Part shown: piece after piece, positions 1 through 64,000 of the stretch | Position numbering within the stretch: position 1 is the first letter of the stretch | Layout of the letters: each line of letters begins with the position of its first letter | NCBI RefSeq assembly: GCF_002158905.1 | Contig: NZ_CP021431.1 | Location: forward strand, 1,426,001 to 1,490,000 | Source: Yoonia vestfoldensis | GTDB taxonomy: Bacteria > Pseudomonadota > Alphaproteobacteria > Rhodobacterales > Rhodobacteraceae | Length of the DNA stretch: 64,000 nt | Reading direction: 5' to 3' | Program-made: the position numbers and the translations under genes | The notes under the pieces: generated by a model | The model's database searches: none | What the model was told of the DNA's origin: nothing | Seen by the model: only the letters and a program-made list of their open reading frames with translations

Positions 1-423
1 GCGGATCCCGCCGTGAAAGCTCAGGTTTTCATTCATCTTGTAGCGCAGCAAGCCGGTAAAGGCGACCGAATCCAGCGTGGCCGTGGTGCCGCCCAGCGCT
101 GTGGATTGCCCGACCGGATAGGCCACATCTGCGCCATAAGGCTCGTCCACGATCAACGCGAAGGACAGCTGGTCGGATAGGTCGGTCTTATAGCCCAGAC
201 CCATGATGCTGTAATCTTTCGCGACATTGCCGGTGTCTCTTGACCCGAAGATGGTAACATCCGTGCCGCTGACGCTGGGCATGACGCGGCCAAAGCTCAA
301 TTCGGCATAATTGCCGTTTTGAAAGATGACCCCGATATTCTGTGCCGAGCGGTCCAACCCGACCGCCTGTGCCACGGACGTCGTCATCAGCAAGGCTGCG
401 CCGACGGTAAGTACCTGTTTCAT
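1..423 (-). CDS. FadL/OMPP1-type outer-membrane transport protein, C-terminus cut by window edge
   Basis: The visible part is the N-terminal 141 residues; the frame is open at base 1. A Sec signal peptide covers residues 1-20, ending in VAQA. The mature part has the alternating glycine/aromatic pattern of a beta-barrel (FQNGNYAELSFGRV, SIMGLGYKTDLSDQLSF, FTGLLRYKMNENLSFHGG), as in FadL-type hydrophobic-substrate channels. Such proteins carry long-chain fatty acids or other hydrophobic compounds across the outer membrane. The start is an ATG at 423, just after the purine-rich stretch GGGGGAGAGC. Two palindromic operator-like sites lie in the 155-bp gap upstream, so expression is probably controlled by lipid or PHA status (inference). 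Family is fairly clear; substrate is unknown. Confidence 0.75.
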   Translation of the reverse strand, partial: MKQVLTVGAALLMTTSVAQAVGLDRSAQNIGVIFQNGNYAELSFGRVMPSVSGTDVTIFGSRDTGNVAKDYSIMGLGYKTDLSDQLSFALIVDEPYGADVAYPVGQSTALGGTTATLDSVAFTGLLRYKMNENLSFHGGIR

Positions 424-483
424 GTGCTCTCCCCCATTCTGTCTGAATTCTGTGCACAAACCGTAGGGAGTGCTCAATCGTTA

Positions 484-506
484 CGTCAATTAATGACGCA
501 ACGTCA
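484..506. promoter_or_regulatory. Triple CGTCA/TGACG half-site cluster upstream of the FadL-like gene
   Basis: Three alternating half-sites are packed together: CGTCA at 484-488, TGACG at 494-498 and CGTCA at 502-506. They form two overlapping inverted repeats with 5-bp and 3-bp spacers. The cluster lies 61-83 bp upstream of the FadL-like start. Its position and symmetry suggest an operator; the regulator is unknown. Confidence 0.4.
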
Positions 507-538
507 CCTTGTCGTGATGTCGTAGCGTAACAAAATTT

Positions 539-556
539 TGCAATGCTGCATTGCAG
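539..556. promoter_or_regulatory. PhaR-like palindrome upstream of the FadL-like gene
   Basis: TGCAATG-CTG-CATTGCA is a perfect inverted repeat, and it contains CTGC-ATT-GCAG. That matches the CTGC-N3-GCAG motif described for the PHA-responsive repressor PhaR in Paracoccus and Rhodobacter. It lies about 120 bp upstream of the FadL-like start and downstream of the DMT transporter. PhaR control is inference from motif resemblance only. Confidence 0.4.
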
Positions 557-578
557 CGCAATAAATGAACCAATGGGT

Positions 579-1445
579 TCAGTTTTGCACCCTGCGGCCC
601 ACATGGCGGATATTGATGTAATTGCCCAGGAAAATCAGCACTGCTCCGGCAAAGACCAGCACTTCCAGCGGTTCATCATAAAGGACCATCCCCACCACCG
701 CGATGGCGGGCAGGCGCACGAAATCCAGCGGCATGACGGTGCTGGCAGGCGCAAGGCTCAGTGCTTTGGTCAGGCAGAAATGCGCGACCAGCCCCGCGAC
801 GCTGATCACCACGACCCATGGCAGGATCGCCCGCGAGGGCACCGCGATATCGCCGTCATAGCCCGCACAGACCAGCCCAAAGACCGCCTGGGTCAGCGTC
901 AGGAAACACAGGATCGAGGTGATCCCTTCGGTCCGCGTCAGCTTGCGCGTGAAAATCGCGCTGAGTGCAAAGAACACCGCACAGCCCGCTGCGGCCAGCA
1001 ATCCGGGGCTGAGATTGGTGGGATCGGGGCGCGCCACGATCACGATACCGACAAAGCCGATCAGTGCGGCGATCAACCCCAATCCGGTCAGCCTTTCCTG
1101 CAAGATCAGCGGCGACAGCAGCATCACCCAGATCGGCGTGGTGAATTCCAGGGCAAAGACCTGCGCCAGCGGGATCGTGATGATCGCGTAAAACCACAGG
1201 TTCTGGCCGGTGAAATGGCAGATGTTGCGCAAAAGATGCAGCCGCAGCTTGCGGAACCGGATGGTGCGGATCGCCCCGGAATATGACGCAACAGCCAGCA
1301 CGATCACAATGCCGATCAGGCTGCGAAACAGCATGATCTCGAATGTGTCCAGTTCCGCGCTGACGCTGCGCCCTGCAATGGCCATGGTGGTAAAGGCGAT
1401 GATCGCGCCGATCATCCACAGGGCGGCCTGTGTCGTGTTGCTCAT
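579..1445 (-). CDS. EamA/DMT-family inner-membrane transporter
   Basis: This 288-residue protein has about ten hydrophobic segments arranged as two EamA repeats (roughly residues 5-140 and 150-285), the usual drug/metabolite transporter architecture. The motif LEFTTPIWVMLLSPLILQE closing the first repeat, and the matching end of the second (LDFVRLPAIAVVGMVLYDEP), are typical of RhaT/YdcZ-like members. It probably exports a small metabolite, but the substrate cannot be read. The ATG at 1445 gives a compact N-terminus. An ATG at 1466 would add seven residues and has AAGG upstream. The reading frame stays open further upstream, but that stretch is arginine-rich and unlike the family. Confidence 0.8.
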   Translation of the reverse strand: MSNTTQAALWMIGAIIAFTTMAIAGRSVSAELDTFEIMLFRSLIGIVIVLAVASYSGAIRTIRFRKLRLHLLRNICHFTGQNLWFYAIITIPLAQVFALEFTTPIWVMLLSPLILQERLTGLGLIAALIGFVGIVIVARPDPTNLSPGLLAAAGCAVFFALSAIFTRKLTRTEGITSILCFLTLTQAVFGLVCAGYDGDIAVPSRAILPWVVVISVAGLVAHFCLTKALSLAPASTVMPLDFVRLPAIAVVGMVLYDEPLEVLVFAGAVLIFLGNYINIRHVGRRVQN

Positions 1446-1648
1446 CTTGAAACCTGACAGGGACATCTGCGCCTTGCGCGCCGGCCCCTTTTGACAGGGT
1501 GGGGTGATTTTGCAAGCGCCGGCCCAAGGCGCAACAGCGCGGCGGCTGCGGCTGCGCGGGCGTCGGGCGGGCCGATCCGGCCGCTTGGACAAACCGGCGC
1601 TGGCTGGATTATCCATTGCTTTCAATGCGTTGAAAAAACTTCTGCCGC

Positions 1649-1663
1649 TTAAGCGGTTCTTAA
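1649..1663. promoter_or_regulatory. Perfect CtrA-type box upstream of the chemoreceptor
   Basis: TTAA at 1649-1652 and TTAA at 1660-1663 are separated by exactly seven bases (GCGGTTC), matching the TTAA-N7-TTAA consensus of the response regulator CtrA. The site ends 52 bp before the chemoreceptor ATG. Its left half is the centre of a 12-bp perfect palindrome (CCGCTTAAGCGG, 1645-1656). CtrA activates motility and chemotaxis genes in Rhodobacterales, and ctrA itself is in this window. Confidence 0.6.
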
Positions 1664-1715
1664 TCGCTCTGGGGGATAACACCCCTGATCTGATTGTTCG
1701 GTGTGAGAGGTATTT

Positions 1716-4070
1716 ATGCGCAATCTCAGTTCTATCCCCCTGTCCCGCAAGCTACCTGTCATTATCGCAGGTATCGGCCTGGCCGCGGCTGTCGCTGTGT
1801 CCGTGCTTAGCTATTATGATTTTCGCAAAACGATGCTGGAATCGGCCACGGCCAATTTCGAAGTCATCGCCGATGAACGCGGCATGGGCATCGAAACCTG
1901 GCTGGACGAGCTTGATCGCAATATGCAGGCCTATGCCAACATGCCAACCATCATTGATGCGGCGCAGGCGCTGTCATCCTCTTTCGGCATGTTGGACAAT
2001 GCCGCCGATCTGCAATCGTCCTATATTGCCAATAATCCCCATCCTGCGGGCCAGAAAGCATTGCTTGACCGCGCGCCAGAGCTGCTGCCGTACAATTTCC
2101 ATCACGGCGTGCTGCACCCGTTCTTTCGCAATGTCGTCGCATCGGGGGGGTATAGCGATGTCTATCTGCTGAACATGGCAGGCGATCTTGTCTATTCCTA
2201 TGCCAAGAATTCCGATTTCGCGACCAGCCTCGTGTCGGGTCCCTATCGGGACACGGGCCTGGGTCAAGCCTTCCGCGCCGCGCGTGATGGCACTGTGGGA
2301 GAGGTCTATTTTTCGGATTACGCAGCCTATCAGCCCGGCGGCGGCGTTGCGGCCTTTTTGGCGACCCCGGTGCAAAACAACGAAGGGGTGATCGTCGGGA
2401 TTTATGCCGCGCAGCTGTCGCCCGCCAATCTTGACCGGATCGTGAACCGCGAAGTGGGGCTGGGGGCAACCGGCCAGATCTATGTCGTCGGTGCCGATAT
2501 GAAAACGCGCAGCGACTCGCGGTTTGCAGGCCGGTTTGACGCTTTGCATGACGCCAGCGGATTGCCGCAGGTCACGGCAGGTGTCGCAGGGACCGCGATG
2601 GCCTTTGAAAATGTGCCGGGGATCAACGGTCAACCCGTCATTGCCAAGGTTGTCGATATCGACGTGCTTGGCACGCGCTGGTGGGTCATCGGCGAAATGG
2701 ACGTGGCAGAGGTGATGATCCCTGTGGATGAGATCCGCACCAAGAAAGCCTTGCTGGCCTTGGTCGTCATGGGGCTGGCTGCGCTCATGGGCTATCTGAC
2801 CGCGCGTTCTGTGCTGGGGCCTTTGGAACGGTTGCGTGACGGGATGGGCCGGGTGGCGCGGCGCGAATATGACGGGATCGTGCCGGATACCGGGCGCGGC
2901 GATGAATTGGGCGTGCTGGCCAAGGCCCTGGTCGATTTTCGCGATAAGCTGCAGGCCTCTGATGCGGCCGAACAGGAACGCAAGAAAGTGCAGGCCGAAC
3001 AGGCGCGTGTCGTTCAGGAATTGAGCAAGGCAATGGTCGCCTTGGCCGAGGGTGATCTGACAGCTGTCATTCAGCAGCCCTTTGACGAAAGCTACGAACA
3101 GCTGCGGCTGGATTATAACCGGACCGTCGCCAACCTGAGCACGACCGTCGGGTCGGTTGTCACCAGCGCGGTCGGCATCCGCGAACGCGCCCTCGAGATG
3201 AGCAGTTCATCTGACGACCTGTCGCGCCGGACCGAGAATCAGGCCGCCACATTGGAAGAAACCGCCGCCGCATTGGACGAGCTGACGGCAAGCGTGCGCT
3301 CTGCTGCTGACGGCGCGCGCGAGGTGGAATCCATTGTGACGAATGCCCAGGATGATGCCGTCGCCAGTGAACCGGTTGTGCAAAAGGCGGTTGCCGCGAT
3401 GACCGCGATCGAAAAATCCTCGGATGAAATCTCGCAGATCGTCGGCGTGATCGATGATATCGCCTTCCAGACCAATCTGCTTGCGCTGAATGCGGGGGTC
3501 GAGGCCGCCCGCGCTGGGGATGCCGGCCGCGGTTTCGCGGTGGTCGCATCCGAGGTGCGCGCGCTTGCGCAACGCTCTTCGGAGGCGGCCAAGCAGATCA
3601 AGACATTGATCGCGGGCAGTTCCGATCAGGTCGCCAATGGCGTCAGCCTGGTCGGCGAGGCGGGCGAGGTTCTGACACGGATCGCGAAACATATCAGCCA
3701 TATCTCGGGGCTGATCTCTGAAATCGCGGCAGGTGCTGCGGAACAATCGACAGGTCTGGCCGAGATCAATATCGGGGTCACCCAGCTGGACAAGGTAACG
3801 CAGCAAAACGCCGCCATGGTCGAAGAAGCGACAGCCAGCAGCCATGCGTTGAACGCCGAGGCGGGCAATCTGGGCGAACTTGTCGCGCGGTTCCAGCTGG
3901 ACAGCACGACAGCCCCCGCTGCCGCCGCGCCGTCACGCCCTGCCGAAAATGTCATGGTGTTCCAATCGCCACGCAGCCAGCAGAAACCCGCCAAGCCAGC
4001 CGCCGCCGCGATGTCTGGCACCTATGGCCGGACCGAAAGCGCCGGCAATGATGATTGGCAGGACTTTTAA
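1716..4070 (+). CDS. Methyl-accepting chemotaxis protein
   Basis: A 784-residue transmembrane chemoreceptor. TM1 is near residues 13-33. A large periplasmic ligand-binding region with a Cache-like look follows to about residue 340 (LNMAGDLVYSY, TPVQNNEGVIVGIYAAQLS). TM2 is near 345-365, then a HAMP segment (LGPLERLRDGMGRVARREYDG). The cytoplasmic signalling hairpin contains the conserved tip region (IDDIAFQTNLLALNAGVEAARAG). The last five residues, DWQDF, resemble the xWxxF pentapeptide that tethers CheR in other receptors. A purine-rich AGAGG lies six bases before the ATG. It stands alone, with no che genes nearby. The perfect CtrA-type box upstream suggests cell-cycle-linked control. Confidence 0.93.
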   Translation: MRNLSSIPLSRKLPVIIAGIGLAAAVAVSVLSYYDFRKTMLESATANFEVIADERGMGIETWLDELDRNMQAYANMPTIIDAAQALSSSFGMLDNAADLQSSYIANNPHPAGQKALLDRAPELLPYNFHHGVLHPFFRNVVASGGYSDVYLLNMAGDLVYSYAKNSDFATSLVSGPYRDTGLGQAFRAARDGTVGEVYFSDYAAYQPGGGVAAFLATPVQNNEGVIVGIYAAQLSPANLDRIVNREVGLGATGQIYVVGADMKTRSDSRFAGRFDALHDASGLPQVTAGVAGTAMAFENVPGINGQPVIAKVVDIDVLGTRWWVIGEMDVAEVMIPVDEIRTKKALLALVVMGLAALMGYLTARSVLGPLERLRDGMGRVARREYDGIVPDTGRGDELGVLAKALVDFRDKLQASDAAEQERKKVQAEQARVVQELSKAMVALAEGDLTAVIQQPFDESYEQLRLDYNRTVANLSTTVGSVVTSAVGIRERALEMSSSSDDLSRRTENQAATLEETAAALDELTASVRSAADGAREVESIVTNAQDDAVASEPVVQKAVAAMTAIEKSSDEISQIVGVIDDIAFQTNLLALNAGVEAARAGDAGRGFAVVASEVRALAQRSSEAAKQIKTLIAGSSDQVANGVSLVGEAGEVLTRIAKHISHISGLISEIAAGAAEQSTGLAEINIGVTQLDKVTQQNAAMVEEATASSHALNAEAGNLGELVARFQLDSTTAPAAAAPSRPAENVMVFQSPRSQQKPAKPAAAAMSGTYGRTESAGNDDWQDF

Positions 4071-4273
4071 CCCATCATCAAGGTCCAATTTGCGGGCGCC
4101 CGTGACGGCGCAACCCTGACCCAGGGCGCCCGTAACCCCACCCACGGCAGCGCAAGACCGGCGATCACCGCCATTGGCCAGCGCCGCCGTGATCTTCTTG
4201 GGCACATCGATCTGCGAATGCACGTCATGCCTGCAGTAAAGCTCTTTTTGACCTATCATCCTGGAGGAATGCG

Positions 4274-5254
4274 ATGATCAAATCTATCCTTGGCACATCA
4301 GCCATTGTCATCATGGCGGCTTGGCCCGCCTTGGCCCAAAATGTTGACCGGACCGGCTGGCCCAGCAGTTTCACACTTGGCACGGCCTCGCAGGGCGGCA
4401 CGTTTTTCGTTTATGGTTCGGGCTATGGCAACCTGATTGCCGAAGAATTGGGCCTGCGCGTCGGTATCGAAATTACCGGTGGCGCGATGCAGAACATGGC
4501 CTTGGTCCATACCGGCGAGGCTGATATGGGGATGACCACATTGGGCCCCGCACAAGCCAGCATCGCAGGCCGCAGCCCGCTGGTTCCGGGCCTGGAGATG
4601 ACCAATGTCTGCGCGCATTTCCCGATGTATGAAACCCCGTTCCACGCGGTGGCCTTGGCCAGTTCCGGCATCACCGCGCTAAGCGAGATCCCCGCAGGCG
4701 CCCGCATCGGATTCGGGCCGGCAGGATCGACAGGTGATACCTATTTCCCCGAAATGATCACCGCGCTGAACATCCCCTTCGAGCATCGTAATGGCGATTG
4801 GAACGAATTGGGGCGCCAGTTGAAAGATGGTCAGATCGATGTGATCGGCTTTGCCGCCGGTGTGCCGGTTCCGCAGGTGGCCGAGCTTGAGGCATCGACT
4901 GCGGTGAATATCATCGAATTCACCGCCGAAGAACAGGCGCTGATGACCGCGCTATTCCCGGTGGCCGATTACACCATCCCCGCCCGGACCTATGCCAGCC
5001 GCAGCGCGCCTGCGCGCGCGGTATCGATGTGGAATTTTGCCATCGTCAATTGTGATCTGCCCGAAAGCTTTGTCTATGAAGCGACCCGCGTCGTCATGCA
5101 GGGCAATGCCCGGATGATGCAGATCAATGCCGCGGCGGCGACCACCGTGTTTGAAAACTGGGACAAGAATACCGTGATCCCCTGGCATCCGGGCGCTGCG
5201 CGTTGGTTCATTGAAAACGGTGCGTCCATTCCGGCGGAGATGATCAAGTCGTAA
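4274..5254 (+). CDS. TAXI-family TRAP solute-binding protein, copy 1
   Basis: A 326-residue periplasmic binding protein with a Sec signal peptide (residues 1-21, cleavage after PALA). The TAXI hallmark is the segment TLGTASQGGTFFVYGSGYGN, which in this family binds small organic acids or amino acids. RBS GGAGG lies six bases before the ATG. The next gene but one repeats it at the same length with long identical blocks, including the C-terminal NGASIPAEMIKS against NGADIPADMIKS. Copy 1 differs locally, for example EELGLRVGIEITGGAMQNMA against EELGVTGGAEVTGGPMQNMA. The copies may thus differ in ligand or expression (inference). No promoter was clearly recognised in the 203-bp gap upstream, which holds a direct repeat GGGCGCCCGT. 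Confidence 0.9.
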   Translation: MIKSILGTSAIVIMAAWPALAQNVDRTGWPSSFTLGTASQGGTFFVYGSGYGNLIAEELGLRVGIEITGGAMQNMALVHTGEADMGMTTLGPAQASIAGRSPLVPGLEMTNVCAHFPMYETPFHAVALASSGITALSEIPAGARIGFGPAGSTGDTYFPEMITALNIPFEHRNGDWNELGRQLKDGQIDVIGFAAGVPVPQVAELEASTAVNIIEFTAEEQALMTALFPVADYTIPARTYASRSAPARAVSMWNFAIVNCDLPESFVYEATRVVMQGNARMMQINAAAATTVFENWDKNTVIPWHPGAARWFIENGASIPAEMIKS

Positions 5255-5270
5255 ACGGGGCAGGCTGTTA

Positions 5271-5462
5271 GCAGATCACGCCTTATGCAGATCACGGTGG
5301 AAGCAGATCAGCTCGTCAGCGGATCGCATCGTTTGGATATCCATTCATAAACAGAGGACGCTGTTAGCAGTTCACGCCCTATGCAGATCAGGCTGCTAGC
5401 AGATCACGCCATAAGCAGATCGCAATATTTGCAGGCCATGCCGCAAACAGATCACGCCGACA
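5271..5462. repeat. 16-bp-period tandem array of 12 degenerate units between the TAXI genes
   Basis: An octamer related to GCAGATCA recurs at exact 16-bp spacing: 5271, 5287, 5303, 5319, 5335, 5351, 5367, 5383, 5399, 5415, 5431 and 5447. Five of the 12 are exact GCAGATCA, and others differ at one or two bases (GCGGATCG, GCAGTTCA, GCAGATCG, ACAGATCA). The units at 5335 and 5351 are the most decayed. A 32-bp higher-order period is clear: GCTGTTAGCAGATCACGCC at 5264 is closely repeated at 5360 and 5392. The array fills the space between the stop codon of copy 1 and its terminator-like hairpin. There are no spacers, so it is not CRISPR. Confidence 0.85.
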
Positions 5463-5465
5463 AAA

Positions 5466-5498
5466 AACAGGGCCGGTGCCGCTTGCATCGGCCCTGTT
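5466..5498. terminator. Terminator-like hairpin after TAXI copy 1
   Basis: The arms AACAGGGCCGGTGC and GCATCGGCCCTGTT pair with one mismatch around a 5-base loop. The stem core AGGGCCGGTGC is almost the same as in the terminator behind copy 2, so it was probably duplicated with the gene. Here the plus strand lacks a T-run after the stem, while an A-run precedes it, so it may terminate poorly forwards and better on the minus strand. Confidence 0.55.
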
Positions 5499-5724
5499 GC
5501 GACTTGTGCTGCCTGCGTTGTCGCGGGGCGCGCGCCGCGCCCGTTGGGTCATTTCCGGCTGCGGCATATGGTCCGATCGCCCGCAGATCCCGCGATCGCC
5601 TGTTATTTTGGCCAGCATCTGCGCCGCAGGACAGAGGATTGACCGCAGCGCGCAGGCATCTGCCGAGATATTGGGCGCAGCCTGCCATTGCAGGCGGCAA
5701 AGCGTCTTGCGACAGCTTAAGCGT

Positions 5725-5752
5725 TTGACAGTCTGGTCCCACTCGCTATTTT
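5725..5752 (+). promoter_or_regulatory. Sigma-70-type promoter for TAXI copy 2
   Basis: TTGACA at 5725-5730 and TATTTT at 5747-5752 are separated by 16 bp, about 75 bp before the ATG. The leader that follows can fold: GTCGC-AAAT-GCGAC is nested within AACCGC...GCGGTT (5762-5800) and followed by TTTT. This may be a leader hairpin affecting readthrough. Confidence 0.5.
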
Positions 5753-5826
5753 CGCGCAACGAACCGCAGGCGGCCGTCGCAAATGCGACCCGTCGCGGTT
5801 TTGCTTTATCATCTGGGAGGAATTCG

Positions 5827-6807
5827 ATGATCAAATCTATTCTTGGCACATCAGCCATCGCACTCGTGGCAGCGCTGCCCGCCTTGGCACAAGATGTCGA
5901 CCGGACCGGCTGGCCCACCAGCTTTACCGTTGGCACAGCCTCGCAGGGTGGCACGTTTTTCGTTTACGGATCGGGCTATGCCAACCTGATTTCCGAAGAA
6001 TTGGGCGTCACCGGCGGTGCCGAAGTCACCGGCGGCCCGATGCAGAACATGGCCTTGGTCCATACCGGCGAGGCCGCGATGGGCATGACCACGATGGGCC
6101 CCGCACAGGTCAGCATCGCGGGCCAAAGCCCGCTGGCACCCGGTCTGGAAATGACCAATGTCTGCGCGCATTTCCCGATGTATGAAACCCCGTTCCACGC
6201 GGTGGCCCTGGCCAGCTCCGGCATCACATCGCTGAGCGAGATCCCCGCAGGCGCGCGGATCGGTTTTGGCCCGGCAGGATCGACAGGCGATACTTATTTC
6301 CCCGAGATGATGACCGCGCTGAACATCGAATTCGAACGTCGCAATGGCGGTTGGAACGATCTGGGCGGCCAGTTGCAGGATGGTCTGATCGACGTGATCG
6401 GCTTTGCCGCCGGTGTGCCGATCCCGCAGGTGGCCGAGCTTGAGGCATCCAATGATGTCAATATCATCGAGTTCACCGCCGAAGAACAGGCGCTGATGAC
6501 CGCGCTGTTCCCGGTGGCCAATTTCGACATCCCCGCCGGTGCCTATGCCAGCCTGGATGCGCCCGCGCGTGCGGTGTCGATGTGGAACTTTGCCATCGTC
6601 AATTGTGATCTGCCCGAAAGCTTTGTCTATGAAGCGACCCGCGTGATCATGGAAGACAATGCACGGATGATGCAGATCCATTCCTCGGCCGCGACCACCG
6701 TGTTTGAAAACTGGGACAAGAATAGCGTGATCCCATGGCATCCCGGTGCCGCGCGTTGGTTCATCGAAAACGGTGCCGATATTCCAGCGGATATGATCAA
6801 GTCGTAA
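5827..6807 (+). CDS. TAXI-family TRAP solute-binding protein, copy 2
   Basis: A 326-residue periplasmic binding protein, the tandem paralogue of the gene at 4274. It has the same signal peptide (residues 1-21, ending PALA) and the TAXI motif TVGTASQGGTFFVYGSGYAN. The start is the ATG after GGGAGGAATTCG; the frame is open for over 300 bases further upstream, but the paralogue, signal peptide and RBS fix this start. It is followed by a good terminator and then the fused TRAP permease. Copy 2 is therefore the more likely cognate partner, made in excess over the permease through partial termination (inference). The substrate is unknown. Confidence 0.9.
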   Translation: MIKSILGTSAIALVAALPALAQDVDRTGWPTSFTVGTASQGGTFFVYGSGYANLISEELGVTGGAEVTGGPMQNMALVHTGEAAMGMTTMGPAQVSIAGQSPLAPGLEMTNVCAHFPMYETPFHAVALASSGITSLSEIPAGARIGFGPAGSTGDTYFPEMMTALNIEFERRNGGWNDLGGQLQDGLIDVIGFAAGVPIPQVAELEASNDVNIIEFTAEEQALMTALFPVANFDIPAGAYASLDAPARAVSMWNFAIVNCDLPESFVYEATRVIMEDNARMMQIHSSAATTVFENWDKNSVIPWHPGAARWFIENGADIPADMIKS

Positions 6808-6815
6808 ACAAGCCC

Positions 6816-6846
6816 AGGGCCGGCGCAGTTTGCACCGGCCCTTTTT
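6816..6846 (+). terminator. Intra-operon terminator between binding protein and permease
   Basis: AGGGCCGGCGC and GCACCGGCCCT pair with one mismatch and are followed by TTTTTC. It starts nine bases after the stop codon of TAXI copy 2 and ends 61 bases before the permease start. A partially leaky terminator here would give more binding protein than permease. Confidence 0.7.
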
Positions 6847-6907
6847 CGAGGGGCGCTGCGCCTGCCAAGCCGGGGCACGCCCTGATTTGTATGAGGGATA
6901 TTGGGTA

Positions 6908-9163
6908 ATGGCCGAGGCCAAGAGTTCAAAATTTGCCGATGACACCGGACCGCTGGTCGCCGAGGGCGCCGATGAGGAAGTCATTGAATATAACCGCCGC
7001 CTTTACGGTGGCTGGTTTCACTGGGCCATGGCCGCAGCGCTGGCGATCTATGCGTTTTTCCATATCGCCGCGCTGAACGGCTTGTCGATCCGCGACATGA
7101 CGGGCGGGGCGGTCAATTTGCCCTTCCTGCCACGGCTGCCGATGGAATCATGGACCTATCGCACCGTCCACATCGCCGGGGCGACGGCGCTGGGGTTCTT
7201 GATGTTTTCGGGCACCTCCTTCAGCGAGCGTACCGGCACCGGCCGTGACCGGCTGTTCAGCATCTTGGCCTATCTGCTGATGATCCCCGCGCTGTTTTCG
7301 CTGGGCGTAACCTTTTGGTTTCAAAGCCTGATCGCCGCGGGCACGTCCTGGAACGGGATGGACCCGACGATCCAGTTCAACGAACGCTGGCTGTTTGGGA
7401 TTCCGCTGATTGCGGCGACTTTTGGTGCGATTGCGCTGTCTTGGGTGCATCAGCGCCCGCGCGCGCGGGTCAACCCGGCCGATCTGGTGCTGGTTGTCGC
7501 GGCTTTGGCCGTGGCCAGCTATTTCGTCGCTATCTACAACACCCCGATCCGCGCCACGACGGGGACGTCTTTTGCGCCTTTGGGCATTTCATTGGCTGGC
7601 ATTGCTGGCACGGCGTTGATCCTGGAATTGACCCGGCGGGTCACCGGATTGGCGCTGCCGATCATCGCGGGCGTGTTCCTGGTCTATGTCTGGCTGGGCC
7701 ATCTGGCCCCCGGCGTGCTGAATTCGCCGCAAATCGCGCTGCAACGGTTTTTCAGCCAAGTTTACACCGATGTCGGCATCCTGGGGCAGACGACGGCTGT
7801 ATCCTCGACCTATATCATCCTGTTCATCATTTTCGCAGCCTTCCTGCAGGCCTCTAAAGTTGGTGAATATTTCATTAACTTCGCCTTTGCCCTGACCGGC
7901 CGTCAGCGCGGCGGCCCGGCCAAAGTGGCGATTTTCGCCTCGGGGCTGATGGGCATGATCAACGGCACGTCGGCGGGCAATGTGGTGGCCACCGGCAGTC
8001 TGACGATCCCGCTGATGCATAAGGTCGGCTATGACAAAAAGACCTCTGGCGCGATCGAGGCTGCGGCCTCTACGGGCGGGCAGATCATGCCGCCGATCAT
8101 GGGGGCAGGGGCCTTTATCATGGCCGAGATCACCGGCATCCCCTATCAGGAAATCGCCATTGCGGCGATCATCCCGTCGATCCTGTATTTCGCATCGGTT
8201 TATTTCATGGTCGATCTGTCGGCTGCGCGGATCGGCATGATGGGCATGCGCCCCGAGGAATTGCCCAAGCTTAAGGCGATGATGAAACAGGTGTTCTTGT
8301 TCCTGCCGATCATCATCCTGATCGCGGCGCTTTTCGCGGGCTATTCGGTGATCCGGGCGGGCACTTATGCCACCGCGGCGGCGGCGGCGGTCAGTTGGTT
8401 AACGCCTTACCGGATGGGGCCAAGGTCGATTGCCTATGCGTTCCAGATCGCGGGCAGCATGTCGATCCAGATCATCGCGGTCTGCGCTTGCGCCGGGATC
8501 ATCGTGGGGGTGATTTCGCTGACGGGCGTCGGCGCGCGATTCTCGAACCTGTTGCTGGGCCTGGCTGGGGTCAGCCAATTGCTGGCGATGTTCTTTGCCA
8601 TGGTGATCGCCATCCTTTTGGGGATGGGGATGCCGACCACGGCCGCCTATGCGGTGGCGGCATCGGTGGTGGCACCGGGGTTGATCCGGCTGGGGATCGA
8701 CCCGTTGACGGCGCATTTCTTTGTGTTCTACTTTGCCGTCGTCTCGGCCATCACACCGCCTGTCGCGCTGGCCAGCTATGCCGCGGCCGGGATTTCCGGG
8801 GCGGATCCGATGGCCACATCCTTTGCCTCGTTCAAGATCGGGTTGGCCGCGTTCATCGTGCCGTTCATGTTCTTTTACAACAGCGCCTTGTTGATGGATG
8901 CACCCTGGCTGGAAATCGTGCAGGCGCTGACGACGGCGCTGATTGGCGTGTTCTTTCTGGCAGCCTCGGTGCAGGCTTGGCTTTGGGGCAAACCGGCGGG
9001 GTCGCTGACGCGGGCGGGCCTGTTGGTCGCATCCTTGTTCATGATCTCGGGCGGGTTGATGACCGATCTGCTGGGTCTGGGCATCGCCATCGGTCTGATC
9101 TTGATCAACCGCACCATCGGCCCCGACGGCAAGACACCGCTGGTCCAGGGCAGGGCGGATTAA
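6908..9163 (+). CDS. TRAP transporter fused permease subunit (TAXI type)
   Basis: A 751-residue inner-membrane protein in which the small (4-TM, DctQ-like) and large (12-TM, DctM-like) TRAP subunits are fused, the normal arrangement with TAXI binding proteins. Conserved large-subunit segments are visible: GLMGMINGTSAGNVVATGSLTIPLM, GGQIMPPIMGAGAFIMAE and GMGMPTTAAYAVAASVVAPG. It drives sodium- or proton-coupled uptake of the ligand delivered by the TAXI proteins. The ATG at 6908 (protein start MAEAKSS) was chosen because it follows GAGGGA. An upstream in-frame ATG at 6830 lies inside the terminator. The cytoplasmic N-terminus is acidic. Confidence 0.93.
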   Translation: MAEAKSSKFADDTGPLVAEGADEEVIEYNRRLYGGWFHWAMAAALAIYAFFHIAALNGLSIRDMTGGAVNLPFLPRLPMESWTYRTVHIAGATALGFLMFSGTSFSERTGTGRDRLFSILAYLLMIPALFSLGVTFWFQSLIAAGTSWNGMDPTIQFNERWLFGIPLIAATFGAIALSWVHQRPRARVNPADLVLVVAALAVASYFVAIYNTPIRATTGTSFAPLGISLAGIAGTALILELTRRVTGLALPIIAGVFLVYVWLGHLAPGVLNSPQIALQRFFSQVYTDVGILGQTTAVSSTYIILFIIFAAFLQASKVGEYFINFAFALTGRQRGGPAKVAIFASGLMGMINGTSAGNVVATGSLTIPLMHKVGYDKKTSGAIEAAASTGGQIMPPIMGAGAFIMAEITGIPYQEIAIAAIIPSILYFASVYFMVDLSAARIGMMGMRPEELPKLKAMMKQVFLFLPIIILIAALFAGYSVIRAGTYATAAAAAVSWLTPYRMGPRSIAYAFQIAGSMSIQIIAVCACAGIIVGVISLTGVGARFSNLLLGLAGVSQLLAMFFAMVIAILLGMGMPTTAAYAVAASVVAPGLIRLGIDPLTAHFFVFYFAVVSAITPPVALASYAAAGISGADPMATSFASFKIGLAAFIVPFMFFYNSALLMDAPWLEIVQALTTALIGVFFLAASVQAWLWGKPAGSLTRAGLLVASLFMISGGLMTDLLGLGIAIGLILINRTIGPDGKTPLVQGRAD

Positions 9164-9168
9164 CCATC

Positions 9169-9196
9169 AAAGGGCGCGGATTTCCGCGCCCTTTTG
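9169..9196 (+). terminator. Rho-independent terminator of the TRAP operon
   Basis: AAAGGGCGCGGA-TT-TCCGCGCCCTTT is a perfect 12-bp stem running into a short T-tract, five bases after the permease stop. Confidence 0.85.
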
Positions 9197-9210
9197 TCCA
9201 AGACAACAAA

Positions 9211-9233
9211 AAACCGCCCAGGGGGCGGTTTTT
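9211..9233 (-). terminator. Terminator of tRNA-Asn
   Basis: AAACCGCCC and GGGCGGTTT form a perfect stem, with a T-run on the minus strand, just downstream of the minus-strand tRNA-Asn. It can also act on the plus strand as a second stop for the TRAP operon. Confidence 0.75.
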
Positions 9234-9253
9234 GCGTCAAATATCAGGATATT

Positions 9254-9328
9254 TGGCTCCGACGGTAGGGATCGAACCTACGACCAATTGATTAACAGTC
9301 AACTGCTCTACCGCTGAGCTACGTCGGA
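9254..9328 (-). tRNA. tRNA-Asn (GUU)
   Basis: A 75-nt cloverleaf with encoded CCA. The acceptor stem pairs TCCGACG with CGTCGGA, the anticodon loop is CTGTTAA with anticodon GTT, and the T-loop is TTCGATC. The discriminator base is G. Confidence 0.97.
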
Positions 9329-9386
9329 ACATGGGCTGCGTATAGCAATGTGATTCCGCCCCGTCCAGAGCGATTTGGCCGGTTTT

Positions 9387-10328
9387 TCAAATTCCTGTCA
9401 CAGGCGGCAAACCGGCCTTGGCGCGTTGGAAAACGGCGCTTTCATCGGGGGCCGGATCAGCGGTCACGCGGCCTTTGCCATGCAGGTCGATCAGATGCGC
9501 CAGCACGTTGCGTTCTGCCGCCTTTAACAGAATCGGTGACAGGTCAGCATAGACACGCGCGGTGATATCGCGCGGCGTGGCGGGACCGGTTGCAAGCGCG
9601 TCGATGATCTGCGCCTCGCGCTGCAAGCGATGGGCGATCAACCCGGCGAGCCGGCCTTGCGGATCAGCCACCGGCGCGCCATGTCCGGGATAGAAACAGC
9701 GCGCCGGATGGTCCTGCAACCGGGCGCAAGAGGCCATGAAATCGGTCAGATCCCCATCGGGCGGCGACACGAGCGAGCTGGCCCAACCCATGACATGATC
9801 GCCCGAAAACAGCGCGTCATCCCAGGCAAAACACAGGTGATTGCCGATATGGCCGGGGCTGTGGATCGCGGTGATCCTGCCCCAAGCGCCGTGCAGGACC
9901 GCGCCATCGCCCAGCAATCTGTCCGGTGCAAAGGTGCTGTCGATCCCTTCGCCGCCCCCCGCCAGCCCGCGCGCGGCAAGTGCGGCCATCACCGCACTGC
10001 GCCCCGCTGTCGGCCCGCCAAAGGCGCAGACGTTAGCGCCGGTCGCTGCGGCCAGCGCCGGGGCCAGCGCGCTATGGTCCAGATGGCTGTGTGTGACAAG
10101 GATATGATCCACCGGCCGATCCCCGATTGCCGCCAACAGCGCCTCCAGATGCGCGGGGATCGCGGGGCCGGGGTCGATCAGCACGATCCGGTCGCGGCCC
10201 AGCAGATAGCTATTGGTGCCCGGCCCGGTCATCGCCGAAGGATTGGGCGCCAGCACCAGCGCCAGATCATCGCGCAGCATCAGGCACTGGCCGGGGCGGG
10301 GCGGAAATTCTGCGGCGGCGGTTGTCAT
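9387..10328 (-). CDS. MBL-fold metallohydrolase (LACTB2-like)
   Basis: A 313-residue cytosolic hydrolase. The metal-binding motif THSHLDH is at residues 79-85, followed by the downstream ligands in HSPGHIGNH, SGDHVMG and YPGHGAPV. A small C-terminal winged-helix-like region (DITARVYADLSPILLKAAERNVLAHLIDL) is typical of the LACTB2/glyoxalase-II-like branch, members of which act as endoribonucleases or thioesterases. The actual substrate is unknown. The ATG at 10328 follows GGAAAG. It stands 41 bp from the divergent histidine kinase gene, so the two may share a control region. The next downstream feature is tRNA-Asn. Confidence 0.85.
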   Translation of the reverse strand: MTTAAAEFPPRPGQCLMLRDDLALVLAPNPSAMTGPGTNSYLLGRDRIVLIDPGPAIPAHLEALLAAIGDRPVDHILVTHSHLDHSALAPALAAATGANVCAFGGPTAGRSAVMAALAARGLAGGGEGIDSTFAPDRLLGDGAVLHGAWGRITAIHSPGHIGNHLCFAWDDALFSGDHVMGWASSLVSPPDGDLTDFMASCARLQDHPARCFYPGHGAPVADPQGRLAGLIAHRLQREAQIIDALATGPATPRDITARVYADLSPILLKAAERNVLAHLIDLHGKGRVTADPAPDESAVFQRAKAGLPPVTGI

Positions 10329-10369
10329 CGGCACTTTCCGGCGGGGGCAATGCAAGCTAGCCTTGGCGC

Positions 10370-11689
10370 ATGACATTTCGCTGGATCAAGAACGCAATGC
10401 CGCGCGGGATTTACGCCCGTGCCGCGCTGATCCTTGTGTTTCCTGTCGTGTTTTTGCAATTGCTTGTGTCCGTGGTGTTCATTCAGCGCCATTTTGACGG
10501 TGTCACGCGGCTGATGACAAGTGCGGTCAATATCGACCTGCAATTTCTGATCGATACCGCCAACGAGGCCGATACCGCAGCCCAGGCCCGCGCAGCGCTG
10601 GCGCCTTTGGGGCAGGCGTTGCAGATCAGCACAGCCTTGCCCGCGCCCGCGCCGCCGGCCACCGATATCAACCCATTCGTTGATCTGACGGGGGCCACGG
10701 TGATCGACACATTGCGGAGCGGGATCGCGGACTTGCAGGTTGTGTCTTTGGAAGATCGCGGGCGCGTGGCGCTTTGGGTGACGACGCGCCACGGCTTGCT
10801 GGAAATGGATCTGTCGCGCAGGCGCATGTCGGCGTCCAATCCGCATCAATTGCTGGTCATCATGGTTGTGATGGGCGCGTTGATGACGGTTGTCGCCTAT
10901 ATCTTTCTGCGCAACCAGCTGCGCCCGATCAAGCGCATGGCGCAGGCCGCCGCCGATTACGGCAAAGGCCGGATCACGCCCTATACCCCCACCGGTGCGG
11001 TCGAGGTGCGCGCGGCGGGCATGGCTTTTCTGGATATGCGCAACCGGCTGGAACGCCAGACCCAAAGCCGCACCATGATGCTGTCGGGCGTCAGCCATGA
11101 CCTGCGCACACCGTTGACCCGGCTGCGGCTGGGCCTGTCGATGCTGGATGATGCCGAGGCCGCCGATCTGTTGCGCGATGTCGATGATATGCAAAAGCTG
11201 CTGGATGCCTTTCTGGATTTCGCGCGCAATGATGCGGCGGATAATCTTGAACAGGTGGTGCCGGCCGCGATCCTGCGCGATGTGCTGCATGATGCGGCGC
11301 GGATCGGCCAGAATGTCGGGCTGGCCGGGATCGAGGGTCCGGAACGCGCGATCAACCTGCGCCCGCTGGCGATCCGGCGCGCGCTGGATAATCTGGTGGG
11401 CAATGCCTTGCGCTATGGGACGCAGGCGCTGGTCGGGGTCAGCGTGACCGAACGCGCCGTGCGGTTCTGGGTCGAGGATGACGGGCCGGGCATTCCGCCT
11501 GAACTGCATGAAGATGCGATCAATCCTTTCGTGCGGCTTGATCCCGCGCGCAATCAGGACAAGGGCAGCGGCGTCGGGCTGGGCCTTGCCATCGTCTCCG
11601 ATGTCGCCCGCAGCCATGGCGGTGCCTTGCGTTTGGGCAAAAGTTCAACGCTTGGCGGGTTGAAGGCCGAGCTGATCATCAGTCGTTAG
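10370..11689 (+). CDS. EnvZ-like sensor histidine kinase, no adjacent response regulator
   Basis: A 439-residue membrane kinase. TM1 is near residues 18-38, a short periplasmic region follows, and TM2 is near 160-182 with a HAMP segment (RPIKRMAQAAADYGKGR). The H-box is GVSHDLRTPLTRLRLGLSML, with the phosphoacceptor H243. The N-box is NLVGNALRYG, G1 is DDGPGIP and G2 is GSGVGLGLAIV. The layout fits the EnvZ group that senses envelope state and phosphorylates an OmpR-type regulator. No regulator gene is next to it; the nearest OmpR-family gene in the window is ctrA, which belongs to another pathway. The cognate partner must lie elsewhere. Confidence 0.9.
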   Translation: MTFRWIKNAMPRGIYARAALILVFPVVFLQLLVSVVFIQRHFDGVTRLMTSAVNIDLQFLIDTANEADTAAQARAALAPLGQALQISTALPAPAPPATDINPFVDLTGATVIDTLRSGIADLQVVSLEDRGRVALWVTTRHGLLEMDLSRRRMSASNPHQLLVIMVVMGALMTVVAYIFLRNQLRPIKRMAQAAADYGKGRITPYTPTGAVEVRAAGMAFLDMRNRLERQTQSRTMMLSGVSHDLRTPLTRLRLGLSMLDDAEAADLLRDVDDMQKLLDAFLDFARNDAADNLEQVVPAAILRDVLHDAARIGQNVGLAGIEGPERAINLRPLAIRRALDNLVGNALRYGTQALVGVSVTERAVRFWVEDDGPGIPPELHEDAINPFVRLDPARNQDKGSGVGLGLAIVSDVARSHGGALRLGKSSTLGGLKAELIISR

Positions 11690-11785
11690 GATTTACTGCC
11701 TTAAAATTAGGCAAGTGCTTATATCCTTGGAGGTTCCGCAGGGTGAAATCCTTGCAGTCTGATCAGAACCTCGTAGGCTTTGCTG

Positions 11786-13210
11786 ATGGATCACAACCGC
11801 GAACATTTCGACGAAATGCTGGGGGCCACCGGCGCCCGCGCCCCCTATACCGGCTATGACGCCTGGTTCAGCGCCCAAGACCGGACCCGTTTGGCCAAAA
11901 AGGCCGCCGAGGCAGAGGCGTTTTTTCGTCGCACCGGCATTACCTTTAACGTCTACGGCCAATCCGATGCCGAGGAACGGCTGATCCCGTTCGATCTGGT
12001 GCCGCGCATCGTTTCCAGCAGCGAATGGGCGCGCCTGTCGCGCGGGATCGAACAGCGTGTGCGCGCGATCAATGCTTTTCTTTATGACATCTATAACCGG
12101 CAGGAAATTCTGAAAGCCGGGATCGTGCCGATTGACTTGATCGCCAAGAACGCGGCCTTTCTGCCGCAGATGATGGATTTCAACCCGCCGGGCGGCGTTT
12201 ACACCCATATCGTCGGCACCGATATCGTGCGCACCGGCGAGAATGATTTCTATGTGCTCGAGGATAACGCCCGCACGCCATCTGGTGTCAGCTATATGCT
12301 GGAAAACCGTGAAACCATGTTGCAGATGTTCCCCGAGCTGTTCAGCAAGATCAAGGTCAAGCCGGTCAGCGATTACCCCAAATCTTTGCGCCGCTCGCTG
12401 GAAGCCTCGGCACCATCCACCTGCGACGGGCGGCCTTGCGTGGCGGTGCTGACGCCCGGCATCCATAATTCGGCCTATTTCGAACATAGCTTTCTGGCCG
12501 ACCAGATGGGTGTGGAATTGGTCGAAGGGCATGATCTGCGCGTCATCGACGGCCATATCGCGATGCGCACAACGCGCGGCTATCGGCGGATTGATGTGCT
12601 TTATCGCCGGGTTGATGATGATTTTCTGGACCCGATGAGTTTTAACCCCGGATCCATGCTGGGCGTGCCGGGGATCATGGATGTCTATCGCGCGGGCAAT
12701 ATCACCATCGCCAATGCGCCGGGCACAGGGGTCGCTGATGACAAGGCGATTTACAGCTATATGCCCGATATCGTTGAATTCTATACCGGCGAACGGGCGA
12801 TCCTGAAAAACGTGGAAACGCATCGCTGTTCCGAACCTGATGCGCTGAAATATGTGCTGGAAAACCTGGCCAGCCTTGTCGTGAAAGAGGTGCATGGATC
12901 GGGTGGTTACGGCATGTTGGTCGGTCCCGCCGCCAGCAAAAAGGAAATCGCCACCTTTGCCGCCAAGCTGAAAGCCAACCCCGGCAATTACATCGCCCAG
13001 CCCACGCTGTCGCTGTCCACCGTGCCGATCTTTACCAAGAAAGGCCTTGCCCCGCGCCATGTGGATCTGCGGCCCTTTGCGCTGGTGTCACCCGCAGGGG
13101 TGAATATCACGCCCGGCGGGTTGACGCGGGTCGCGCTGAAAGCGGGATCGCTGGTGGTGAATTCCAGCCAGGGCGGCGGCACCAAAGATACCTGGATATT
13201 GGAAGACTGA
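11786..13210 (+). CDS. Circularly permuted type-2 ATP-grasp protein of the Anbu operon
   Basis: A 474-residue protein of the DUF404/DUF407 type, a circularly permuted ATP-grasp ligase. Typical stretches are FNVYGQSDAEERLIPFDLVP, VLEDNARTPSGVSYMLENRE, HGSGGYGMLVGPAASKKEI and the C-terminal VVNSSQGGGTKDTWILED. It is the first gene of a tight four-gene operon with an alpha-E protein, a transglutaminase-like protein and the Anbu protease homologue. Comparative work (Iyer and colleagues) proposed that such ATP-grasps ligate amino acids or peptides. A TTG two codons upstream is possible, but the ATG is preferred. An inverted repeat (TGCCTTA...TTAGGCA, 11697-11713) lies upstream. Confidence 0.9.
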   Translation: MDHNREHFDEMLGATGARAPYTGYDAWFSAQDRTRLAKKAAEAEAFFRRTGITFNVYGQSDAEERLIPFDLVPRIVSSSEWARLSRGIEQRVRAINAFLYDIYNRQEILKAGIVPIDLIAKNAAFLPQMMDFNPPGGVYTHIVGTDIVRTGENDFYVLEDNARTPSGVSYMLENRETMLQMFPELFSKIKVKPVSDYPKSLRRSLEASAPSTCDGRPCVAVLTPGIHNSAYFEHSFLADQMGVELVEGHDLRVIDGHIAMRTTRGYRRIDVLYRRVDDDFLDPMSFNPGSMLGVPGIMDVYRAGNITIANAPGTGVADDKAIYSYMPDIVEFYTGERAILKNVETHRCSEPDALKYVLENLASLVVKEVHGSGGYGMLVGPAASKKEIATFAAKLKANPGNYIAQPTLSLSTVPIFTKKGLAPRHVDLRPFALVSPAGVNITPGGLTRVALKAGSLVVNSSQGGGTKDTWILED

Positions 13211-13211
13211 C

Positions 13212-14153
13212 ATGTTGGGAAAAACGGCAGGCGGTCTTTACTGGATGTTCCGGTTTCTGGAACGCGCTGAAAATACCGCGCGATTGATCGAGGCGGGGTT
13301 TCGCATCGCGCTGACCCGGTCGAATGATGCGGATTCGGAATGGAAATCGGTGATCATCACCTCTGCCGCGCAACAGGCCTTCGAGGCGCGGCATGACAAA
13401 TATTCCAGCGGCAATGTCGTCAATTTCCTGCTGCGCGATCCTGATAACCCCAGTTCGGTCCTGTCGGTCACCAAATCCGCGCGCGACAATGCGCGTCTGG
13501 TCCGCACCGCCCTGACGACCGAGGTCTGGGCGGCGGTGAACGAGACCTGGATGGTGCTGACGGATGCGCTGAAACGGCCGATCCCCGAAACCGAATTGCC
13601 CGCCGTATTGGCGACGATCCGGCAACAATCAGCCTTGGTGCGCGGGGCGCTGGTCGGCACGATGCTGCGCAATGATATTTTCGATTTCTGCCGTCTGGGC
13701 ACGTTTATCGAACGGATCGACAGTACGGCGCGGATCATTGATGTGAAATATTACGCGCTGCTGCCCGCGCCTTCCTTTGTCGGCAGCCGGATGGATAACG
13801 TGCAATGGGAAACAATCCTGCGGTCGGTTTCGGCGCATCGGTCGTTTCGTTGGGCGGTCGAGGATGATTTCACCGCCCCCGCCATTGCCGATTTCCTGAT
13901 CCTTGATGACCGGATGCCCAGATCGCTGAGCCATTGTGCCGCGCAGCTGGTCAATAATCTGGGCCATCTGGCCAAGGATTACGCCGAGGTCAAACCCTCG
14001 CATGATCTGGCCGACCGGATGAATGCGCGGCTGAAAGACCGCGATATCGGCTCGATCTTTGATGAAGGCTTGCATGAATTCACCGGATCCATCCTGCGCG
14101 AGAATGCGGCGATCGGCATGCAGATCGAAGCAGATTACAGGTTTAACCACTGA
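13212..14153 (+). CDS. Alpha-E domain protein (DUF403)
   Basis: A 313-residue, mostly helical protein. The N-terminal MLGKTAGGLYWMFRFLERAE is the family signature, and repeated ER-like motifs occur (TFIERIDSTARIID). Alpha-E proteins have no established catalytic activity. They occur almost always fused or adjacent to the permuted ATP-grasp and transglutaminase partners found here, and may be scaffolds or accessory subunits. The gene starts one base after the ATP-grasp stop and its TGA overlaps the next ATG (TGATG), so translation is coupled on both sides. Confidence 0.9.
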   Translation: MLGKTAGGLYWMFRFLERAENTARLIEAGFRIALTRSNDADSEWKSVIITSAAQQAFEARHDKYSSGNVVNFLLRDPDNPSSVLSVTKSARDNARLVRTALTTEVWAAVNETWMVLTDALKRPIPETELPAVLATIRQQSALVRGALVGTMLRNDIFDFCRLGTFIERIDSTARIIDVKYYALLPAPSFVGSRMDNVQWETILRSVSAHRSFRWAVEDDFTAPAIADFLILDDRMPRSLSHCAAQLVNNLGHLAKDYAEVKPSHDLADRMNARLKDRDIGSIFDEGLHEFTGSILRENAAIGMQIEADYRFNH

Positions 14154-14950
14154 TGCAACTGACGATCACCCATACCACCAGCTATGGCTATGACATGCCC
14201 GTGGATTTCGCGCTGCAACGGCTGCGGCTGCGGCCCTTGTCGAACCCGATGCAGAATGTCGAGGATTGGCATATCGACATCACCGGCGGGCGGATCGAGG
14301 CCAGCTATCTGGACCATTACGGCAATCACACCGATCTGGTCAGCGTCACACCCGGGGTTGCGGCGGTCGAGATTACCGCGCGCGGGCAGGTCACGACCCA
14401 TGACAAGGCGGGCGTGCTGGGCATGGTCTATGGCCGCGCGCCTTTGTGGCATTTTGCACAGGCAACACCGCTGACCGCTGCGGGCGCCGGGGTGCGCGAT
14501 TTCGCCCGCGTCTTGGGCAAGATGAAAGACCCGCTGACATCGTTGCATGATCTGTCCAATGCGATCCGCGATGCGCTGCCCTATCGCACCGGCGTGACCG
14601 GGGCGGATACGACTGCGGAACAGGCGGTCAAGATCGGCGCGGGCGTCTGTCAGGACCATGCGCAGATTTTCATCGCCGCCCTGCGGATGCGCGGCCTTGC
14701 TGCGCGCTATGTCAGCGGCTATCTGATGATCAACGACATCACCGATCAAGATGCCGCCCATGCCTGGGCCGAAGCCCATGTCGAAGGGTTGGGCTGGGTC
14801 GGGTTTGATATTTCCAATGGCGTCGCACCGGATGAAAAATACGTCCGCGTCGCCATTGGCCCCGATGCCAGCTGTGCCGCCCCGATCAAGGGGATGCGCA
14901 AAGGCCCTTCCAGCGAGACGCTGATTGTATCTTTACAAGTTCAACAGTAG
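14153..14950 (+). CDS. Transglutaminase-like cysteine peptidase/ligase of the Anbu operon
   Basis: A 265-residue transglutaminase-superfamily protein with the N-terminal bacterial extension (HTTSYGYDMPVDFALQRLRL). The catalytic triad is readable: C166 in GAGVCQDHAQIF, H203 in AAHAWAEAHV and D219 in VGFDISNG. In this genomic setting it is thought to cut or form amide bonds in the product of the ATP-grasp enzyme (inference from conserved context). It overlaps the upstream alpha-E gene by one base and lies 34 bp before the Anbu gene. Confidence 0.9.
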   Translation: MQLTITHTTSYGYDMPVDFALQRLRLRPLSNPMQNVEDWHIDITGGRIEASYLDHYGNHTDLVSVTPGVAAVEITARGQVTTHDKAGVLGMVYGRAPLWHFAQATPLTAAGAGVRDFARVLGKMKDPLTSLHDLSNAIRDALPYRTGVTGADTTAEQAVKIGAGVCQDHAQIFIAALRMRGLAARYVSGYLMINDITDQDAAHAWAEAHVEGLGWVGFDISNGVAPDEKYVRVAIGPDASCAAPIKGMRKGPSSETLIVSLQVQQ

Positions 14951-14984
14951 TTCTGTGATCATATCCCGCTAAGGACAGGCCTTG

Positions 14985-15713
14985 ATGACCTATTGCATCG
15001 GAATGCAGCTCGACCATGGGCTGGTGTTCATGTCCGACACCCGCACCAATGCGGGCGTCGACAATTTCTCGACCAGCAAGAAGATGTTCCATTGGCATGT
15101 GCCGGGCGAGCGGATGATCACCATCATGACCGCTGGCAATCTGGCCACGACCCAGGCCATGGTCAGCCTGCTGCGCGAACGCTCGATCACGACCGAGGAC
15201 CGCAACCCCAGCATCCTGCGCGAAGCCACCATGTTCCAGATCGCCCGGCTGGTCGGTGCCACCTTGAAAGAGGTGATCGCCGAAAGCAGCCTGAGCGGGC
15301 AATCGGCCGAACAATTCGCGGCCTCGGCCATTGTCGGCGGCCAGATCAAGGGCGGTCAGCCCACGATTTTCCTGATCTATCCGCAGGGCAATTTCATCGA
15401 GATCACCCCCGATACCCCGTTTTTCCAGATCGGAGAGACGAAATATGGCAAGCCGATCCTTGTGCGCGCCTATGACCCGATGATGAGCTTTGAAGAGGCG
15501 GTCAAACTCTTGCTGGTGTCTTTTGATTCCACCGTCAAATCGAACCTGTCGGTCGGACTGCCCTTTGATCTGCAAATCTATGACAAGGATAGTTTCGCCC
15601 AAGGCCGCACCCTGCGCATTGATGATGATGATCCGGTTTATCAAGCAATCTCAAGCGGTTGGGGCGATGCTTTGAAAGAGGCGTTTCAGCATCTGCCATC
15701 CTATAAGGTCTAA
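14985..15713 (+). CDS. Anbu: proteasome-type Ntn-hydrolase
   Basis: A 242-residue homologue of bacterial Anbu, related to HslV and the proteasome beta subunit. After removal of Met the chain begins TYCIGMQLDHGLV, so the nucleophile would be Thr1. Counting from it, Asp17 lies in MSDTRTN, and K31/K32 in SKKMF correspond to the proteasome Lys33. The ATG at 14985 is chosen because it places Thr directly after Met; a TTG one codon upstream would spoil this. RBS AAGGACAGG precedes it. It ends the operon; a hairpin repeat follows two bases after the stop. Anbu forms open-ring or helical assemblies in studied species, and its substrate is still unclear. Confidence 0.92.
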   Translation: MTYCIGMQLDHGLVFMSDTRTNAGVDNFSTSKKMFHWHVPGERMITIMTAGNLATTQAMVSLLRERSITTEDRNPSILREATMFQIARLVGATLKEVIAESSLSGQSAEQFAASAIVGGQIKGGQPTIFLIYPQGNFIEITPDTPFFQIGETKYGKPILVRAYDPMMSFEEAVKLLLVSFDSTVKSNLSVGLPFDLQIYDKDSFAQGRTLRIDDDDPVYQAISSGWGDALKEAFQHLPSYKV

Positions 15714-15714
15714 T

Positions 15715-15740
15715 GTAGGATGGGCTTCAGCCCAGCTTAC
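15715..15740. repeat. GTAGG-hairpin intergenic repeat, copy 1
   Basis: GGGC-TTCA-GCCC lies inside GTAGGAT...AGCTTAC. A second copy is at 40123-40148 (GTAGGGTGGAC-TGAC-GTCCACC-TTAC). Both sit between convergent genes. Here the element contributes the stop codon of the minus-strand flavoenzyme. It may act as a bidirectional terminator. Confidence 0.6.
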
Positions 15741-17782
15741 AGATCCTTTACCAGCCGCAGCGCATCATAGATCGCCGCATGGATATTGCGCGCGCTGACC
15801 GCATCCCCGATCCGAAACAGCTGGAACGCGCCCTCCGGATTGGTCGCGACCGCTTGCGCGCGCCCCGATATCAGCGCGTCCTGATCAACCTCGCCCAGAT
15901 TGCGCGACAAGGGCTTGAGGTCGAAATAAAGATCATCCAGCGGCAAGGTCCCGTAATTCACCACGATCTGGTCATAGGTCTTTTGCTTGGTGAAGGTGCT
16001 GTAATCGGTGCCGATCACCGCGCGCAGCCGGTTGCCCTCGCGGGTGACATCCAGCAGGCGGCGGGTGACGGTGAAGGTCACATCCTTATCCTGCAAAGCG
16101 CGCATATAGGGCACAAGGTTCATCCCCATGATTTCAGGCGCAAAGCTGCGGTCGGGCGTCATCACCTCGACGCTTGCGCCGGTATTGGCCACGACCTCTG
16201 CTGCCATCAGGCCGGGATGATCGCCGCTTTCATCATAGATCAGCACATCCTGGCCCGGTTTGACATCGCCCGAGATGATATCCCAGGCGCTGACCACCAG
16301 CGGATTTTCCTCTTTTTGTTCAAAGAGCTGCGTATTGGGCAGCCCGCCCGTCGCCACGATCACCACATCGGGGGCAAGGGCGGTCACATCGGCAGCCTCG
16401 GCCCAGGTGTTGAAATGAAAGCTCACATCGCGCGCGGCACATTGCGCCATGCGCCAATCGATGATGCCGATCATTTCGCGCCGGCGCGGGTTCTGTGCGG
16501 TCAGCCGGATCTGGCCGCCGGGGTCGGGCTGGGCCTCGAATACGGTGACGGCATGGCCGCGTGCGGCGGCAACGCGCGCAGCCTCTAGCCCCGCTGGCCC
16601 CGCACCGATGATCACGACCTTGCGCGCCGCAGGGGCGGGGGCGATGTCATGCGGCATGGTCAATTCGCGCCCGGTGGCAGCGTTATGGATGCAAAGCGCC
16701 TCGCCCGCCTGATAGATCCGGTCAAGGCAATAGGTGGCCCCCACACAGGGGCGGATGTCATCCTCGCGCCCGTCCATGATCTTGCGCAGGATATGCGGGT
16801 CGGCCATATGCGCCCGCGTCATGCCGACCATATCCAGCAATCCGGCCTGTATCGCATGGCGTGCGGTGGCCACATCGGGGATGCGCGCGGCATGGAAGGT
16901 CGGCAATCCTGTTGCCTGTTTCACGGCGCCTGCGAAATCCAGATGCGGCGCGCTTTTCATGCCCTGCACGGGGATCACATCGGTCATCGCAGGATCGGTA
17001 TGGATGCGGCCTTTGATGACGTTCAGAAAATCGACCATGCCGGTATCGGCCAGCTTTTTGGAAATTGTGATGCCTTCCTCGGGGGTGATGCCACCCGCCG
17101 CTGCCTCGTCCGCCGTGTAACGCAGGCCGATGATGAAATCGTCGCCCACCCGTTTGCGACAGGCTGTCAGCACATCGCGCAGCAATTGCATCCGGCTATC
17201 GAGGCTTTGCCCCCCGTAAGGCCCGTCCAGATCATTGGTCAGCGGCGACCAGAATTGATCAAGCAGATGGCCGTAGACCTGCAATTCGATCCCGTCCATG
17301 CCACCGGCCTGCATCCGTTCGGCCGCATCCGCGAAATCGGTGATGATCCGCGCGATATCCCAATCCTCGGCCAGTTTGGGAAAGGCCCGATGCGCCGGCT
17401 CGCGGTGCCGCGAAGAAGAAACAGAAGGCAGCCAGTCGCCCTTGGCCCAGCCGGTGCGCCGCCCCAGATGCGTCAGTTGGATCATCACCGCGCAGCCGTG
17501 GTCATGGCAGGCATCGGTCAGGTTCTTGATCCAGGGCACGACCTCGTCCTTGTAGGCAAGGATGTTATTGAACACCGGCGGGCTGTCACGCGACACGGCG
17601 GCGGATCCTGCGGTCATGGTCAGCGCCACCCCCGCCTTGGCCCGTTCGGCATGATAGGCGGCATAGCGTGCCTTGGGCATCCCGTCCTCGGGATAGGCGG
17701 GTTCATGGCTGGTGGTCATGATCCGGTTGCGCAGGGTCAGATGTTTAAGCTGATAGGGCTGCAACAAAGGGTTGGTGGACAT
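15737..17782 (-). CDS. Trimethylamine-dehydrogenase-type NADH:flavin oxidoreductase (likely N-demethylase)
   Basis: A 681-residue two-part flavoenzyme. The N-terminal TIM barrel is old-yellow-enzyme type (NRIMTTSHEPAYPEDG, MIQLTHLGRRTGW, DGIELQVYGHLLDQFWSP). The C-terminal half carries the dinucleotide-binding motif VVIIGAGPAGLEAARVAA. Members with this sequence flavour demethylate dimethylglycine, N-methylproline (stachydrine breakdown) or related methylamines. The iron-sulfur segment reads CVGATYCLDRIYQAGEALC: the second of the four cysteines of the TMADH pattern is Ala here. The ATG at 17782 gives the normal family start; the frame runs about 30 codons further upstream without family-like sequence. 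It stands alone. Exact substrate is uncertain. Confidence 0.85.
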   Translation of the reverse strand: MSTNPLLQPYQLKHLTLRNRIMTTSHEPAYPEDGMPKARYAAYHAERAKAGVALTMTAGSAAVSRDSPPVFNNILAYKDEVVPWIKNLTDACHDHGCAVMIQLTHLGRRTGWAKGDWLPSVSSSRHREPAHRAFPKLAEDWDIARIITDFADAAERMQAGGMDGIELQVYGHLLDQFWSPLTNDLDGPYGGQSLDSRMQLLRDVLTACRKRVGDDFIIGLRYTADEAAAGGITPEEGITISKKLADTGMVDFLNVIKGRIHTDPAMTDVIPVQGMKSAPHLDFAGAVKQATGLPTFHAARIPDVATARHAIQAGLLDMVGMTRAHMADPHILRKIMDGREDDIRPCVGATYCLDRIYQAGEALCIHNAATGRELTMPHDIAPAPAARKVVIIGAGPAGLEAARVAAARGHAVTVFEAQPDPGGQIRLTAQNPRRREMIGIIDWRMAQCAARDVSFHFNTWAEAADVTALAPDVVIVATGGLPNTQLFEQKEENPLVVSAWDIISGDVKPGQDVLIYDESGDHPGLMAAEVVANTGASVEVMTPDRSFAPEIMGMNLVPYMRALQDKDVTFTVTRRLLDVTREGNRLRAVIGTDYSTFTKQKTYDQIVVNYGTLPLDDLYFDLKPLSRNLGEVDQDALISGRAQAVATNPEGAFQLFRIGDAVSARNIHAAIYDALRLVKDL

Positions 17783-17946
17783 AGCAAGGCTCCGGGCTGG
17801 TTGGGCCCATACTGTCGCAAGGCGCGCGGATGTATAGCGGGTTTGCGGCAGCGCAGAGAGTGCCACCGACAGCATCGCGCGGCTATGCAGGAACGTGTCC
17901 TGCGGTCGCGCGTTGGTCAGCTGACATCACAAGAACAGGATAGATC

Positions 17947-18198
17947 ATGGCGCTTCTCTGGATCATCATCATCGGCTTTGTCGCGGGGCTGATCGCGCGG
18001 GCTATCACGCCGGGCGATCACCATCCCTCAGGCTTTCTGCGCACCACGGCGCTGGGGATTATCGGGGCTGTCGTGGCGTCTTTTGTCGGGCAGACGCTGG
18101 GGCTATATGGGACGGGGCAGGGCGCAGGCATCATCGGTGCCGCCATCGGCGCGGTGCTGGTGCTGACGGTCTGGGGCTATCTGCAAAAGCGGCGCTAG
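17947..18198 (+). CDS. GlsB/YeaQ/YmgE-family small membrane protein
   Basis: An 83-residue protein with three hydrophobic segments and glycine-rich turns (IIGFVAGLIARAITPGDHHPSGF, LGIIGAVVASFVGQTLG, GAAIGAVLVLTVWGYLQKRR), the transglycosylase-associated/GlsB fold. Homologues are stress-induced inner-membrane proteins of unproven biochemical role. The ATG follows the purine-rich stretch ACAGGATAG. It is transcribed divergently from the flavoenzyme, with 164 bp between. Confidence 0.85.
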   Translation: MALLWIIIIGFVAGLIARAITPGDHHPSGFLRTTALGIIGAVVASFVGQTLGLYGTGQGAGIIGAAIGAVLVLTVWGYLQKRR

Positions 18199-18208
18199 GG
18201 CCGCTGGG

Positions 18209-18868
18209 TCATTGATCGCGCAAGGCCGTGCAGATCCGCTGCATCTGCGCGATCGAGATCGTGGCATCGGTGACGCGATCATCTTGCGACATCACCGTGC
18301 CTGCAGTGTCCATCGCTGGCCCCTCTCCCTGGCGGGCGGTATCGGCGGTAAATGCCGTGACGGCCGTGTCACCACTGGTGCCCGTCGCGCCGGGCTGGCC
18401 GGTGGTGCCATCAACAGGCGCGCCGGTGACGACATCTGCCGGGGCCTGCCCGTCCAGCGTGCCGCGCGTATTGGCCCCCGTGCCCAAGCGGGCCGCCGTG
18501 TCATCCGCCCCCGCAACAGCGCGGCCATTGCCGTCATCCGACATCTGGCCGGGCGCATCAGAAAGCATCTCTGCCGCGGTCAGCTGGGCCAGATCGGCGC
18601 AATCGCGGCGGATGATATCCTGATCACCGGGCGCAAGCGTGCGCCATTGCAGTGCCAGTTCCTCGGCGGGGCGCAGGGTCAGCCGGTCATGGGTCAACAT
18701 CGCCATGATCAGCGTCGGCGGCCAGTCCCCGCCATAGGCGATGGGTTGCAGGTCGGGCGCATTGGTCTGGCTGATGGTCTCGTTCACGGCGCCGCTGGTC
18801 TGCGCCAAGGCGCTGCCGGCCGCCAGCGGGGCCATCAGGGTCATGGTCAAAAGGACATGTTTCATCAT
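18209..18868 (-). CDS. Secreted Gly/Thr-rich hypothetical protein
   Basis: A 219-residue protein with a signal peptide (about residues 1-23, ending GSALA). A short conserved-looking domain follows (APDLQPIAYGGDWPPTLIMA, LAPGDQDIIRRDCADLAQL), then a low-complexity Gly/Thr/Ala-rich middle and a C-terminal helix with one Cys (IAQMQRICTALRD). I do not recognise a family. GGAGACG precedes two consecutive ATGs; the first was taken. Probably periplasmic or envelope-attached. It is convergent with the GlsB-like gene, 10 bp apart. Confidence 0.65.
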   Translation of the reverse strand: MMKHVLLTMTLMAPLAAGSALAQTSGAVNETISQTNAPDLQPIAYGGDWPPTLIMAMLTHDRLTLRPAEELALQWRTLAPGDQDIIRRDCADLAQLTAAEMLSDAPGQMSDDGNGRAVAGADDTAARLGTGANTRGTLDGQAPADVVTGAPVDGTTGQPGATGTSGDTAVTAFTADTARQGEGPAMDTAGTVMSQDDRVTDATISIAQMQRICTALRDQ

Positions 18869-19040
18869 CGTCTCCGGTTGCATGCGACAAGCGACCCCCG
18901 CGTAATGGTGCGGCGGTCCATGCTGATCAACGCTGTGGCGGGACGGATCGTTCCTTGGCACAGGCGCGGCTGCGACATGCAGGCCATGCCCCGCCCGCCC
19001 GGCGTGGCGGTGCCAGATCATGCGATTTTGGGGATGATAT

Positions 19041-19130
19041 TGGCGGAGAGACAGGGATTCGAACCCTGGGTGGGCTTGCACCCACAACGGTTTTCGAGAC
19101 CGCCCCGTTCGACCACTCCGGCACCTCTCC
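19041..19130 (-). tRNA. tRNA-Ser (CGA)
   Basis: A 90-nt class-II tRNA with encoded CCA and a long variable arm. The acceptor stem pairs GGAGAGG with the complementary 3' strand. The anticodon loop is CTCGAAA with anticodon CGA, and the T-loop is TTCGAAT. Confidence 0.96.
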
Positions 19131-19262
19131 GCGGTGCGGGCGGGATAATGTGCCGCGCCGCGCTGCGCAAGGGGCAAAACGCTCTCACCGAGAATTGCAT
19201 GGGCATTGCCGCAAAAATCGTGTTTGTCATGGCCGATATCGCCCAAACCGAAAGGAATGATC

Positions 19263-20111
19263 ATGTTGCGCCGCCTGTTTTTGTCGCTTGTTGCCGTGCT
19301 GAGCTTTGCCGGGGGGCTTGCGGGGCCTTTGGTTGGACCCAGCTATGCCCAGGATGGCGATGCCGATGCCTTGTTCGATCTGGTCGGCATGCCGCAGATC
19401 GTTGCGGTGATGCGCGACGAGGGGCTGGATTACGGCAAAACCATCGCGCAAGACATGTTTCCCGCAGGGATGACCCCCCGCTGGGCCGCGCATCTGGACC
19501 GGATCTATGATGCCGACAGATTGGTCGCACAGATGCGCAGCGCCTTTGTCACAGCGCTGGAGGGGCAGGATCTGGCACCGGCGCTGGCCTTTTACGGCGC
19601 GCCGCTGGGCCAGCGCATCGTCGCGGGCGAGGTCGCGGCACGCCGCGCGATGCTGGACCCCGCCATGGATGCCGCAAGCAAGGAATTTGCCGCCGAACAG
19701 GCGCTGGCCGATACGCCGCGCTATCAGCTGATCAGTGATTTCATCGCCGCCAATGACCTGATCGAGGCCAATGTCGTCGGCGGGCTGAATGCCAATTTCG
19801 CCTTTGTTGATGCGCTGGTTTCGGGCGGGGCCACTTTGCCCGGTGTCAGCGCCGATGATCTGCTGGCCGATGTCTGGGCGCAAGAGGACCAGATCCGCCG
19901 CAGCACGACCGAGTGGCTGAGCGCCTTTTTGCTGCTGGCCTATGCGCCCTTGCAGGATCAAGAGATCGCGGAATTGACCGCCTTTAGCCAGACCCAAGAA
20001 GGCCGCGCGATGACGCAGGCGCTGTTCATCGCCTTTGACCAGATTTTTGTGCAGCTGTCGCGCGAATTGGGCTCGGCGGCTTCTGGCTTTATCATCAGCC
20101 AGGACCTGTAA
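19263..20111 (+). CDS. DUF2059-domain secreted protein
   Basis: A 282-residue protein with a signal peptide (about residues 1-29, ending SYAQ). The body is mostly helical and of DUF2059 type (ALFDLVGMPQIVAVMRDEG, SQTQEGRAMTQALFIAFDQI). Such proteins are periplasmic with unknown function. The ATG at 19263 lies six bases after AAAGGA; an ATG two codons earlier is too close to that RBS. A lipoprotein gene follows 64 bp downstream on the same strand. Confidence 0.8.
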   Translation: MLRRLFLSLVAVLSFAGGLAGPLVGPSYAQDGDADALFDLVGMPQIVAVMRDEGLDYGKTIAQDMFPAGMTPRWAAHLDRIYDADRLVAQMRSAFVTALEGQDLAPALAFYGAPLGQRIVAGEVAARRAMLDPAMDAASKEFAAEQALADTPRYQLISDFIAANDLIEANVVGGLNANFAFVDALVSGGATLPGVSADDLLADVWAQEDQIRRSTTEWLSAFLLLAYAPLQDQEIAELTAFSQTQEGRAMTQALFIAFDQIFVQLSRELGSAASGFIISQDL

Positions 20112-20175
20112 GCGGTCTTGGCAAGCAGGCCAAAGGCGGTATGGTGTGGGTCCATCAACAAGAAGGAACAGGATC

Positions 20176-20583
20176 TTGCAACTTAAACTGACCGCCGCAT
20201 GTGTGCTTGGCCTTTTGGCAGGATGCGCGGGGCAGGGGGCGCTGGTGGCGGTCGACCCGGCCTTGCCGACGGGTGATCCGCGTCAGGAACGGCTTGTTTT
20301 TAACGAATGTGCGATCTATTTCGCGGCTGTGCAATCCTTGCGCGCCGATGGCCGCAGGCCCAATGGCAACCCGACCCGTGGCTGCCCGGCCGAGGCCGCA
20401 GCCCGCCCCGCCGATATCAATCCGATGGTCAGCGTGCCCGCGGTCTCGGCGGGTTTTCCGCAGGAATTATATGGCCGGATGGTCGCGCGCGGCCTGCCCA
20501 AGGATCAGGTCGATGACATCGCCCGGTCCAAGGCATTCTGGGATCTGGTCGCATTCCGCGACAGCGTGATCAGCGGTTTCTAA
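20176..20583 (+). CDS. Small hypothetical lipoprotein
   Basis: A 135-residue protein starting at TTG and preceded by AAGAAGGAACAGGA. The lipobox is L14-A15-G16-C17, so Cys17 should be lipid-modified. The mature part has two further cysteines (FNECAIYF, TRGCPAEA) and a C-terminal FWDLVAFRDSVISGF. The frame is open further upstream, but only this start yields a signal sequence. No family recognised. It overlaps the 3' end of the opposite-strand lipoprotein gene by four bases. Confidence 0.65.
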   Translation: MQLKLTAACVLGLLAGCAGQGALVAVDPALPTGDPRQERLVFNECAIYFAAVQSLRADGRRPNGNPTRGCPAEAAARPADINPMVSVPAVSAGFPQELYGRMVARGLPKDQVDDIARSKAFWDLVAFRDSVISGF

Positions 20584-20885
20584 GCGCCGTAAACCAAAAG
20601 CGCCGTGATCAGCGCGCTGGGGGTGGCGTCATAGAGGCCCATATTCGCTTGCAGCTGGATCACGCGGGTGGGCCGGTCTTGCGCGGGCACCCCCGCGGCA
20701 TCCATCGCCGCGTTCAGCGCCGGGCCGCCACCTGCGCCGATATCGCGGCGGATCGCGTCATAATCGGATTTGACGATCACCTCGACCTGACCGCGTTTCT
20801 GGGCCTGGGCCGGATCGGTCAATGTGGTCAGCGGCGCCATGGTGCAGGCGGCCAGAACAAGCGGCAGGATCAGGGCAGGGCGCAT
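20580..20885 (-). CDS. Small hypothetical lipoprotein
   Basis: A 101-residue protein with an N-terminal signal and lipobox L11-A12-A13-C14. The mature part contains QVEVIVKSDYDAIRRDIGAG and a C-terminal hydrophobic stretch (TPSALITALLVYGA). The family is not recognised. The ATG at 20885 is preferred over longer frames because it gives the lipoprotein signal. It is divergent from rplU, and the rplU promoter lies 24 bp upstream of this start. Confidence 0.6.
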   Translation of the reverse strand: MRPALILPLVLAACTMAPLTTLTDPAQAQKRGQVEVIVKSDYDAIRRDIGAGGGPALNAAMDAAGVPAQDRPTRVIQLQANMGLYDATPSALITALLVYGA

Positions 20886-20908
20886 GGGGTTTTTGACCTT
20901 CTTTTGGC

Positions 20909-20937
20909 TTGACTTACGGGGGCATTGGACGGATAAG
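20909..20937 (+). promoter_or_regulatory. rplU-rpmA promoter
   Basis: TTGACT at 20909-20914 and GATAAG at 20932-20937 with a 17-bp spacer, about 125 bp before the L21 start. The CTTGAC form of the -35 is common in this group, and a similar promoter precedes rplM. Confidence 0.65.
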
Positions 20938-21062
20938 CCGCCATCCTGACAAGGGTTTTGTCGGGGTATTTGCAAAATGACGCCTACGGGCGCGCAGTCC
21001 ACAGGCACCTAACGCCGGATCACACCGGGGCCTCAGCGACGCGGAAAATGAAGGAATAACAT

Positions 21063-21701
21063 ATGTTTGCGGTTCTCAAAACCGGCGGCAAGCAGTATAA
21101 AGTCGCCTCTGGCGATGTGCTGCGCGTCGAAAAGCTGGCGGCAAAAGCTGGCGACAAGATCCAGTTCAACGAGATTCTGATGGTCGGTGCGACCGTTGGC
21201 GCGCCTTTGGTGGCCGGTGCCGGCGTTCAGGCCGAGGTGATCGACCAGATCAAGGGCGAAAAGACCATCAATTACGTCAAGCGTCGTCGTAAGCATGGCA
21301 GCCAGCGCAAGAAAGGCCATCGTCAGCAACTGACCCTGGTGCGGATCGCCGATATCCTGGAAACAGGTGCCGACAAATCCGGCGTCATGGCCGCCGTATC
21401 CGGTGCTGGCATCAAGATGGACATCACGCCCCGCGTGAACCCCAAAGGCATCGCCAAGCCCAAGAAAGCCGCAGCGCCCAAAGCCGCCGCAGCCGAAACC
21501 GGTGGCGATGATCTGAAAAAGCTGTCGGGCGTCGGCCCGGCGCTGGAAAAGAAATTGCAGGCCGCTGGCGTGACATCTTTCGCACAGATCGCCGCTTGGT
21601 CCGAAGAGGATGTCGCTGCATTTGACGAAAAGCTGTCGTTCAAAGGCCGCATCGCACGTGAAGGCTGGGTTGCGCAAGCAGCCGAGCTGTCCAAAGCTTA
21701 A
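21063..21701 (+). CDS. rplU: 50S ribosomal protein L21 with C-terminal extension
   Basis: A 212-residue protein. Residues 1-103 are canonical L21 ([34 protein letters not shown]), which binds 23S rRNA and contacts L20. The remainder is an extension: an Ala/Lys/Pro linker (about 130-150), then a helix-hairpin-helix-like domain ([41 protein letters not shown]). This is about twice the length of E. coli L21. Similar extensions are known in alphaproteobacteria, but their role is not established. It is co-transcribed with rpmA, 11 bp downstream. Confidence 0.97.
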
Positions 21702-21712
21702 GGAGAGACGAG

Positions 21713-21982
21713 ATGGCACATAAAAAAGCAGGCGGTTCATCCCGTAACGGACGCGACTCTGCGGGTCGTCGTCTTGGTGTAAAGAAATTCGGCGGCGAAG
21801 CCGTCATTCCCGGCAACATCATCATGCGCCAGCGTGGCACCAAGATGTGGCCAGGCATGGGCGTCGGCATGGGCAAGGATCACACGATCTTTGCAACAGC
21901 CGAAGGTGCCGTGAAATTTCACAAGGGCCTGAAAGGCCGCACCTTTATTTCGGTTCTCCCCGTGGCGGAGGCCGCCGAGTAA
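21713..21982 (+). CDS. rpmA: 50S ribosomal protein L27
   Basis: An 89-residue protein with the conserved N-terminus [16 protein letters not shown] reaching the peptidyl-transferase centre, plus [21 protein letters not shown]. There is no N-terminal extension of the kind cleaved in Firmicutes. RBS AAGGAGA lies just upstream. It ends the rplU operon and is followed by a terminator; obgE is close by, as often seen in bacteria, but here a GNAT gene intervenes. Confidence 0.97.
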
Positions 21983-22009
21983 ACCGAATTTCTCAACCAG
22001 AATAATTGA

Positions 22010-22037
22010 GGGGATCGGTTTTCGCCGGTCCCCTTTT
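22010..22037 (+). terminator. Terminator of rplU-rpmA
   Basis: GGGGATCGG and CCGGTCCCC pair with one wobble and are followed by TTTTTT. Confidence 0.85.
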
Positions 22038-22106
22038 TTATTCATAAATTCGCTACCATATCGGGTTACGAAGCGCCAAACTGGCTTGTTTTCGAGGAGG
22101 GAAAGC

Positions 22107-22649
22107 ATGATCCACGAGGAAATCATCGTGCAACAGACGATCCAATCGGATCGCTTCATGCTGCGCCCTTGCCGCAAATCGGATGCCGGGCTGATCGCCA
22201 TGTATGCCGGCGATGACCGCGTCGCGCGCGGCACACGGTCCGTGCCGCATCCCTTGCCCCCCGGCACGGTCGAGGCGATGATCGAACGCGCCTTGCTGTC
22301 GGACCGGACAGAGGATGTCTGGATCATCGACGGCTCTGCCCATGGCCATGCAGAGGCTTTGGGCCTGATCAGCCTTGAACGGATGGACCGCGCGCAATCA
22401 GAGATTTTCTACTGGATCGCGCCTGCCTTTTGGAACACCGGCTATGCGTCAGAGGCCGTGCGCGCGATCATCGCCGCCAACCCGCATCAATCCGAACGTA
22501 TCTTTGCCGAGGTGTTTCAGGACAACCCCGGCTCTGCCCGCGTGCTGACCAATTGCGGTTTCGATTACCTGGGCGATGCAGAGGCGTTTTCCGTCTCACG
22601 CGGGGCGACGGTGCCGACATGGACCTATACGCTGAAAACCGGCGCCTGA
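22107..22649 (+). CDS. GNAT-family N-acetyltransferase (RimJ/RimL-like)
   Basis: A 180-residue acetyltransferase. The N-terminal strand (QSDRFMLRPCRKSD), the central IFYWIAPAFWNTGYASEAVRAII and the terminal GSARVLTNCGFDYLGDAEAFSV match the Acetyltransf_3/RimJ-like group. Its acceptor (protein N-terminus or small amine) cannot be told. The ATG at 22107 follows a strong GAGGAGGG. It sits between rpmA and obgE on the same strand, with a terminator upstream, so it is probably transcribed from its own promoter and may continue into obgE 71 bp later. Confidence 0.85.
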   Translation: MIHEEIIVQQTIQSDRFMLRPCRKSDAGLIAMYAGDDRVARGTRSVPHPLPPGTVEAMIERALLSDRTEDVWIIDGSAHGHAEALGLISLERMDRAQSEIFYWIAPAFWNTGYASEAVRAIIAANPHQSERIFAEVFQDNPGSARVLTNCGFDYLGDAEAFSVSRGATVPTWTYTLKTGA

Positions 22650-22681
22650 CCGGCCATGGCTTGAGAAGCGCTGCACAATAG

Positions 22682-24858
<2,177 letters not shown>

Positions 24859-24867
24859 GGACAGAAC

Positions 24868-26124
24868 ATGACAGATATCACCGCCCTGATGGCGCAAATC
24901 GGCGCTGATGCGCGCGCCGCCGCCACCGTGCTGGCCACCACCGGATCGGACCGCAAAAAGGCCGCGCTGATCGCTGCGGCCGATGCGATCTGCGCCAATA
25001 TCGCACCAATCCTCGACGCCAATGCCAAGGATCAGGCTTATGGCGCCGAAAAAGGCCTTAGCCCCGCGATGATGGACCGGCTGATCCTGACCGAACCGCG
25101 CATTCGCGCCATGGCCGAGGGGCTGCGCAATGTCGCAGCCCAGCCTGACCCGGTGGGCGCGGTGATGGCGCAATGGGATATGCCATCGGGGCTGCATATC
25201 CGGCGCGTGCGCACGCCTTTGGGGGTGGTCGGCGTGATCTATGAAAGCCGGCCCAATGTGACGGCGGATGCCGGCGCGCTTTGCCTGCAATCGGGCAATG
25301 CGGTGATCCTGCGGGGCGGGTCGGAAAGCTTTCATTCCGCGACGGCGATCCATCATTGCCTGCAAACCGGGCTGGAACAGGCGGGCCTGCCTGCGACGGC
25401 GATCCAGCTGGTGCCGACGCGCGACCGTGCCGCTGTTTCTGCGATGCTGACCGCGACGGATCATATCGATGTGATCGTGCCGCGCGGCGGCAAGGGGTTG
25501 GTGGGGCTGGTCCAGCGCGAGGCGCGGGTGCCGGTCTTTGCCCATCTCGAAGGGATTTGCCATATCTATGTGGATGCCAGCGCCGATCCTGCCATGGCGC
25601 GCGACATCGTGCTGAACGCCAAAACCCGCCGCACGGGTATCTGCGGGGCGATGGAATGCCTGTTGATCGACCGGCAATTCCACGACCAGCACGGGCCGAT
25701 CCTGATAGAGGCACTGCTGCAAGCCGGGGTCGCGGTGCGCGCCGATGGCGATCTGGCCAAGATCCCCGGCACAATCCAGGCGCAACCGGGTGATTTCGGA
25801 TGCGAATTCCTCGACATGATCTGTGCGGCCAAATTGGTCGACGGTGTGGATGCCGCCATCGGGCATATCCGGCACTATGGCTCGCAGCATACCGATGCGA
25901 TCATCACCGAAGATGCGCAGGCCGCCGCCCATTTCTTTGCCCAGCTCGACAGCGCGATCTTGATGCATAACGCCTCGACCCAATTCGCCGATGGCGGTGA
26001 ATTCGGCATGGGGGCGGAAATCGGCATCGCCACCGGCAAGATGCATGCGCGCGGGCCTGTCGGGGCCGAACAGCTGACCAGCTTCAAATATCTTGTCAGT
26101 GGCAAAGGGGCCCTGCGCGGCTAA
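24868..26124 (+). CDS. proA: Gamma-glutamyl phosphate reductase
   Basis: A 418-residue aldehyde-dehydrogenase-fold enzyme reducing glutamyl phosphate to the semialdehyde with NADPH. The catalytic Cys is C259 in [13 protein letters not shown]. Other conserved stretches are [29 protein letters not shown] and [21 protein letters not shown]. It is the last gene of obgE-proB-proA, and a 16-bp tandem triplet begins at its stop codon. Together with ornithine cyclodeaminase at 57.9 kb, the window holds two proline routes. Confidence 0.97.
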
Positions 26125-26170
26125 GGCCCCTGTCTTCTAAGGTCCCTGTCTTCTCCGGCCCCCGTCTTCT
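26123..26170. repeat. Three tandem 16-bp repeats after proA
   Basis: AAGGCCCCTGTCTTCT, AAGGTCCCTGTCTTCT and CCGGCCCCCGTCTTCT follow each other without gaps at 26123, 26139 and 26155. The first unit includes the last two bases of the proA stop codon. The last unit runs into the composite repeat. Confidence 0.8.
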
Positions 26171-26213
26171 TTTTTCCAAAAATACTCATCTTTTCCCGGA
26201 CCCGGTCCGGGAC
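26166..26213 (-). repeat. Composite gene-end repeat, partial copy (module a)
   Basis: On the minus strand it reads GAGTATTTTTGG followed by AAAAAAGAAG (26166-26188). On the plus strand the segment is followed by the hairpin CCCGGAC-CCG-GTCCGGG. It lies between the convergent genes proA and chpT. Related modules are at 28758, 44795 and 55006. This copy lacks the GGGGCGCTGCCCC part. Confidence 0.7.
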
Positions 26214-26232
26214 GGGCCAAGCTCTTGGGCGC

Positions 26233-26826
26233 TCAGAAGCTGGCCACGATGCGGTCGCTGCTCATCTTGATCTGCACATCGCGTTCGGCCTCGTGCAGCA
26301 TATCGGGCAAAAGCGCGAATTGCACCTGCGCTGCGGAATAGACATAGCTGGCATCACCGCCATTGGCCAAGCTGTCCCAGAGACCGGGATCGATGGTAAA
26401 ACGCAGGCTTTCCGCGCTAAGCACCCAGCGGTTGTCGATGACGCTGACATGGATATCCCCGCCGACCGGCATCGCAGCCTCGAAACATTGCAACAGCAAA
26501 AGCGCGCAGCGCACCTCGCGGCGGGGGCGCGGCTCGGCCACTTGCCAAAAATAGGTAAAGCGCCCGCCGCGTGCCAGCACCGAGATCACCGGCAGGATAT
26601 CGGCGCTGCCCAACAGCTGGTCGGCACTGGCCGCGCCATAGGCGATGCGGTAAAACCGGATGCGCGCGCTGGCGTTCTGGACAGAATCGGCAATCAGTTC
26701 CATCTCGGCGCCGGGGTCGCCATCGGTCAGCGCCAGCAATTCAAGCCCATTGCCGATGGCCCCGATTGGGCTGATAAGGTCATGACAAATCCGAGAGCCG
26801 ACAAGCGAGGCAAGGTTAGGCCGCAT
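26233..26826 (-). CDS. chpT: Histidine phosphotransferase ChpT
   Basis: A 197-residue phosphotransfer protein that, in Caulobacter, relays phosphate from the hybrid kinase CckA to CtrA and CpdR. The acceptor helix is SRICHDLISPIGAIGNGLEL with H15 as the likely phosphorylated histidine. The C-terminal half is the degenerate kinase-like ATPase fold used for dimerisation and docking. ctrA and sciP are about 20 kb away in this window; cckA and cpdR are not seen. GGAG lies eight bases before the ATG. Only 30 bp separate this start from the divergent DUF3553 start, so its promoter must lie inside the neighbour or in the shared leader. Confidence 0.9.
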   Translation of the reverse strand: MRPNLASLVGSRICHDLISPIGAIGNGLELLALTDGDPGAEMELIADSVQNASARIRFYRIAYGAASADQLLGSADILPVISVLARGGRFTYFWQVAEPRPRREVRCALLLLQCFEAAMPVGGDIHVSVIDNRWVLSAESLRFTIDPGLWDSLANGGDASYVYSAAQVQFALLPDMLHEAERDVQIKMSSDRIVASF

Positions 26827-26856
26827 TACAAAGGCTCCAGCAAAAAGGAAACAGAT

Positions 26857-27036
26857 ATGTCGGGGATCAACGCCATCCTAGAACCCGGAATGTTGGTGCG
26901 TCATCCAGCCCAGCCCGATTGGGGCATTGGCCAGGTGCAATCCAATATCGCGGGCCGCATTACCGTGAATTTCCGCGAAGCGGGCAAGATCGTGATCGAG
27001 GGAAGCCATGTTGTTTTGGATATCGTTAACGATTAG
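26857..27036 (+). CDS. DUF3553 small protein
   Basis: A 59-residue protein consisting of one DUF3553 domain (GMLVRHPAQPDWGIGQVQS, ITVNFREAGKIVIEG), a small beta-barrel-like fold resembling the N-terminal modules of helicase-associated or CarD-like proteins. Function unknown. AAAAAGGAA lies six bases before the ATG. The frame is open far upstream only because it runs antisense through chpT. The chpT-DUF3553 divergent pair may be co-regulated. Confidence 0.75.
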   Translation: MSGINAILEPGMLVRHPAQPDWGIGQVQSNIAGRITVNFREAGKIVIEGSHVVLDIVND

Positions 27037-27117
27037 GAAGCACAACGTGAAGTTGATCATCTTACCTCCTGACAGTCAACTGCGTGAAACAATTGGCTTT
27101 ATGTGAAGGCTAACAGG

Positions 27118-27132
27118 TTAACCAATTATTAA
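27118..27132. promoter_or_regulatory. Perfect CtrA-type box at the olsB start
   Basis: TTAA at 27118-27121 and TTAA at 27129-27132 are separated by seven bases (CCAATTA). The last base is the A of the olsB ATG. A CtrA site so close to the start would fit repression, or the true olsB start may be the ATG at 27141. A weak inverted repeat AGTTGA...TCAACT lies about 40-65 bp upstream. Confidence 0.5.
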
Positions 27133-27947
27133 TGACCGAAATGCAGGACCATCCCGGCGATCTGCCGACAGCAAGATGCAAGCCGCCGTCTTTTGCCGTC
27201 TCGATCGCGCAAACGCCGCAGGATGTGCAGGCGGCGCAGCGGTTGCGCTATCTGGTTTTCGTGACCGAATTGGGCGCTGACGGGCCATTGGTCGACCATG
27301 CCGCCGGGCTGGAACGGGACTTTTTTGATCCCCATGCGACCCATCTGCTGCTGCGCGATCTGGCCCGTGACCCCGAGGATCAGGTCGTGGGTGTCTACCG
27401 TTTGCTGACAGAACCGGCGGCGGCAGCGGCGGGCCGGTTTTACTGCGAGACCGAATATGACCTGTCGCGGCTGAAAACCTCGGGGCTGCGGCTGCTGGAA
27501 CTGGGCCGGTCCTGCCTGCACCCTGACTATCGCGGCGGTATGGCGATGCTGCATCTGTGGCAGGCGCTGGCCGCCTATGTCGCGGCGCAAGAGATTGATT
27601 TGCTCTTCGGGGTGGCGTCCTTTCATGGCACCGACCTTGACCATCTGGCTGCCCCGCTCAGCCTGTTGTTTCACCGCCATCTGGCGCCCGCGCGGTTTCT
27701 TGTGCAGGCCAGAGGCGCGGGGGCTGTCGATTTCACGCCGCTGCCAGCAGCGCAGATCGACCGGGTCGCAGCAATGCGCGACACCCCGGCGCTGATCAAG
27801 GCCTATCTGCGCATCGGCGGTGTCGTGGGGCAGGGGGTCTATGTGGACCACGCCTTCAACACCACAGATGTCTGTCTGATCCTGCCCAGATCCCAGCTCA
27901 GCGCGCGGCATAGCGATCTTTACACAAGGCCGCTGGCGCATGGCTGA
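27132..27947 (+). CDS. olsB: L-ornithine N-alpha-acyltransferase (ornithine lipid synthesis)
   Basis: A 271-residue GNAT-fold acyltransferase that transfers a 3-hydroxyacyl chain from acyl-ACP to ornithine, giving lyso-ornithine lipid. Typical segments are AQRLRYLVFVTELGADGP, LELGRSCLHPDYRGG and LFGVASFHGTDLD. It overlaps the olsA homologue by eight bases, the classical olsBA pair. Ornithine lipids replace phospholipids under phosphate limitation in many alphaproteobacteria. An alternative start at 27141 would free the start codon from the CtrA-type box. Confidence 0.88.
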   Translation: MTEMQDHPGDLPTARCKPPSFAVSIAQTPQDVQAAQRLRYLVFVTELGADGPLVDHAAGLERDFFDPHATHLLLRDLARDPEDQVVGVYRLLTEPAAAAAGRFYCETEYDLSRLKTSGLRLLELGRSCLHPDYRGGMAMLHLWQALAAYVAAQEIDLLFGVASFHGTDLDHLAAPLSLLFHRHLAPARFLVQARGAGAVDFTPLPAAQIDRVAAMRDTPALIKAYLRIGGVVGQGVYVDHAFNTTDVCLILPRSQLSARHSDLYTRPLAHG

Positions 27948-28758
27948 AATCTGGCACGGCGCGGCCCCGCCGGATCATCGCCCGCTGGGTTTGCGCGATT
28001 GGCTGCGTGTGGCGCGGCGCGGGCTTCCTTTGGCCTTGCTGGTCTTTGGCGGGCTGATCCTCTTGCTGCTGATCCGGCTGGTCGAGCGGCCGCTTTGCGG
28101 GCTGCGCCGCCCGGTGACGCCCTATGTCACGCAATATGTCTGCCAGACGGCCTTTGTGCTGCTGGGCATCCGCTATCGCAGCGCGGGCCAGCCGATGCGC
28201 GGCACCGGCGCGGTGGTGGCCAATCACGCAAGCTGGCTGGATATCTTTGCGCTGAACGCGCGCAAGCGGATCTATTTCGTCTCGAAATCCGAGGTGGCGG
28301 GCTGGCCCGGTATCGGCTGGCTGGCGCGCGCGACCGGCACGGTGTTCATCCGCCGCGACCGCCGCGACGCGCCCGGCCAGATCGCCATCTTCCGCGCCAG
28401 ATTGCAGGCGGGGCATAAACTGCTGTTCTTTCCCGAAGGCACCTCGACCGATGGCTTGCAGGTGCTGCCCTTCAAACCGACGCTTTTTGCGGCGTTTTTC
28501 GATCCTGCTTTGCGCGATGATCTGCAGGTGCAGCCGGTCAGCCTGCGCTATCACGCGCCTTTGGGCGCAGATCCGCGGTTTTATGGCTGGTGGGGCGATA
28601 TGGCCTTCGGGCCGCATCTGCTGCATACATTGGCCGCGCCGCGCCAGGGCGGTGTGAGCGTGATCTACCATCCGCCCCTGCGGGTGCGCGATTTTACCGA
28701 TCGCAAGGCGCTGGCGTTGGCCTTGGAAGAAACGGTGCGCGCGGGGGTGGCAGGTTAG
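27940..28758 (+). CDS. olsA: Lyso-ornithine lipid O-acyltransferase (PlsC family)
   Basis: A 272-residue membrane-bound acyltransferase. An N-terminal TM helix (residues about 31-50) is followed by the HX4D catalytic motif in NHASWLD and the PEGT motif in FFPEGTST. It completes ornithine lipid by acylating the hydroxyl of the lyso form made by OlsB, and may also act on lysophosphatidic acid as OlsA does in some species. Position directly after olsB supports the call. The stop codon merges into a composite gene-end repeat. Confidence 0.88.
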   Translation: MAEIWHGAAPPDHRPLGLRDWLRVARRGLPLALLVFGGLILLLLIRLVERPLCGLRRPVTPYVTQYVCQTAFVLLGIRYRSAGQPMRGTGAVVANHASWLDIFALNARKRIYFVSKSEVAGWPGIGWLARATGTVFIRRDRRDAPGQIAIFRARLQAGHKLLFFPEGTSTDGLQVLPFKPTLFAAFFDPALRDDLQVQPVSLRYHAPLGADPRFYGWWGDMAFGPHLLHTLAAPRQGGVSVIYHPPLRVRDFTDRKALALALEETVRAGVAG

Positions 28759-28838
28759 GGGCGCTGCCCCTCGTCGCTGCGCGCCTCACCCCCCCGGATC
28801 AAGTCCGGGGCAGGCTGAGTATTTTTGGAAAAAAGAAG
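28758..28838 (+). repeat. Composite gene-end repeat (module b)
   Basis: The order is GGGGCGCTGCCCCTCG (28758), hairpin CCCCGGA-TCAAG-TCCGGGG, then GAGTATTTTTGG and AAAAAAGAAG (28817-28838). It fills the gap between the convergent olsA and ThiE-like genes, overlapping the olsA stop by one base. Confidence 0.8.
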
Positions 28839-28841
28839 TCG

Positions 28842-29468
28842 CTAAGAGGTCATTGCCTTGAGGAGTTTGCCAAGGGCGGCGGCCGCGTCATCCTCGCGCC
28901 AGATTTCATCGCCGATGCCGAAGAAATCGGTATGCGGCGTCAGGTCCCGGATCAGCGCGGCGCTGAGCGCGCCTTCGGCGACGACGGGGACTTCGATCAT
29001 TTCCGACCACCAGGCGAAAAGTTCTGGATCGGCGATACGGCCATCCCCCAGAGGGCTGACGCCGACCGGGCCAAAGCTGATGTAATCGGCGCCAAGCTCG
29101 CCCGCGGTCATGCCGTCATGGCGCGAATTGCCGCAGAATGTGCCGAGGATCGCATCATCGCCCAGATCCTTGCGGATCTTTTTGACCGAGCGCGCGGCGT
29201 CAAGCAGATGCACCCCGTCCAGCCCCAGCCTTTCGACCATCAGCACATGGCTTTCGATCACCAAGGCCACGTCGCGCGCATGGGTCACAGCGCGCAATGC
29301 ATCGGCGGCGCGGGCGATCTTGGCATCATCCTTGGTTGCCAGCGCCAGCCGGACGCAGCCGATCTCGGTGCTGTCCAGACAGGCGGCGAGCCTGTCGGGG
29401 AAGGTTTCGAGGTCGAAATCCGACGGTGTGATCAGGTAGATTTGCGGTATATCTGCGGCATCCGACAT
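28842..29468 (-). CDS. Thiamine-phosphate-synthase-like protein
   Basis: A 208-residue TIM-barrel protein of the ThiE/TenI family, with IYLITPSDFD at the N-terminus, GLDGVHLLDAAR, GADYISFGPVGVSPLG and VPVVAEGALS. ThiE joins the pyrimidine and thiazole halves of thiamine, while TenI is a thiazole aromatase. The sequence is divergent (DGVHLL rather than the usual DGVHLGQ, and TFCGNSRHDGM), so a side function is possible. It stands alone with no other thi genes and no TPP riboswitch recognised upstream. Confidence 0.7.
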   Translation of the reverse strand: MSDAADIPQIYLITPSDFDLETFPDRLAACLDSTEIGCVRLALATKDDAKIARAADALRAVTHARDVALVIESHVLMVERLGLDGVHLLDAARSVKKIRKDLGDDAILGTFCGNSRHDGMTAGELGADYISFGPVGVSPLGDGRIADPELFAWWSEMIEVPVVAEGALSAALIRDLTPHTDFFGIGDEIWREDDAAAALGKLLKAMTS

Positions 29469-29593
29469 CTGGGCTGGTCCGGTCTGGGAAAGGTTCGCCC
29501 GTATCTAGCGGGGATCGCGGGCTTTGGCCATGCCTTGCTTGCCTTGGCGCGGGGGGCGGCGTAACAGGGCGCAGTTTCATGCAAGGATCCCCG

Positions 29594-30334
29594 ATGCCCA
29601 TGCCCCAGCCGCAGCCTGCCTTTGTCTTGATCCGTCCCCAGATGGGTGAAAATATCGGGGCCGCCGCACGCGGCATGTGGAATTTCGGGCTGGACCGGAT
29701 GCGCGTGATCGCGCCCCGCGATGGCTGGCCCAACCAGCGCGCTGTCGCCATGGCCAGCGGGGCGGGCCGTCTGCTGGACGAGGCGCAGCTGTTCGAGGAT
29801 ACCGCCGCCGCGATTGCCGATTGCGATTTCGTCTATGCCACCACGGCGCGGCCGCGCGGCTTGACCAAGCCCGTGCTCTCGCCCGAGGCCGCGATGCAGG
29901 ATGCCCATGCGCGTATTGCCGCCGGCGGCAAGGTGGCCGTGATGTTCGGCCCCGAACGCGCGGGCATGGAAAACGACGATATCGCGCGGGCCAATGCCAT
30001 CATCTCGGTGCCGGTGAACCCCGATTTTCCATCGCTGAACCTGGCGCAATGCGTGCTGTTGCTGGGCTATGAATGGCGCCGCGTCGCAACCGAGGTCGTG
30101 CCCCTGCGCCATGATGCGCCCGGCGATTGGGCGACCCAGATCGAGATCGAGAAACTGGCCGATCATTACCAGGACCGGCTGGATGCGGCGGGATTCTTTT
30201 TCCCCGATCACAAGGCCGCCAATATGCAGATGAACCTGCGCAATCTGTGGTCGCGGATGCCGCTGACCCGCGCCGATGTGCAGATGCTGCATGGCATTCT
30301 GCGCCAGATGGTGCGCTGGAAAGACCGCGGCTGA
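29594..30334 (+). CDS. TrmJ-like tRNA/rRNA 2'-O-methyltransferase (SPOUT family)
   Basis: A 246-residue SpoU-type methyltransferase with the knotted SPOUT core: FVLIRPQMGENIGAAARGMW near the N-terminus, MFGPERAGMENDDIARAN and VPVNPDFPSLNLAQCVLLL. In E. coli, TrmJ methylates position 32 of several tRNAs. The C-terminal tail (MQMNLRNLWSRMPLTRADVQ) also fits. The ATG at 29594 lies after CAAGGA; an ATG five codons earlier is possible. Confidence 0.85.
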   Translation: MPMPQPQPAFVLIRPQMGENIGAAARGMWNFGLDRMRVIAPRDGWPNQRAVAMASGAGRLLDEAQLFEDTAAAIADCDFVYATTARPRGLTKPVLSPEAAMQDAHARIAAGGKVAVMFGPERAGMENDDIARANAIISVPVNPDFPSLNLAQCVLLLGYEWRRVATEVVPLRHDAPGDWATQIEIEKLADHYQDRLDAAGFFFPDHKAANMQMNLRNLWSRMPLTRADVQMLHGILRQMVRWKDRG

Positions 30335-30413
30335 ACCGCCCCCTGTGGCACCCTGACGCTTGCGCTTGGCCGATGGCGGACCTAGGTTCCGCCGCAACAA
30401 GACGGAGATCGTG

Positions 30414-31550
30414 ATGGCAACCAAGCGCAGCATTTTCGAAGAGGTCGGCGACAGCCCCAGACAGACCGCGACACCGGGCGGCATTGCCCGCGCCGGCCAA
30501 GGCGCGCGGCGCGCGATCAGGGCCTGGCTGATGGCTTTATTCGCGCTGGTCGTCATCATGATCGCGGTGGGCGGGTTGACCCGGCTGACCGATAGCGGCT
30601 TGTCGATCACCGAATGGGCGCCTGTGACGGGGGCTTTGCCGCCCTTGTCAGCCGCGGCCTGGGAGGTCGAATTCGACAAATACCGCCAGATCCCGCAATA
30701 CCAGCTGATGAACCGCGGCATGAGCATGGATGAGTTCAAAGTCATCTATTATTGGGAATGGGGTCACCGCCAATTGGGCCGGGTCATCGGGCTGGTCTGG
30801 GGCTTGGGCTTTCTTTATTTCCTGCTGCGCCGCCAGATCCCTGCGGGCTGGACCGGGCGGCTGTTGTTTCTGGGGGCTTTGGGCGGTTTGCAAGGGGCGA
30901 TCGGCTGGTGGATGGTCGCATCGGGCCTTCAGGAAGGGATGCTGAGTGTCGCATCTTACCGCCTGGCCACCCATCTGGGGCTGGCTTTCGTGATTTTCGG
31001 CTTTATCGCCTGGTATGTCTATCTGCTGAGCCGCCCGTCGGCGGATCTGTTGCAGGCGCGCCGGTCGGGCGATGCGCGATTGGCGAAATGGGGCGGCGTT
31101 TTGGTCGGGCTGGCCTTTGTGCAGATCTTGCTGGGCGCGCTGGTGGCGGGCATCGATGCGGGCCGCGCCTTTCCGGACTGGCCTTTGATGGCGGGCGGGT
31201 TCTTTCCGCCGCAGCCGTTCAGCCTTGACCCTGTCTGGCGCAATTTCTTTGAAGATGCGGGGCTGGTCCAATTCATGCACCGGATGGCGGGCTATATCTT
31301 GTTCATTGCTGCGTTGGTGATCTGGTGGATCGCGCGTAAATCGGCCAATCGCACTATCCGGGCGTCTTTCAACATGATGATGGCGGTGATGGCTTTGCAG
31401 GTCGTGCTGGGGATTGTCACGGTGATCTATTCAGCGCCCGTGCATCTGGCGATCACGCATCAATTTCTGGCCGTGATCCTTTGGGCCAGGATCCTGCGGG
31501 CGCGGTTCATGGCGCTTTATCCCAAACCCCAATCTGTCAGGATGACATGA
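30414..31550 (+). CDS. ctaA: Heme A synthase (COX15/CtaA)
   Basis: A 378-residue inner-membrane protein with eight TM helices in two repeats. The first has GGLTRLTDSGLSITEWAPVTG, the family hallmark, and EWGHRQLGRVIG with the heme-ligand His. The second has VAGIDAGRAFPDWPLMAGG, QFMHRMAGYILF and HLAITHQFLAV. It oxidises heme O to heme A for aa3-type oxidases. The ATG is preceded by ACGGAG. The stop overlaps the next start by four bases (ATGA). Confidence 0.95.
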   Translation: MATKRSIFEEVGDSPRQTATPGGIARAGQGARRAIRAWLMALFALVVIMIAVGGLTRLTDSGLSITEWAPVTGALPPLSAAAWEVEFDKYRQIPQYQLMNRGMSMDEFKVIYYWEWGHRQLGRVIGLVWGLGFLYFLLRRQIPAGWTGRLLFLGALGGLQGAIGWWMVASGLQEGMLSVASYRLATHLGLAFVIFGFIAWYVYLLSRPSADLLQARRSGDARLAKWGGVLVGLAFVQILLGALVAGIDAGRAFPDWPLMAGGFFPPQPFSLDPVWRNFFEDAGLVQFMHRMAGYILFIAALVIWWIARKSANRTIRASFNMMMAVMALQVVLGIVTVIYSAPVHLAITHQFLAVILWARILRARFMALYPKPQSVRMT

Positions 31551-33019
31551 TGACCGCCTATACCGATCTGATGGCTTTCCAGCGTGACACCGAGGCGCTG
31601 GCGCAGGTGGCGGGCCGTTTGGCCTGGGACCAGGAAACCATGATGCCCGAGGGTGCTGGCCCGCAGCGCGCCGAGGAACATGGCGCGATGGCCGGTATCC
31701 TGCATGCCCGCCGCATTGATCCGCGTGTGGGCGACTGGCTGGACAAGGCCGAGGCGGTGGATGATGTCGCCGCCGCCAATCTGCGCCATATCCGCCGCAG
31801 TTTCGACCGCGCGACCAAAGTGCCTGCACGGCTGGCCACCGCGCTGGCGCAGACCACGTCGCGCGCGCATCGGATCTGGGCCAAGGCCCGCGCAGAAGAG
31901 GATGTCGCAGCCTTTCTGCCCGCGCTGCAACAGGTGCTGGACCTGCGCCGCGAAGAGGCCGCCGCCATCGCGGGCAATGCCGATCGTTATGATGCGCTGC
32001 TGGATGATTATGAACCGGGCGCCACGGGCGCAAGCCTGAGCGCGATGTTCGCCGCATTGCGCCCGCGTCTGGTCGATCTGCGCGCCGCCGTGCTGGACCG
32101 GCCCAAGCCGCCGGTGCTGACCGGCACATTCGATGAGGCCGGACAGCTGGCGCTGTCGCGCAAATTGGCGCTGGCCTTTGGCTATGATCTGGCGACAGGC
32201 CGGATCGACAAGGCGGTGCATCCGTTTTCAAGCGGGTCGGGTCTGGATGTGCGGATCACGATGCGCACCAATCCTGCCGATCCGTTCAATTGTTTTTATG
32301 CCACGATCCACGAGGTCGGCCATGCCGCCTATGAACAGGGGATCGACCGCGCCCATCTGCTGACCCCGCTGGGCGCAGGTGTGTCGATGGGCGTGCATGA
32401 AAGCCAAAGCCGGATTTACGAAAACCAGCTGGGCCGCAGCCGCGCCTTTACCGGCTGGCTCTATGGGCAGATGCGCGACAGTTTCGGCGATTTCGGCATT
32501 GCCGATGAGGATGCGTTTTATGCCTGTGTGAACCGCGTCAGCGACGGCTTTATCCGGACCGAGGCCGATGAATTGCAATATAACCTGCATGTCTTGTTGC
32601 GCTTTGATCTGGAACGCGCGCTGGTATCGGGCGATCTGGCGGTGCATGATCTGGAGGCGGCCTGGAACGACCGCTTTGCTGCCGATTTCGGTTTTGCGGT
32701 GGACCGGCCATCCAACGGTGTCTTGCAGGATGTGCATTGGTCCGAAGGGCTGTTCGGCTATTTCCCGACCTACAGCTTGGGCAATGTCTATGCGGGCTGT
32801 CTGCATCAGTCCTTGCGCGCGGCTGTGCCGGATCTCGATGATGATCTGGCGCGCGGGGATACGTCACGCGCGACAGGCTGGCTGCGCAGCAATCTGCAAC
32901 AATTCGGAGGCCTCAGGACGCCAGTCGAGACGATCACCCATGCGGCAGGCTTTGCCCCGCAAGAGGGGCCGTTGCTGGATTATCTGGAGACGAAGTTCGG
33001 GGCGATCTACGGACTTTGA
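31547..33019 (+). CDS. M32-family metallocarboxypeptidase (Taq type)
   Basis: A 490-residue cytosolic carboxypeptidase. The zinc motif is HEVGH at residues 255-259 (TIHEVGHAAYEQG), followed by GVSMGVHESQSRIYEN with the third ligand Glu. The substrate-binding segment FIRTEADELQYNLHVLLRF is also present. It removes C-terminal residues from peptides. Translation is probably coupled to ctaA through the ATGA overlap, although the functions are unrelated. The first ATG at 31547 was taken; the second ATG follows immediately. Confidence 0.93.
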   Translation: MMTAYTDLMAFQRDTEALAQVAGRLAWDQETMMPEGAGPQRAEEHGAMAGILHARRIDPRVGDWLDKAEAVDDVAAANLRHIRRSFDRATKVPARLATALAQTTSRAHRIWAKARAEEDVAAFLPALQQVLDLRREEAAAIAGNADRYDALLDDYEPGATGASLSAMFAALRPRLVDLRAAVLDRPKPPVLTGTFDEAGQLALSRKLALAFGYDLATGRIDKAVHPFSSGSGLDVRITMRTNPADPFNCFYATIHEVGHAAYEQGIDRAHLLTPLGAGVSMGVHESQSRIYENQLGRSRAFTGWLYGQMRDSFGDFGIADEDAFYACVNRVSDGFIRTEADELQYNLHVLLRFDLERALVSGDLAVHDLEAAWNDRFAADFGFAVDRPSNGVLQDVHWSEGLFGYFPTYSLGNVYAGCLHQSLRAAVPDLDDDLARGDTSRATGWLRSNLQQFGGLRTPVETITHAAGFAPQEGPLLDYLETKFGAIYGL

Positions 33020-33026
33020 CTTTTAT

Positions 33027-33060
33027 GCCTCCGGCGGGGATATTTTTACTCGGAAGATGA
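33027..33060. repeat. CTCCGG/GGGGATATTT gene-end repeat, copy 1
   Basis: CCTCCGGCGGGGATATTT is followed by a short variable stretch and CTCGGAAGATG. The second copy is at 40167-40198 (CTCCGCGGGGGATATTT...CTCGGAAGATG). Here it supplies the last codons and stop of the minus-strand crotonase gene. Confidence 0.65.
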
Positions 33061-33837
33061 CCAATCGGGCGCGCGCTTTTCGAGGAAGGCGCTGATCCCT
33101 TCATCGGTGTCGCGCAGCATCATGTTTTCGACCATCACGGCGCTGGTATAGGCGTAAGCCTCGGCTGTGGGCAGTTGCGCTTGGTCATAAAAGGCGGATT
33201 TGCCGATCTTGACGGCGACGGGGAGTTTGGCGGCGATGCTCCGGGCCAGCGCGCTTGTTTCATCGGCGAGCGTCGCCAGCGGCACGGCGCGGTTGATCAG
33301 GCCTAGCTGGAGCGCCTCGTCCGCATGGATGAAACGGCCCGTTGTCAGCATCTCGAAGGCGGCTTTGCGCGGGATATTGCGGGTCAGCGCCACCATCGGG
33401 GTGGAACAGAACAGCCCGATATTGACGCCATTGACGCCAAAGCGCGTGTCATCGGCGGCAATCGCCATATCGCAGGTGGCGACCAGCTGGCAGCCCGCCG
33501 CGGTGGCGATCCCATGGACCTGCGCGATCACCGGCTGGGGCAGGGATTGGATGCGCTGCATGACCGCCGCACAGCGCCCGAACAGATCCGCGAAATAGGC
33601 GGCCCCGCCATCGGCGGCCTGCCGGCCGGCCTGCATCTCGCGCAGGTCATGGCCCGCGCAGAACGCCTTGCCCTGGCCTGCGATGATGACGGCGCTGATA
33701 TGTCTATCCGCCGCGATCTGGTCCAGCGTGTCTTGCAAGGCCGCAAGCATCGCATCGGACAGCGCGTTCAGCCGGTCGGGCGCGTTCAGCGTCAGATGGG
33801 CGATCTTGTCATGGTCTTGGCGCAGCAGGATATCCAT
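33046..33837 (-). CDS. Enoyl-CoA hydratase/isomerase family protein
   Basis: A 263-residue crotonase-fold protein with the oxyanion-hole segments GKAFCAGHDLREM and HGIATAAGCQLVATCDMAIA. It resembles the ECHDC3 branch (VNIGLFCSTPMVALTRNIPRKAAFEML), in which the usual catalytic glutamates are not evident, so true hydratase activity is uncertain. AAAGGAC precedes the ATG at 33837. The C-terminal SSSE lies within a gene-end repeat, so the tail is probably repeat-derived. Confidence 0.85.
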   Translation of the reverse strand: MDILLRQDHDKIAHLTLNAPDRLNALSDAMLAALQDTLDQIAADRHISAVIIAGQGKAFCAGHDLREMQAGRQAADGGAAYFADLFGRCAAVMQRIQSLPQPVIAQVHGIATAAGCQLVATCDMAIAADDTRFGVNGVNIGLFCSTPMVALTRNIPRKAAFEMLTTGRFIHADEALQLGLINRAVPLATLADETSALARSIAAKLPVAVKIGKSAFYDQAQLPTAEAYAYTSAVMVENMMLRDTDEGISAFLEKRAPDWSSSE

Positions 33838-33897
33838 CGGCTTGTCCTTTGTCAGATGTCGCCGCATGCTAGGCCAGCAATGGCGCGAGGGAAAGCG

Positions 33898-34317
33898 ATG
33901 ACAGTGAAAATGACGGCAGACGATCTGCAGGGGTTTCTGGCAGAAACCTTTCCGCAGGTGCAGGGCGATTTTGTCATTGCCGCGCTGGCAGCGCAGAGCA
34001 TCACCGTACAAATGCCGGTGGCCGACCGCCATCTGCGCCCCGGCGGCACCGTGTCGGGCCCTGCGATGTTCGCGCTGGCCGATGTCACCGCCTATCTGAT
34101 CATCCTGGCCAATATCGGCCCCAAGGCGCTGGCGGTCACCACCAATTGCAGCATTGATTTCATGCGCAAACCGGCCGCGGGCCAGATGCTGATCTGCGAG
34201 GCGCGGCTGTTGAAACTGGGTCGCGCGCTGGCTGTGGTCGATGCGCTGATCTATAGCGCGGGGCAGGCGGCACCGGTGGCCCGCGCCAGCCTGACCTATG
34301 CGATCCCGCCGGGGTGA
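33898..34317 (+). CDS. PaaI-type hotdog thioesterase
   Basis: A 139-residue hotdog-fold protein with the PaaI/YiiD-like signature RPGGTVSGPAMFALADVTAYL and VTTNCSIDFMRKPAAGQ. It likely hydrolyses acyl-CoA thioesters. GAGGGAAAGCG precedes the ATG. It is divergent from the crotonase gene, with 60 bp between, and a fatty-acid link between the two is plausible. Confidence 0.85.
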   Translation: MTVKMTADDLQGFLAETFPQVQGDFVIAALAAQSITVQMPVADRHLRPGGTVSGPAMFALADVTAYLIILANIGPKALAVTTNCSIDFMRKPAAGQMLICEARLLKLGRALAVVDALIYSAGQAAPVARASLTYAIPPG

Positions 34318-34321
34318 AAAA

Positions 34322-34344
34322 TGGGCCGGGATAGCCCCGGCCCA
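34322..34344. terminator. Hairpin between convergent thioesterase and DUF1127 genes
   Basis: TGGGCCGGG-ATAGC-CCCGGCCCA is a perfect 9-bp stem five bases after the thioesterase stop. There is no T-run, so it may be a weak or bidirectional terminator. Confidence 0.5.
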
Positions 34345-34364
34345 GTCAGGAAGAGGCGCGGCCG

Positions 34365-34592
34365 TCAGGCCCGCCAGAAAGGCTTGGACATTTCGGCAAG
34401 GGCCGCGGGGTAGTCCAAGCCAATATCATCAAGCAGATGCAGCGGCAGATTGCGCAGATGTTTCCGCGTGCGCCGCCTCTGGTCCCAAGTGGTCACGATC
34501 ACCGCGAAACGCAGCGCCAGCCCGGCCATGATTGGCAGATGGGACTGGCGGGCCAGAGCCGCGACTTGCTGGGGCTGGATCGCAATAAACAT
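34365..34592 (-). CDS. DUF1127 small protein
   Basis: A 75-residue protein with a C-terminal DUF1127 (YjiS-like) motif: RRTRKHLRNLPLHLLDDIGLD. In Rhodobacter and Agrobacterium, such Arg-rich proteins bind RNA and affect phosphate and carbon metabolism, which gives a hint but not a function here. It is divergent from the MocR gene, sharing an 87-bp region full of ATACAAT/ATTGTAT motifs, and is therefore a likely MocR target. Confidence 0.8.
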   Translation of the reverse strand: MFIAIQPQQVAALARQSHLPIMAGLALRFAVIVTTWDQRRRTRKHLRNLPLHLLDDIGLDYPAALAEMSKPFWRA

Positions 34593-34608
34593 GGGACAAT
34601 CCCTTCGC

Positions 34609-34699
34609 ATTGTATTGACACAATATAGCGAAACGCTACAATAAGACGATACAATACCCGCTGCGAAGAGGTCTATAAAATGATTGTATCCGATACAAT
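34609..34699. promoter_or_regulatory. Repeated ATACAAT/ATTGTAT operators between DUF1127 and MocR genes
   Basis: ATTGTAT occurs at 34609 and 34683, ATACAAT at 34649 and 34693, and the related TACAATA at 34637. The last pair makes an inverted repeat ATTGTAT-CCG-ATACAAT at 34683-34699, which overlaps codons 2-7 of the MocR gene. This is the expected pattern for a MocR/GntR autoregulatory operator. Confidence 0.6.
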
Positions 34700-36104
34700 T
34701 TTCACAACAGCGCTTGGCGCGGCGGGGAAATCGAAATTCAAGGCCTTGGCGCAGGCGATCCGCGCGGCGATCATCTCGGGCCAATTGGCACCAGAGACGA
34801 AATTGCCCCCGGTGCGTGATCTGGCCTATCAGATCGGCGTGACCCCCGGCACCGTCGCGCGGGCCTATCAGCTGCTGATCGAAGAGGGCCGGCTGGTCGC
34901 CATGGTCGGGCGCGGCACTTTTGTCGCAGCCGCCCCGCGCAGCCCCGCCGCCCCCAGCCCCGCAACGCTGGCGGCCGATGACCGGATGGCGCAGGCCGCC
35001 GAGGTCGCGCATCTGCTGAGCCCCAAGATGCCCGATATGGGGCAGGGGCAGATGATCCGCGACGCGCTGCATCATCTGGCCGAGACGATGCCGACAGAAC
35101 AATTGTTGCGCTATCCCGACAGGCAAACCGATCTGGCCGCGCGCCTTGCCGTCGCGGGTTATCTGGATGCCGACCGGATCGGGGCCTTCACGGTCGAGGA
35201 TATCGTGACCGCCCATGGCGGGCAAAGTGCCGTGGTGATGATCTTGCAGACGATCTTGCATGGTGCGCGCCCCGTGGTGGCGGTTGATGCGCTGAGCTAT
35301 GGCGGGTTTCGTTATGCCGCTGCGATGTGCCGCGCCGATGTGGTGGGCGTGCCTTGGGATGCGGATGGGCCTGACCCTGCCGCCTTTGAAGCGCTGGTCA
35401 AGGCGCAGGGCGTGCAGGTCTTTTGCACCGCATCCGAGGTCTGCAACCCGACCGTGCGCCACACGACCCCCGCCCGCAGGACCCAGATCGCCCAGATCGC
35501 GCAGCGATACAATGTGCATGTGCTGGATGACGATTGTTACCGGCTGATGCGGACGGCCCATATCGGGCCAAGCTATCGCGCCTTGCTGCCGGATCTGGGC
35601 TGGCATGTGGTCTCGCCTGCGAAATCGATCTCGGCGGCCTTGCGGATCGGGTTTGCGCTGGCCCCGCAAGGCTGGACCTCGGCGCTGGTGCGCACGGCGA
35701 CTTTCAATTCCTTTGGGGTGACGCGGTTGATGACCGATCTTTATGCGCATCTGCTGGCGCAGCCGGGGATCGATGCGGTGCTGGACGGGGTCAGGGACCG
35801 GATCGCGCAGGATATCCGCGCCGCGGTCAATGTGCTGGGCATGTATCGGTTGAACTGGTCCGAGGATGTGCCGTTTCTGTGGCTAGAGCTGCCGATGGGC
35901 TGGCGCAGTGGCGAATTTCTGCAAGCGGCCGATGCGGCGGGGGTGCTGATCAAATCCGCCGATGATTTTGCCCTGCGCGACGGGCGCAGCGTGCATGCGG
36001 TGCGGATCGCGGTGAACGGGCTGGTGCCGCATGACAGTTTTGTCAGCGCCCTTTATGTGCTGCGCGATCTGCTGGCCCAGCCGCCACAGCGGATTTCGGT
36101 GTAG
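34680..36104 (+). CDS. MocR-family regulator (GntR wHTH fused to aminotransferase fold)
   Basis: A 474-residue PLP-binding transcription factor. The winged helix is at residues about 20-90 (LAQAIRAAIISGQLAPETKLPPVRDLAYQI, VARAYQLLIEEGRLV). The aminotransferase-like domain has the PLP lysine K315 in VSPAKSISAALRIG and CNPTVRHTTPARR. MocR proteins sense amino compounds such as GABA, taurine or pyridoxal; which one is not readable. It is divergent from DUF1127, with shared operator repeats, one of which lies within its first codons. No transporter or aminotransferase gene is adjacent. Confidence 0.9.
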   Translation: MIVSDTIFTTALGAAGKSKFKALAQAIRAAIISGQLAPETKLPPVRDLAYQIGVTPGTVARAYQLLIEEGRLVAMVGRGTFVAAAPRSPAAPSPATLAADDRMAQAAEVAHLLSPKMPDMGQGQMIRDALHHLAETMPTEQLLRYPDRQTDLAARLAVAGYLDADRIGAFTVEDIVTAHGGQSAVVMILQTILHGARPVVAVDALSYGGFRYAAAMCRADVVGVPWDADGPDPAAFEALVKAQGVQVFCTASEVCNPTVRHTTPARRTQIAQIAQRYNVHVLDDDCYRLMRTAHIGPSYRALLPDLGWHVVSPAKSISAALRIGFALAPQGWTSALVRTATFNSFGVTRLMTDLYAHLLAQPGIDAVLDGVRDRIAQDIRAAVNVLGMYRLNWSEDVPFLWLELPMGWRSGEFLQAADAAGVLIKSADDFALRDGRSVHAVRIAVNGLVPHDSFVSALYVLRDLLAQPPQRISV

Positions 36105-36112
36105 AAATATGG

Positions 36113-36126
36113 GGTATTATAATACC
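36113..36126. repeat. 14-bp perfect palindrome after the MocR gene
   Basis: GGTATTATAATACC is a perfect palindrome nine bases after the MocR stop, about 50 bp upstream of the rplM promoter. It might be an operator or a structural site; nothing else supports a role. Confidence 0.4.
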
Positions 36127-36174
36127 TAATTTGCAAGGCATTGTTTTTGCAGTGTTATTTCGGAAAGAGGCCGC

Positions 36175-36202
36175 TTGACGCGGGTGATGCGGCGCTTATA
36201 AG
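36175..36202 (+). promoter_or_regulatory. rplM-rpsI promoter
   Basis: TTGACG at 36175-36180 and TATAAG at 36197-36202 with a 16-bp spacer. It resembles the rplU promoter, including the TAAGCC sequence at the -10 region. Confidence 0.7.
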
Positions 36203-36255
36203 CCACCCATCCGAATGACCGTGGCCTTGGGCCACCACAAACCTTCTGGTGAGAT

Positions 36256-36717
36256 ATGAAAACCTTTACCGCTACCCCGGCGGATATCGACAAGAAATGG
36301 ATCCTGATCGACGCTGAAGGCGTTGTTCTGGGCCGTCTTGCCTCGATCATCGCCATGCGCTTGCGCGGCAAGCACAAGCCTTCTTTCACACCGCACATGG
36401 ATATGGGCGACAATGTGATCGTGATCAATGCCGAGAAAATCCAGATGACCGGTAACAAGCGTGACGAGCGTTATTACTGGCACACGGGCCACCCCGGCGG
36501 GATCAAATCCAAGACCAAGGCAGAGATCCTCGAAGGCAAGCACCCAGAGCGTGTCATCGAAAAAGCCGTCCAGCGCATGCTGCCCGGCGGCAAGCTGTCG
36601 CGCCAGCAAATGACCCATCTGCGCATCTTCGCAGGTGCGGAACATGGCATGGAAGCCCAGAAGCCCGAAGTTCTGGATGTCAAATCCATGAACCCGAAGA
36701 ACACGAGGACCGCATAA
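36256..36717 (+). CDS. rplM: 50S ribosomal protein L13
   Basis: A 153-residue early-assembly protein of the large subunit. Conserved segments are [39 protein letters not shown] and [19 protein letters not shown]. It starts 54 bases after the -10 and overlaps rpsI by one base (TAATG), the usual conserved operon. Confidence 0.98.
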
Positions 36718-37208
36718 TGGCCGATCAAGTCAATTCGCTCGAAGAGCTGGGGCAGGTCGCAGAAGGCGTAGAGGCTGTTGCAGCCCCCGTTGCCGCCCCC
36801 CGTGAACCCGTGCGCGATGCGCTGGGTCGGTCCTATGCCACCGGCAAGCGTAAAGATGCGGTCGCCCGCGTCTGGATTCGCCCCGGTTCCGGCAAGGTCA
36901 CCGTCAACGGCAAGGAAATGAAGACCTATTTCGCACGCCCCGTGTTGCAGATGATCCTCGCCCAGCCGTTTTCCATTGCCGGCGTTGCCGGTCAGTTCGA
37001 CGTGGTCGCAACTGTCAAAGGTGGCGGTCTGTCCGGTCAGGCCGGTGCGGTCAAGCATGGCGTGTCCAAAGCGTTGCAGCTTTATGATCCCAGCCTGCGC
37101 CCCGCGCTGAAAGCTGCCGGTTTCCTGACCCGCGACAGCCGCGTCGTGGAACGCAAGAAATACGGCAAGGCCAAGGCGCGCAAGAGCTTCCAGTTCTCCA
37201 AGCGCTAA
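36717..37208 (+). CDS. rpsI: 30S ribosomal protein S9
   Basis: A 163-residue protein. A non-conserved N-terminal extension of about 35 residues, rich in Ala, Val and Glu, precedes the S9 core ([57 protein letters not shown]). The C-terminus ends FQFSKR; the terminal Lys-Arg tail of S9 reaches the P-site tRNA. Extensions of this type are normal in alphaproteobacteria. A strong terminator follows. Confidence 0.98.
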
Positions 37209-37224
37209 GCTTTTCACATCCTGC

Positions 37225-37254
37225 AAAAGGCCCGCAATCTGCGGGCCTTTTTTG
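37225..37254 (+). terminator. Terminator of rplM-rpsI
   Basis: AAAAGGCCCGC-AATCT-GCGGGCCTTTT is a perfect stem followed by a T-run. Confidence 0.92.
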
Positions 37255-37374
37255 CTGTCAGGGCCCGGCGCAAACCGGCTGAAAAAGCGGCGAATGGTAA
37301 AATTTCCGACACCGATCGGGCCGTTGACGCGAGTTTCATATTGATCTTTCCCGCATGACAATGAAGATCGCGTC

Positions 37375-38247
37375 ATGTTCAAGAAACTGACATCCAATGA
37401 GGGCGCGCGCGGGCTGTTACTGATCAGCCCGCCGTTTTTCTATGCGCTGCTGTTGATGGCCTTTCCCTTGGGGGCGATCATCCTGTTCAGTTTCTGGACG
37501 CAGAATTTCATGGATGTCGATACGACATTCACCCTGAACAATTACCGCCAGATCATCGAGCAGCCGATCTATGGCGCGCTGTTGCAGCGCTCGCTTTATG
37601 TCTCGGCGGTGGTGACGGCGGTGACGGTGCTGCTGGCCTTTCCGATTGCCTATTTCGTGTCTTTCCATGTGCGCCCTGACCGCAAATCCTTGTGGCTGTT
37701 CCTGATCACGATCCCGTTCTGGACCTCCTATCTGATCCGGGTTTTCCTGTGGAAAGTGATCCTTGGCTATAACGGGGTGATCAATACGGGGCTTTTGAAC
37801 ATCGGTCTGATCGATGAGCCGCTGACCTTTATCCTTTATAACGTCAATGCGGTGATCATCACGCTGGCCCATGCTTTCGCGCCGTTTGCGATCCTGCCGA
37901 TTTTCGTGGCCTTGGAAAAGATCGACCGGTCCTTGCTGGAAGCCTCGCGCGATCTGGGCGAAAACAAGGTGATGACATTTTTCCGCGTGACCTTGCCATT
38001 GGCGATGCCGGGGGTGGTGGCGGCGGTCTTGATCGTGTTCATCCCGACGATTGGCGATTATGTCACGCCGGAATTGATGGGCGGGGCCGGGGGCAAGCTG
38101 ATTGCCAATATGATCCAGACGCAGTTTCTGGCGCTGAACAACGCGCCTTTGGGGGCGGCGCTGGCGGTGGTGGCGATGCTGTCGGTCACAGCGATCAGCC
38201 TGATCTTCGTGTTGCTGAACCGGCGCTGGCTGCGGGGCCGGTCATGA
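37375..38247 (+). CDS. ABC transporter permease, spermidine/putrescine (PotB) type
   Basis: A 290-residue permease with six TM helices. The EAA loop that contacts the ATPase is visible as EASRDLGENKVMTFFRVTLPLAMPG, and FWTSYLIRVFLWKVILG is typical of the PotB/opine branch. It overlaps the next permease by four bases. No strong RBS precedes the ATG. No substrate-binding protein gene is next to this three-gene operon, so the substrate is open. Confidence 0.9.
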   Translation: MFKKLTSNEGARGLLLISPPFFYALLLMAFPLGAIILFSFWTQNFMDVDTTFTLNNYRQIIEQPIYGALLQRSLYVSAVVTAVTVLLAFPIAYFVSFHVRPDRKSLWLFLITIPFWTSYLIRVFLWKVILGYNGVINTGLLNIGLIDEPLTFILYNVNAVIITLAHAFAPFAILPIFVALEKIDRSLLEASRDLGENKVMTFFRVTLPLAMPGVVAAVLIVFIPTIGDYVTPELMGGAGGKLIANMIQTQFLALNNAPLGAALAVVAMLSVTAISLIFVLLNRRWLRGRS

Positions 38248-39044
38248 GCCTGCGCATCTATGCCATCGCCTATCTGATCTTTCTTTATGCGCCGATCGTG
38301 CTGTTGCCGATCTTTGCCTTCAATGATGCGACGATCATCGCCTTTCCGCTATCGGGTTTTACCACCGATTGGTTCGGCGCGCTGATCACCAACCGGTCTT
38401 TGCATACGGCGGTGCAGAATTCGCTGTTCATCGCGGTGATGACGGCGATCCTGTCCACCTTGCTGGGAATATGTGCCGCAAGGGCAGGGGCGATGTATCG
38501 CTTTCCGGTCAAGGCGGGGATCATGGGCTTTATCATGCTGCCGCTGGTGCTGCCGGAAATCATCGTCGCGGTGTCCTTGCTGGTCGTGGTGGTGCAGATT
38601 TTCGACATGGGCCTGTCAAACTGGACCATCATCGCCGCCCATGTGCTGATCTGCACGCCATTCTGCATCGCTATCCTGAACGGCGCGTTCCAGAACCTTG
38701 ATCCCAGCATGGAAGAGGCGGCGATGGACCTTGGCGAAAGCCGGTTTTCGGCTTTCCGGCTGGTGACGCTGCCCTTGGTGATGCCGGGGGTGATTTCGAG
38801 CATGTTGATCGCTTTCACCATTTCGCTGGATGAATTCATCATCGCCTTCTTTCTGTCCGGCACCAGCCCGACAATGCCGGTCTATATCTGGGGGCTGATG
38901 CGCTTTCCCGCCAGCCTGCCGGTCGTCATGGCGCTGGGGACGATTCTGGTCGCGCTGTCGATCATCCTGTTGACCATTGCAGAGCTTTTGCGCCGCCGCG
39001 GCATGGCCCGCGCGGGCGTGAAAGACAAAGGGGGCTTTCTTTGA
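38244..39044 (+). CDS. ABC transporter permease, PotC type
   Basis: A 266-residue partner permease with six TM helices and the EAA loop EAAMDLGESRFSAFRLVTLPLVMPG. LDEFIIAFFLSGTSPTMPVYIW is the usual PotC ending region. It overlaps both neighbours by four bases (ATGA and TTGA types), so all three proteins are probably made in fixed ratio. Confidence 0.9.
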   Translation: MSLRIYAIAYLIFLYAPIVLLPIFAFNDATIIAFPLSGFTTDWFGALITNRSLHTAVQNSLFIAVMTAILSTLLGICAARAGAMYRFPVKAGIMGFIMLPLVLPEIIVAVSLLVVVVQIFDMGLSNWTIIAAHVLICTPFCIAILNGAFQNLDPSMEEAAMDLGESRFSAFRLVTLPLVMPGVISSMLIAFTISLDEFIIAFFLSGTSPTMPVYIWGLMRFPASLPVVMALGTILVALSIILLTIAELLRRRGMARAGVKDKGGFL

Positions 39045-40126
39045 CAGCTTTGATCACGCTCAAGGGCGTCAATAAATATTACGGCGATTATCATGCTTTG
39101 CGTGACATCGACCTGACGATCAACGCGGGCGAGTTTTTCTCGCTTCTTGGCCCCTCGGGCTGTGGCAAGACCACCTTGCTGCGCACCATCGCGGGGCTGG
39201 AGGAGGTGTCGGACGGCGTCGTCATGATCGGCGGCAAGGATATGCGCGGTGTGTCCGCCAATCTGCGCCCGACCAATATGGTGTTCCAATCCTATGCGAT
39301 CTTTCCGCATCTGAGCGTGGCGGACAACGTGGCCTTTGGCCTGCGCAAACGGGCGGATCTGTCCAAGGACGACAAGGCCAAAATGGTGGACGAGGCGCTG
39401 AATATGGTCGGCCTTGCGGGCTATGGCAAACGCGCGTCCCATGCCCTGTCGGGCGGGCAGCGCCAGCGGGTCGCGCTTGCGCGCGCGCTGATCCTGAAAC
39501 CCAAGGTTTTGTTGCTGGATGAGCCGTTGTCCGCGCTGGATAAAAAGATGCGCGAACAGATGCAGGTCGAGCTGATCCGCCTGCAACGCCATGTCGGGAT
39601 CACCTTTATTCTGGTCACCCATGATCAGGAAGAAGCGCTGGTCATGTCCGACCGCATCGCCGTGATGTTCGAAGGCGAAATCGGGCAATTGGCAGACCCC
39701 GAAACGCTGTACCGTCGCCCCAATTCGCGCCGCGTGGCGGAATTCATCGGCAAGATGAATTTCCTGCGCGCCGATGTGCTGGAGATCGGTGATACGCTGG
39801 AGGTGGATGTCGCAGGTCTTGGGCGTGTCACGGTCAATGCCGAACAGGCACCCATGGCGCTGCACAAAGGGGCCGCCGTGGCCGGGGTGCGCCCCGAGAC
39901 GCTCGCGATCCTGTTCGAGGGGGAAACCACCCAGCGCAAGCTGATCGACGGCGTGGTGGATGAGGTCGTTTATTACGGCGATATGACCTATTACGATGTG
40001 CGCATCGCGGGGGTGGACCAGCCTTTGAATATCGCGATGAAAAACCTGATCGGCCGGCCGGTGCTGGAGGTGGGCACGCAGACGCAGGTCGTCTGGGACG
40101 AACGGTCGCTGGTTATTCTGGCGTAG
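39041..40126 (+). CDS. ABC transporter ATP-binding protein, PotA type
   Basis: A 361-residue ATPase with Walker A GPSGCGKTT, signature LSGGQRQRVALARAL and Walker B LLLDEPLSALD, plus a C-terminal TOBE-like regulatory domain from about residue 240. It energises import of a polyamine-like or other small cationic compound. The start is a TTG overlapping the permease stop. It is followed directly by two dispersed repeats. Confidence 0.93.
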   Translation: MTALITLKGVNKYYGDYHALRDIDLTINAGEFFSLLGPSGCGKTTLLRTIAGLEEVSDGVVMIGGKDMRGVSANLRPTNMVFQSYAIFPHLSVADNVAFGLRKRADLSKDDKAKMVDEALNMVGLAGYGKRASHALSGGQRQRVALARALILKPKVLLLDEPLSALDKKMREQMQVELIRLQRHVGITFILVTHDQEEALVMSDRIAVMFEGEIGQLADPETLYRRPNSRRVAEFIGKMNFLRADVLEIGDTLEVDVAGLGRVTVNAEQAPMALHKGAAVAGVRPETLAILFEGETTQRKLIDGVVDEVVYYGDMTYYDVRIAGVDQPLNIAMKNLIGRPVLEVGTQTQVVWDERSLVILA

Positions 40127-40148
40127 GGTGGACTGACGTCCACCTTAC
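40123..40148. repeat. GTAGG-hairpin intergenic repeat, copy 2
   Basis: GTAGGGTGGAC-TGAC-GTCCACC-TTAC overlaps the stop of the ATP-binding gene. It pairs with the copy at 15715-15740. Confidence 0.6.
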
Positions 40149-40166
40149 TTTTCCGGCTGCGCCGGC

Positions 40167-40198
40167 GCTCCGCGGGGGATATTTAGGCTCGGAAGATG
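40167..40198. repeat. CTCCGG/GGGGATATTT gene-end repeat, copy 2
   Basis: CTCCGCGGGGGATATTT, then a short variable stretch and CTCGGAAGATG. It lies between the convergent ABC operon and the deacylase gene, and matches the copy at 33027-33060. Confidence 0.65.
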
Positions 40199-40201
40199 GG
40201 A

Positions 40202-40717
40202 TCAGTCGAGCACCATGGCAAAGCGCAGCCCCAGCGTTTCCAGCCCCGGATTAAGATCTTTCAGATCCCCGTTGGACCGGTGATCCGCCAGCAGGCTGAG
40301 TGTGGCGCCATTGTCAAAGGCATAGCCGATCCCCAGCGCGCTGCGAAATTCCAGGGGCAGCCCCAGATCCGGCCCGTCGCCCTGGGCGTAAAGGCCGGGC
40401 ATGAAAGAAGCCTCGACAAAGAATGGCCCGGCGATGACATCTTGCGTGGTCCATTTCGCGCCCGCCCCGACCCAAAGGCTACCGTCGCCCGTGGCGCTGG
40501 CCCCGATCACCGGCTGGAACACGCCGTAGCGGCGCGCCAGATCATAGGAGAAATAGATTTCCTGGCTGATGCTGTCGTCCTGAAAGATCACATCGCTGAT
40601 CTGCAAAGCCGCCCGCGCGGGCGCATCTTGCCGCTGATAACAGCCCGTGGGGCATGTATTCAGATAGGTATCGGTCAGCCCGGTGATGAAGAAGATAAGT
40701 GCGAAAGTGCCATCCAT
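40202..40717 (-). CDS. PagL-like lipid A 3-O-deacylase (acyloxyacyl hydrolase)
   Basis: A 171-residue outer-membrane beta-barrel candidate. The catalytic residues can be placed: H146, S148 and E160 in DHRSNGDLKDLNPGLE. The spacing of 2 and 14 residues equals that of the PagL triad (H126, S128, E140 of Pseudomonas). A hydrophobic N-terminus (FALIFFITGL) acts as signal sequence. PagL removes the 3-O acyl chain from lipid A and alters LPS recognition. The gene is 9 bp downstream of a TetR regulator and probably in its operon. Confidence 0.82.
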   Translation of the reverse strand: MDGTFALIFFITGLTDTYLNTCPTGCYQRQDAPARAALQISDVIFQDDSISQEIYFSYDLARRYGVFQPVIGASATGDGSLWVGAGAKWTTQDVIAGPFFVEASFMPGLYAQGDGPDLGLPLEFRSALGIGYAFDNGATLSLLADHRSNGDLKDLNPGLETLGLRFAMVLD

Positions 40718-40726
40718 GAGGGGATC

Positions 40727-41344
40727 CTATTGATCGGGGTCAAGCAGGCCAAGCCCGCGCAGATAGATGCCAATGCCGGTTTCCAGCAGGTCATCGGGGG
40801 GAAAGGGGCTGGTGCGTCCGGGATTGCCGCGCGCGAATAATTCCACCACCCCATGCGACATCGCCCAGATATGCGCGCTGAACATCTGCGCGGGCGGGCG
40901 TTTTTCCGCCGGGATATGCTGGCTAAGGGCGCTGGCGGCTTTTTCCAGCACGCCCATCGCGCGGGTCGCCACGGCATGCAGATCGGGCGAATGGTTGATC
41001 GAGACGCCGGATTCGAACATCGCGATATAATGCCCCGGATAGCGCCGCGCAAAGGCCAGATAGGCCCGCCCCGTCGCGCCGAAAGCCGCCAGCGCCGAGG
41101 GTTGCCCATCTGCAAAAGCATGGTCCATCAGATCGGCAAAGATGCCATAGCCTTCCTGGGCCGCCGCGGCGATCAGATCCTCGCGCCCCGCGAAATGCCG
41201 ATAGACTGCGGCCGGGGTGACGCCTGCTTCGCGCGCGGCCTCTGAAAGGGTGAAACCGGTGGGCCCGCGCATTTCGATCAGCCGCAAACAGGCCTCGATC
41301 AAGGCGGCGCGCAGATTGCCGTGGTGATAGCCGCGTTTGGTCAT
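40727..41344 (-). CDS. TetR-family regulator
   Basis: A 205-residue repressor. The N-terminal HTH reads GFTLSEAAREAGVTPAAVYRHFAGREDL. The C-terminal ligand-binding part contains AFARRYPGHYIAMFESG. It lies directly upstream of the deacylase gene, so it may control LPS remodelling or its own transcription. The ligand is unknown. Confidence 0.9.
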   Translation of the reverse strand: MTKRGYHHGNLRAALIEACLRLIEMRGPTGFTLSEAAREAGVTPAAVYRHFAGREDLIAAAAQEGYGIFADLMDHAFADGQPSALAAFGATGRAYLAFARRYPGHYIAMFESGVSINHSPDLHAVATRAMGVLEKAASALSQHIPAEKRPPAQMFSAHIWAMSHGVVELFARGNPGRTSPFPPDDLLETGIGIYLRGLGLLDPDQ

Positions 41345-41509
41345 GCCGGGGGGTGCGCCCTTTGGCTGTTGCCGCCTTGGGGGCGATCATCGCGCAGGCA
41401 GGTCTGCTGCGGTGCCTTTGGTGTGTAAGGGCGGCTGGGTGTGCCGTCGCATGGCGGTTTCATGAAACTCTCTTCAGCTTTGCCGCCTCACTATGAGGGG
41501 GCGGGCGGT

Positions 41510-42502
41510 CTAGCGCAATCCGGCGCGGGCGGCAGCGCGGTCGATGGCGGCAATGGCGGCGGCGGGGCTTGCGTGATGCGGCTGGTGGCCGATTCCCTCT
41601 AGCCGGACCAGATTGGCGGTGGGGGCGATCTTGATCAGCTCTTCGGCATGGACCTGGATCGGCACGCTGGTGTCGGCGGTGCCGTGAATGATCTCTATCG
41701 GGAGCGTCAGCTGGGGGTAAAGTTCTGCCATTTCAACGATAAAGGGCCGCAGCCTGTTGACCTGGCGCACATTGGCGCGGAAAGTCGCGGGGCGCAAAGC
41801 CAGCTCGCCGCCCAGATAGCGGATATAGCCAGCGGGGGGCGTTTGGGGGTCAAAGGTCACGGCCACGACATTATCCACGGTGCTTTGCGGCACAAAGGCG
41901 CTGATCAGCGGGATCACCAGCGCGCCGCCCAAGGCGCTGCCGTTCACCGCGTAATAGCTGCCCAGATCCCCCGGCCACGGCATCGCCACACCCGCAAAGG
42001 ACACGACAGCGGATGCATTGGTCGGATCCGCGCGCCCCAGACCGGTGGTGGCCCAGGCCAAGGCGACGATGCCGCCATAGCTATGCCCCACCACGATCGG
42101 GGCGCGAATGTCGAGCGCGCGCGCCGCCGCGCGTAACATGGCGACCTGATCGGCGGGGCTGGCGCCTTGGGTCGCGAATGGCCCTGTCGCCACGCCGGGC
42201 ACCCGGTCGCTATGGCCAAGGCCGGGCCGGTCAAAGGCGGTCACCCGGTAGCGCGTGGACAGCTGGTCCATCAGCGCAAAGGTGTAATCGCGCAGATTGC
42301 CGCCCGCGCCATGCAGCAAGATCACATCCGGCCCTTGGCCTGCCTGCACATAATGCACCCGCCCGCCTGTGACCGTGACGAAATCGCCCAGAGGCGGAAA
42401 GGACGCCGTGATCTGGGCGGCCCGCCACGCCGCAAGGCCGCTGGTCAGCACCGCCCCAAGGCCCAGCGCGATGGCGGCGATGATGATCGCTTTAAGTGCC
42501 AA
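41510..42502 (-). CDS. Alpha/beta hydrolase, membrane-anchored
   Basis: A 330-residue hydrolase. An N-terminal hydrophobic anchor (residues about 2-28) is followed by the fold core. The nucleophile elbow is GHSYGG. The acid is in [11 protein letters not shown] and the histidine in [21 protein letters not shown] provides the oxyanion strand. Substrate unknown. It overlaps the metA stop region by 11 bases on the same strand, so it is downstream in a metA operon. Confidence 0.88.
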
Positions 42503-43409
42503 TTTTGTTCAGGTCGAAATAGGTGGTCTGATAGATCTCGTTGATCCAATTGCCGTAAAGCAGATGCGCATGGCTGCGCCAGCGGTTTTGCGGTGCCTGC
42601 GTCGGATCATCACCCGGATAGTAATTGGCCGGGATATTGATCGGCGTGCCATTGGCGATGTCGCGGTCATATTCCTGTTTCAGCGTGCCGGTGTCATATT
42701 CGAAATGGTTGAAGATATAAAGCGCGCGGTGGCCTTGATCCTCGACCAATGCGGGGCCGGCCTCGGGGCTGGTGATCAGCGTTTTCAGCCCCGGCACGGC
42801 GTCGATTTCGGCCTGGCGCATTTCGGTCCAGCGGCTGACGGGGATCACGCAATCATCCGAAAAGCCGCGCAGATAGGGCGAATTGGCGGCTGTGTTCTGA
42901 TGCCGCAGGCAGCCGAACAGCTTTTGATCCAGCAGGTGTTTTTCGACACCGTGGAAATAATTGATCATCGCCATCCCGCCCCAGCAGACGCCAAAGGTGG
43001 AATGCACATGGGTCTGGGTCCAGTCAAAGACCTGTGTCAGCTCGTCCCAATAGGTGACATCGTGAAATGGCAGATGTTCGATCGGCGCGCCGGTGATGAT
43101 CAGCCCGTCGAATTTTTCATCGCGCATTTCGGAAAAGGGTTTGTAGAATTCTTCCATATGTTCGGCGGCGGTATTGCGGGTCTGGTGTTCGCTCATCCGG
43201 ATCAATGAAAACTCGATCTGCAAGGGCGTCGCCCCGATCAGCCGGGCAAATTGGTTTTCGGTCTGGATCTTTTTGGGCATCAGGTTCAGCAGCGCGATCC
43301 GCAAGGGGCGGATGTCCTGCCGTGCGGCGGTGACCTCGTCCAGCACCATGACGCCTTCCTTGGACAGGACATCATAGGCGGGCAGGGCGGCGGGCAATTT
43401 GATCGGCAT
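42492..43409 (-). CDS. metA: Homoserine O-acyltransferase, predicted acetyl-CoA specific
   Basis: A 305-residue MetA-family enzyme starting methionine synthesis from homoserine. The nucleophile C142 is in [11 protein letters not shown]. At position 111, the residue that decides acyl-donor choice, it has Glu (GAPIEHL). Structural work on MetA assigned Glu111 to acetyl-CoA and Gly111 (E. coli) to succinyl-CoA, so O-acetylhomoserine is predicted. Only 36 bp separate it from the upstream ATPase gene, and no SAM riboswitch is recognised there. Confidence 0.93.
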
Positions 43410-43445
43410 GAATGATATCCTTCGCGAAAGGCGCAGATAGGCCTG

Positions 43446-44309
43446 TCAGCCCCGCTTCTCAAGGGCCTGGGCGATCATCTCGACAAAGCCTTCGGCATCG
43501 CGCACCTGTGCCACATCATCCTGCGCTACGGTGATCCCCCAGCGATCCGCCATCGCCTTGTAGCGGGGCTGGCGATGCGCCAAAGCCTTGGCAAAGGCCC
43601 AGCGGATGAAATCATCGGGGTCCACCTGGTCCGGCGCTGCGTTGAATTCCGCCAGATAGGCCTGCCATGTCGCGAGCAGAAAGACCGGATCATAGGACAT
43701 CGGTTTGGGTTCGCGGTCAAAGCGGCGGATCAATTCGGCGGTATGCGCCTCGGTGCCTTCGATCCAGACCATCAGCGTCTTGGAGGCCAGATCGGTCATG
43801 ATCGGATCATCGGGGTTGGTCACATCGACCCATTCGCAGATCGACCCGCCGGTATCGCAGACGAAATGCGGATATTGATAAAGCTCATGCGAACGGGTGA
43901 TGAAATGGCCGGTATCATGCAGCGCCGCCACCTCGGCGCGCTGGAACTGGTCTTGCCTGCGGGTATATTCATCCCAAGGCAGCCCGCCCTTGGCCGGATC
44001 ACCCGGTTTGCCCAGATAAGACGACATCGGCCGCAGGTCGTTGAAGGAAATATTGGACCCGATATAGATCGAATCGCTGCGCAAAAGGTCGCGCAGAAAG
44101 GGCACTTTCATCGCCTCGCGCTTGGCATTATCGGCGATATATTCGCCCATATAGCGGGTGCCGATCCGGTAATCGATGGAATAATGGAACCATTCACCGG
44201 TCTGGCGCAGCATGCTGGACAGATAGGTCTTGCCCAGCCCCGACATTGCGAAGAACAGCACACGTTTTTGCGGCGCGGCGCGCCATTGGGGGGCGGATGT
44301 ATAGATCAT
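43446..44309 (-). CDS. P-loop ATPase of unknown role
   Basis: A 287-residue protein with a Walker A motif FAMSGLGKTYLSSMLR near residue 20. Further conserved-looking stretches are FHYSIDYRIGTRYMGEYIAD, FITRSHELYQYPHFVCDTGGS and KTLMVWIEGTEAHTAELIRRFD. It looks like a small nucleoside-kinase-like ATPase found in Rhodobacteraceae; the substrate is unknown. The ATG at 44309 follows AAGGGGG; the open frame upstream is unlike protein. It is just upstream of metA on the same strand. Confidence 0.7.
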   Translation of the reverse strand: MIYTSAPQWRAAPQKRVLFFAMSGLGKTYLSSMLRQTGEWFHYSIDYRIGTRYMGEYIADNAKREAMKVPFLRDLLRSDSIYIGSNISFNDLRPMSSYLGKPGDPAKGGLPWDEYTRRQDQFQRAEVAALHDTGHFITRSHELYQYPHFVCDTGGSICEWVDVTNPDDPIMTDLASKTLMVWIEGTEAHTAELIRRFDREPKPMSYDPVFLLATWQAYLAEFNAAPDQVDPDDFIRWAFAKALAHRQPRYKAMADRWGITVAQDDVAQVRDAEGFVEMIAQALEKRG

Positions 44310-44431
44310 CCCCCTTGGGTAATGCTGGCGGCGCTGATCTGCCAGCGGTTTTTGCGGCTTGGTGATAATGTCACTGATCCGCGCTGCGGTGCGCGCTATG
44401 GCTGGCGCAGCAATATAAAGGATGCAAGCAG

Positions 44432-44779
44432 ATGCAATATACCAGCAAATTCCAGGCGATGGCCGATGCCGCGCGCGCGCAGATCGACGAAGTGCCCGCA
44501 AGCGCGGTTGATCAGATGATCGCGGCGGGGGCGGTTGCGCTGGATATCCGCGACAGCGAGGAACATGCCGCCGATCATATCGCCGGATCGCTGCATCTGA
44601 GCCGTGGCAAGCTGGAGATGAATATCGAATCCCTGCTGCCCGATCCCGAGACCACGATCCTATGCTATTGCAACGCCAATAACCGTGGCGCGCTATCGGC
44701 GGCCAGTCTTAAGGCGATGGGCTATAAGAATGCCAAATTCATCGCGGGCGGATTGAAAGCCTATCGCGGCAAGGCATAA
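44432..44779 (+). CDS. Rhodanese-domain protein
   Basis: A 115-residue single-domain sulfurtransferase. The active loop is CYCNANNRGALSA; the second Cys of CYC is the probable catalytic residue. DIRDSEEHAADHIAGSLHL matches the domain's N-terminal signature. It can carry persulfide sulfur; mnmA, which uses such sulfur, is convergent just downstream, although no direct link is shown. It is divergent from the ATPase gene. Confidence 0.88.
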   Translation: MQYTSKFQAMADAARAQIDEVPASAVDQMIAAGAVALDIRDSEEHAADHIAGSLHLSRGKLEMNIESLLPDPETTILCYCNANNRGALSAASLKAMGYKNAKFIAGGLKAYRGKA

Positions 44780-44794
44780 ACGCCGGGCTTTTCA

Positions 44795-44860
44795 GGGGCG
44801 CTGCCCCTCGCCCCGGATCAGATCCGGGGCTCACCCCGGAGTATTTTTGGAAAAAAGAAG
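44795..44860 (+). repeat. Composite gene-end repeat (module c)
   Basis: It holds GGGGCGCTGCCCCTCG, then the hairpin GCCCCGGATC-AG-ATCCGGGGC, CACCCCGGAGTATTTTTGG and AAAAAAGAAG. It lies between the convergent rhodanese and mnmA genes and is the cleanest copy. Confidence 0.85.
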
Positions 44861-44874
44861 GTGGGGGGCGATTT

Positions 44875-46014
44875 TCAGGCGCCCCGCCAGATCCAACCGC
44901 CGCCCAGCACCCGCGTGCTGTCAGTGTCATAGAAAACGCAGGCCTGCCCCGGCGAGACGCCCTGTTCGGCGACCAGCAATTCAACCTCGGCCTCGGTGTC
45001 GGAGATCGGGCGCAGGATCGCGTCAGTCGGAGGACGGGTCGAGCGGACACGCACCGCGATCTGGCGTTCGGCCATATCGGTCAGGCGGCCACCGCCGATC
45101 CAGTTGATTTCGCGCAAGGGCACGCGGCGGGTGGCGAGCATATCCTTGGGCCCGACGATGACCTGTTTTTTATCTACATCCAGCCGTACGACATAAAGCG
45201 GATAGGCCAGACCGCCGATGCCCAGCCCGCGCCGCTGGCCCACGGTGTAATGGATCACACCGTTGTGCTGGCCCAGAACCTGGCCGTTGATATCGACGAT
45301 CTCGCCGGGGCTGGCGGCACCGGGGCGCAGTTTTTCGATCACGGCGGCATAATCGCCATTGGGGACAAAGCAGATATCTTGGCTGTCGGGCTTATCCGCC
45401 ACGCTCAGCCCGTATTTGGCGGCCAAAGCGCGGGTTTCATCCTTGCTTTGGTGATGGCCCAGCGGGAAGCGCAGGTAATCTAGCTGGTCCTGCGTGGTCG
45501 AGAACAGGAAATAGCTTTGATCCTTGGCCGCATCGGCAGCGCTGTGCAATTCCGCACCCTGCGCGCCCATCTTGCGCTGGATGTAATGGCCCGTCGCCAT
45601 GCAATCGGCGTCCAGATCGCGGGCGGTTTGCAGCAGATCCTTGAATTTCACCCGTTCATTGCAGCGGATACAGGGCACAGGGGTCGCCCCGCCCAGATAG
45701 CTGTCGGCGAATTCATCCATCACCGCTTCGCGGAAGGTGTTTTCGTAATCCAGCACATAATGTGGAAAGCCCATATCCTCGGCCACGCGGCGCGCGTCAT
45801 GGATATCGCGCCCTGCACAGCAAGCGCCTTTTTTCGCCAGCGCCGCCCCGTGGTCATAAAGCTGCAAGGTCACGCCGACCACGTCATAGCCTTCTTCGGC
45901 CAGCTTGGCCGCAACGACAGAGGAATCCACACCGCCCGACATGGCAACAACCACGCGGGTATCGGCGGGCGACTTGGCAAAACCAAGCGAGTTAAGCGGC
46001 GTGTCAAGGGGCAT
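44875..46014 (-). CDS. mnmA: tRNA-specific 2-thiouridylase
   Basis: A 379-residue enzyme that thiolates U34 of tRNA-Lys, -Glu and -Gln. The PP-loop is AMSGGVDSS. Catalytic cysteines are in [11 protein letters not shown] and [13 protein letters not shown]. The C-terminal barrel ([22 protein letters not shown]) is intact. The long N-terminal lead [16 protein letters not shown] before the PP-loop is common in this group. Divergent from sciP. Confidence 0.95.
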
Positions 46015-46143
46015 GGCGGGTCCGTCGCGGCAGGAACAGGTCGAAATATAGGAAAATGCTATGCATTCTCAAGGTGCGGTTACACCTCTCGTTAAGTCTG
46101 GGTTGGCATAGCATCTGCGGGAGTTTCCTGAAAGGGGTGCCAG

Positions 46144-46422
46144 ATGTATTTGCGAAAAATCGAAGGGCGACGTGCTGTCACCCTGCCGGACGGAACAACG
46201 ATGACCAGGGCCGATCTGCCCGACAAGACCACCAGCCGCTGGGTGGCGTCGCGCAAGGCCGCGGTGGTGCGCGCGGTCACCTATGGGTTGATCACCCGCG
46301 CCGAAGCCTTGGAAACCTATGATCTATCCGAAGAGGAAATGACCGCCTGGGAAGACGCTGTCAGCGCCCATGGCGAAGCGGCGCTGAAAACCACCGCCTT
46401 GCAGCGGTATAGACAGCCCTAG
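46144..46422 (+). CDS. sciP: SciP, CtrA-inhibiting regulator (DUF1153)
   Basis: A 92-residue DUF1153 protein (RWVASRKAAVVRAVTYGLIT, EALETYDLSEEEMTAWEDAV), a small helix-turn-helix that in Caulobacter binds CtrA and blocks its transcriptional activation. It sits 87 bp upstream of ctrA on the same strand. AAAGGGG precedes the ATG. A degraded CtrA-type site (TTAA-N7-TTGG, 46092-46106) is upstream. Confidence 0.93.
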   Translation: MYLRKIEGRRAVTLPDGTTMTRADLPDKTTSRWVASRKAAVVRAVTYGLITRAEALETYDLSEEEMTAWEDAVSAHGEAALKTTALQRYRQP

Positions 46423-46509
46423 GGCGAGTTCGTAAAGTAAATACCAGTAACGCGTAATTAACCTTTTTTCGCCAAAGGTGAAATGTGCTTGTAAGTGTGG
46501 AGAACCCCT

Positions 46510-47223
46510 ATGCGCGTCTTGCTGATTGAAGATGACCCGACAACGGCGAAAAGCATCGAATTGATGCTGACTCATGCGAATTTGAATGTTTATACGACGG
46601 ATCTTGGCGAGGAAGGGATCGATCTGGCGAAGTTATATGATTACGATCTGATCCTGCTGGATCTGAACCTGCCGGATATGAACGGGCATGAGGTGTTGCG
46701 CCAATTGCGCCTAAGCCGGATTGACACGCCGATCCTGATTCTGACCGGTGATGACGGCACCGAAAGCAAGCTGAAAAGTTTCGGCTTTGGCGCGGATGAT
46801 TACCTGACCAAACCGTTCCACCGCGAAGAATTGGTCGCGCGGATCCATGCCATCATCCGCCGGTCAAAAGGCCATGCGCAATCCATCATCCGCACCGGCC
46901 AGATCGCCGTGAACCTGGATGCCAAGACCGTCGAAGTGGCCGGACAGACCGTGCATCTGACCGGCAAGGAATATCAGATGCTGGAACTATTGTCGCTGCG
47001 CAAGGGGACGACGCTGACCAAGGAAATGTTTCTGAACCATCTTTATGGCGGCATGGATGAACCCGAGCTGAAGATCATCGATGTCTTCATCTGCAAATTG
47101 CGCAAGAAATTATCCGAGGCTGGCGATGGTGAAAACAATATCGAAACCGTCTGGGGGCGTGGTTATGTGCTGCGTGATCCCGAAACGGTGAAACCGGCGG
47201 CCAAACTGGCCATCGGCGCATAG
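46510..47223 (+). CDS. ctrA: Cell-cycle response regulator CtrA
   Basis: A 237-residue OmpR-type regulator. The receiver domain carries the phospho-acceptor D51 in [13 protein letters not shown], with acidic pocket EDD at 7-9 and K in [11 protein letters not shown]. The winged-helix domain ([35 protein letters not shown]) is nearly the Caulobacter sequence. In Rhodobacterales it is usually non-essential and controls motility, gene-transfer agents and quorum-related genes. It binds TTAA-N7-TTAA, and two perfect copies occur in this window. The gene follows sciP. Confidence 0.97.
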
Positions 47224-47287
47224 ATCCCACACCCGCCCTGGCCCCGGTCCGGTTTGCCGGCTGGACCTTGGCCTTTGGCCTGCGTAA

Positions 47288-51561
<4,274 letters not shown>

Positions 51562-51589
51562 CCTGCGCGCCCATCCAGCGCTGCAAAAT

Positions 51590-51604
51590 GTTCCCACAAT
51601 GTTC
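51590..51604. promoter_or_regulatory. LexA-type SOS box before the small membrane peptide
   Basis: GTTC at 51590-51593 and GTTC at 51601-51604 are separated by seven bases (CCACAAT). This is the alphaproteobacterial LexA consensus GTTC-N7-GTTC, here as the direct repeat AATGTTC-CCAC-AATGTTC. It lies 29 bp after the recG stop and 71 bp before the start of a 40-residue ORF. One such match is expected by chance in a window this size, so the intergenic position carries the weight. Confidence 0.6.
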
Positions 51605-51675
51605 TTAAAAAACCCTTTACAGGTCCGGTGCGATATGAGAACAAAGTAGCAACAGAACATTAGGGGAACGCTGAT

Positions 51676-51798
51676 ATGGCGAAAGACATTAAAACCATTC
51701 TGATCCGTTCGCGTCACACGCTGATCGGGGATGCCTTGGGCATTGTTGCCTTGATGGTGCTGTTGTTTGGTGGATTGGCCTTGCCCGGGCCGATCTGA
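51676..51798 (+). CDS. 40-residue single-pass membrane peptide, candidate SOS-induced
   Basis: The frame encodes a basic N-terminus (MAKDIKTILIRSRHTL, residues 1-16), one hydrophobic helix at about residues 17-36 and the end PGPI. AGGGGAACG lies at a good distance from the ATG. Upstream is a LexA-type box, and downstream a strong hairpin with a T-run closes a short transcript. The layout resembles SidA of Caulobacter, a LexA-controlled membrane peptide of 29 residues that blocks division, but no sequence similarity is claimed. The remaining 110 bases between stop and terminator hold nothing else I can read. Confidence 0.6.
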   Translation: MAKDIKTILIRSRHTLIGDALGIVALMVLLFGGLALPGPI

Positions 51799-51912
51799 CC
51801 TGCTGCGCGGCTCTCTGGCCCCGATCATTGCCTGTCCCACCGCGCAATGACACGATCCCGCCTGACATCCGGATTTGCCTCTGCTGATGCCTTGGACCAG
51901 AGACCGCAAAAC

Positions 51913-51952
51913 TTGCCGCCGTCATCCTGCCCCGGATGGCGGCGGTTTTTTA
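51913..51952 (+). terminator. Terminator after the small membrane peptide
   Basis: CCGCCGTCATCC and GGATGGCGGCGG pair with one wobble and are followed by TTTTTT. The T-run overlaps the stop codon of the convergent scaffold gene. Confidence 0.85.
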
Positions 51953-52396
51953 TGCTTGGGTCTTGGCGGTTTGCAGCGCGTCCAGCGTGGCATCAAAGGC
52001 CAGCATGATCGAGGCATGACGGTTCTTGTAATCGCGCGCGGGTTCCAGCACCGCCAGCCCGTCAAAAGGGGCCGCCGGCACCGGCCCCTGCGCTGTCAGC
52101 ATCGCCTGCAAAGCATCGCGCCCGGCCTGCACCTGCTGTTCGGTCAGCCCAACAATCGCACCGCCAACAACCGCCGCCGCCGCTTGCCCCAAGGCGCAGG
52201 CCTTCACATCCTGGCCGTAATCGGTGATCACCCCGTCCTGCACCACGATATCCACCGTCACATTCGACCCGCAAAGCGGCGCACGCTTTTTGGCGCTGGC
52301 CGTGGGGGCGGGCAGGCGCGCATTGCGCGGCATATCGGCCGCCAGCGCCAGGATGCGTGCGGAATAAAGCTTGATCATATCGGTTTCGGCTGACAT
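51950..52396 (-). CDS. IscU/SufU-like iron-sulfur scaffold protein
   Basis: A 148-residue protein of the NifU-N fold. Cysteines are in APLCGSNVTV and VKACALGQAAAAVVGGAI. The third Cys of classical SufU is not evident in the C-terminal part (ARDYKNRHASIMLAFDATLDA). It may supply or traffic iron-sulfur clusters, or act in zinc-dependent sulfur transfer as SufU does. It is divergent from hisI, with 67 bp between. Confidence 0.82.
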   Translation of the reverse strand: MSAETDMIKLYSARILALAADMPRNARLPAPTASAKKRAPLCGSNVTVDIVVQDGVITDYGQDVKACALGQAAAAVVGGAIVGLTEQQVQAGRDALQAMLTAQGPVPAAPFDGLAVLEPARDYKNRHASIMLAFDATLDALQTAKTQA

Positions 52397-52463
52397 CGCA
52401 TTTGCCCTTCGGTGCTCTGTTGTCTAATTAGGGCGCTGCACGCCGCTTGCAAAGGGAAACCCG

Positions 52464-52841
52464 ATGGCTTTCGACCCAATGAGCTTGAAATATAACGACG
52501 CAGGGCTGATCCCCGCAATCGCCCAAGATGCCGCATCGGGCGAGGTCTTGATGATGGCCTGGATGAATGCGGATGCCGTGGCGCGCACGCTGGACACAGG
52601 CCGCGTCACCTATTGGTCGCGCTCGCGCCAGGCCTTTTGGGTCAAGGGCGACACCAGCGGCCATGTGCAGCATTTGGTGGATTTCCGCGTCGATTGCGAC
52701 CGCGATTGCCTGTTGGTCAGCGTGAACCAGACCGGACCTGCCTGTCATACCGGACGGCGCAGCTGTTTTTACACCGCCGTGCGCGCGGGCGAAGAGGTCG
52801 AATTGATGCAGCCTATGGCGCCAATCCCACCATCTGCCTGA
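52464..52841 (+). CDS. hisI: Phosphoribosyl-AMP cyclohydrolase
   Basis: A 125-residue HisI-only enzyme, without a fused HisE domain. It opens the purine ring of PR-AMP in histidine synthesis. Zinc and magnesium ligands are in [13 protein letters not shown] and [10 protein letters not shown]. It is separated from other his genes here. Its last 29 bases overlap the opposite-strand gluQ gene. Confidence 0.95.
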
Positions 52842-53634
52842 TCCCTGCGGGGCTGATCCCTTCGGCGCGGAATTTGGCGATGGATTTGGCGTCGTCACGC
52901 TTGGCCAGCCTTTTGCCCGCCGCGTCGCGGATCAGGTCGTGATGGTGATAGCGCGGCGTCGGCAGGCCCAGCACGCGCTGCAGAGCCACATGGATCTGCG
53001 TCGCCGCAGCCAGATCTGCGCCGCGCACCACATCGGTAATATCCTGCGCCGCATCATCGATGACCACGCTCAGATGATAGGATGTGCCGCTATCCTTGCG
53101 CCCGATCACGAAATCGCCCACATCGCGGCGCAGGTCATCAAGCGTCACATCAACGCGCAGCCCGTTGTTCTGAAAAGATATTGCCTGATCCGTGAATGTA
53201 TCAAGATCAAACCGCAGCACCGCATCGCGCGGCGGGGTCGCTGCTGTGCTGCGCCGCCCCTTGCAGGTGCCGGGATAGATCGGGCCATCGGGGCCGCCTT
53301 CTTGCGGCGCGCTTAACGCGGCGTGAATATCGCGCCGCGTGCAGGTGCAAATGTAAAGATGCCCCTTGCGCCACAGATCGTCGATGACGCCGTAATAAAG
53401 GCTCATCCTCTGTGATTGCCGCAGGACCGGCCCGTCCCATGTCAGGCCCAGCCAGGCCAGATCATCGGCAATCTGCGCCTCCCATGCGGGGCGGGCGCGG
53501 GTCTGGTCGATATCCTCGATCCGCAGCAAAAACTGCCCGCCCGCCGCGCGCGCCATATCATGCGCCAGGATCGCCGAATAAGCGTGCCCCAGATGCAGCG
53601 GCCCCGTAGGCGACGGGGCAAAGCGCGTGATCAT
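52813..53634 (-). CDS. gluQ: Glutamyl-Q tRNA(Asp) synthetase
   Basis: A 273-residue truncated GluRS paralogue that attaches glutamate to queuosine in tRNA-Asp. The HIGH motif is PLHLGHAY (residues 12-19) and the KMSKS-like motif KRLAKRDD. The zinc ligands CTC...Y-x3-C ([19 protein letters not shown]) are typical of GluQRS and absent in full GluRS. It overlaps trmFO by four bases, so the two tRNA-modifying genes are coupled. Confidence 0.93.
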
Positions 53635-54986
53635 TCCGCGGCAAGCGCCTGCGGGGTCAGCCAGCCCTGCCAATCCGCCTTGGCGCGGTCGGTATAGGCT
53701 TTATAGCGGTCCTTGCGGCCGCGCCGCCCGCCTTTGACACCATCCAGCGGCGGAAACAGCCCGAAATTCACATTCATCGGCTGGAATGTCTTGGCATCGG
53801 CCCCGCCGGTGATATGGCTCACCAAAGCGCCCATCGCGGTGGTATCGGGCACCGGCGACAGGCTGCGCCCTTGCAATTCCGCCGCCGCCATCCGCCCCGC
53901 CAACAAGCCCATCGCGGCACTTTCAACATAGCCTTCAACACCGGTGATCTGGCCGGCAAAGCGGATATTGGGGCGCGAGCGCAGGCGCATCTGGTCATCC
54001 AGCAGCCTGGGCGCATTGATGAATGTATTGCGATGGATGCCGCCCAGACGCGCGAATTCGGCAGTCTCCAGCCCCGGAATCATCGCAAAAACAGTCTTTT
54101 GCGCGCCATATTTCATCTTTGTCTGGAAACCCACGATATTGTAAAGCGTGCCCAAGGCATTGTCGCGGCGCAGCTGGACCACGGCATAGGGTTTATTGGC
54201 CGGATCATGCGCATTGGTCAGGCCCACGGGTTTCATCGGGCCAAAGCGCAGGGTTTCGCGGCCGCGTTCGGCCATCACCTCGATCGGCAGGCAGCCGTCG
54301 AAATAACCCGCCGTTTCGCCTTCCTTGAATTCGGTTTTCTCGGCGGCCAGCAGCGCATCGATGAAATCCTCATATTGCGCCTTGGTCATCGGGCAATTCA
54401 GATAGGCGGTCTGTTCTGCAACCGTCTCGCCCTTGTCATAGCGCGATTGCATCCAGGCGACATCCATATTGACCGTGTCGTGATAGACGATGGGCGCGAT
54501 GGCATCGAAAAACGCCAGCGCCTCGGTCCCGGTCTCGGCGGCAATCGCCGCGGCCAGCGCGCCCGAGGTCAGCGGGCCGGTCGCGATGATCCAATGGCCA
54601 TCCTCGGGCAGGGTGGTGATTTCATCATAGCTGACGCTGATATTGGGATGCGCCTTTAACGCGGCGGTCACACTTTCGGCAAATGGGTCGCGGTCCACGG
54701 CCAAGGCGCCGCCCGCAGGCAGGCGGTGGCGCTGCGCCATTTGCATGATCAGCCCGCCTGCCGCGCGCATTTCCCAATGCAACAGGCCCACGGCATTCTG
54801 TTCGTGATCATCCGACCGAAAGGAATTGGAACAGACCATTTCCCCCAGATGGCCGGTGCGATGCGCAAAAGTGCCGACCTTGGGGCGCATTTCATGGATC
54901 GTCACCGCGATCCCGGCATTTGCCGCCTGCCAAGCCGCCTCGGACCCGGCCATCCCGCCACCGATAATATGCAAATGCTGTTTCAT
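53631..54986 (-). CDS. trmFO: Methylenetetrahydrofolate-tRNA uracil-5 methyltransferase
   Basis: A 451-residue FAD enzyme forming m5U54 in the tRNA T-loop with methylene-folate as carbon donor. The FAD motif [17 protein letters not shown] is at the start, followed by [20 protein letters not shown] and the C-terminal [24 protein letters not shown] lies six bases before the ATG at 54986; an ATG two codons earlier is possible. Downstream of a composite repeat that separates it from gyrA. Confidence 0.95.
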
Positions 54987-55005
54987 CGCCATCCTCTTGT
55001 CGTGG

Positions 55006-55071
55006 CTTCTTTTTTCCCCAAATACTCCGGGGTGAGCCCCGGATCCCATCAGGGGCGAGGGGCAGCGCCCC
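55006..55071 (-). repeat. Composite gene-end repeat (module d)
   Basis: Read on the minus strand it is GGGGCGCTGCCCC, then a pairing CCGGGG/CCCCGG region, then CCGGAGTATTTGGGG and AAAAAAGAAG. It begins directly after the gyrA stop and ends 20 bases before the trmFO start, on the same strand as both. Confidence 0.8.
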
Positions 55072-57798
55072 TTACGCCTCGTCCTCGTCTTCGCCCTGAT
55101 CGGCGATCCAGGCGACGCTGACCACTGTTTCACCCTTGCCTGTGTCAAAGACCTTGACGCCGCCTGCACTGCGCGAGCGGAAGGAAATCCCCTCGACCGG
55201 CACGCGGATCGATTGGCCGGTCGATGTCACCAGCATGATCTGATCGGACATATCGACCGGGAAAGAGGTGACCAGCGGGCCGCCGCGCATCGCCTTGTCC
55301 ATGGCCGCGACGCCCATGCCGCCGCGCCCGCGCACCGGATAATCATGGCTGGACGACAATTTGCCCGAGCCTTTGGCGCTGATCGTCAGGATCAGGTTTT
55401 CCGCCGCCGACATTTCGGCATAGCGTTCGGGGCTGATCTGGCCGGGAGTGGCTTCTTCATCCTCGACCTCGGCATCATCGGCCAAGCCCGCCATCGCACG
55501 GCGCATTTTCAGATAGGCGGCGCGTTCCTCGGCCTCGGCCTCGAAATGGCGGATGATGCTCATCGACACGACCTTGTCATCGCCCTGCAACCTGATCCCG
55601 CGCACACCGGTGCTGTCGCGGCCTTTGAAGACGCGCACATCGGTGGTCGGAAAGCGGATCGCGCGGCCCGAATTGGTGACCAGCATCACGTCATCTTCGG
55701 GCGAACAGATCCGCGCATTGACCAAAAGTGTCTTTTCATCAGGCAGTTTCATGGCGATCTTGCCATTCGACTTGACGTTGGTGAAATCCGACAAAGCATT
55801 GCGGCGCACATCGCCCGCCGAGGTCGCAAAGACGATCTGCAGATCATCCCATTCCGTTTCCGGCCGGTCCACGGGCATGATGGCGGCGACAGATACGCCC
55901 TGCGGGATCGGCAGGATATTGACGATCGCCTTGCCCTTGGCGGTGCGGCTGCCCAGCGGCAGACGCCATGTTTTCAGCTTATAGGCCATGCCATCGGTGG
56001 TGAAGAACAACAGCTGCGTATGGGTATTGGCCACGAAAAGGGTGGTGACGACATCCTCTTCCTTGGTGGCCATGGACGACAGGCCCTTGCCGCCACGCCG
56101 CTGCGCGCGGAAATCGGCCAAGGCGGTGCGTTTGATATAGCCGCCGGATGTGACGGTCACGACCATGTCTTCTTGCTCGATCAGATCCTCGTCATCCATA
56201 TCGCCCGACCAATCGACGATCTGGGTGCGGCGCGGCACGGCGAAAAGATCGCGCACCTCGGTCAGCTCGTCGCGGATGATCTGCAAGATACGGTCGCGCG
56301 ACCCCAGAATTTCCAGATATTCGCGGATCTTGCCCGCCAATTCCTGCAATTCATCGGTCACTTCTTTGACGCCGATCTGGGTCAGGCGTTGCAGGCGCAA
56401 TTCAAGGATCGCGCGGGCCTGTGCCTCGGACAGGTTATAGGTGCCATCGTCATTGGCGGTATGGGTCGGATCGTCGATCAGCTTGATATATTCAAGGATC
56501 GCCGCCGCAGGCCAGCGCCGCGTCATCAGCTTATGGCGCGCAGCGGCGGCATCGGCGGACCCACGGATCGTGGCCACGACCTCGTCGATATTGGTGACCG
56601 CGACAGCCAGACCGCAAAGGATATGCGCGCGTTCGCGGGCCTTGCGCAATTCAAACGCCGTGCGCCGGGCGATCACCTCTTCGCGGAAATCGACAAAGGC
56701 GGTCAGGAAGGCGCGCAAAGTCAGCTGTTCGGGCTTGCCGCCGTTCAGCGCCAGCATGTTGCAGCCAAAATAGGTTTGCATCGGGGTGAAACGGAACAGC
56801 TGGTTCAGCACCACCTCGGCGGTGGCGTCGCGTTTCAGCTCGACCACCACCCGCACACCGTTGCGGTCGCTTTCGTCCTGCACATGGGCGATGCCTTCGA
56901 TGCGTTTGTCGCGCGCGGCCTCGGCGATGCGGTCGATCATGACCGATTTATTCACCTGATAGGGAATTTCATTGATCACAATGGCATAGCGGTCTTTCCT
57001 GATCTCTTCGACGGCGGTTTTCGCGCGCACGATCACCGATCCGCGCCCTTCAAGATAGGCTTTGCGCGCACCAGACCGGCCAAGGATCAACCCGCCGGTG
57101 GGGAAATCGGGGCCGGGGATATAATCGATCATTTCCTCGGATGTCATATCGGGGTTGTCGATCAGCGCCAGCGTGGCGTCGATCACCTCGCCCAGATTAT
57201 GCGGCGGAATATTGGTGGCCATGCCGACAGCGATCCCGCCCGCACCATTGACCAGCATATTGGGAAAACGCGCAGGCAGCACGGTGGGTTCGCGGTCCTT
57301 GCCGTCGTAATTGTCTTGAAAATCAACGGTATCCTTGTCGATATCCATCAGCATATAGGCGGCGGGCTTGTCCATCCGGACCTCGGTATAGCGCATGGCG
57401 GCGGCGCGGTCGCCATCCATGGACCCGAAATTGCCCTGCCCATCAAGCAACGGCAGCGACATGGAAAAATCCTGCGCCATCCGCACCAAAGCGTCATAGA
57501 TCGCGCTATCGCCATGGGGGTGGTATTTGCCCATCACATCCCCGACGGACCGCGCGGATTTGCGATAGCTTTTGTCATGGGTATTGCCGGCCTCATACAT
57601 GCCGTAAAGAATCCGGCGATGCACCGGTTTCAACCCGTCGCGCAGGTCAGGGATCGCGCGCGAGACGATCACGCTCATCGCGTAATCCAGATAGCTGGTT
57701 TTCAGCTCATGTTCGATGGTGACGCTTGGCCCGGCATGAGCCATCCGCGTGATCGGCAAATCATCGTTATTTTCAGGGGTTTCTGGGGTATCGCTCAC
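55072..57798 (-). CDS. gyrA: DNA gyrase subunit A
   Basis: A 908-residue type-II topoisomerase subunit. The active tyrosine is Y137 in AAMRYTEV. The quinolone-determining region reads [17 protein letters not shown], with Ser98 and Asp102 at the E. coli Ser83/Asp87 positions, so no classical resistance change is seen. A glutamate-rich insertion ([13 protein letters not shown]) interrupts the C-terminal pinwheel, as in related alphaproteobacteria. The start is a GTG, and no strong RBS precedes it. A composite repeat follows the stop. Confidence 0.97.
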
Positions 57799-57901
57799 AA
57801 AGGCCGCCTGTCTGCTATCTGCTATATCTGGTTCAAGCGACTATAGCAGACACCCGATCTTGGGTGCAATGGCGCAATCCAAAACAGGCCCGAAACCGCG
57901 C

Positions 57902-58945
57902 CTATCCGGCGCGTTTGAGCATGCCGAACAGGTCGCGCGGATCGTCTGGATCGGCGATCAGGTCCAGATCGACGTAATAGGGCGTATCCTTGATGCTTTC
58001 ATGGACATAGCGCAGGGCGCTGAAATCCTCGATGGCAAAGCCGACACCGTCGAACAGGGTCACTTCGGCGGCGGATTTGCGCCCCTGCGTCTGGCCGGTG
58101 ATCACCTGCCAAAGCTCTGTCACCGGATGATCGGCGGGCATCTGCTGGATTTCGCCCTCGATCCGGGTCTGGGGCGGATATTCGACAAAGATATTCGCGC
58201 GCGCCACGATATCGCGGTGCAATTCGGTCTTGCCGGGGCAATCGCCGCCAATCGCGTTGATATGCACGCCCGCGCCGACCATATTGTCGGTCAGGATCGT
58301 CTGCATATCCTTGTCGGCCGTTGCGGTGGTGATGACCTGCGCGCCCTCGACCGCCTGTTCGGGGCTGGTGCATTGCGTCACATGCAGCCCCAAACCATCC
58401 AGATTGCGCGCGCATTTGGCACTGGCGGCAGGGTCCAGATCATAAAGCCGCACATGGCTGATCCCGCAGACGGCCTTGACCGCCAGACATTGGAATTCCG
58501 ATTGCGCGCCATTGCCGATCATCGCCATCGTGGTCGCACCCGGCGCAGCCAGATGCTTGGTCGCCACCGCCGTCATCGCCGCCGTGCGCAAAGCGGTCAG
58601 CAGGGTCATTTCACTCATCAGCCGCGGATAGCCCGAATAGACATCGGACAAGACGCCAAAGGCCGTGACCGTCTGAAGCCCTTCGCCCATGTTCTTGGGA
58701 TGGCCGTTGACATATTTGAACCCATAGAACACCCCGTCAGAGGTCGGCATCAGCTCGATCACGCCGACATCCGAATGCGAACCGACGCGCGGGGTTTTGT
58801 CAAACTGGTCCCATTTGGCGAAATCTTCGGTGATATTGCGGGCAAGATCCGCGATAAAGGTCTCGATCCCGATGTGATGGACCAGCCGCATCATGTTATC
58901 GACGCTGACAAAAGGCACCAGCGCGCGCGGGGAAGCTTTGAGCAT
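57902..58945 (-). CDS. Ornithine cyclodeaminase
   Basis: A 347-residue NAD-dependent enzyme converting ornithine directly to proline and ammonia. The dinucleotide motif is MIGNGAQSEFQCLAVKAVC. Other family stretches are MSEMTLLTALRTAAMTAVATKHL and NAIGGDCPGKTELHRDI. It overlaps the upstream arginase by one base, so the pair makes an arginine-to-proline route. Confidence 0.93.
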   Translation of the reverse strand: MLKASPRALVPFVSVDNMMRLVHHIGIETFIADLARNITEDFAKWDQFDKTPRVGSHSDVGVIELMPTSDGVFYGFKYVNGHPKNMGEGLQTVTAFGVLSDVYSGYPRLMSEMTLLTALRTAAMTAVATKHLAAPGATTMAMIGNGAQSEFQCLAVKAVCGISHVRLYDLDPAASAKCARNLDGLGLHVTQCTSPEQAVEGAQVITTATADKDMQTILTDNMVGAGVHINAIGGDCPGKTELHRDIVARANIFVEYPPQTRIEGEIQQMPADHPVTELWQVITGQTQGRKSAAEVTLFDGVGFAIEDFSALRYVHESIKDTPYYVDLDLIADPDDPRDLFGMLKRAG

Positions 58946-59874
58946 TACTTGTAACTCCGGGTGGGGCGATCAAACACGCGACGGCCCAGAAGCGATGCGG
59001 TCAGATCGACCATCAGATTGGCGGTCTTGCCGCGATCGTCCAGAAACGGGTTCAGTTCCACCAGATCAAGCGAGGTGACCAGCCCGGAATCGGATAGCAT
59101 TTCCATCACCAGATGGCCTTCGCGCACGGTGGCCCCACCCGGCACGGTGGTGCCCACGGCCGGGGCGACGGACGGATCAAGGAAATCGACGTCCAGCGAG
59201 ACATGCAGCATCCCACCCACCGCCGCCACCCGGTCAAGGAAGGCCTGCAAGGGCGCGCTGATGCCTTCCTCGTCGATCCGGCGCATATCGACCAATTCCA
59301 CATCGCCGCGCGCCAGGATTTCATGTTCCGCCGCATCGACCGACCGCAGGCCGATCATGCAGATATTGGCAGGGTCCACGCGCACGGGCAGGGGTGGAAA
59401 GGCATCAAAGCCGCGCCGCCCGGTGACGTAACCCACGGGCGTGCCGTGCAAATTCCCGCTGTCACTGGTGTCTGGCGTGTGGATATCGCTATGCGCATCC
59501 AGCCAAAGCGCGAAAAACGGCCGCCCCGCAGCCTGCGCATGGGCCGCCATGCCTGCCACACTGCCCGCGGCCAGCGCATGATCGCCACCCATGAAGATGG
59601 GAAACCCTTGGGGGGCGGCCTTTTGCGCGGCATCCATCAATGTCTGGGTCCAGCCCACGTTTTCGGCCAGCTTGTAAACCAGCGGATTGCGGGGTTCGGC
59701 GACCGTCACCTGCGCCGGGGTCAGGTTGCCCCAATCCGCGACGCTATGGCCCAGGGCGGTGATCGCCTCGGCCAGCCCGGCGGTGCGATAGGCATCCGGC
59801 CCCATCAAACAGCCCCGGCGGCGTTTGCCACAATCCACGGGCGCACCGATCAATATGCAATGTTTCTGTGTCAT
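58945..59874 (-). CDS. Arginase
   Basis: A 309-residue ureohydrolase splitting arginine into ornithine and urea. Manganese ligands are in GGDHALAAGS, WLDAHSDIHTP and SLDVDFLDPSVAPAVGT. It starts 85 bp from the divergent Lrp-family gene and is followed by ornithine cyclodeaminase. The ATG at 59874 is followed by TQKHCILIGAPVDCG, the usual start. Confidence 0.95.
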   Translation of the reverse strand: MTQKHCILIGAPVDCGKRRRGCLMGPDAYRTAGLAEAITALGHSVADWGNLTPAQVTVAEPRNPLVYKLAENVGWTQTLMDAAQKAAPQGFPIFMGGDHALAAGSVAGMAAHAQAAGRPFFALWLDAHSDIHTPDTSDSGNLHGTPVGYVTGRRGFDAFPPLPVRVDPANICMIGLRSVDAAEHEILARGDVELVDMRRIDEEGISAPLQAFLDRVAAVGGMLHVSLDVDFLDPSVAPAVGTTVPGGATVREGHLVMEMLSDSGLVTSLDLVELNPFLDDRGKTANLMVDLTASLLGRRVFDRPTRSYK

Positions 59875-59959
59875 GCCAGCAGATTAGCCAAAACACCGCT
59901 TGGCGGAACCGTGCAAAAGGTGCAAAACGGTCAGGAATTGATCAAATTGAGCAGTCATC

Positions 59960-60379
59960 ATGGACGAAACGGATAGCGCCATCATCCGCGCCCTGCGCCA
60001 GAACGGGCGGGCGACATTATCCGACCTTGCGGCCATTGTCGGCGTCACGCGGACGACCCTGCGCACAAGGCTGGACCGGCTGATCGCGGGGGGCGAAATC
60101 GCAGGTTTCACCGTGCTGACCCGGTCTGACGTGCGCCCCGATGCGGTGCGCGGGCTGATGATGCTGGAAATCGCAGGGCGCGCGGCGGAAAAGGTGATGA
60201 AACGCCTGACCGCCATGCCAGAGGTGATCGTGGTCCATTCCACCAATGGCACATGGGATCTGATCGCCGAAATCGGCACCAAAAGCCTGGAAGATTTCGA
60301 TCAGGCGCTGTTTGCCATCCGCCGGATGGACGGGGTCACACGGTCCGAGACGAATCTTTTGCTGTCATCACGGCGCTGA
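59960..60379 (+). CDS. Lrp/AsnC-family regulator, probable controller of the arginase operon
   Basis: A 139-residue regulator. The HTH is QNGRATLSDLAAIVGVTRTTLRTRLDRL and the C-terminal RAM domain ends DGVTRSETNLLLSSRR. Position opposite arginase is typical of Lrp-type activators that sense arginine or ornithine. Its last 44 bases overlap the convergent dsbB gene. Confidence 0.9.
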   Translation: MDETDSAIIRALRQNGRATLSDLAAIVGVTRTTLRTRLDRLIAGGEIAGFTVLTRSDVRPDAVRGLMMLEIAGRAAEKVMKRLTAMPEVIVVHSTNGTWDLIAEIGTKSLEDFDQALFAIRRMDGVTRSETNLLLSSRR

Positions 60380-60812
60380 TCCAGACCGCCATCAGGCCAA
60401 AGGAGGCCAGCGCATTCCAGCTGGCCATCGACAGCGACAGCAATTCCCAGGACACCTGATCGCACATCACCACACGCGGCCCGGCGATGGATAAAAGATC
60501 TGCGCCCGACAGACCCTCTAGGCTGCTGACACCGGAACAGGATGACGGGCCTTCCCACCAGCCGCGTTCAACACCGGTGTGAAACACGCCAATCGCGCCG
60601 GTCGTGCCCGCCGCCAAAGCCCCCAGCACCGGCAAGCTGCGCCCGCCGAACCGCAGCGCGAGGGCCGCAATCGCGATTGCTGCGAAATGCGGCCAGCGTT
60701 GCCACAGGCACATCGCACAGGGCGGATAGCCCAAAGCCTGAAACAGATAGGCCCCCGCCAGCAGGGCGAAAGACCCCGATCCGGCGAGAAAAACCAATAA
60801 ATTGCGTGTCAC
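60336..60812 (-). CDS. DsbB-family disulfide bond protein
   Basis: A 158-residue inner-membrane quinone reductase homologue with four TM helices. The first redox pair is in PPCAMCLWQRWPH. The second cysteines are in PSSCSGVSS and VMCDQVSWELLSLSMASWN. It reoxidises DsbA-type partners. It overlaps the upstream VTT protein by four bases, and its 3' end overlaps the Lrp gene. Confidence 0.9.
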   Translation of the reverse strand: MTRNLLVFLAGSGSFALLAGAYLFQALGYPPCAMCLWQRWPHFAAIAIAALALRFGGRSLPVLGALAAGTTGAIGVFHTGVERGWWEGPSSCSGVSSLEGLSGADLLSIAGPRVVMCDQVSWELLSLSMASWNALASFGLMAVWISAVMTAKDSSRTV

Positions 60813-61387
60813 ATGACCCCCAAAACGGCGAAACCGCCAATCAACAGAATACAGAACAAGACGAACATCAACCCCAGCCGCCGCTCGATGAAATCACGGA
60901 TTGGTGCGCCGTATTTCCACAGCAAAACCGCCACCAGGAAAAACCGCAGCGCCCGCGCCGCGACAGAGGCCGCGATAAACACCGGCAGCGATAATTGCGT
61001 CACACCCGATGCGATGGTGATCACCTTATAGGGAAAGGGCGTCACCCCCGCGACCAGCACGGCCCAGGCGCCATAGCTGTTATAGGTGACGGCAAATTCG
61101 GCGAAATAAGCCTCTTTGCCATAGAATTGCAGGATCTGGACGCCGATCGTTTCGTAAAGCGCGAAACCGATATAATAGCCGAACAATCCCCCCAGCACCG
61201 AGGCCAGCGTCGCCACCGCCGCGATCACGAAAGCCCGCGACGGGCGCGCGATGATCATCGGGATCATCAGAACATCGGGCGGGATCGGAAAGAAGGACGA
61301 TTCGACAAAGGCCACCACCGCCAGCGCCCAAAGCGCGTAACGCGTCTGCGCCAACGAAATCGTCCAATCGTAAAGAGCGCGCAGCAT
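60809..61387 (-). CDS. YqaA-family membrane protein (VTT/DedA-related)
   Basis: A 192-residue membrane protein with the VTT-domain signature ESSFFPIPPDVLMIPMIIA and LGGLFGYYIGFALYE, and the ending of the YqaA group (GVTPFPYKVITIASGVTQLSLPVFI). DedA-related proteins help flip lipids and maintain proton motive force; YqaA itself is uncharacterised. The ATG at 61387 was chosen since upstream sequence enters the tRNA-Leu region. Four-base overlap with dsbB implies one operon. Confidence 0.88.
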   Translation of the reverse strand: MLRALYDWTISLAQTRYALWALAVVAFVESSFFPIPPDVLMIPMIIARPSRAFVIAAVATLASVLGGLFGYYIGFALYETIGVQILQFYGKEAYFAEFAVTYNSYGAWAVLVAGVTPFPYKVITIASGVTQLSLPVFIAASVAARALRFFLVAVLLWKYGAPIRDFIERRLGLMFVLFCILLIGGFAVLGVM

Positions 61388-61495
61388 CGCATGGCCTTTG
61401 TTTGATGGGCTGCTTAGGCCATGCCGCCGCTGTCGCGTCAAGCGATTGCAAATCCGATTGACGCCGCAGGACAGCCGGATTAGGAAACGCGCAGT

Positions 61496-61581
61496 GCCGA
61501 TGTGGCGGAATGGTAGACGCAGGGGATTCAAAATCCCCCGGTGGTAACATCGTGTGGGTTCGAGTCCCTCCATCGGCACCA
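61496..61581 (+). tRNA. tRNA-Leu (CAA)
   Basis: An 86-nt class-II tRNA with encoded CCA. The acceptor stem pairs GCCGATG with CATCGGC. The anticodon loop is TTCAAAA with anticodon CAA, and the variable arm is long. The T-loop is TTCGAGT. Confidence 0.97.
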
Positions 61582-61700
61582 ATCGCGTCTCTGACGCGGC
61601 CTTCCCCCAAGACCCGCCAGCAACAGATTGCCCGCTGTGGGCCATTTTGATGCCATGTTTGACCGATAGGACGAAAGGCAGCTCGCGGTTGCGGCCAGAT

Positions 61701-61820
61701 CAGGCCGGCGGCCAAAATGGTAGCCAGAATGGCGGCAAAAACGGCGGCCGGAAAGATAGTCTGAGCAGGTGCCAGAACGGCGACCAAGACGGCGACCAAG
61801 ACGGTGGCCAGACTGCTTGG
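61701..61820. repeat. 12-bp-period tandem repeat downstream of tRNA-Leu
   Basis: Units follow at 12-base steps from 61701 with consensus CAGAACGGCGGC: clear copies at 61701, 61713, 61725, 61737, 61773, 61785 and 61797, decayed ones at 61749, 61761 and 61809. In one frame the repeat encodes QNGG-type tetrapeptides within a 66-codon ORF from an ATG at 61650 to 61850. That ORF has no good RBS, so it is not called as a gene. The rest of the 341-bp gap holds nothing else recognised except the site at 61847. Confidence 0.75.
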
Positions 61821-61846
61821 GCGCGGGGCAATCGGGGCAGGATGTG

Positions 61847-61861
61847 TTAACCACCGGTTAG
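61847..61861. promoter_or_regulatory. Near-CtrA box and inverted repeat before the Hint gene
   Basis: TTAA-CCACCGG-TTAG matches TTAA-N7-TTAA except for the last base, and it contains the perfect inverted repeat TAACC-ACC-GGTTA. It lies about 60 bp before the Hint gene start. Confidence 0.35.
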
Positions 61862-61922
61862 GCCCGGTATGGTGTAGTGTAATCGGGCGCATGTTGCGCC
61901 ACATGGTAAAGAACGTAAATCT

Positions 61923-62693
61923 GTGGCTGGGTTTTTGACTGCATCTTCTGACCGGGACATCTGCTATGGCCGGTCTGATTTCCTGAACCTGACAGGCCCG
62001 CAGGTCCGCCGTATTGATCAGGCATCCGCTGATCTTGATGCCAGCCGCGTGACCTATGGCTGCGGGACGCGGCTTAGCTTTGCGCAGATCGCGGCGATCA
62101 TTCCCTGTTTCACCCCCGGCACCAGAATTGCCACCCCCAAGGGCGAAAAACTGGCCACCGATCTGAAAATCGGCGACCGGGTCGTGACCCGCGACAATGG
62201 GATCCGGCATATCACTTGGGCCGGCCAAAAGACGATGAACATGCAAGACCTGCAAATCAGCGCCAGCATGCGGCCGGTGCTGATCCGGCAGGGCGCGCTG
62301 GGGCAGGGGCTGCCGGAACGCGATATGGTGGTGTCACCCAATCACCGCGTGCTGGTGGTGTCTGAAATGGCCAAATTATATTTCGGCGAATCCGAGGTAT
62401 TGATCGCCGCCAAACATCTGACCCAGATGCCGGGCGTTTCTGCCACCAATCAGCCGCAGGCGACCTATATCCATTTCATGTGCGAAACCCATGAAATCGT
62501 CCTGTCGGATGGGGCCTGGACCGAAACATTCCAGCCGGGCGATTATTCCTTGCAAGGGATCGACGCCGATCAGCGCGACGAATTATTCCTGCTGTTCCCC
62601 GAATTGGCCACCCGCGAAGGCCTGCGCCGTTACCGTGCCGCGCGCAAAACCCTGCACCAAAGCGAGGCTGGATTGATCACCACCTCTGGCTAA
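61923..62693 (+). CDS. Hint-domain (hedgehog/intein-like) protein
   Basis: A 256-residue protein starting with GTG. A short N-terminal part (about 60 residues) precedes the Hint domain, whose first residue would be C62 in IPCFTPGTRIATPKGEKLATD. The B-block-like SPNHRVLVVS follows. Stand-alone Hint proteins are frequent in Rhodobacterales and often carry RTX-like neighbours, which are absent here. Self-cleavage cannot be judged without the chemistry at the C-terminal end. The last four bases overlap the convergent nucleotidyltransferase gene. A near-CtrA box lies upstream. Confidence 0.82.
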   Translation: MAGFLTASSDRDICYGRSDFLNLTGPQVRRIDQASADLDASRVTYGCGTRLSFAQIAAIIPCFTPGTRIATPKGEKLATDLKIGDRVVTRDNGIRHITWAGQKTMNMQDLQISASMRPVLIRQGALGQGLPERDMVVSPNHRVLVVSEMAKLYFGESEVLIAAKHLTQMPGVSATNQPQATYIHFMCETHEIVLSDGAWTETFQPGDYSLQGIDADQRDELFLLFPELATREGLRRYRAARKTLHQSEAGLITTSG

Positions 62694-63280
62694 AGCGCGG
62701 TGCGCCGCCAGGCGTCCCATTGTTCGGGCGTGTCCAGATCCAGCCTGGCGCGTTGGCCGGGCAGGGGCACCAGACAGGTCTGCCCCTGATGCGCCCGCAC
62801 GATCCGGTCGGCCCCGCTATCACCCGCCAGATCCGCGAATTGTGGCCGCAAACTGGCGTCGAAAATCACCGGATGGCCGGGCTTGCCCTCTGCCGTGGCG
62901 CCGCGCCAGACCAGATGATCAGGCTGCATTTGCCGCGCGGCAAAGACCGAAAGCAGATCCGCCGTGCACAGCGCGACCAGATCGCCCAACAGGATCATAA
63001 AGGCCTTTGACGGGGGCAATTGCGCCACCGCATCGCGCATCGTGACGCCCATGCCCTGCGCGGCCTCTGGCACGATCAGTATGGTTGCGGCCAGATCGCG
63101 GATTGTTGCGGCGCGCGGATGATCCGCCGCAGGCAGGGCGACATAGACCGGATGGCCCGTGTCCTGCGCCATCAGCACCTGTCGGCGCAGCAAGGGCTGT
63201 CCCGCGACCGGCTGCAACAGTTTGTCCTGTCCGCGCATCCGCCGCGACCCGCCTGCGGCCAAGATCAGGATCGGAATCAT
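62690..63280 (-). CDS. MobA/MocA-like nucleotidyltransferase
   Basis: A 196-residue NTP-transferase with the signature LAAGGSRRMRGQDKLL and LLGDLVALCTADLL. The pattern fits the MocA group, which makes molybdopterin cytosine dinucleotide for xanthine-dehydrogenase-type enzymes; MobA (guanylyl) is less likely. No molybdoenzyme gene is in view. The ATG overlaps the stop of a short upstream ORF (ATGA). Confidence 0.85.
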   Translation of the reverse strand: MIPILILAAGGSRRMRGQDKLLQPVAGQPLLRRQVLMAQDTGHPVYVALPAADHPRAATIRDLAATILIVPEAAQGMGVTMRDAVAQLPPSKAFMILLGDLVALCTADLLSVFAARQMQPDHLVWRGATAEGKPGHPVIFDASLRPQFADLAGDSGADRIVRAHQGQTCLVPLPGQRARLDLDTPEQWDAWRRTAL

Positions 63281-63456
63281 CCGCGCGGCCCCCGGTGATC
63301 GGGGTTGCAACGCGCCTTGATCCGGCGTGCCGGGGGGTGCTGGCCGATGAAGGCGACAGTCATATCATCGGTGACGGCGGCCCGCATGTCGCGGCGGACC
63401 TGATGATCCGCCCTTGTGACGCTGATGATCACGAAACTTGCGCTGGTTTTCATCAT
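63277..63456 (-). CDS. Short ORF coupled to the MobA-like gene
   Basis: A 59-residue ORF starting MMKTSASFVIISVTRADHQV, basic at the C-terminus (RRIKARCNPDHRGPRG). GCAGGAGCAGG gives a good RBS right before the two ATGs, and its TGA overlaps the next gene's ATG by four bases, the mark of translational coupling. No family recognised. The protein sequence is not obviously globular, so it may be only a translated leader. Confidence 0.45.
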   Translation of the reverse strand: MMKTSASFVIISVTRADHQVRRDMRAAVTDDMTVAFIGQHPPARRIKARCNPDHRGPRG

Positions 63457-63537
63457 CCTGCTCCTGCAATTTCGCACATCATGGCAGGGGCAGGCGGGAC
63501 TGGCGTTCTGTTTGCGACCTTGGCTGGTGCGGCGGCG

Positions 63538-64000
63538 TTACGGGATGATCCGCGTGTATTTGCTGCCTTCCAGCGTCGCGCCGACCCGCAGCCCCGTCTG
63601 GCCAAAGACAACCGCGATCACCGGCGACAAAGATGTCGTCGTTTCGGCGCGCAGCATATCGCTTTGGCTGCTCAGCGCGTAATCGATGCTGGCGCCAGCG
63701 GCCCAGCCCGGCGATTGACGAAACTCCATCAGTGCCTCGGGTGTCATGAAAAACAGCACATAGCTGAATTGCTGCGCCCCGATCTGTAGCCCCGCGCTGC
63801 CGGTGGTGGTGGAATAATAATCGACGGTCGATGGCCCGACACGCAGCGCGCCGCGCCCGAAAGAGCCGCCAAACCCAAACCCCGCATTGGTGATCAGTGG
63901 CATCACCAACAGCCCCGAGGCCCGCGTGGCCAGATCGCGGGTGCCGGGAAATTCGTTATACATCTGTTCCAATGTCGCATCGACGCGCGCGTCGATTGTC
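63538..64000 (-). CDS. SYLF-domain (YSC84-like) protein, N-terminus cut by window edge
   Basis: The C-terminal 153 residues of a SYLF lipid-binding protein are visible; the frame is open to base 64000, so the start lies outside. Signature parts are LEQMYNEFPGTRDLATRASGLLVMP, split over the N-terminal half, GPSTVDYYSTTTGSAGLQIGAQ and GWAAGASIDYAL. Bacterial SYLF proteins are usually exported lipoproteins of unknown role. A TTG inside the frame is not a credible start. Confidence 0.85.
   Translation of the reverse strand, partial: TIDARVDATLEQMYNEFPGTRDLATRASGLLVMPLITNAGFGFGGSFGRGALRVGPSTVDYYSTTTGSAGLQIGAQQFSYVLFFMTPEALMEFRQSPGWAAGASIDYALSSQSDMLRAETTTSLSPVIAVVFGQTGLRVGATLEGSKYTRIIP

Follow-up and report, generated by a model that had tools for sequence, protein, structure and literature searches.

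Introduction

Repeats of several kinds recur at regular spacing or at gene ends in bacteria. CRISPR arrays consist of near-identical repeats split by unique spacers, plasmid iterons are regularly spaced direct repeats, and the MIRU repeats of mycobacteria overlap stop codons, are dispersed and have comparatively long units. The BRE repeats of Bordetella are mostly intergenic, some of them reaching a few bases into the end of a gene; they vary in tandem number and have units of about 90 bp (partial ones of 40–60 bp) that are found at many loci in several genomes (PMC3110155).

The array described here lies in a 64,000-nucleotide stretch of the Yoonia vestfoldensis genome (hereafter, the window, to which all positions refer), behind the stop codon of a TAXI-type solute-binding protein gene. 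It resembles bacterial minisatellites (VNTR loci) in being head-to-tail, intergenic, subject to higher-order block duplication and present in one lineage only; unlike them, its units have strongly diverged and are merely about 55% alike (mean identity among units within a block, 0.55), which suggests that the array probably no longer varies in unit number. As in MIRU, the repeat unit includes the gene end, but there is a single locus and the unit is shorter. The BRE repeats are likewise intergenic or overlap gene ends, but they are multi-locus while this 16-bp array is single. Regular direct repeats are shared with CRISPR and iterons, but the units here are not near-identical and have no unique spacers between them. 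Assignment to CRISPR was rejected on the period of 16 and the within-block identity given above, and a Pfam search of five window proteins returned no Cas or Rep protein. Among the literature matches listed, considered by title and the start of the abstract, no title dealt with this array or with stop-anchored 16-bp arrays.

Structure of the array

The array comprises 13 gapless 16-bp units on the plus strand (5254–5461), arranged as two 96-bp blocks and one further unit in the order A B C D E F A' B' C' D' E' F' A''. Block 1 (A–F) spans 5254–5349; block 2 (A'–F', 5350–5445) is identical to it at 67 of 96 positions with no indel, and is followed by the final unit A'' (5446–5461). The 16 bp immediately upstream (5238–5253, plus strand), the final codons of the gene and the TA of its TAA stop, are in phase with the array and form a candidate seed unit, F0.

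The original prediction, made from the letters alone, was of 12 units spaced 16 bp apart with an additional 32-bp period. The spacing is confirmed at that place, with a lag-16 identity of 0.53 against a shuffle mean of 0.25 and none of 5000 dinucleotide shuffles as high, but the count is 13. Identities at lags 16, 32, 48, 64, 80 and 96 were 0.53, 0.56, 0.56, 0.56, 0.52 and 0.69, and no shuffle reached any of these six values (shuffle maximum 0.44 over lags 5–99). The 32-bp period thus exists but is not the sole long one, the six-unit period of 96 bp giving the highest identity, and Tandem Repeats Finder (TRF) described the array as 96 bp × 2.0 (score 218), 32 bp × 2.4 and 16 bp × 3.6. When the window was scanned at a step of 5, the top six positions for lags 16, 32 and 96 each fell in the array, and the 211-nt post-stop stretches of 80 named loci, used as a control, peaked at 0.46 at any lag from 8 to 99.

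With tandem, constant-length, head-to-tail units of a size within the usual range of about 10–60 bp, the array is a minisatellite by structure. The local origin by tandem duplication that also defines this class is indicated indirectly, by the in-phase gene end, the duplication of the 96-bp block, and the absence of the array from the second gene copy and from five relatives. A coding array was rejected, as every one of the six frames holds 1–7 stops, although the longest open run reaches 48 codons.

The TAXI gene pair and its hairpins

A tandem pair of genes, both of which we take to encode TAXI-type binding proteins (the Pfam family found is NMT1_3), stands between an MCP gene upstream and a DctM-type permease gene downstream. 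Copy 1 (4274–5254, plus strand; NMT1_3, E 5.6e-55) is intact and fast-evolving and codes for 326 aa, while copy 2 (5827–6807, plus strand) lies directly before the permease gene, as does the single gene of the relatives. The protein both starts and ends with MIKS (window 4274 and 5240–5251). The duplicated block, 4246–5256 versus 5799–6809, is 87% identical. In an 11-protein tree the two copies are sisters with support of 83/86, which is modest and under the starred threshold, and their branch lengths are 0.19 (copy 1) and 0.008 (copy 2). Pairwise dS is 0.385 between the copies, 0.844 between copy 1 and its counterpart in the relative G016, and 0.591 between copy 2 and that counterpart; the share of dS attributable to copy 1, derived from such pairwise values, is about 0.32 via G016 and 0.37 via the Yoonia locus L089. 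Copy 1 changes much faster than copy 2, synonymous sites included, and is probably a lineage-specific duplicate. A promoter-like site, TTGACA-16-TATTTT (5725–5752, plus strand), precedes copy 2, and the stretch containing it can also be aligned with G016 and Yoonia M30B39; the scan listed none before copy 1 in 4000–4273.

Hairpins with nearly the same stem had been noted behind both copies, at very different distances from the stop codons, with the array filling the difference, and the distances were borne out. The hairpin behind copy 1 (5466–5498, plus strand) has a 14-bp stem and begins at the 212th base after the stop, that behind copy 2 (6816–6842, plus strand) begins at the 9th, and the two are 83% identical over 35 bp; the 13 units fit cleanly into the space between the stop and hairpin of copy 1. 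The copy 1 hairpin, at most a putative terminator, has no T run behind its stem and was not listed by the terminator scan; the copy 2 hairpin was listed on the minus strand only, being missed on the plus strand despite the TTTTT after it. The gap between stop and hairpin is 8 nt in copy 2 and 5–10 nt in three of the relatives (L088–L090). For the fourth locus, L091, the script chose another stem, at 46, and an AGGGCC stem close to the stop is visible by eye, as it is in G016. Hairpins were found within the 157 nt searched at 77 of the 80 named loci, with a median start of 23.

Distribution in related genomes

Five relatives, G016, the Yoonia loci L088 and L089, and the Loktanella MAG loci L090 and L091, have a single gene copy here and no array. 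In its own genome the array matched nothing but itself below E 0.2 by BLAST, and in a search of 56 genomes of the genus, among them its own, with no more than 14 candidates scored for each, the sole match at E ≤ 0.01 was again itself; at E ≤ 1, some match was given by 47 of the 56, the foreign ones being short under the same limit of 14 candidates. A pattern of three cores at 16-bp spacing, with up to 3 mismatches, was also searched in 345 family genomes and matched seven, including that of the array. The six foreign genomes hold two three-unit 16-bp arrays (L255 and L258), one of 16 bp × 2.5 copies (L257), an exact 8-bp repeat (L256), and in two cases nothing that TRF recognised as an array close to the match. 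The L256 repeat, from a genome of the same family, is GCAGATCA × 5 at 1501–1540. Those of L255 and L258 (at about 1491–1541) belong to two other genera and start at the TGA stops of unrelated frames, permease-like and RodA/FtsW-like as named by eye, and the reverse complement of the array core contains the TGA of these stops.

Probable origin from the gene end

The end of copy 1 (5238–5253) matches the 13-unit consensus, which was built without it, at 12 of 16 positions; elsewhere in the window the share of plus-strand 16-mers matching as well is 9.4e-5, and none match better. Since the gene end is also in array phase, it is the most likely source of the array. In copy 2 and the five array-less relatives the gene end already matches the unit consensus at 9–12 of 16, and this sequence is therefore older than the array. 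Derivation from the gene interior was rejected, the local score being 20 against a shuffle mean of 20.4, with 298 of 500 shuffles as high.

The next 16-mer past the gene end matches the unit core at 7/9 in G016 and in L088 (Yoonia M30B39), and matches of at least 7/9 are found at 0.28% of window positions, so that this 16-mer could have served as a slippage seed or partner. Such a step is only suggested, because the corresponding matches in copy 2, L089, L090 and L091 are just 2–4/9 (5/9 in copy 1); the two 7/9 matches, from closely related genomes, count as a single event.

A second 16-bp array in the window (26121–26170) has three units and starts from the TAA stop of a gene (24868–26124) that we call proA-like by name and whose product has a Pfam hit to Aldedh. 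Its orthologue in G016 has a single unit at the stop, as seen by eye on a plus-strand match, and the three-unit array is a younger example of such a start at a gene end. Together with the stop-starting arrays of G286 (L255) and G075 (L258), it suggested a 16-bp habit of gene ends, but a larger sample gave no support for this. Outside the window, 2.69 Mb were sampled: 800 kb of this genome, 400 kb of G016, 800 kb from 20 other genus genomes, and the 80 named loci, each of which has a TAXI gene at its centre. With genes called by a simple custom script, and with ten loci fetched by the core motif (L253–L262, four of them copies of this array) left out of the count, there were 48 non-coding arrays, of which three had period 16, compared with seven of period 12, six of period 15 and five of period 19. 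Eight of the 48 were stop-anchored, versus 4.9 under random placement (P 0.10). A separate scan of stops (416 + 177 + 350 + 23) gave 14 matches, one being a run of masked N; two had period 16, one of which is the proA-like array. Period 16 is not favoured elsewhere in the samples taken. A gene end may be a natural site for tandem duplication, tolerated because the first unit retains the frame and the stop.

Two further observations concern tandem arrays. In a Rhodobacteraceae MAG, a 16-bp × 2.9 array (L103, 2964–3010) lies 8 nt past a predicted stop. Non-coding tandem arrays numbered 19 in 94 kb of non-coding sequence of the G000 sample (40 stretches) versus 2 in 46 kb of that of the G016 sample (p 0.015), and 21 in 130 kb versus 4 in 58 kb with a slightly different gene caller.

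Estimated age and probable order of events

Jukes-Cantor divergence is 0.39 substitutions per site between the two 96-bp blocks and 0.68 among units within a block, while the two-line divergence expected since the gene duplication at the copy 1 synonymous rate is 0.64–0.75. As a rough estimate, the units would be about as old as the gene duplication, and the block duplication would have some 50–60% of that age, given that array sites are assumed to change at the copy 1 synonymous rate and under a clock, with saturating distances and modest tree support. The earlier proposal that the array expanded in the 3' flank once the gene had been duplicated is supported: the copies are sisters (at the modest support noted), the five single-copy relatives are array-less, and the unit divergence fits.

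We infer the following course of events. Within this lineage, a TAXI-TRAP binding-protein gene would have been duplicated. Copy 1 would have been redundant and relaxed, and in it 16 bp of the gene end would have been copied in tandem by replication slippage and a six-unit block then duplicated once, leaving 13 units between stop and hairpin. The insertion would have been harmless, because the first unit preserves the reading frame and stop, and would since have been decaying by point mutation. A likely side effect is that the hairpin, now about 200 nt past the stop, would be out of reach of the terminating ribosome, and its displacement may change the stability or termination of the copy 1 mRNA. 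Slippage as the mechanism, neutrality and the effect on the mRNA are all inferred. The array is, we believe with good confidence, a slippage-born, decaying minisatellite in the tolerant 3' flank of a duplicated TAXI gene, probably functionless, although its spacing has remained unexpectedly regular. Of the three roles first envisaged for it (protein-binding array, structured RNA spacer, variable minisatellite), the minisatellite fits best.

Alternative explanations

If the array were instead under selection, it might provide protein-binding sites (core AGCAGATCA, phased on the DNA at 16 bp) or, at the RNA level, a series of sites in the 3' UTR, with phase and core kept and the spacers free to drift. 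After the block duplication, changes were less frequent in core than in spacer columns (10 of 54 cells versus 19 of 42; Fisher p 0.007, with columns chosen post hoc), and this contrast was rare in neutral simulations (0.0035–0.011, for the nine-column core only) and in parameter-matched ones (0–0.018 in sets of at least 120; 0.1 in a set of 10). The other simulation measures were not clearly unusual, core conservation itself scoring 0.006–0.053 in neutral and 0.08–0.125 in matched simulations and the correlation measure 0.06–0.29 and 0.30–0.47, respectively. The array also shows zero indels in about 54 estimated substitutions, where the rate measured over 1288 aligned non-coding bases, 18 indels to 198 substitutions, predicts about 3–5 (about 4.9 for the array, P(0) 0.0075; 0.034 for the blocks alone); the probability rises to 0.07 at one indel per 20 substitutions and 0.17 at one per 30. 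Both tests were designed post hoc, their p values of about 0.01 are sensitive to the chosen core and indel rate, and an indel-free array is easier to recognise; neutral decay is therefore favoured and selection kept as a minor possibility. Units A, A', F and F' match the core at just 5–6/9, and no second array of this kind appeared in the searches of its own genome or of the other 55 genus genomes at the E values and candidate limit given above. On balance, selection on the array is unlikely. The specific form in which a minisatellite born at the gene stop was recruited as phased 8–9 bp core sites in the 3' UTR of the new paralogue, with core and 16-bp phase both selected, would be a long shot.

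A structured RNA spacer, or a Rho-loading (rut) region ending or protecting the copy 1 transcript, is very improbable. Gene end, array and hairpin together (5236–5510) fold well (z -4.15, 0/200 shuffles as good), and the copy 1 hairpin has no T run of its own, but the array alone is unremarkable in the sense direction (z -1.81, 7/200) and on the reverse strand (z -0.81, 43/200); much of the fold signal therefore probably comes from the hairpin. Nothing in the array matched Rfam at the gathering score, the only matches in the window being three tRNAs. A rut site was rejected, the array having no bias of C over G (0.265 versus 0.256; C minus G averages 0.008, sd 0.097, in 1036 other 3' flanks). 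Insertion of a foreign repeat element, in place of local expansion, would suit the clean occupation of the gap between stop and hairpin but is scarcely credible for an array that has an in-phase unit in the gene end itself and nothing similar in its own genome or genus at the E values above.

Significance

On the minisatellite reading, this locus lets one trace how a tandem array began at a gene end at about the time when the gene was duplicated; the paralogue and the relatives still show the state that lacks it. Its functional importance would be small unless the exact 16-bp phase proves to be selected; were the array indeed recruited as phased sites, a random slippage event would have been turned into a regulatory element.
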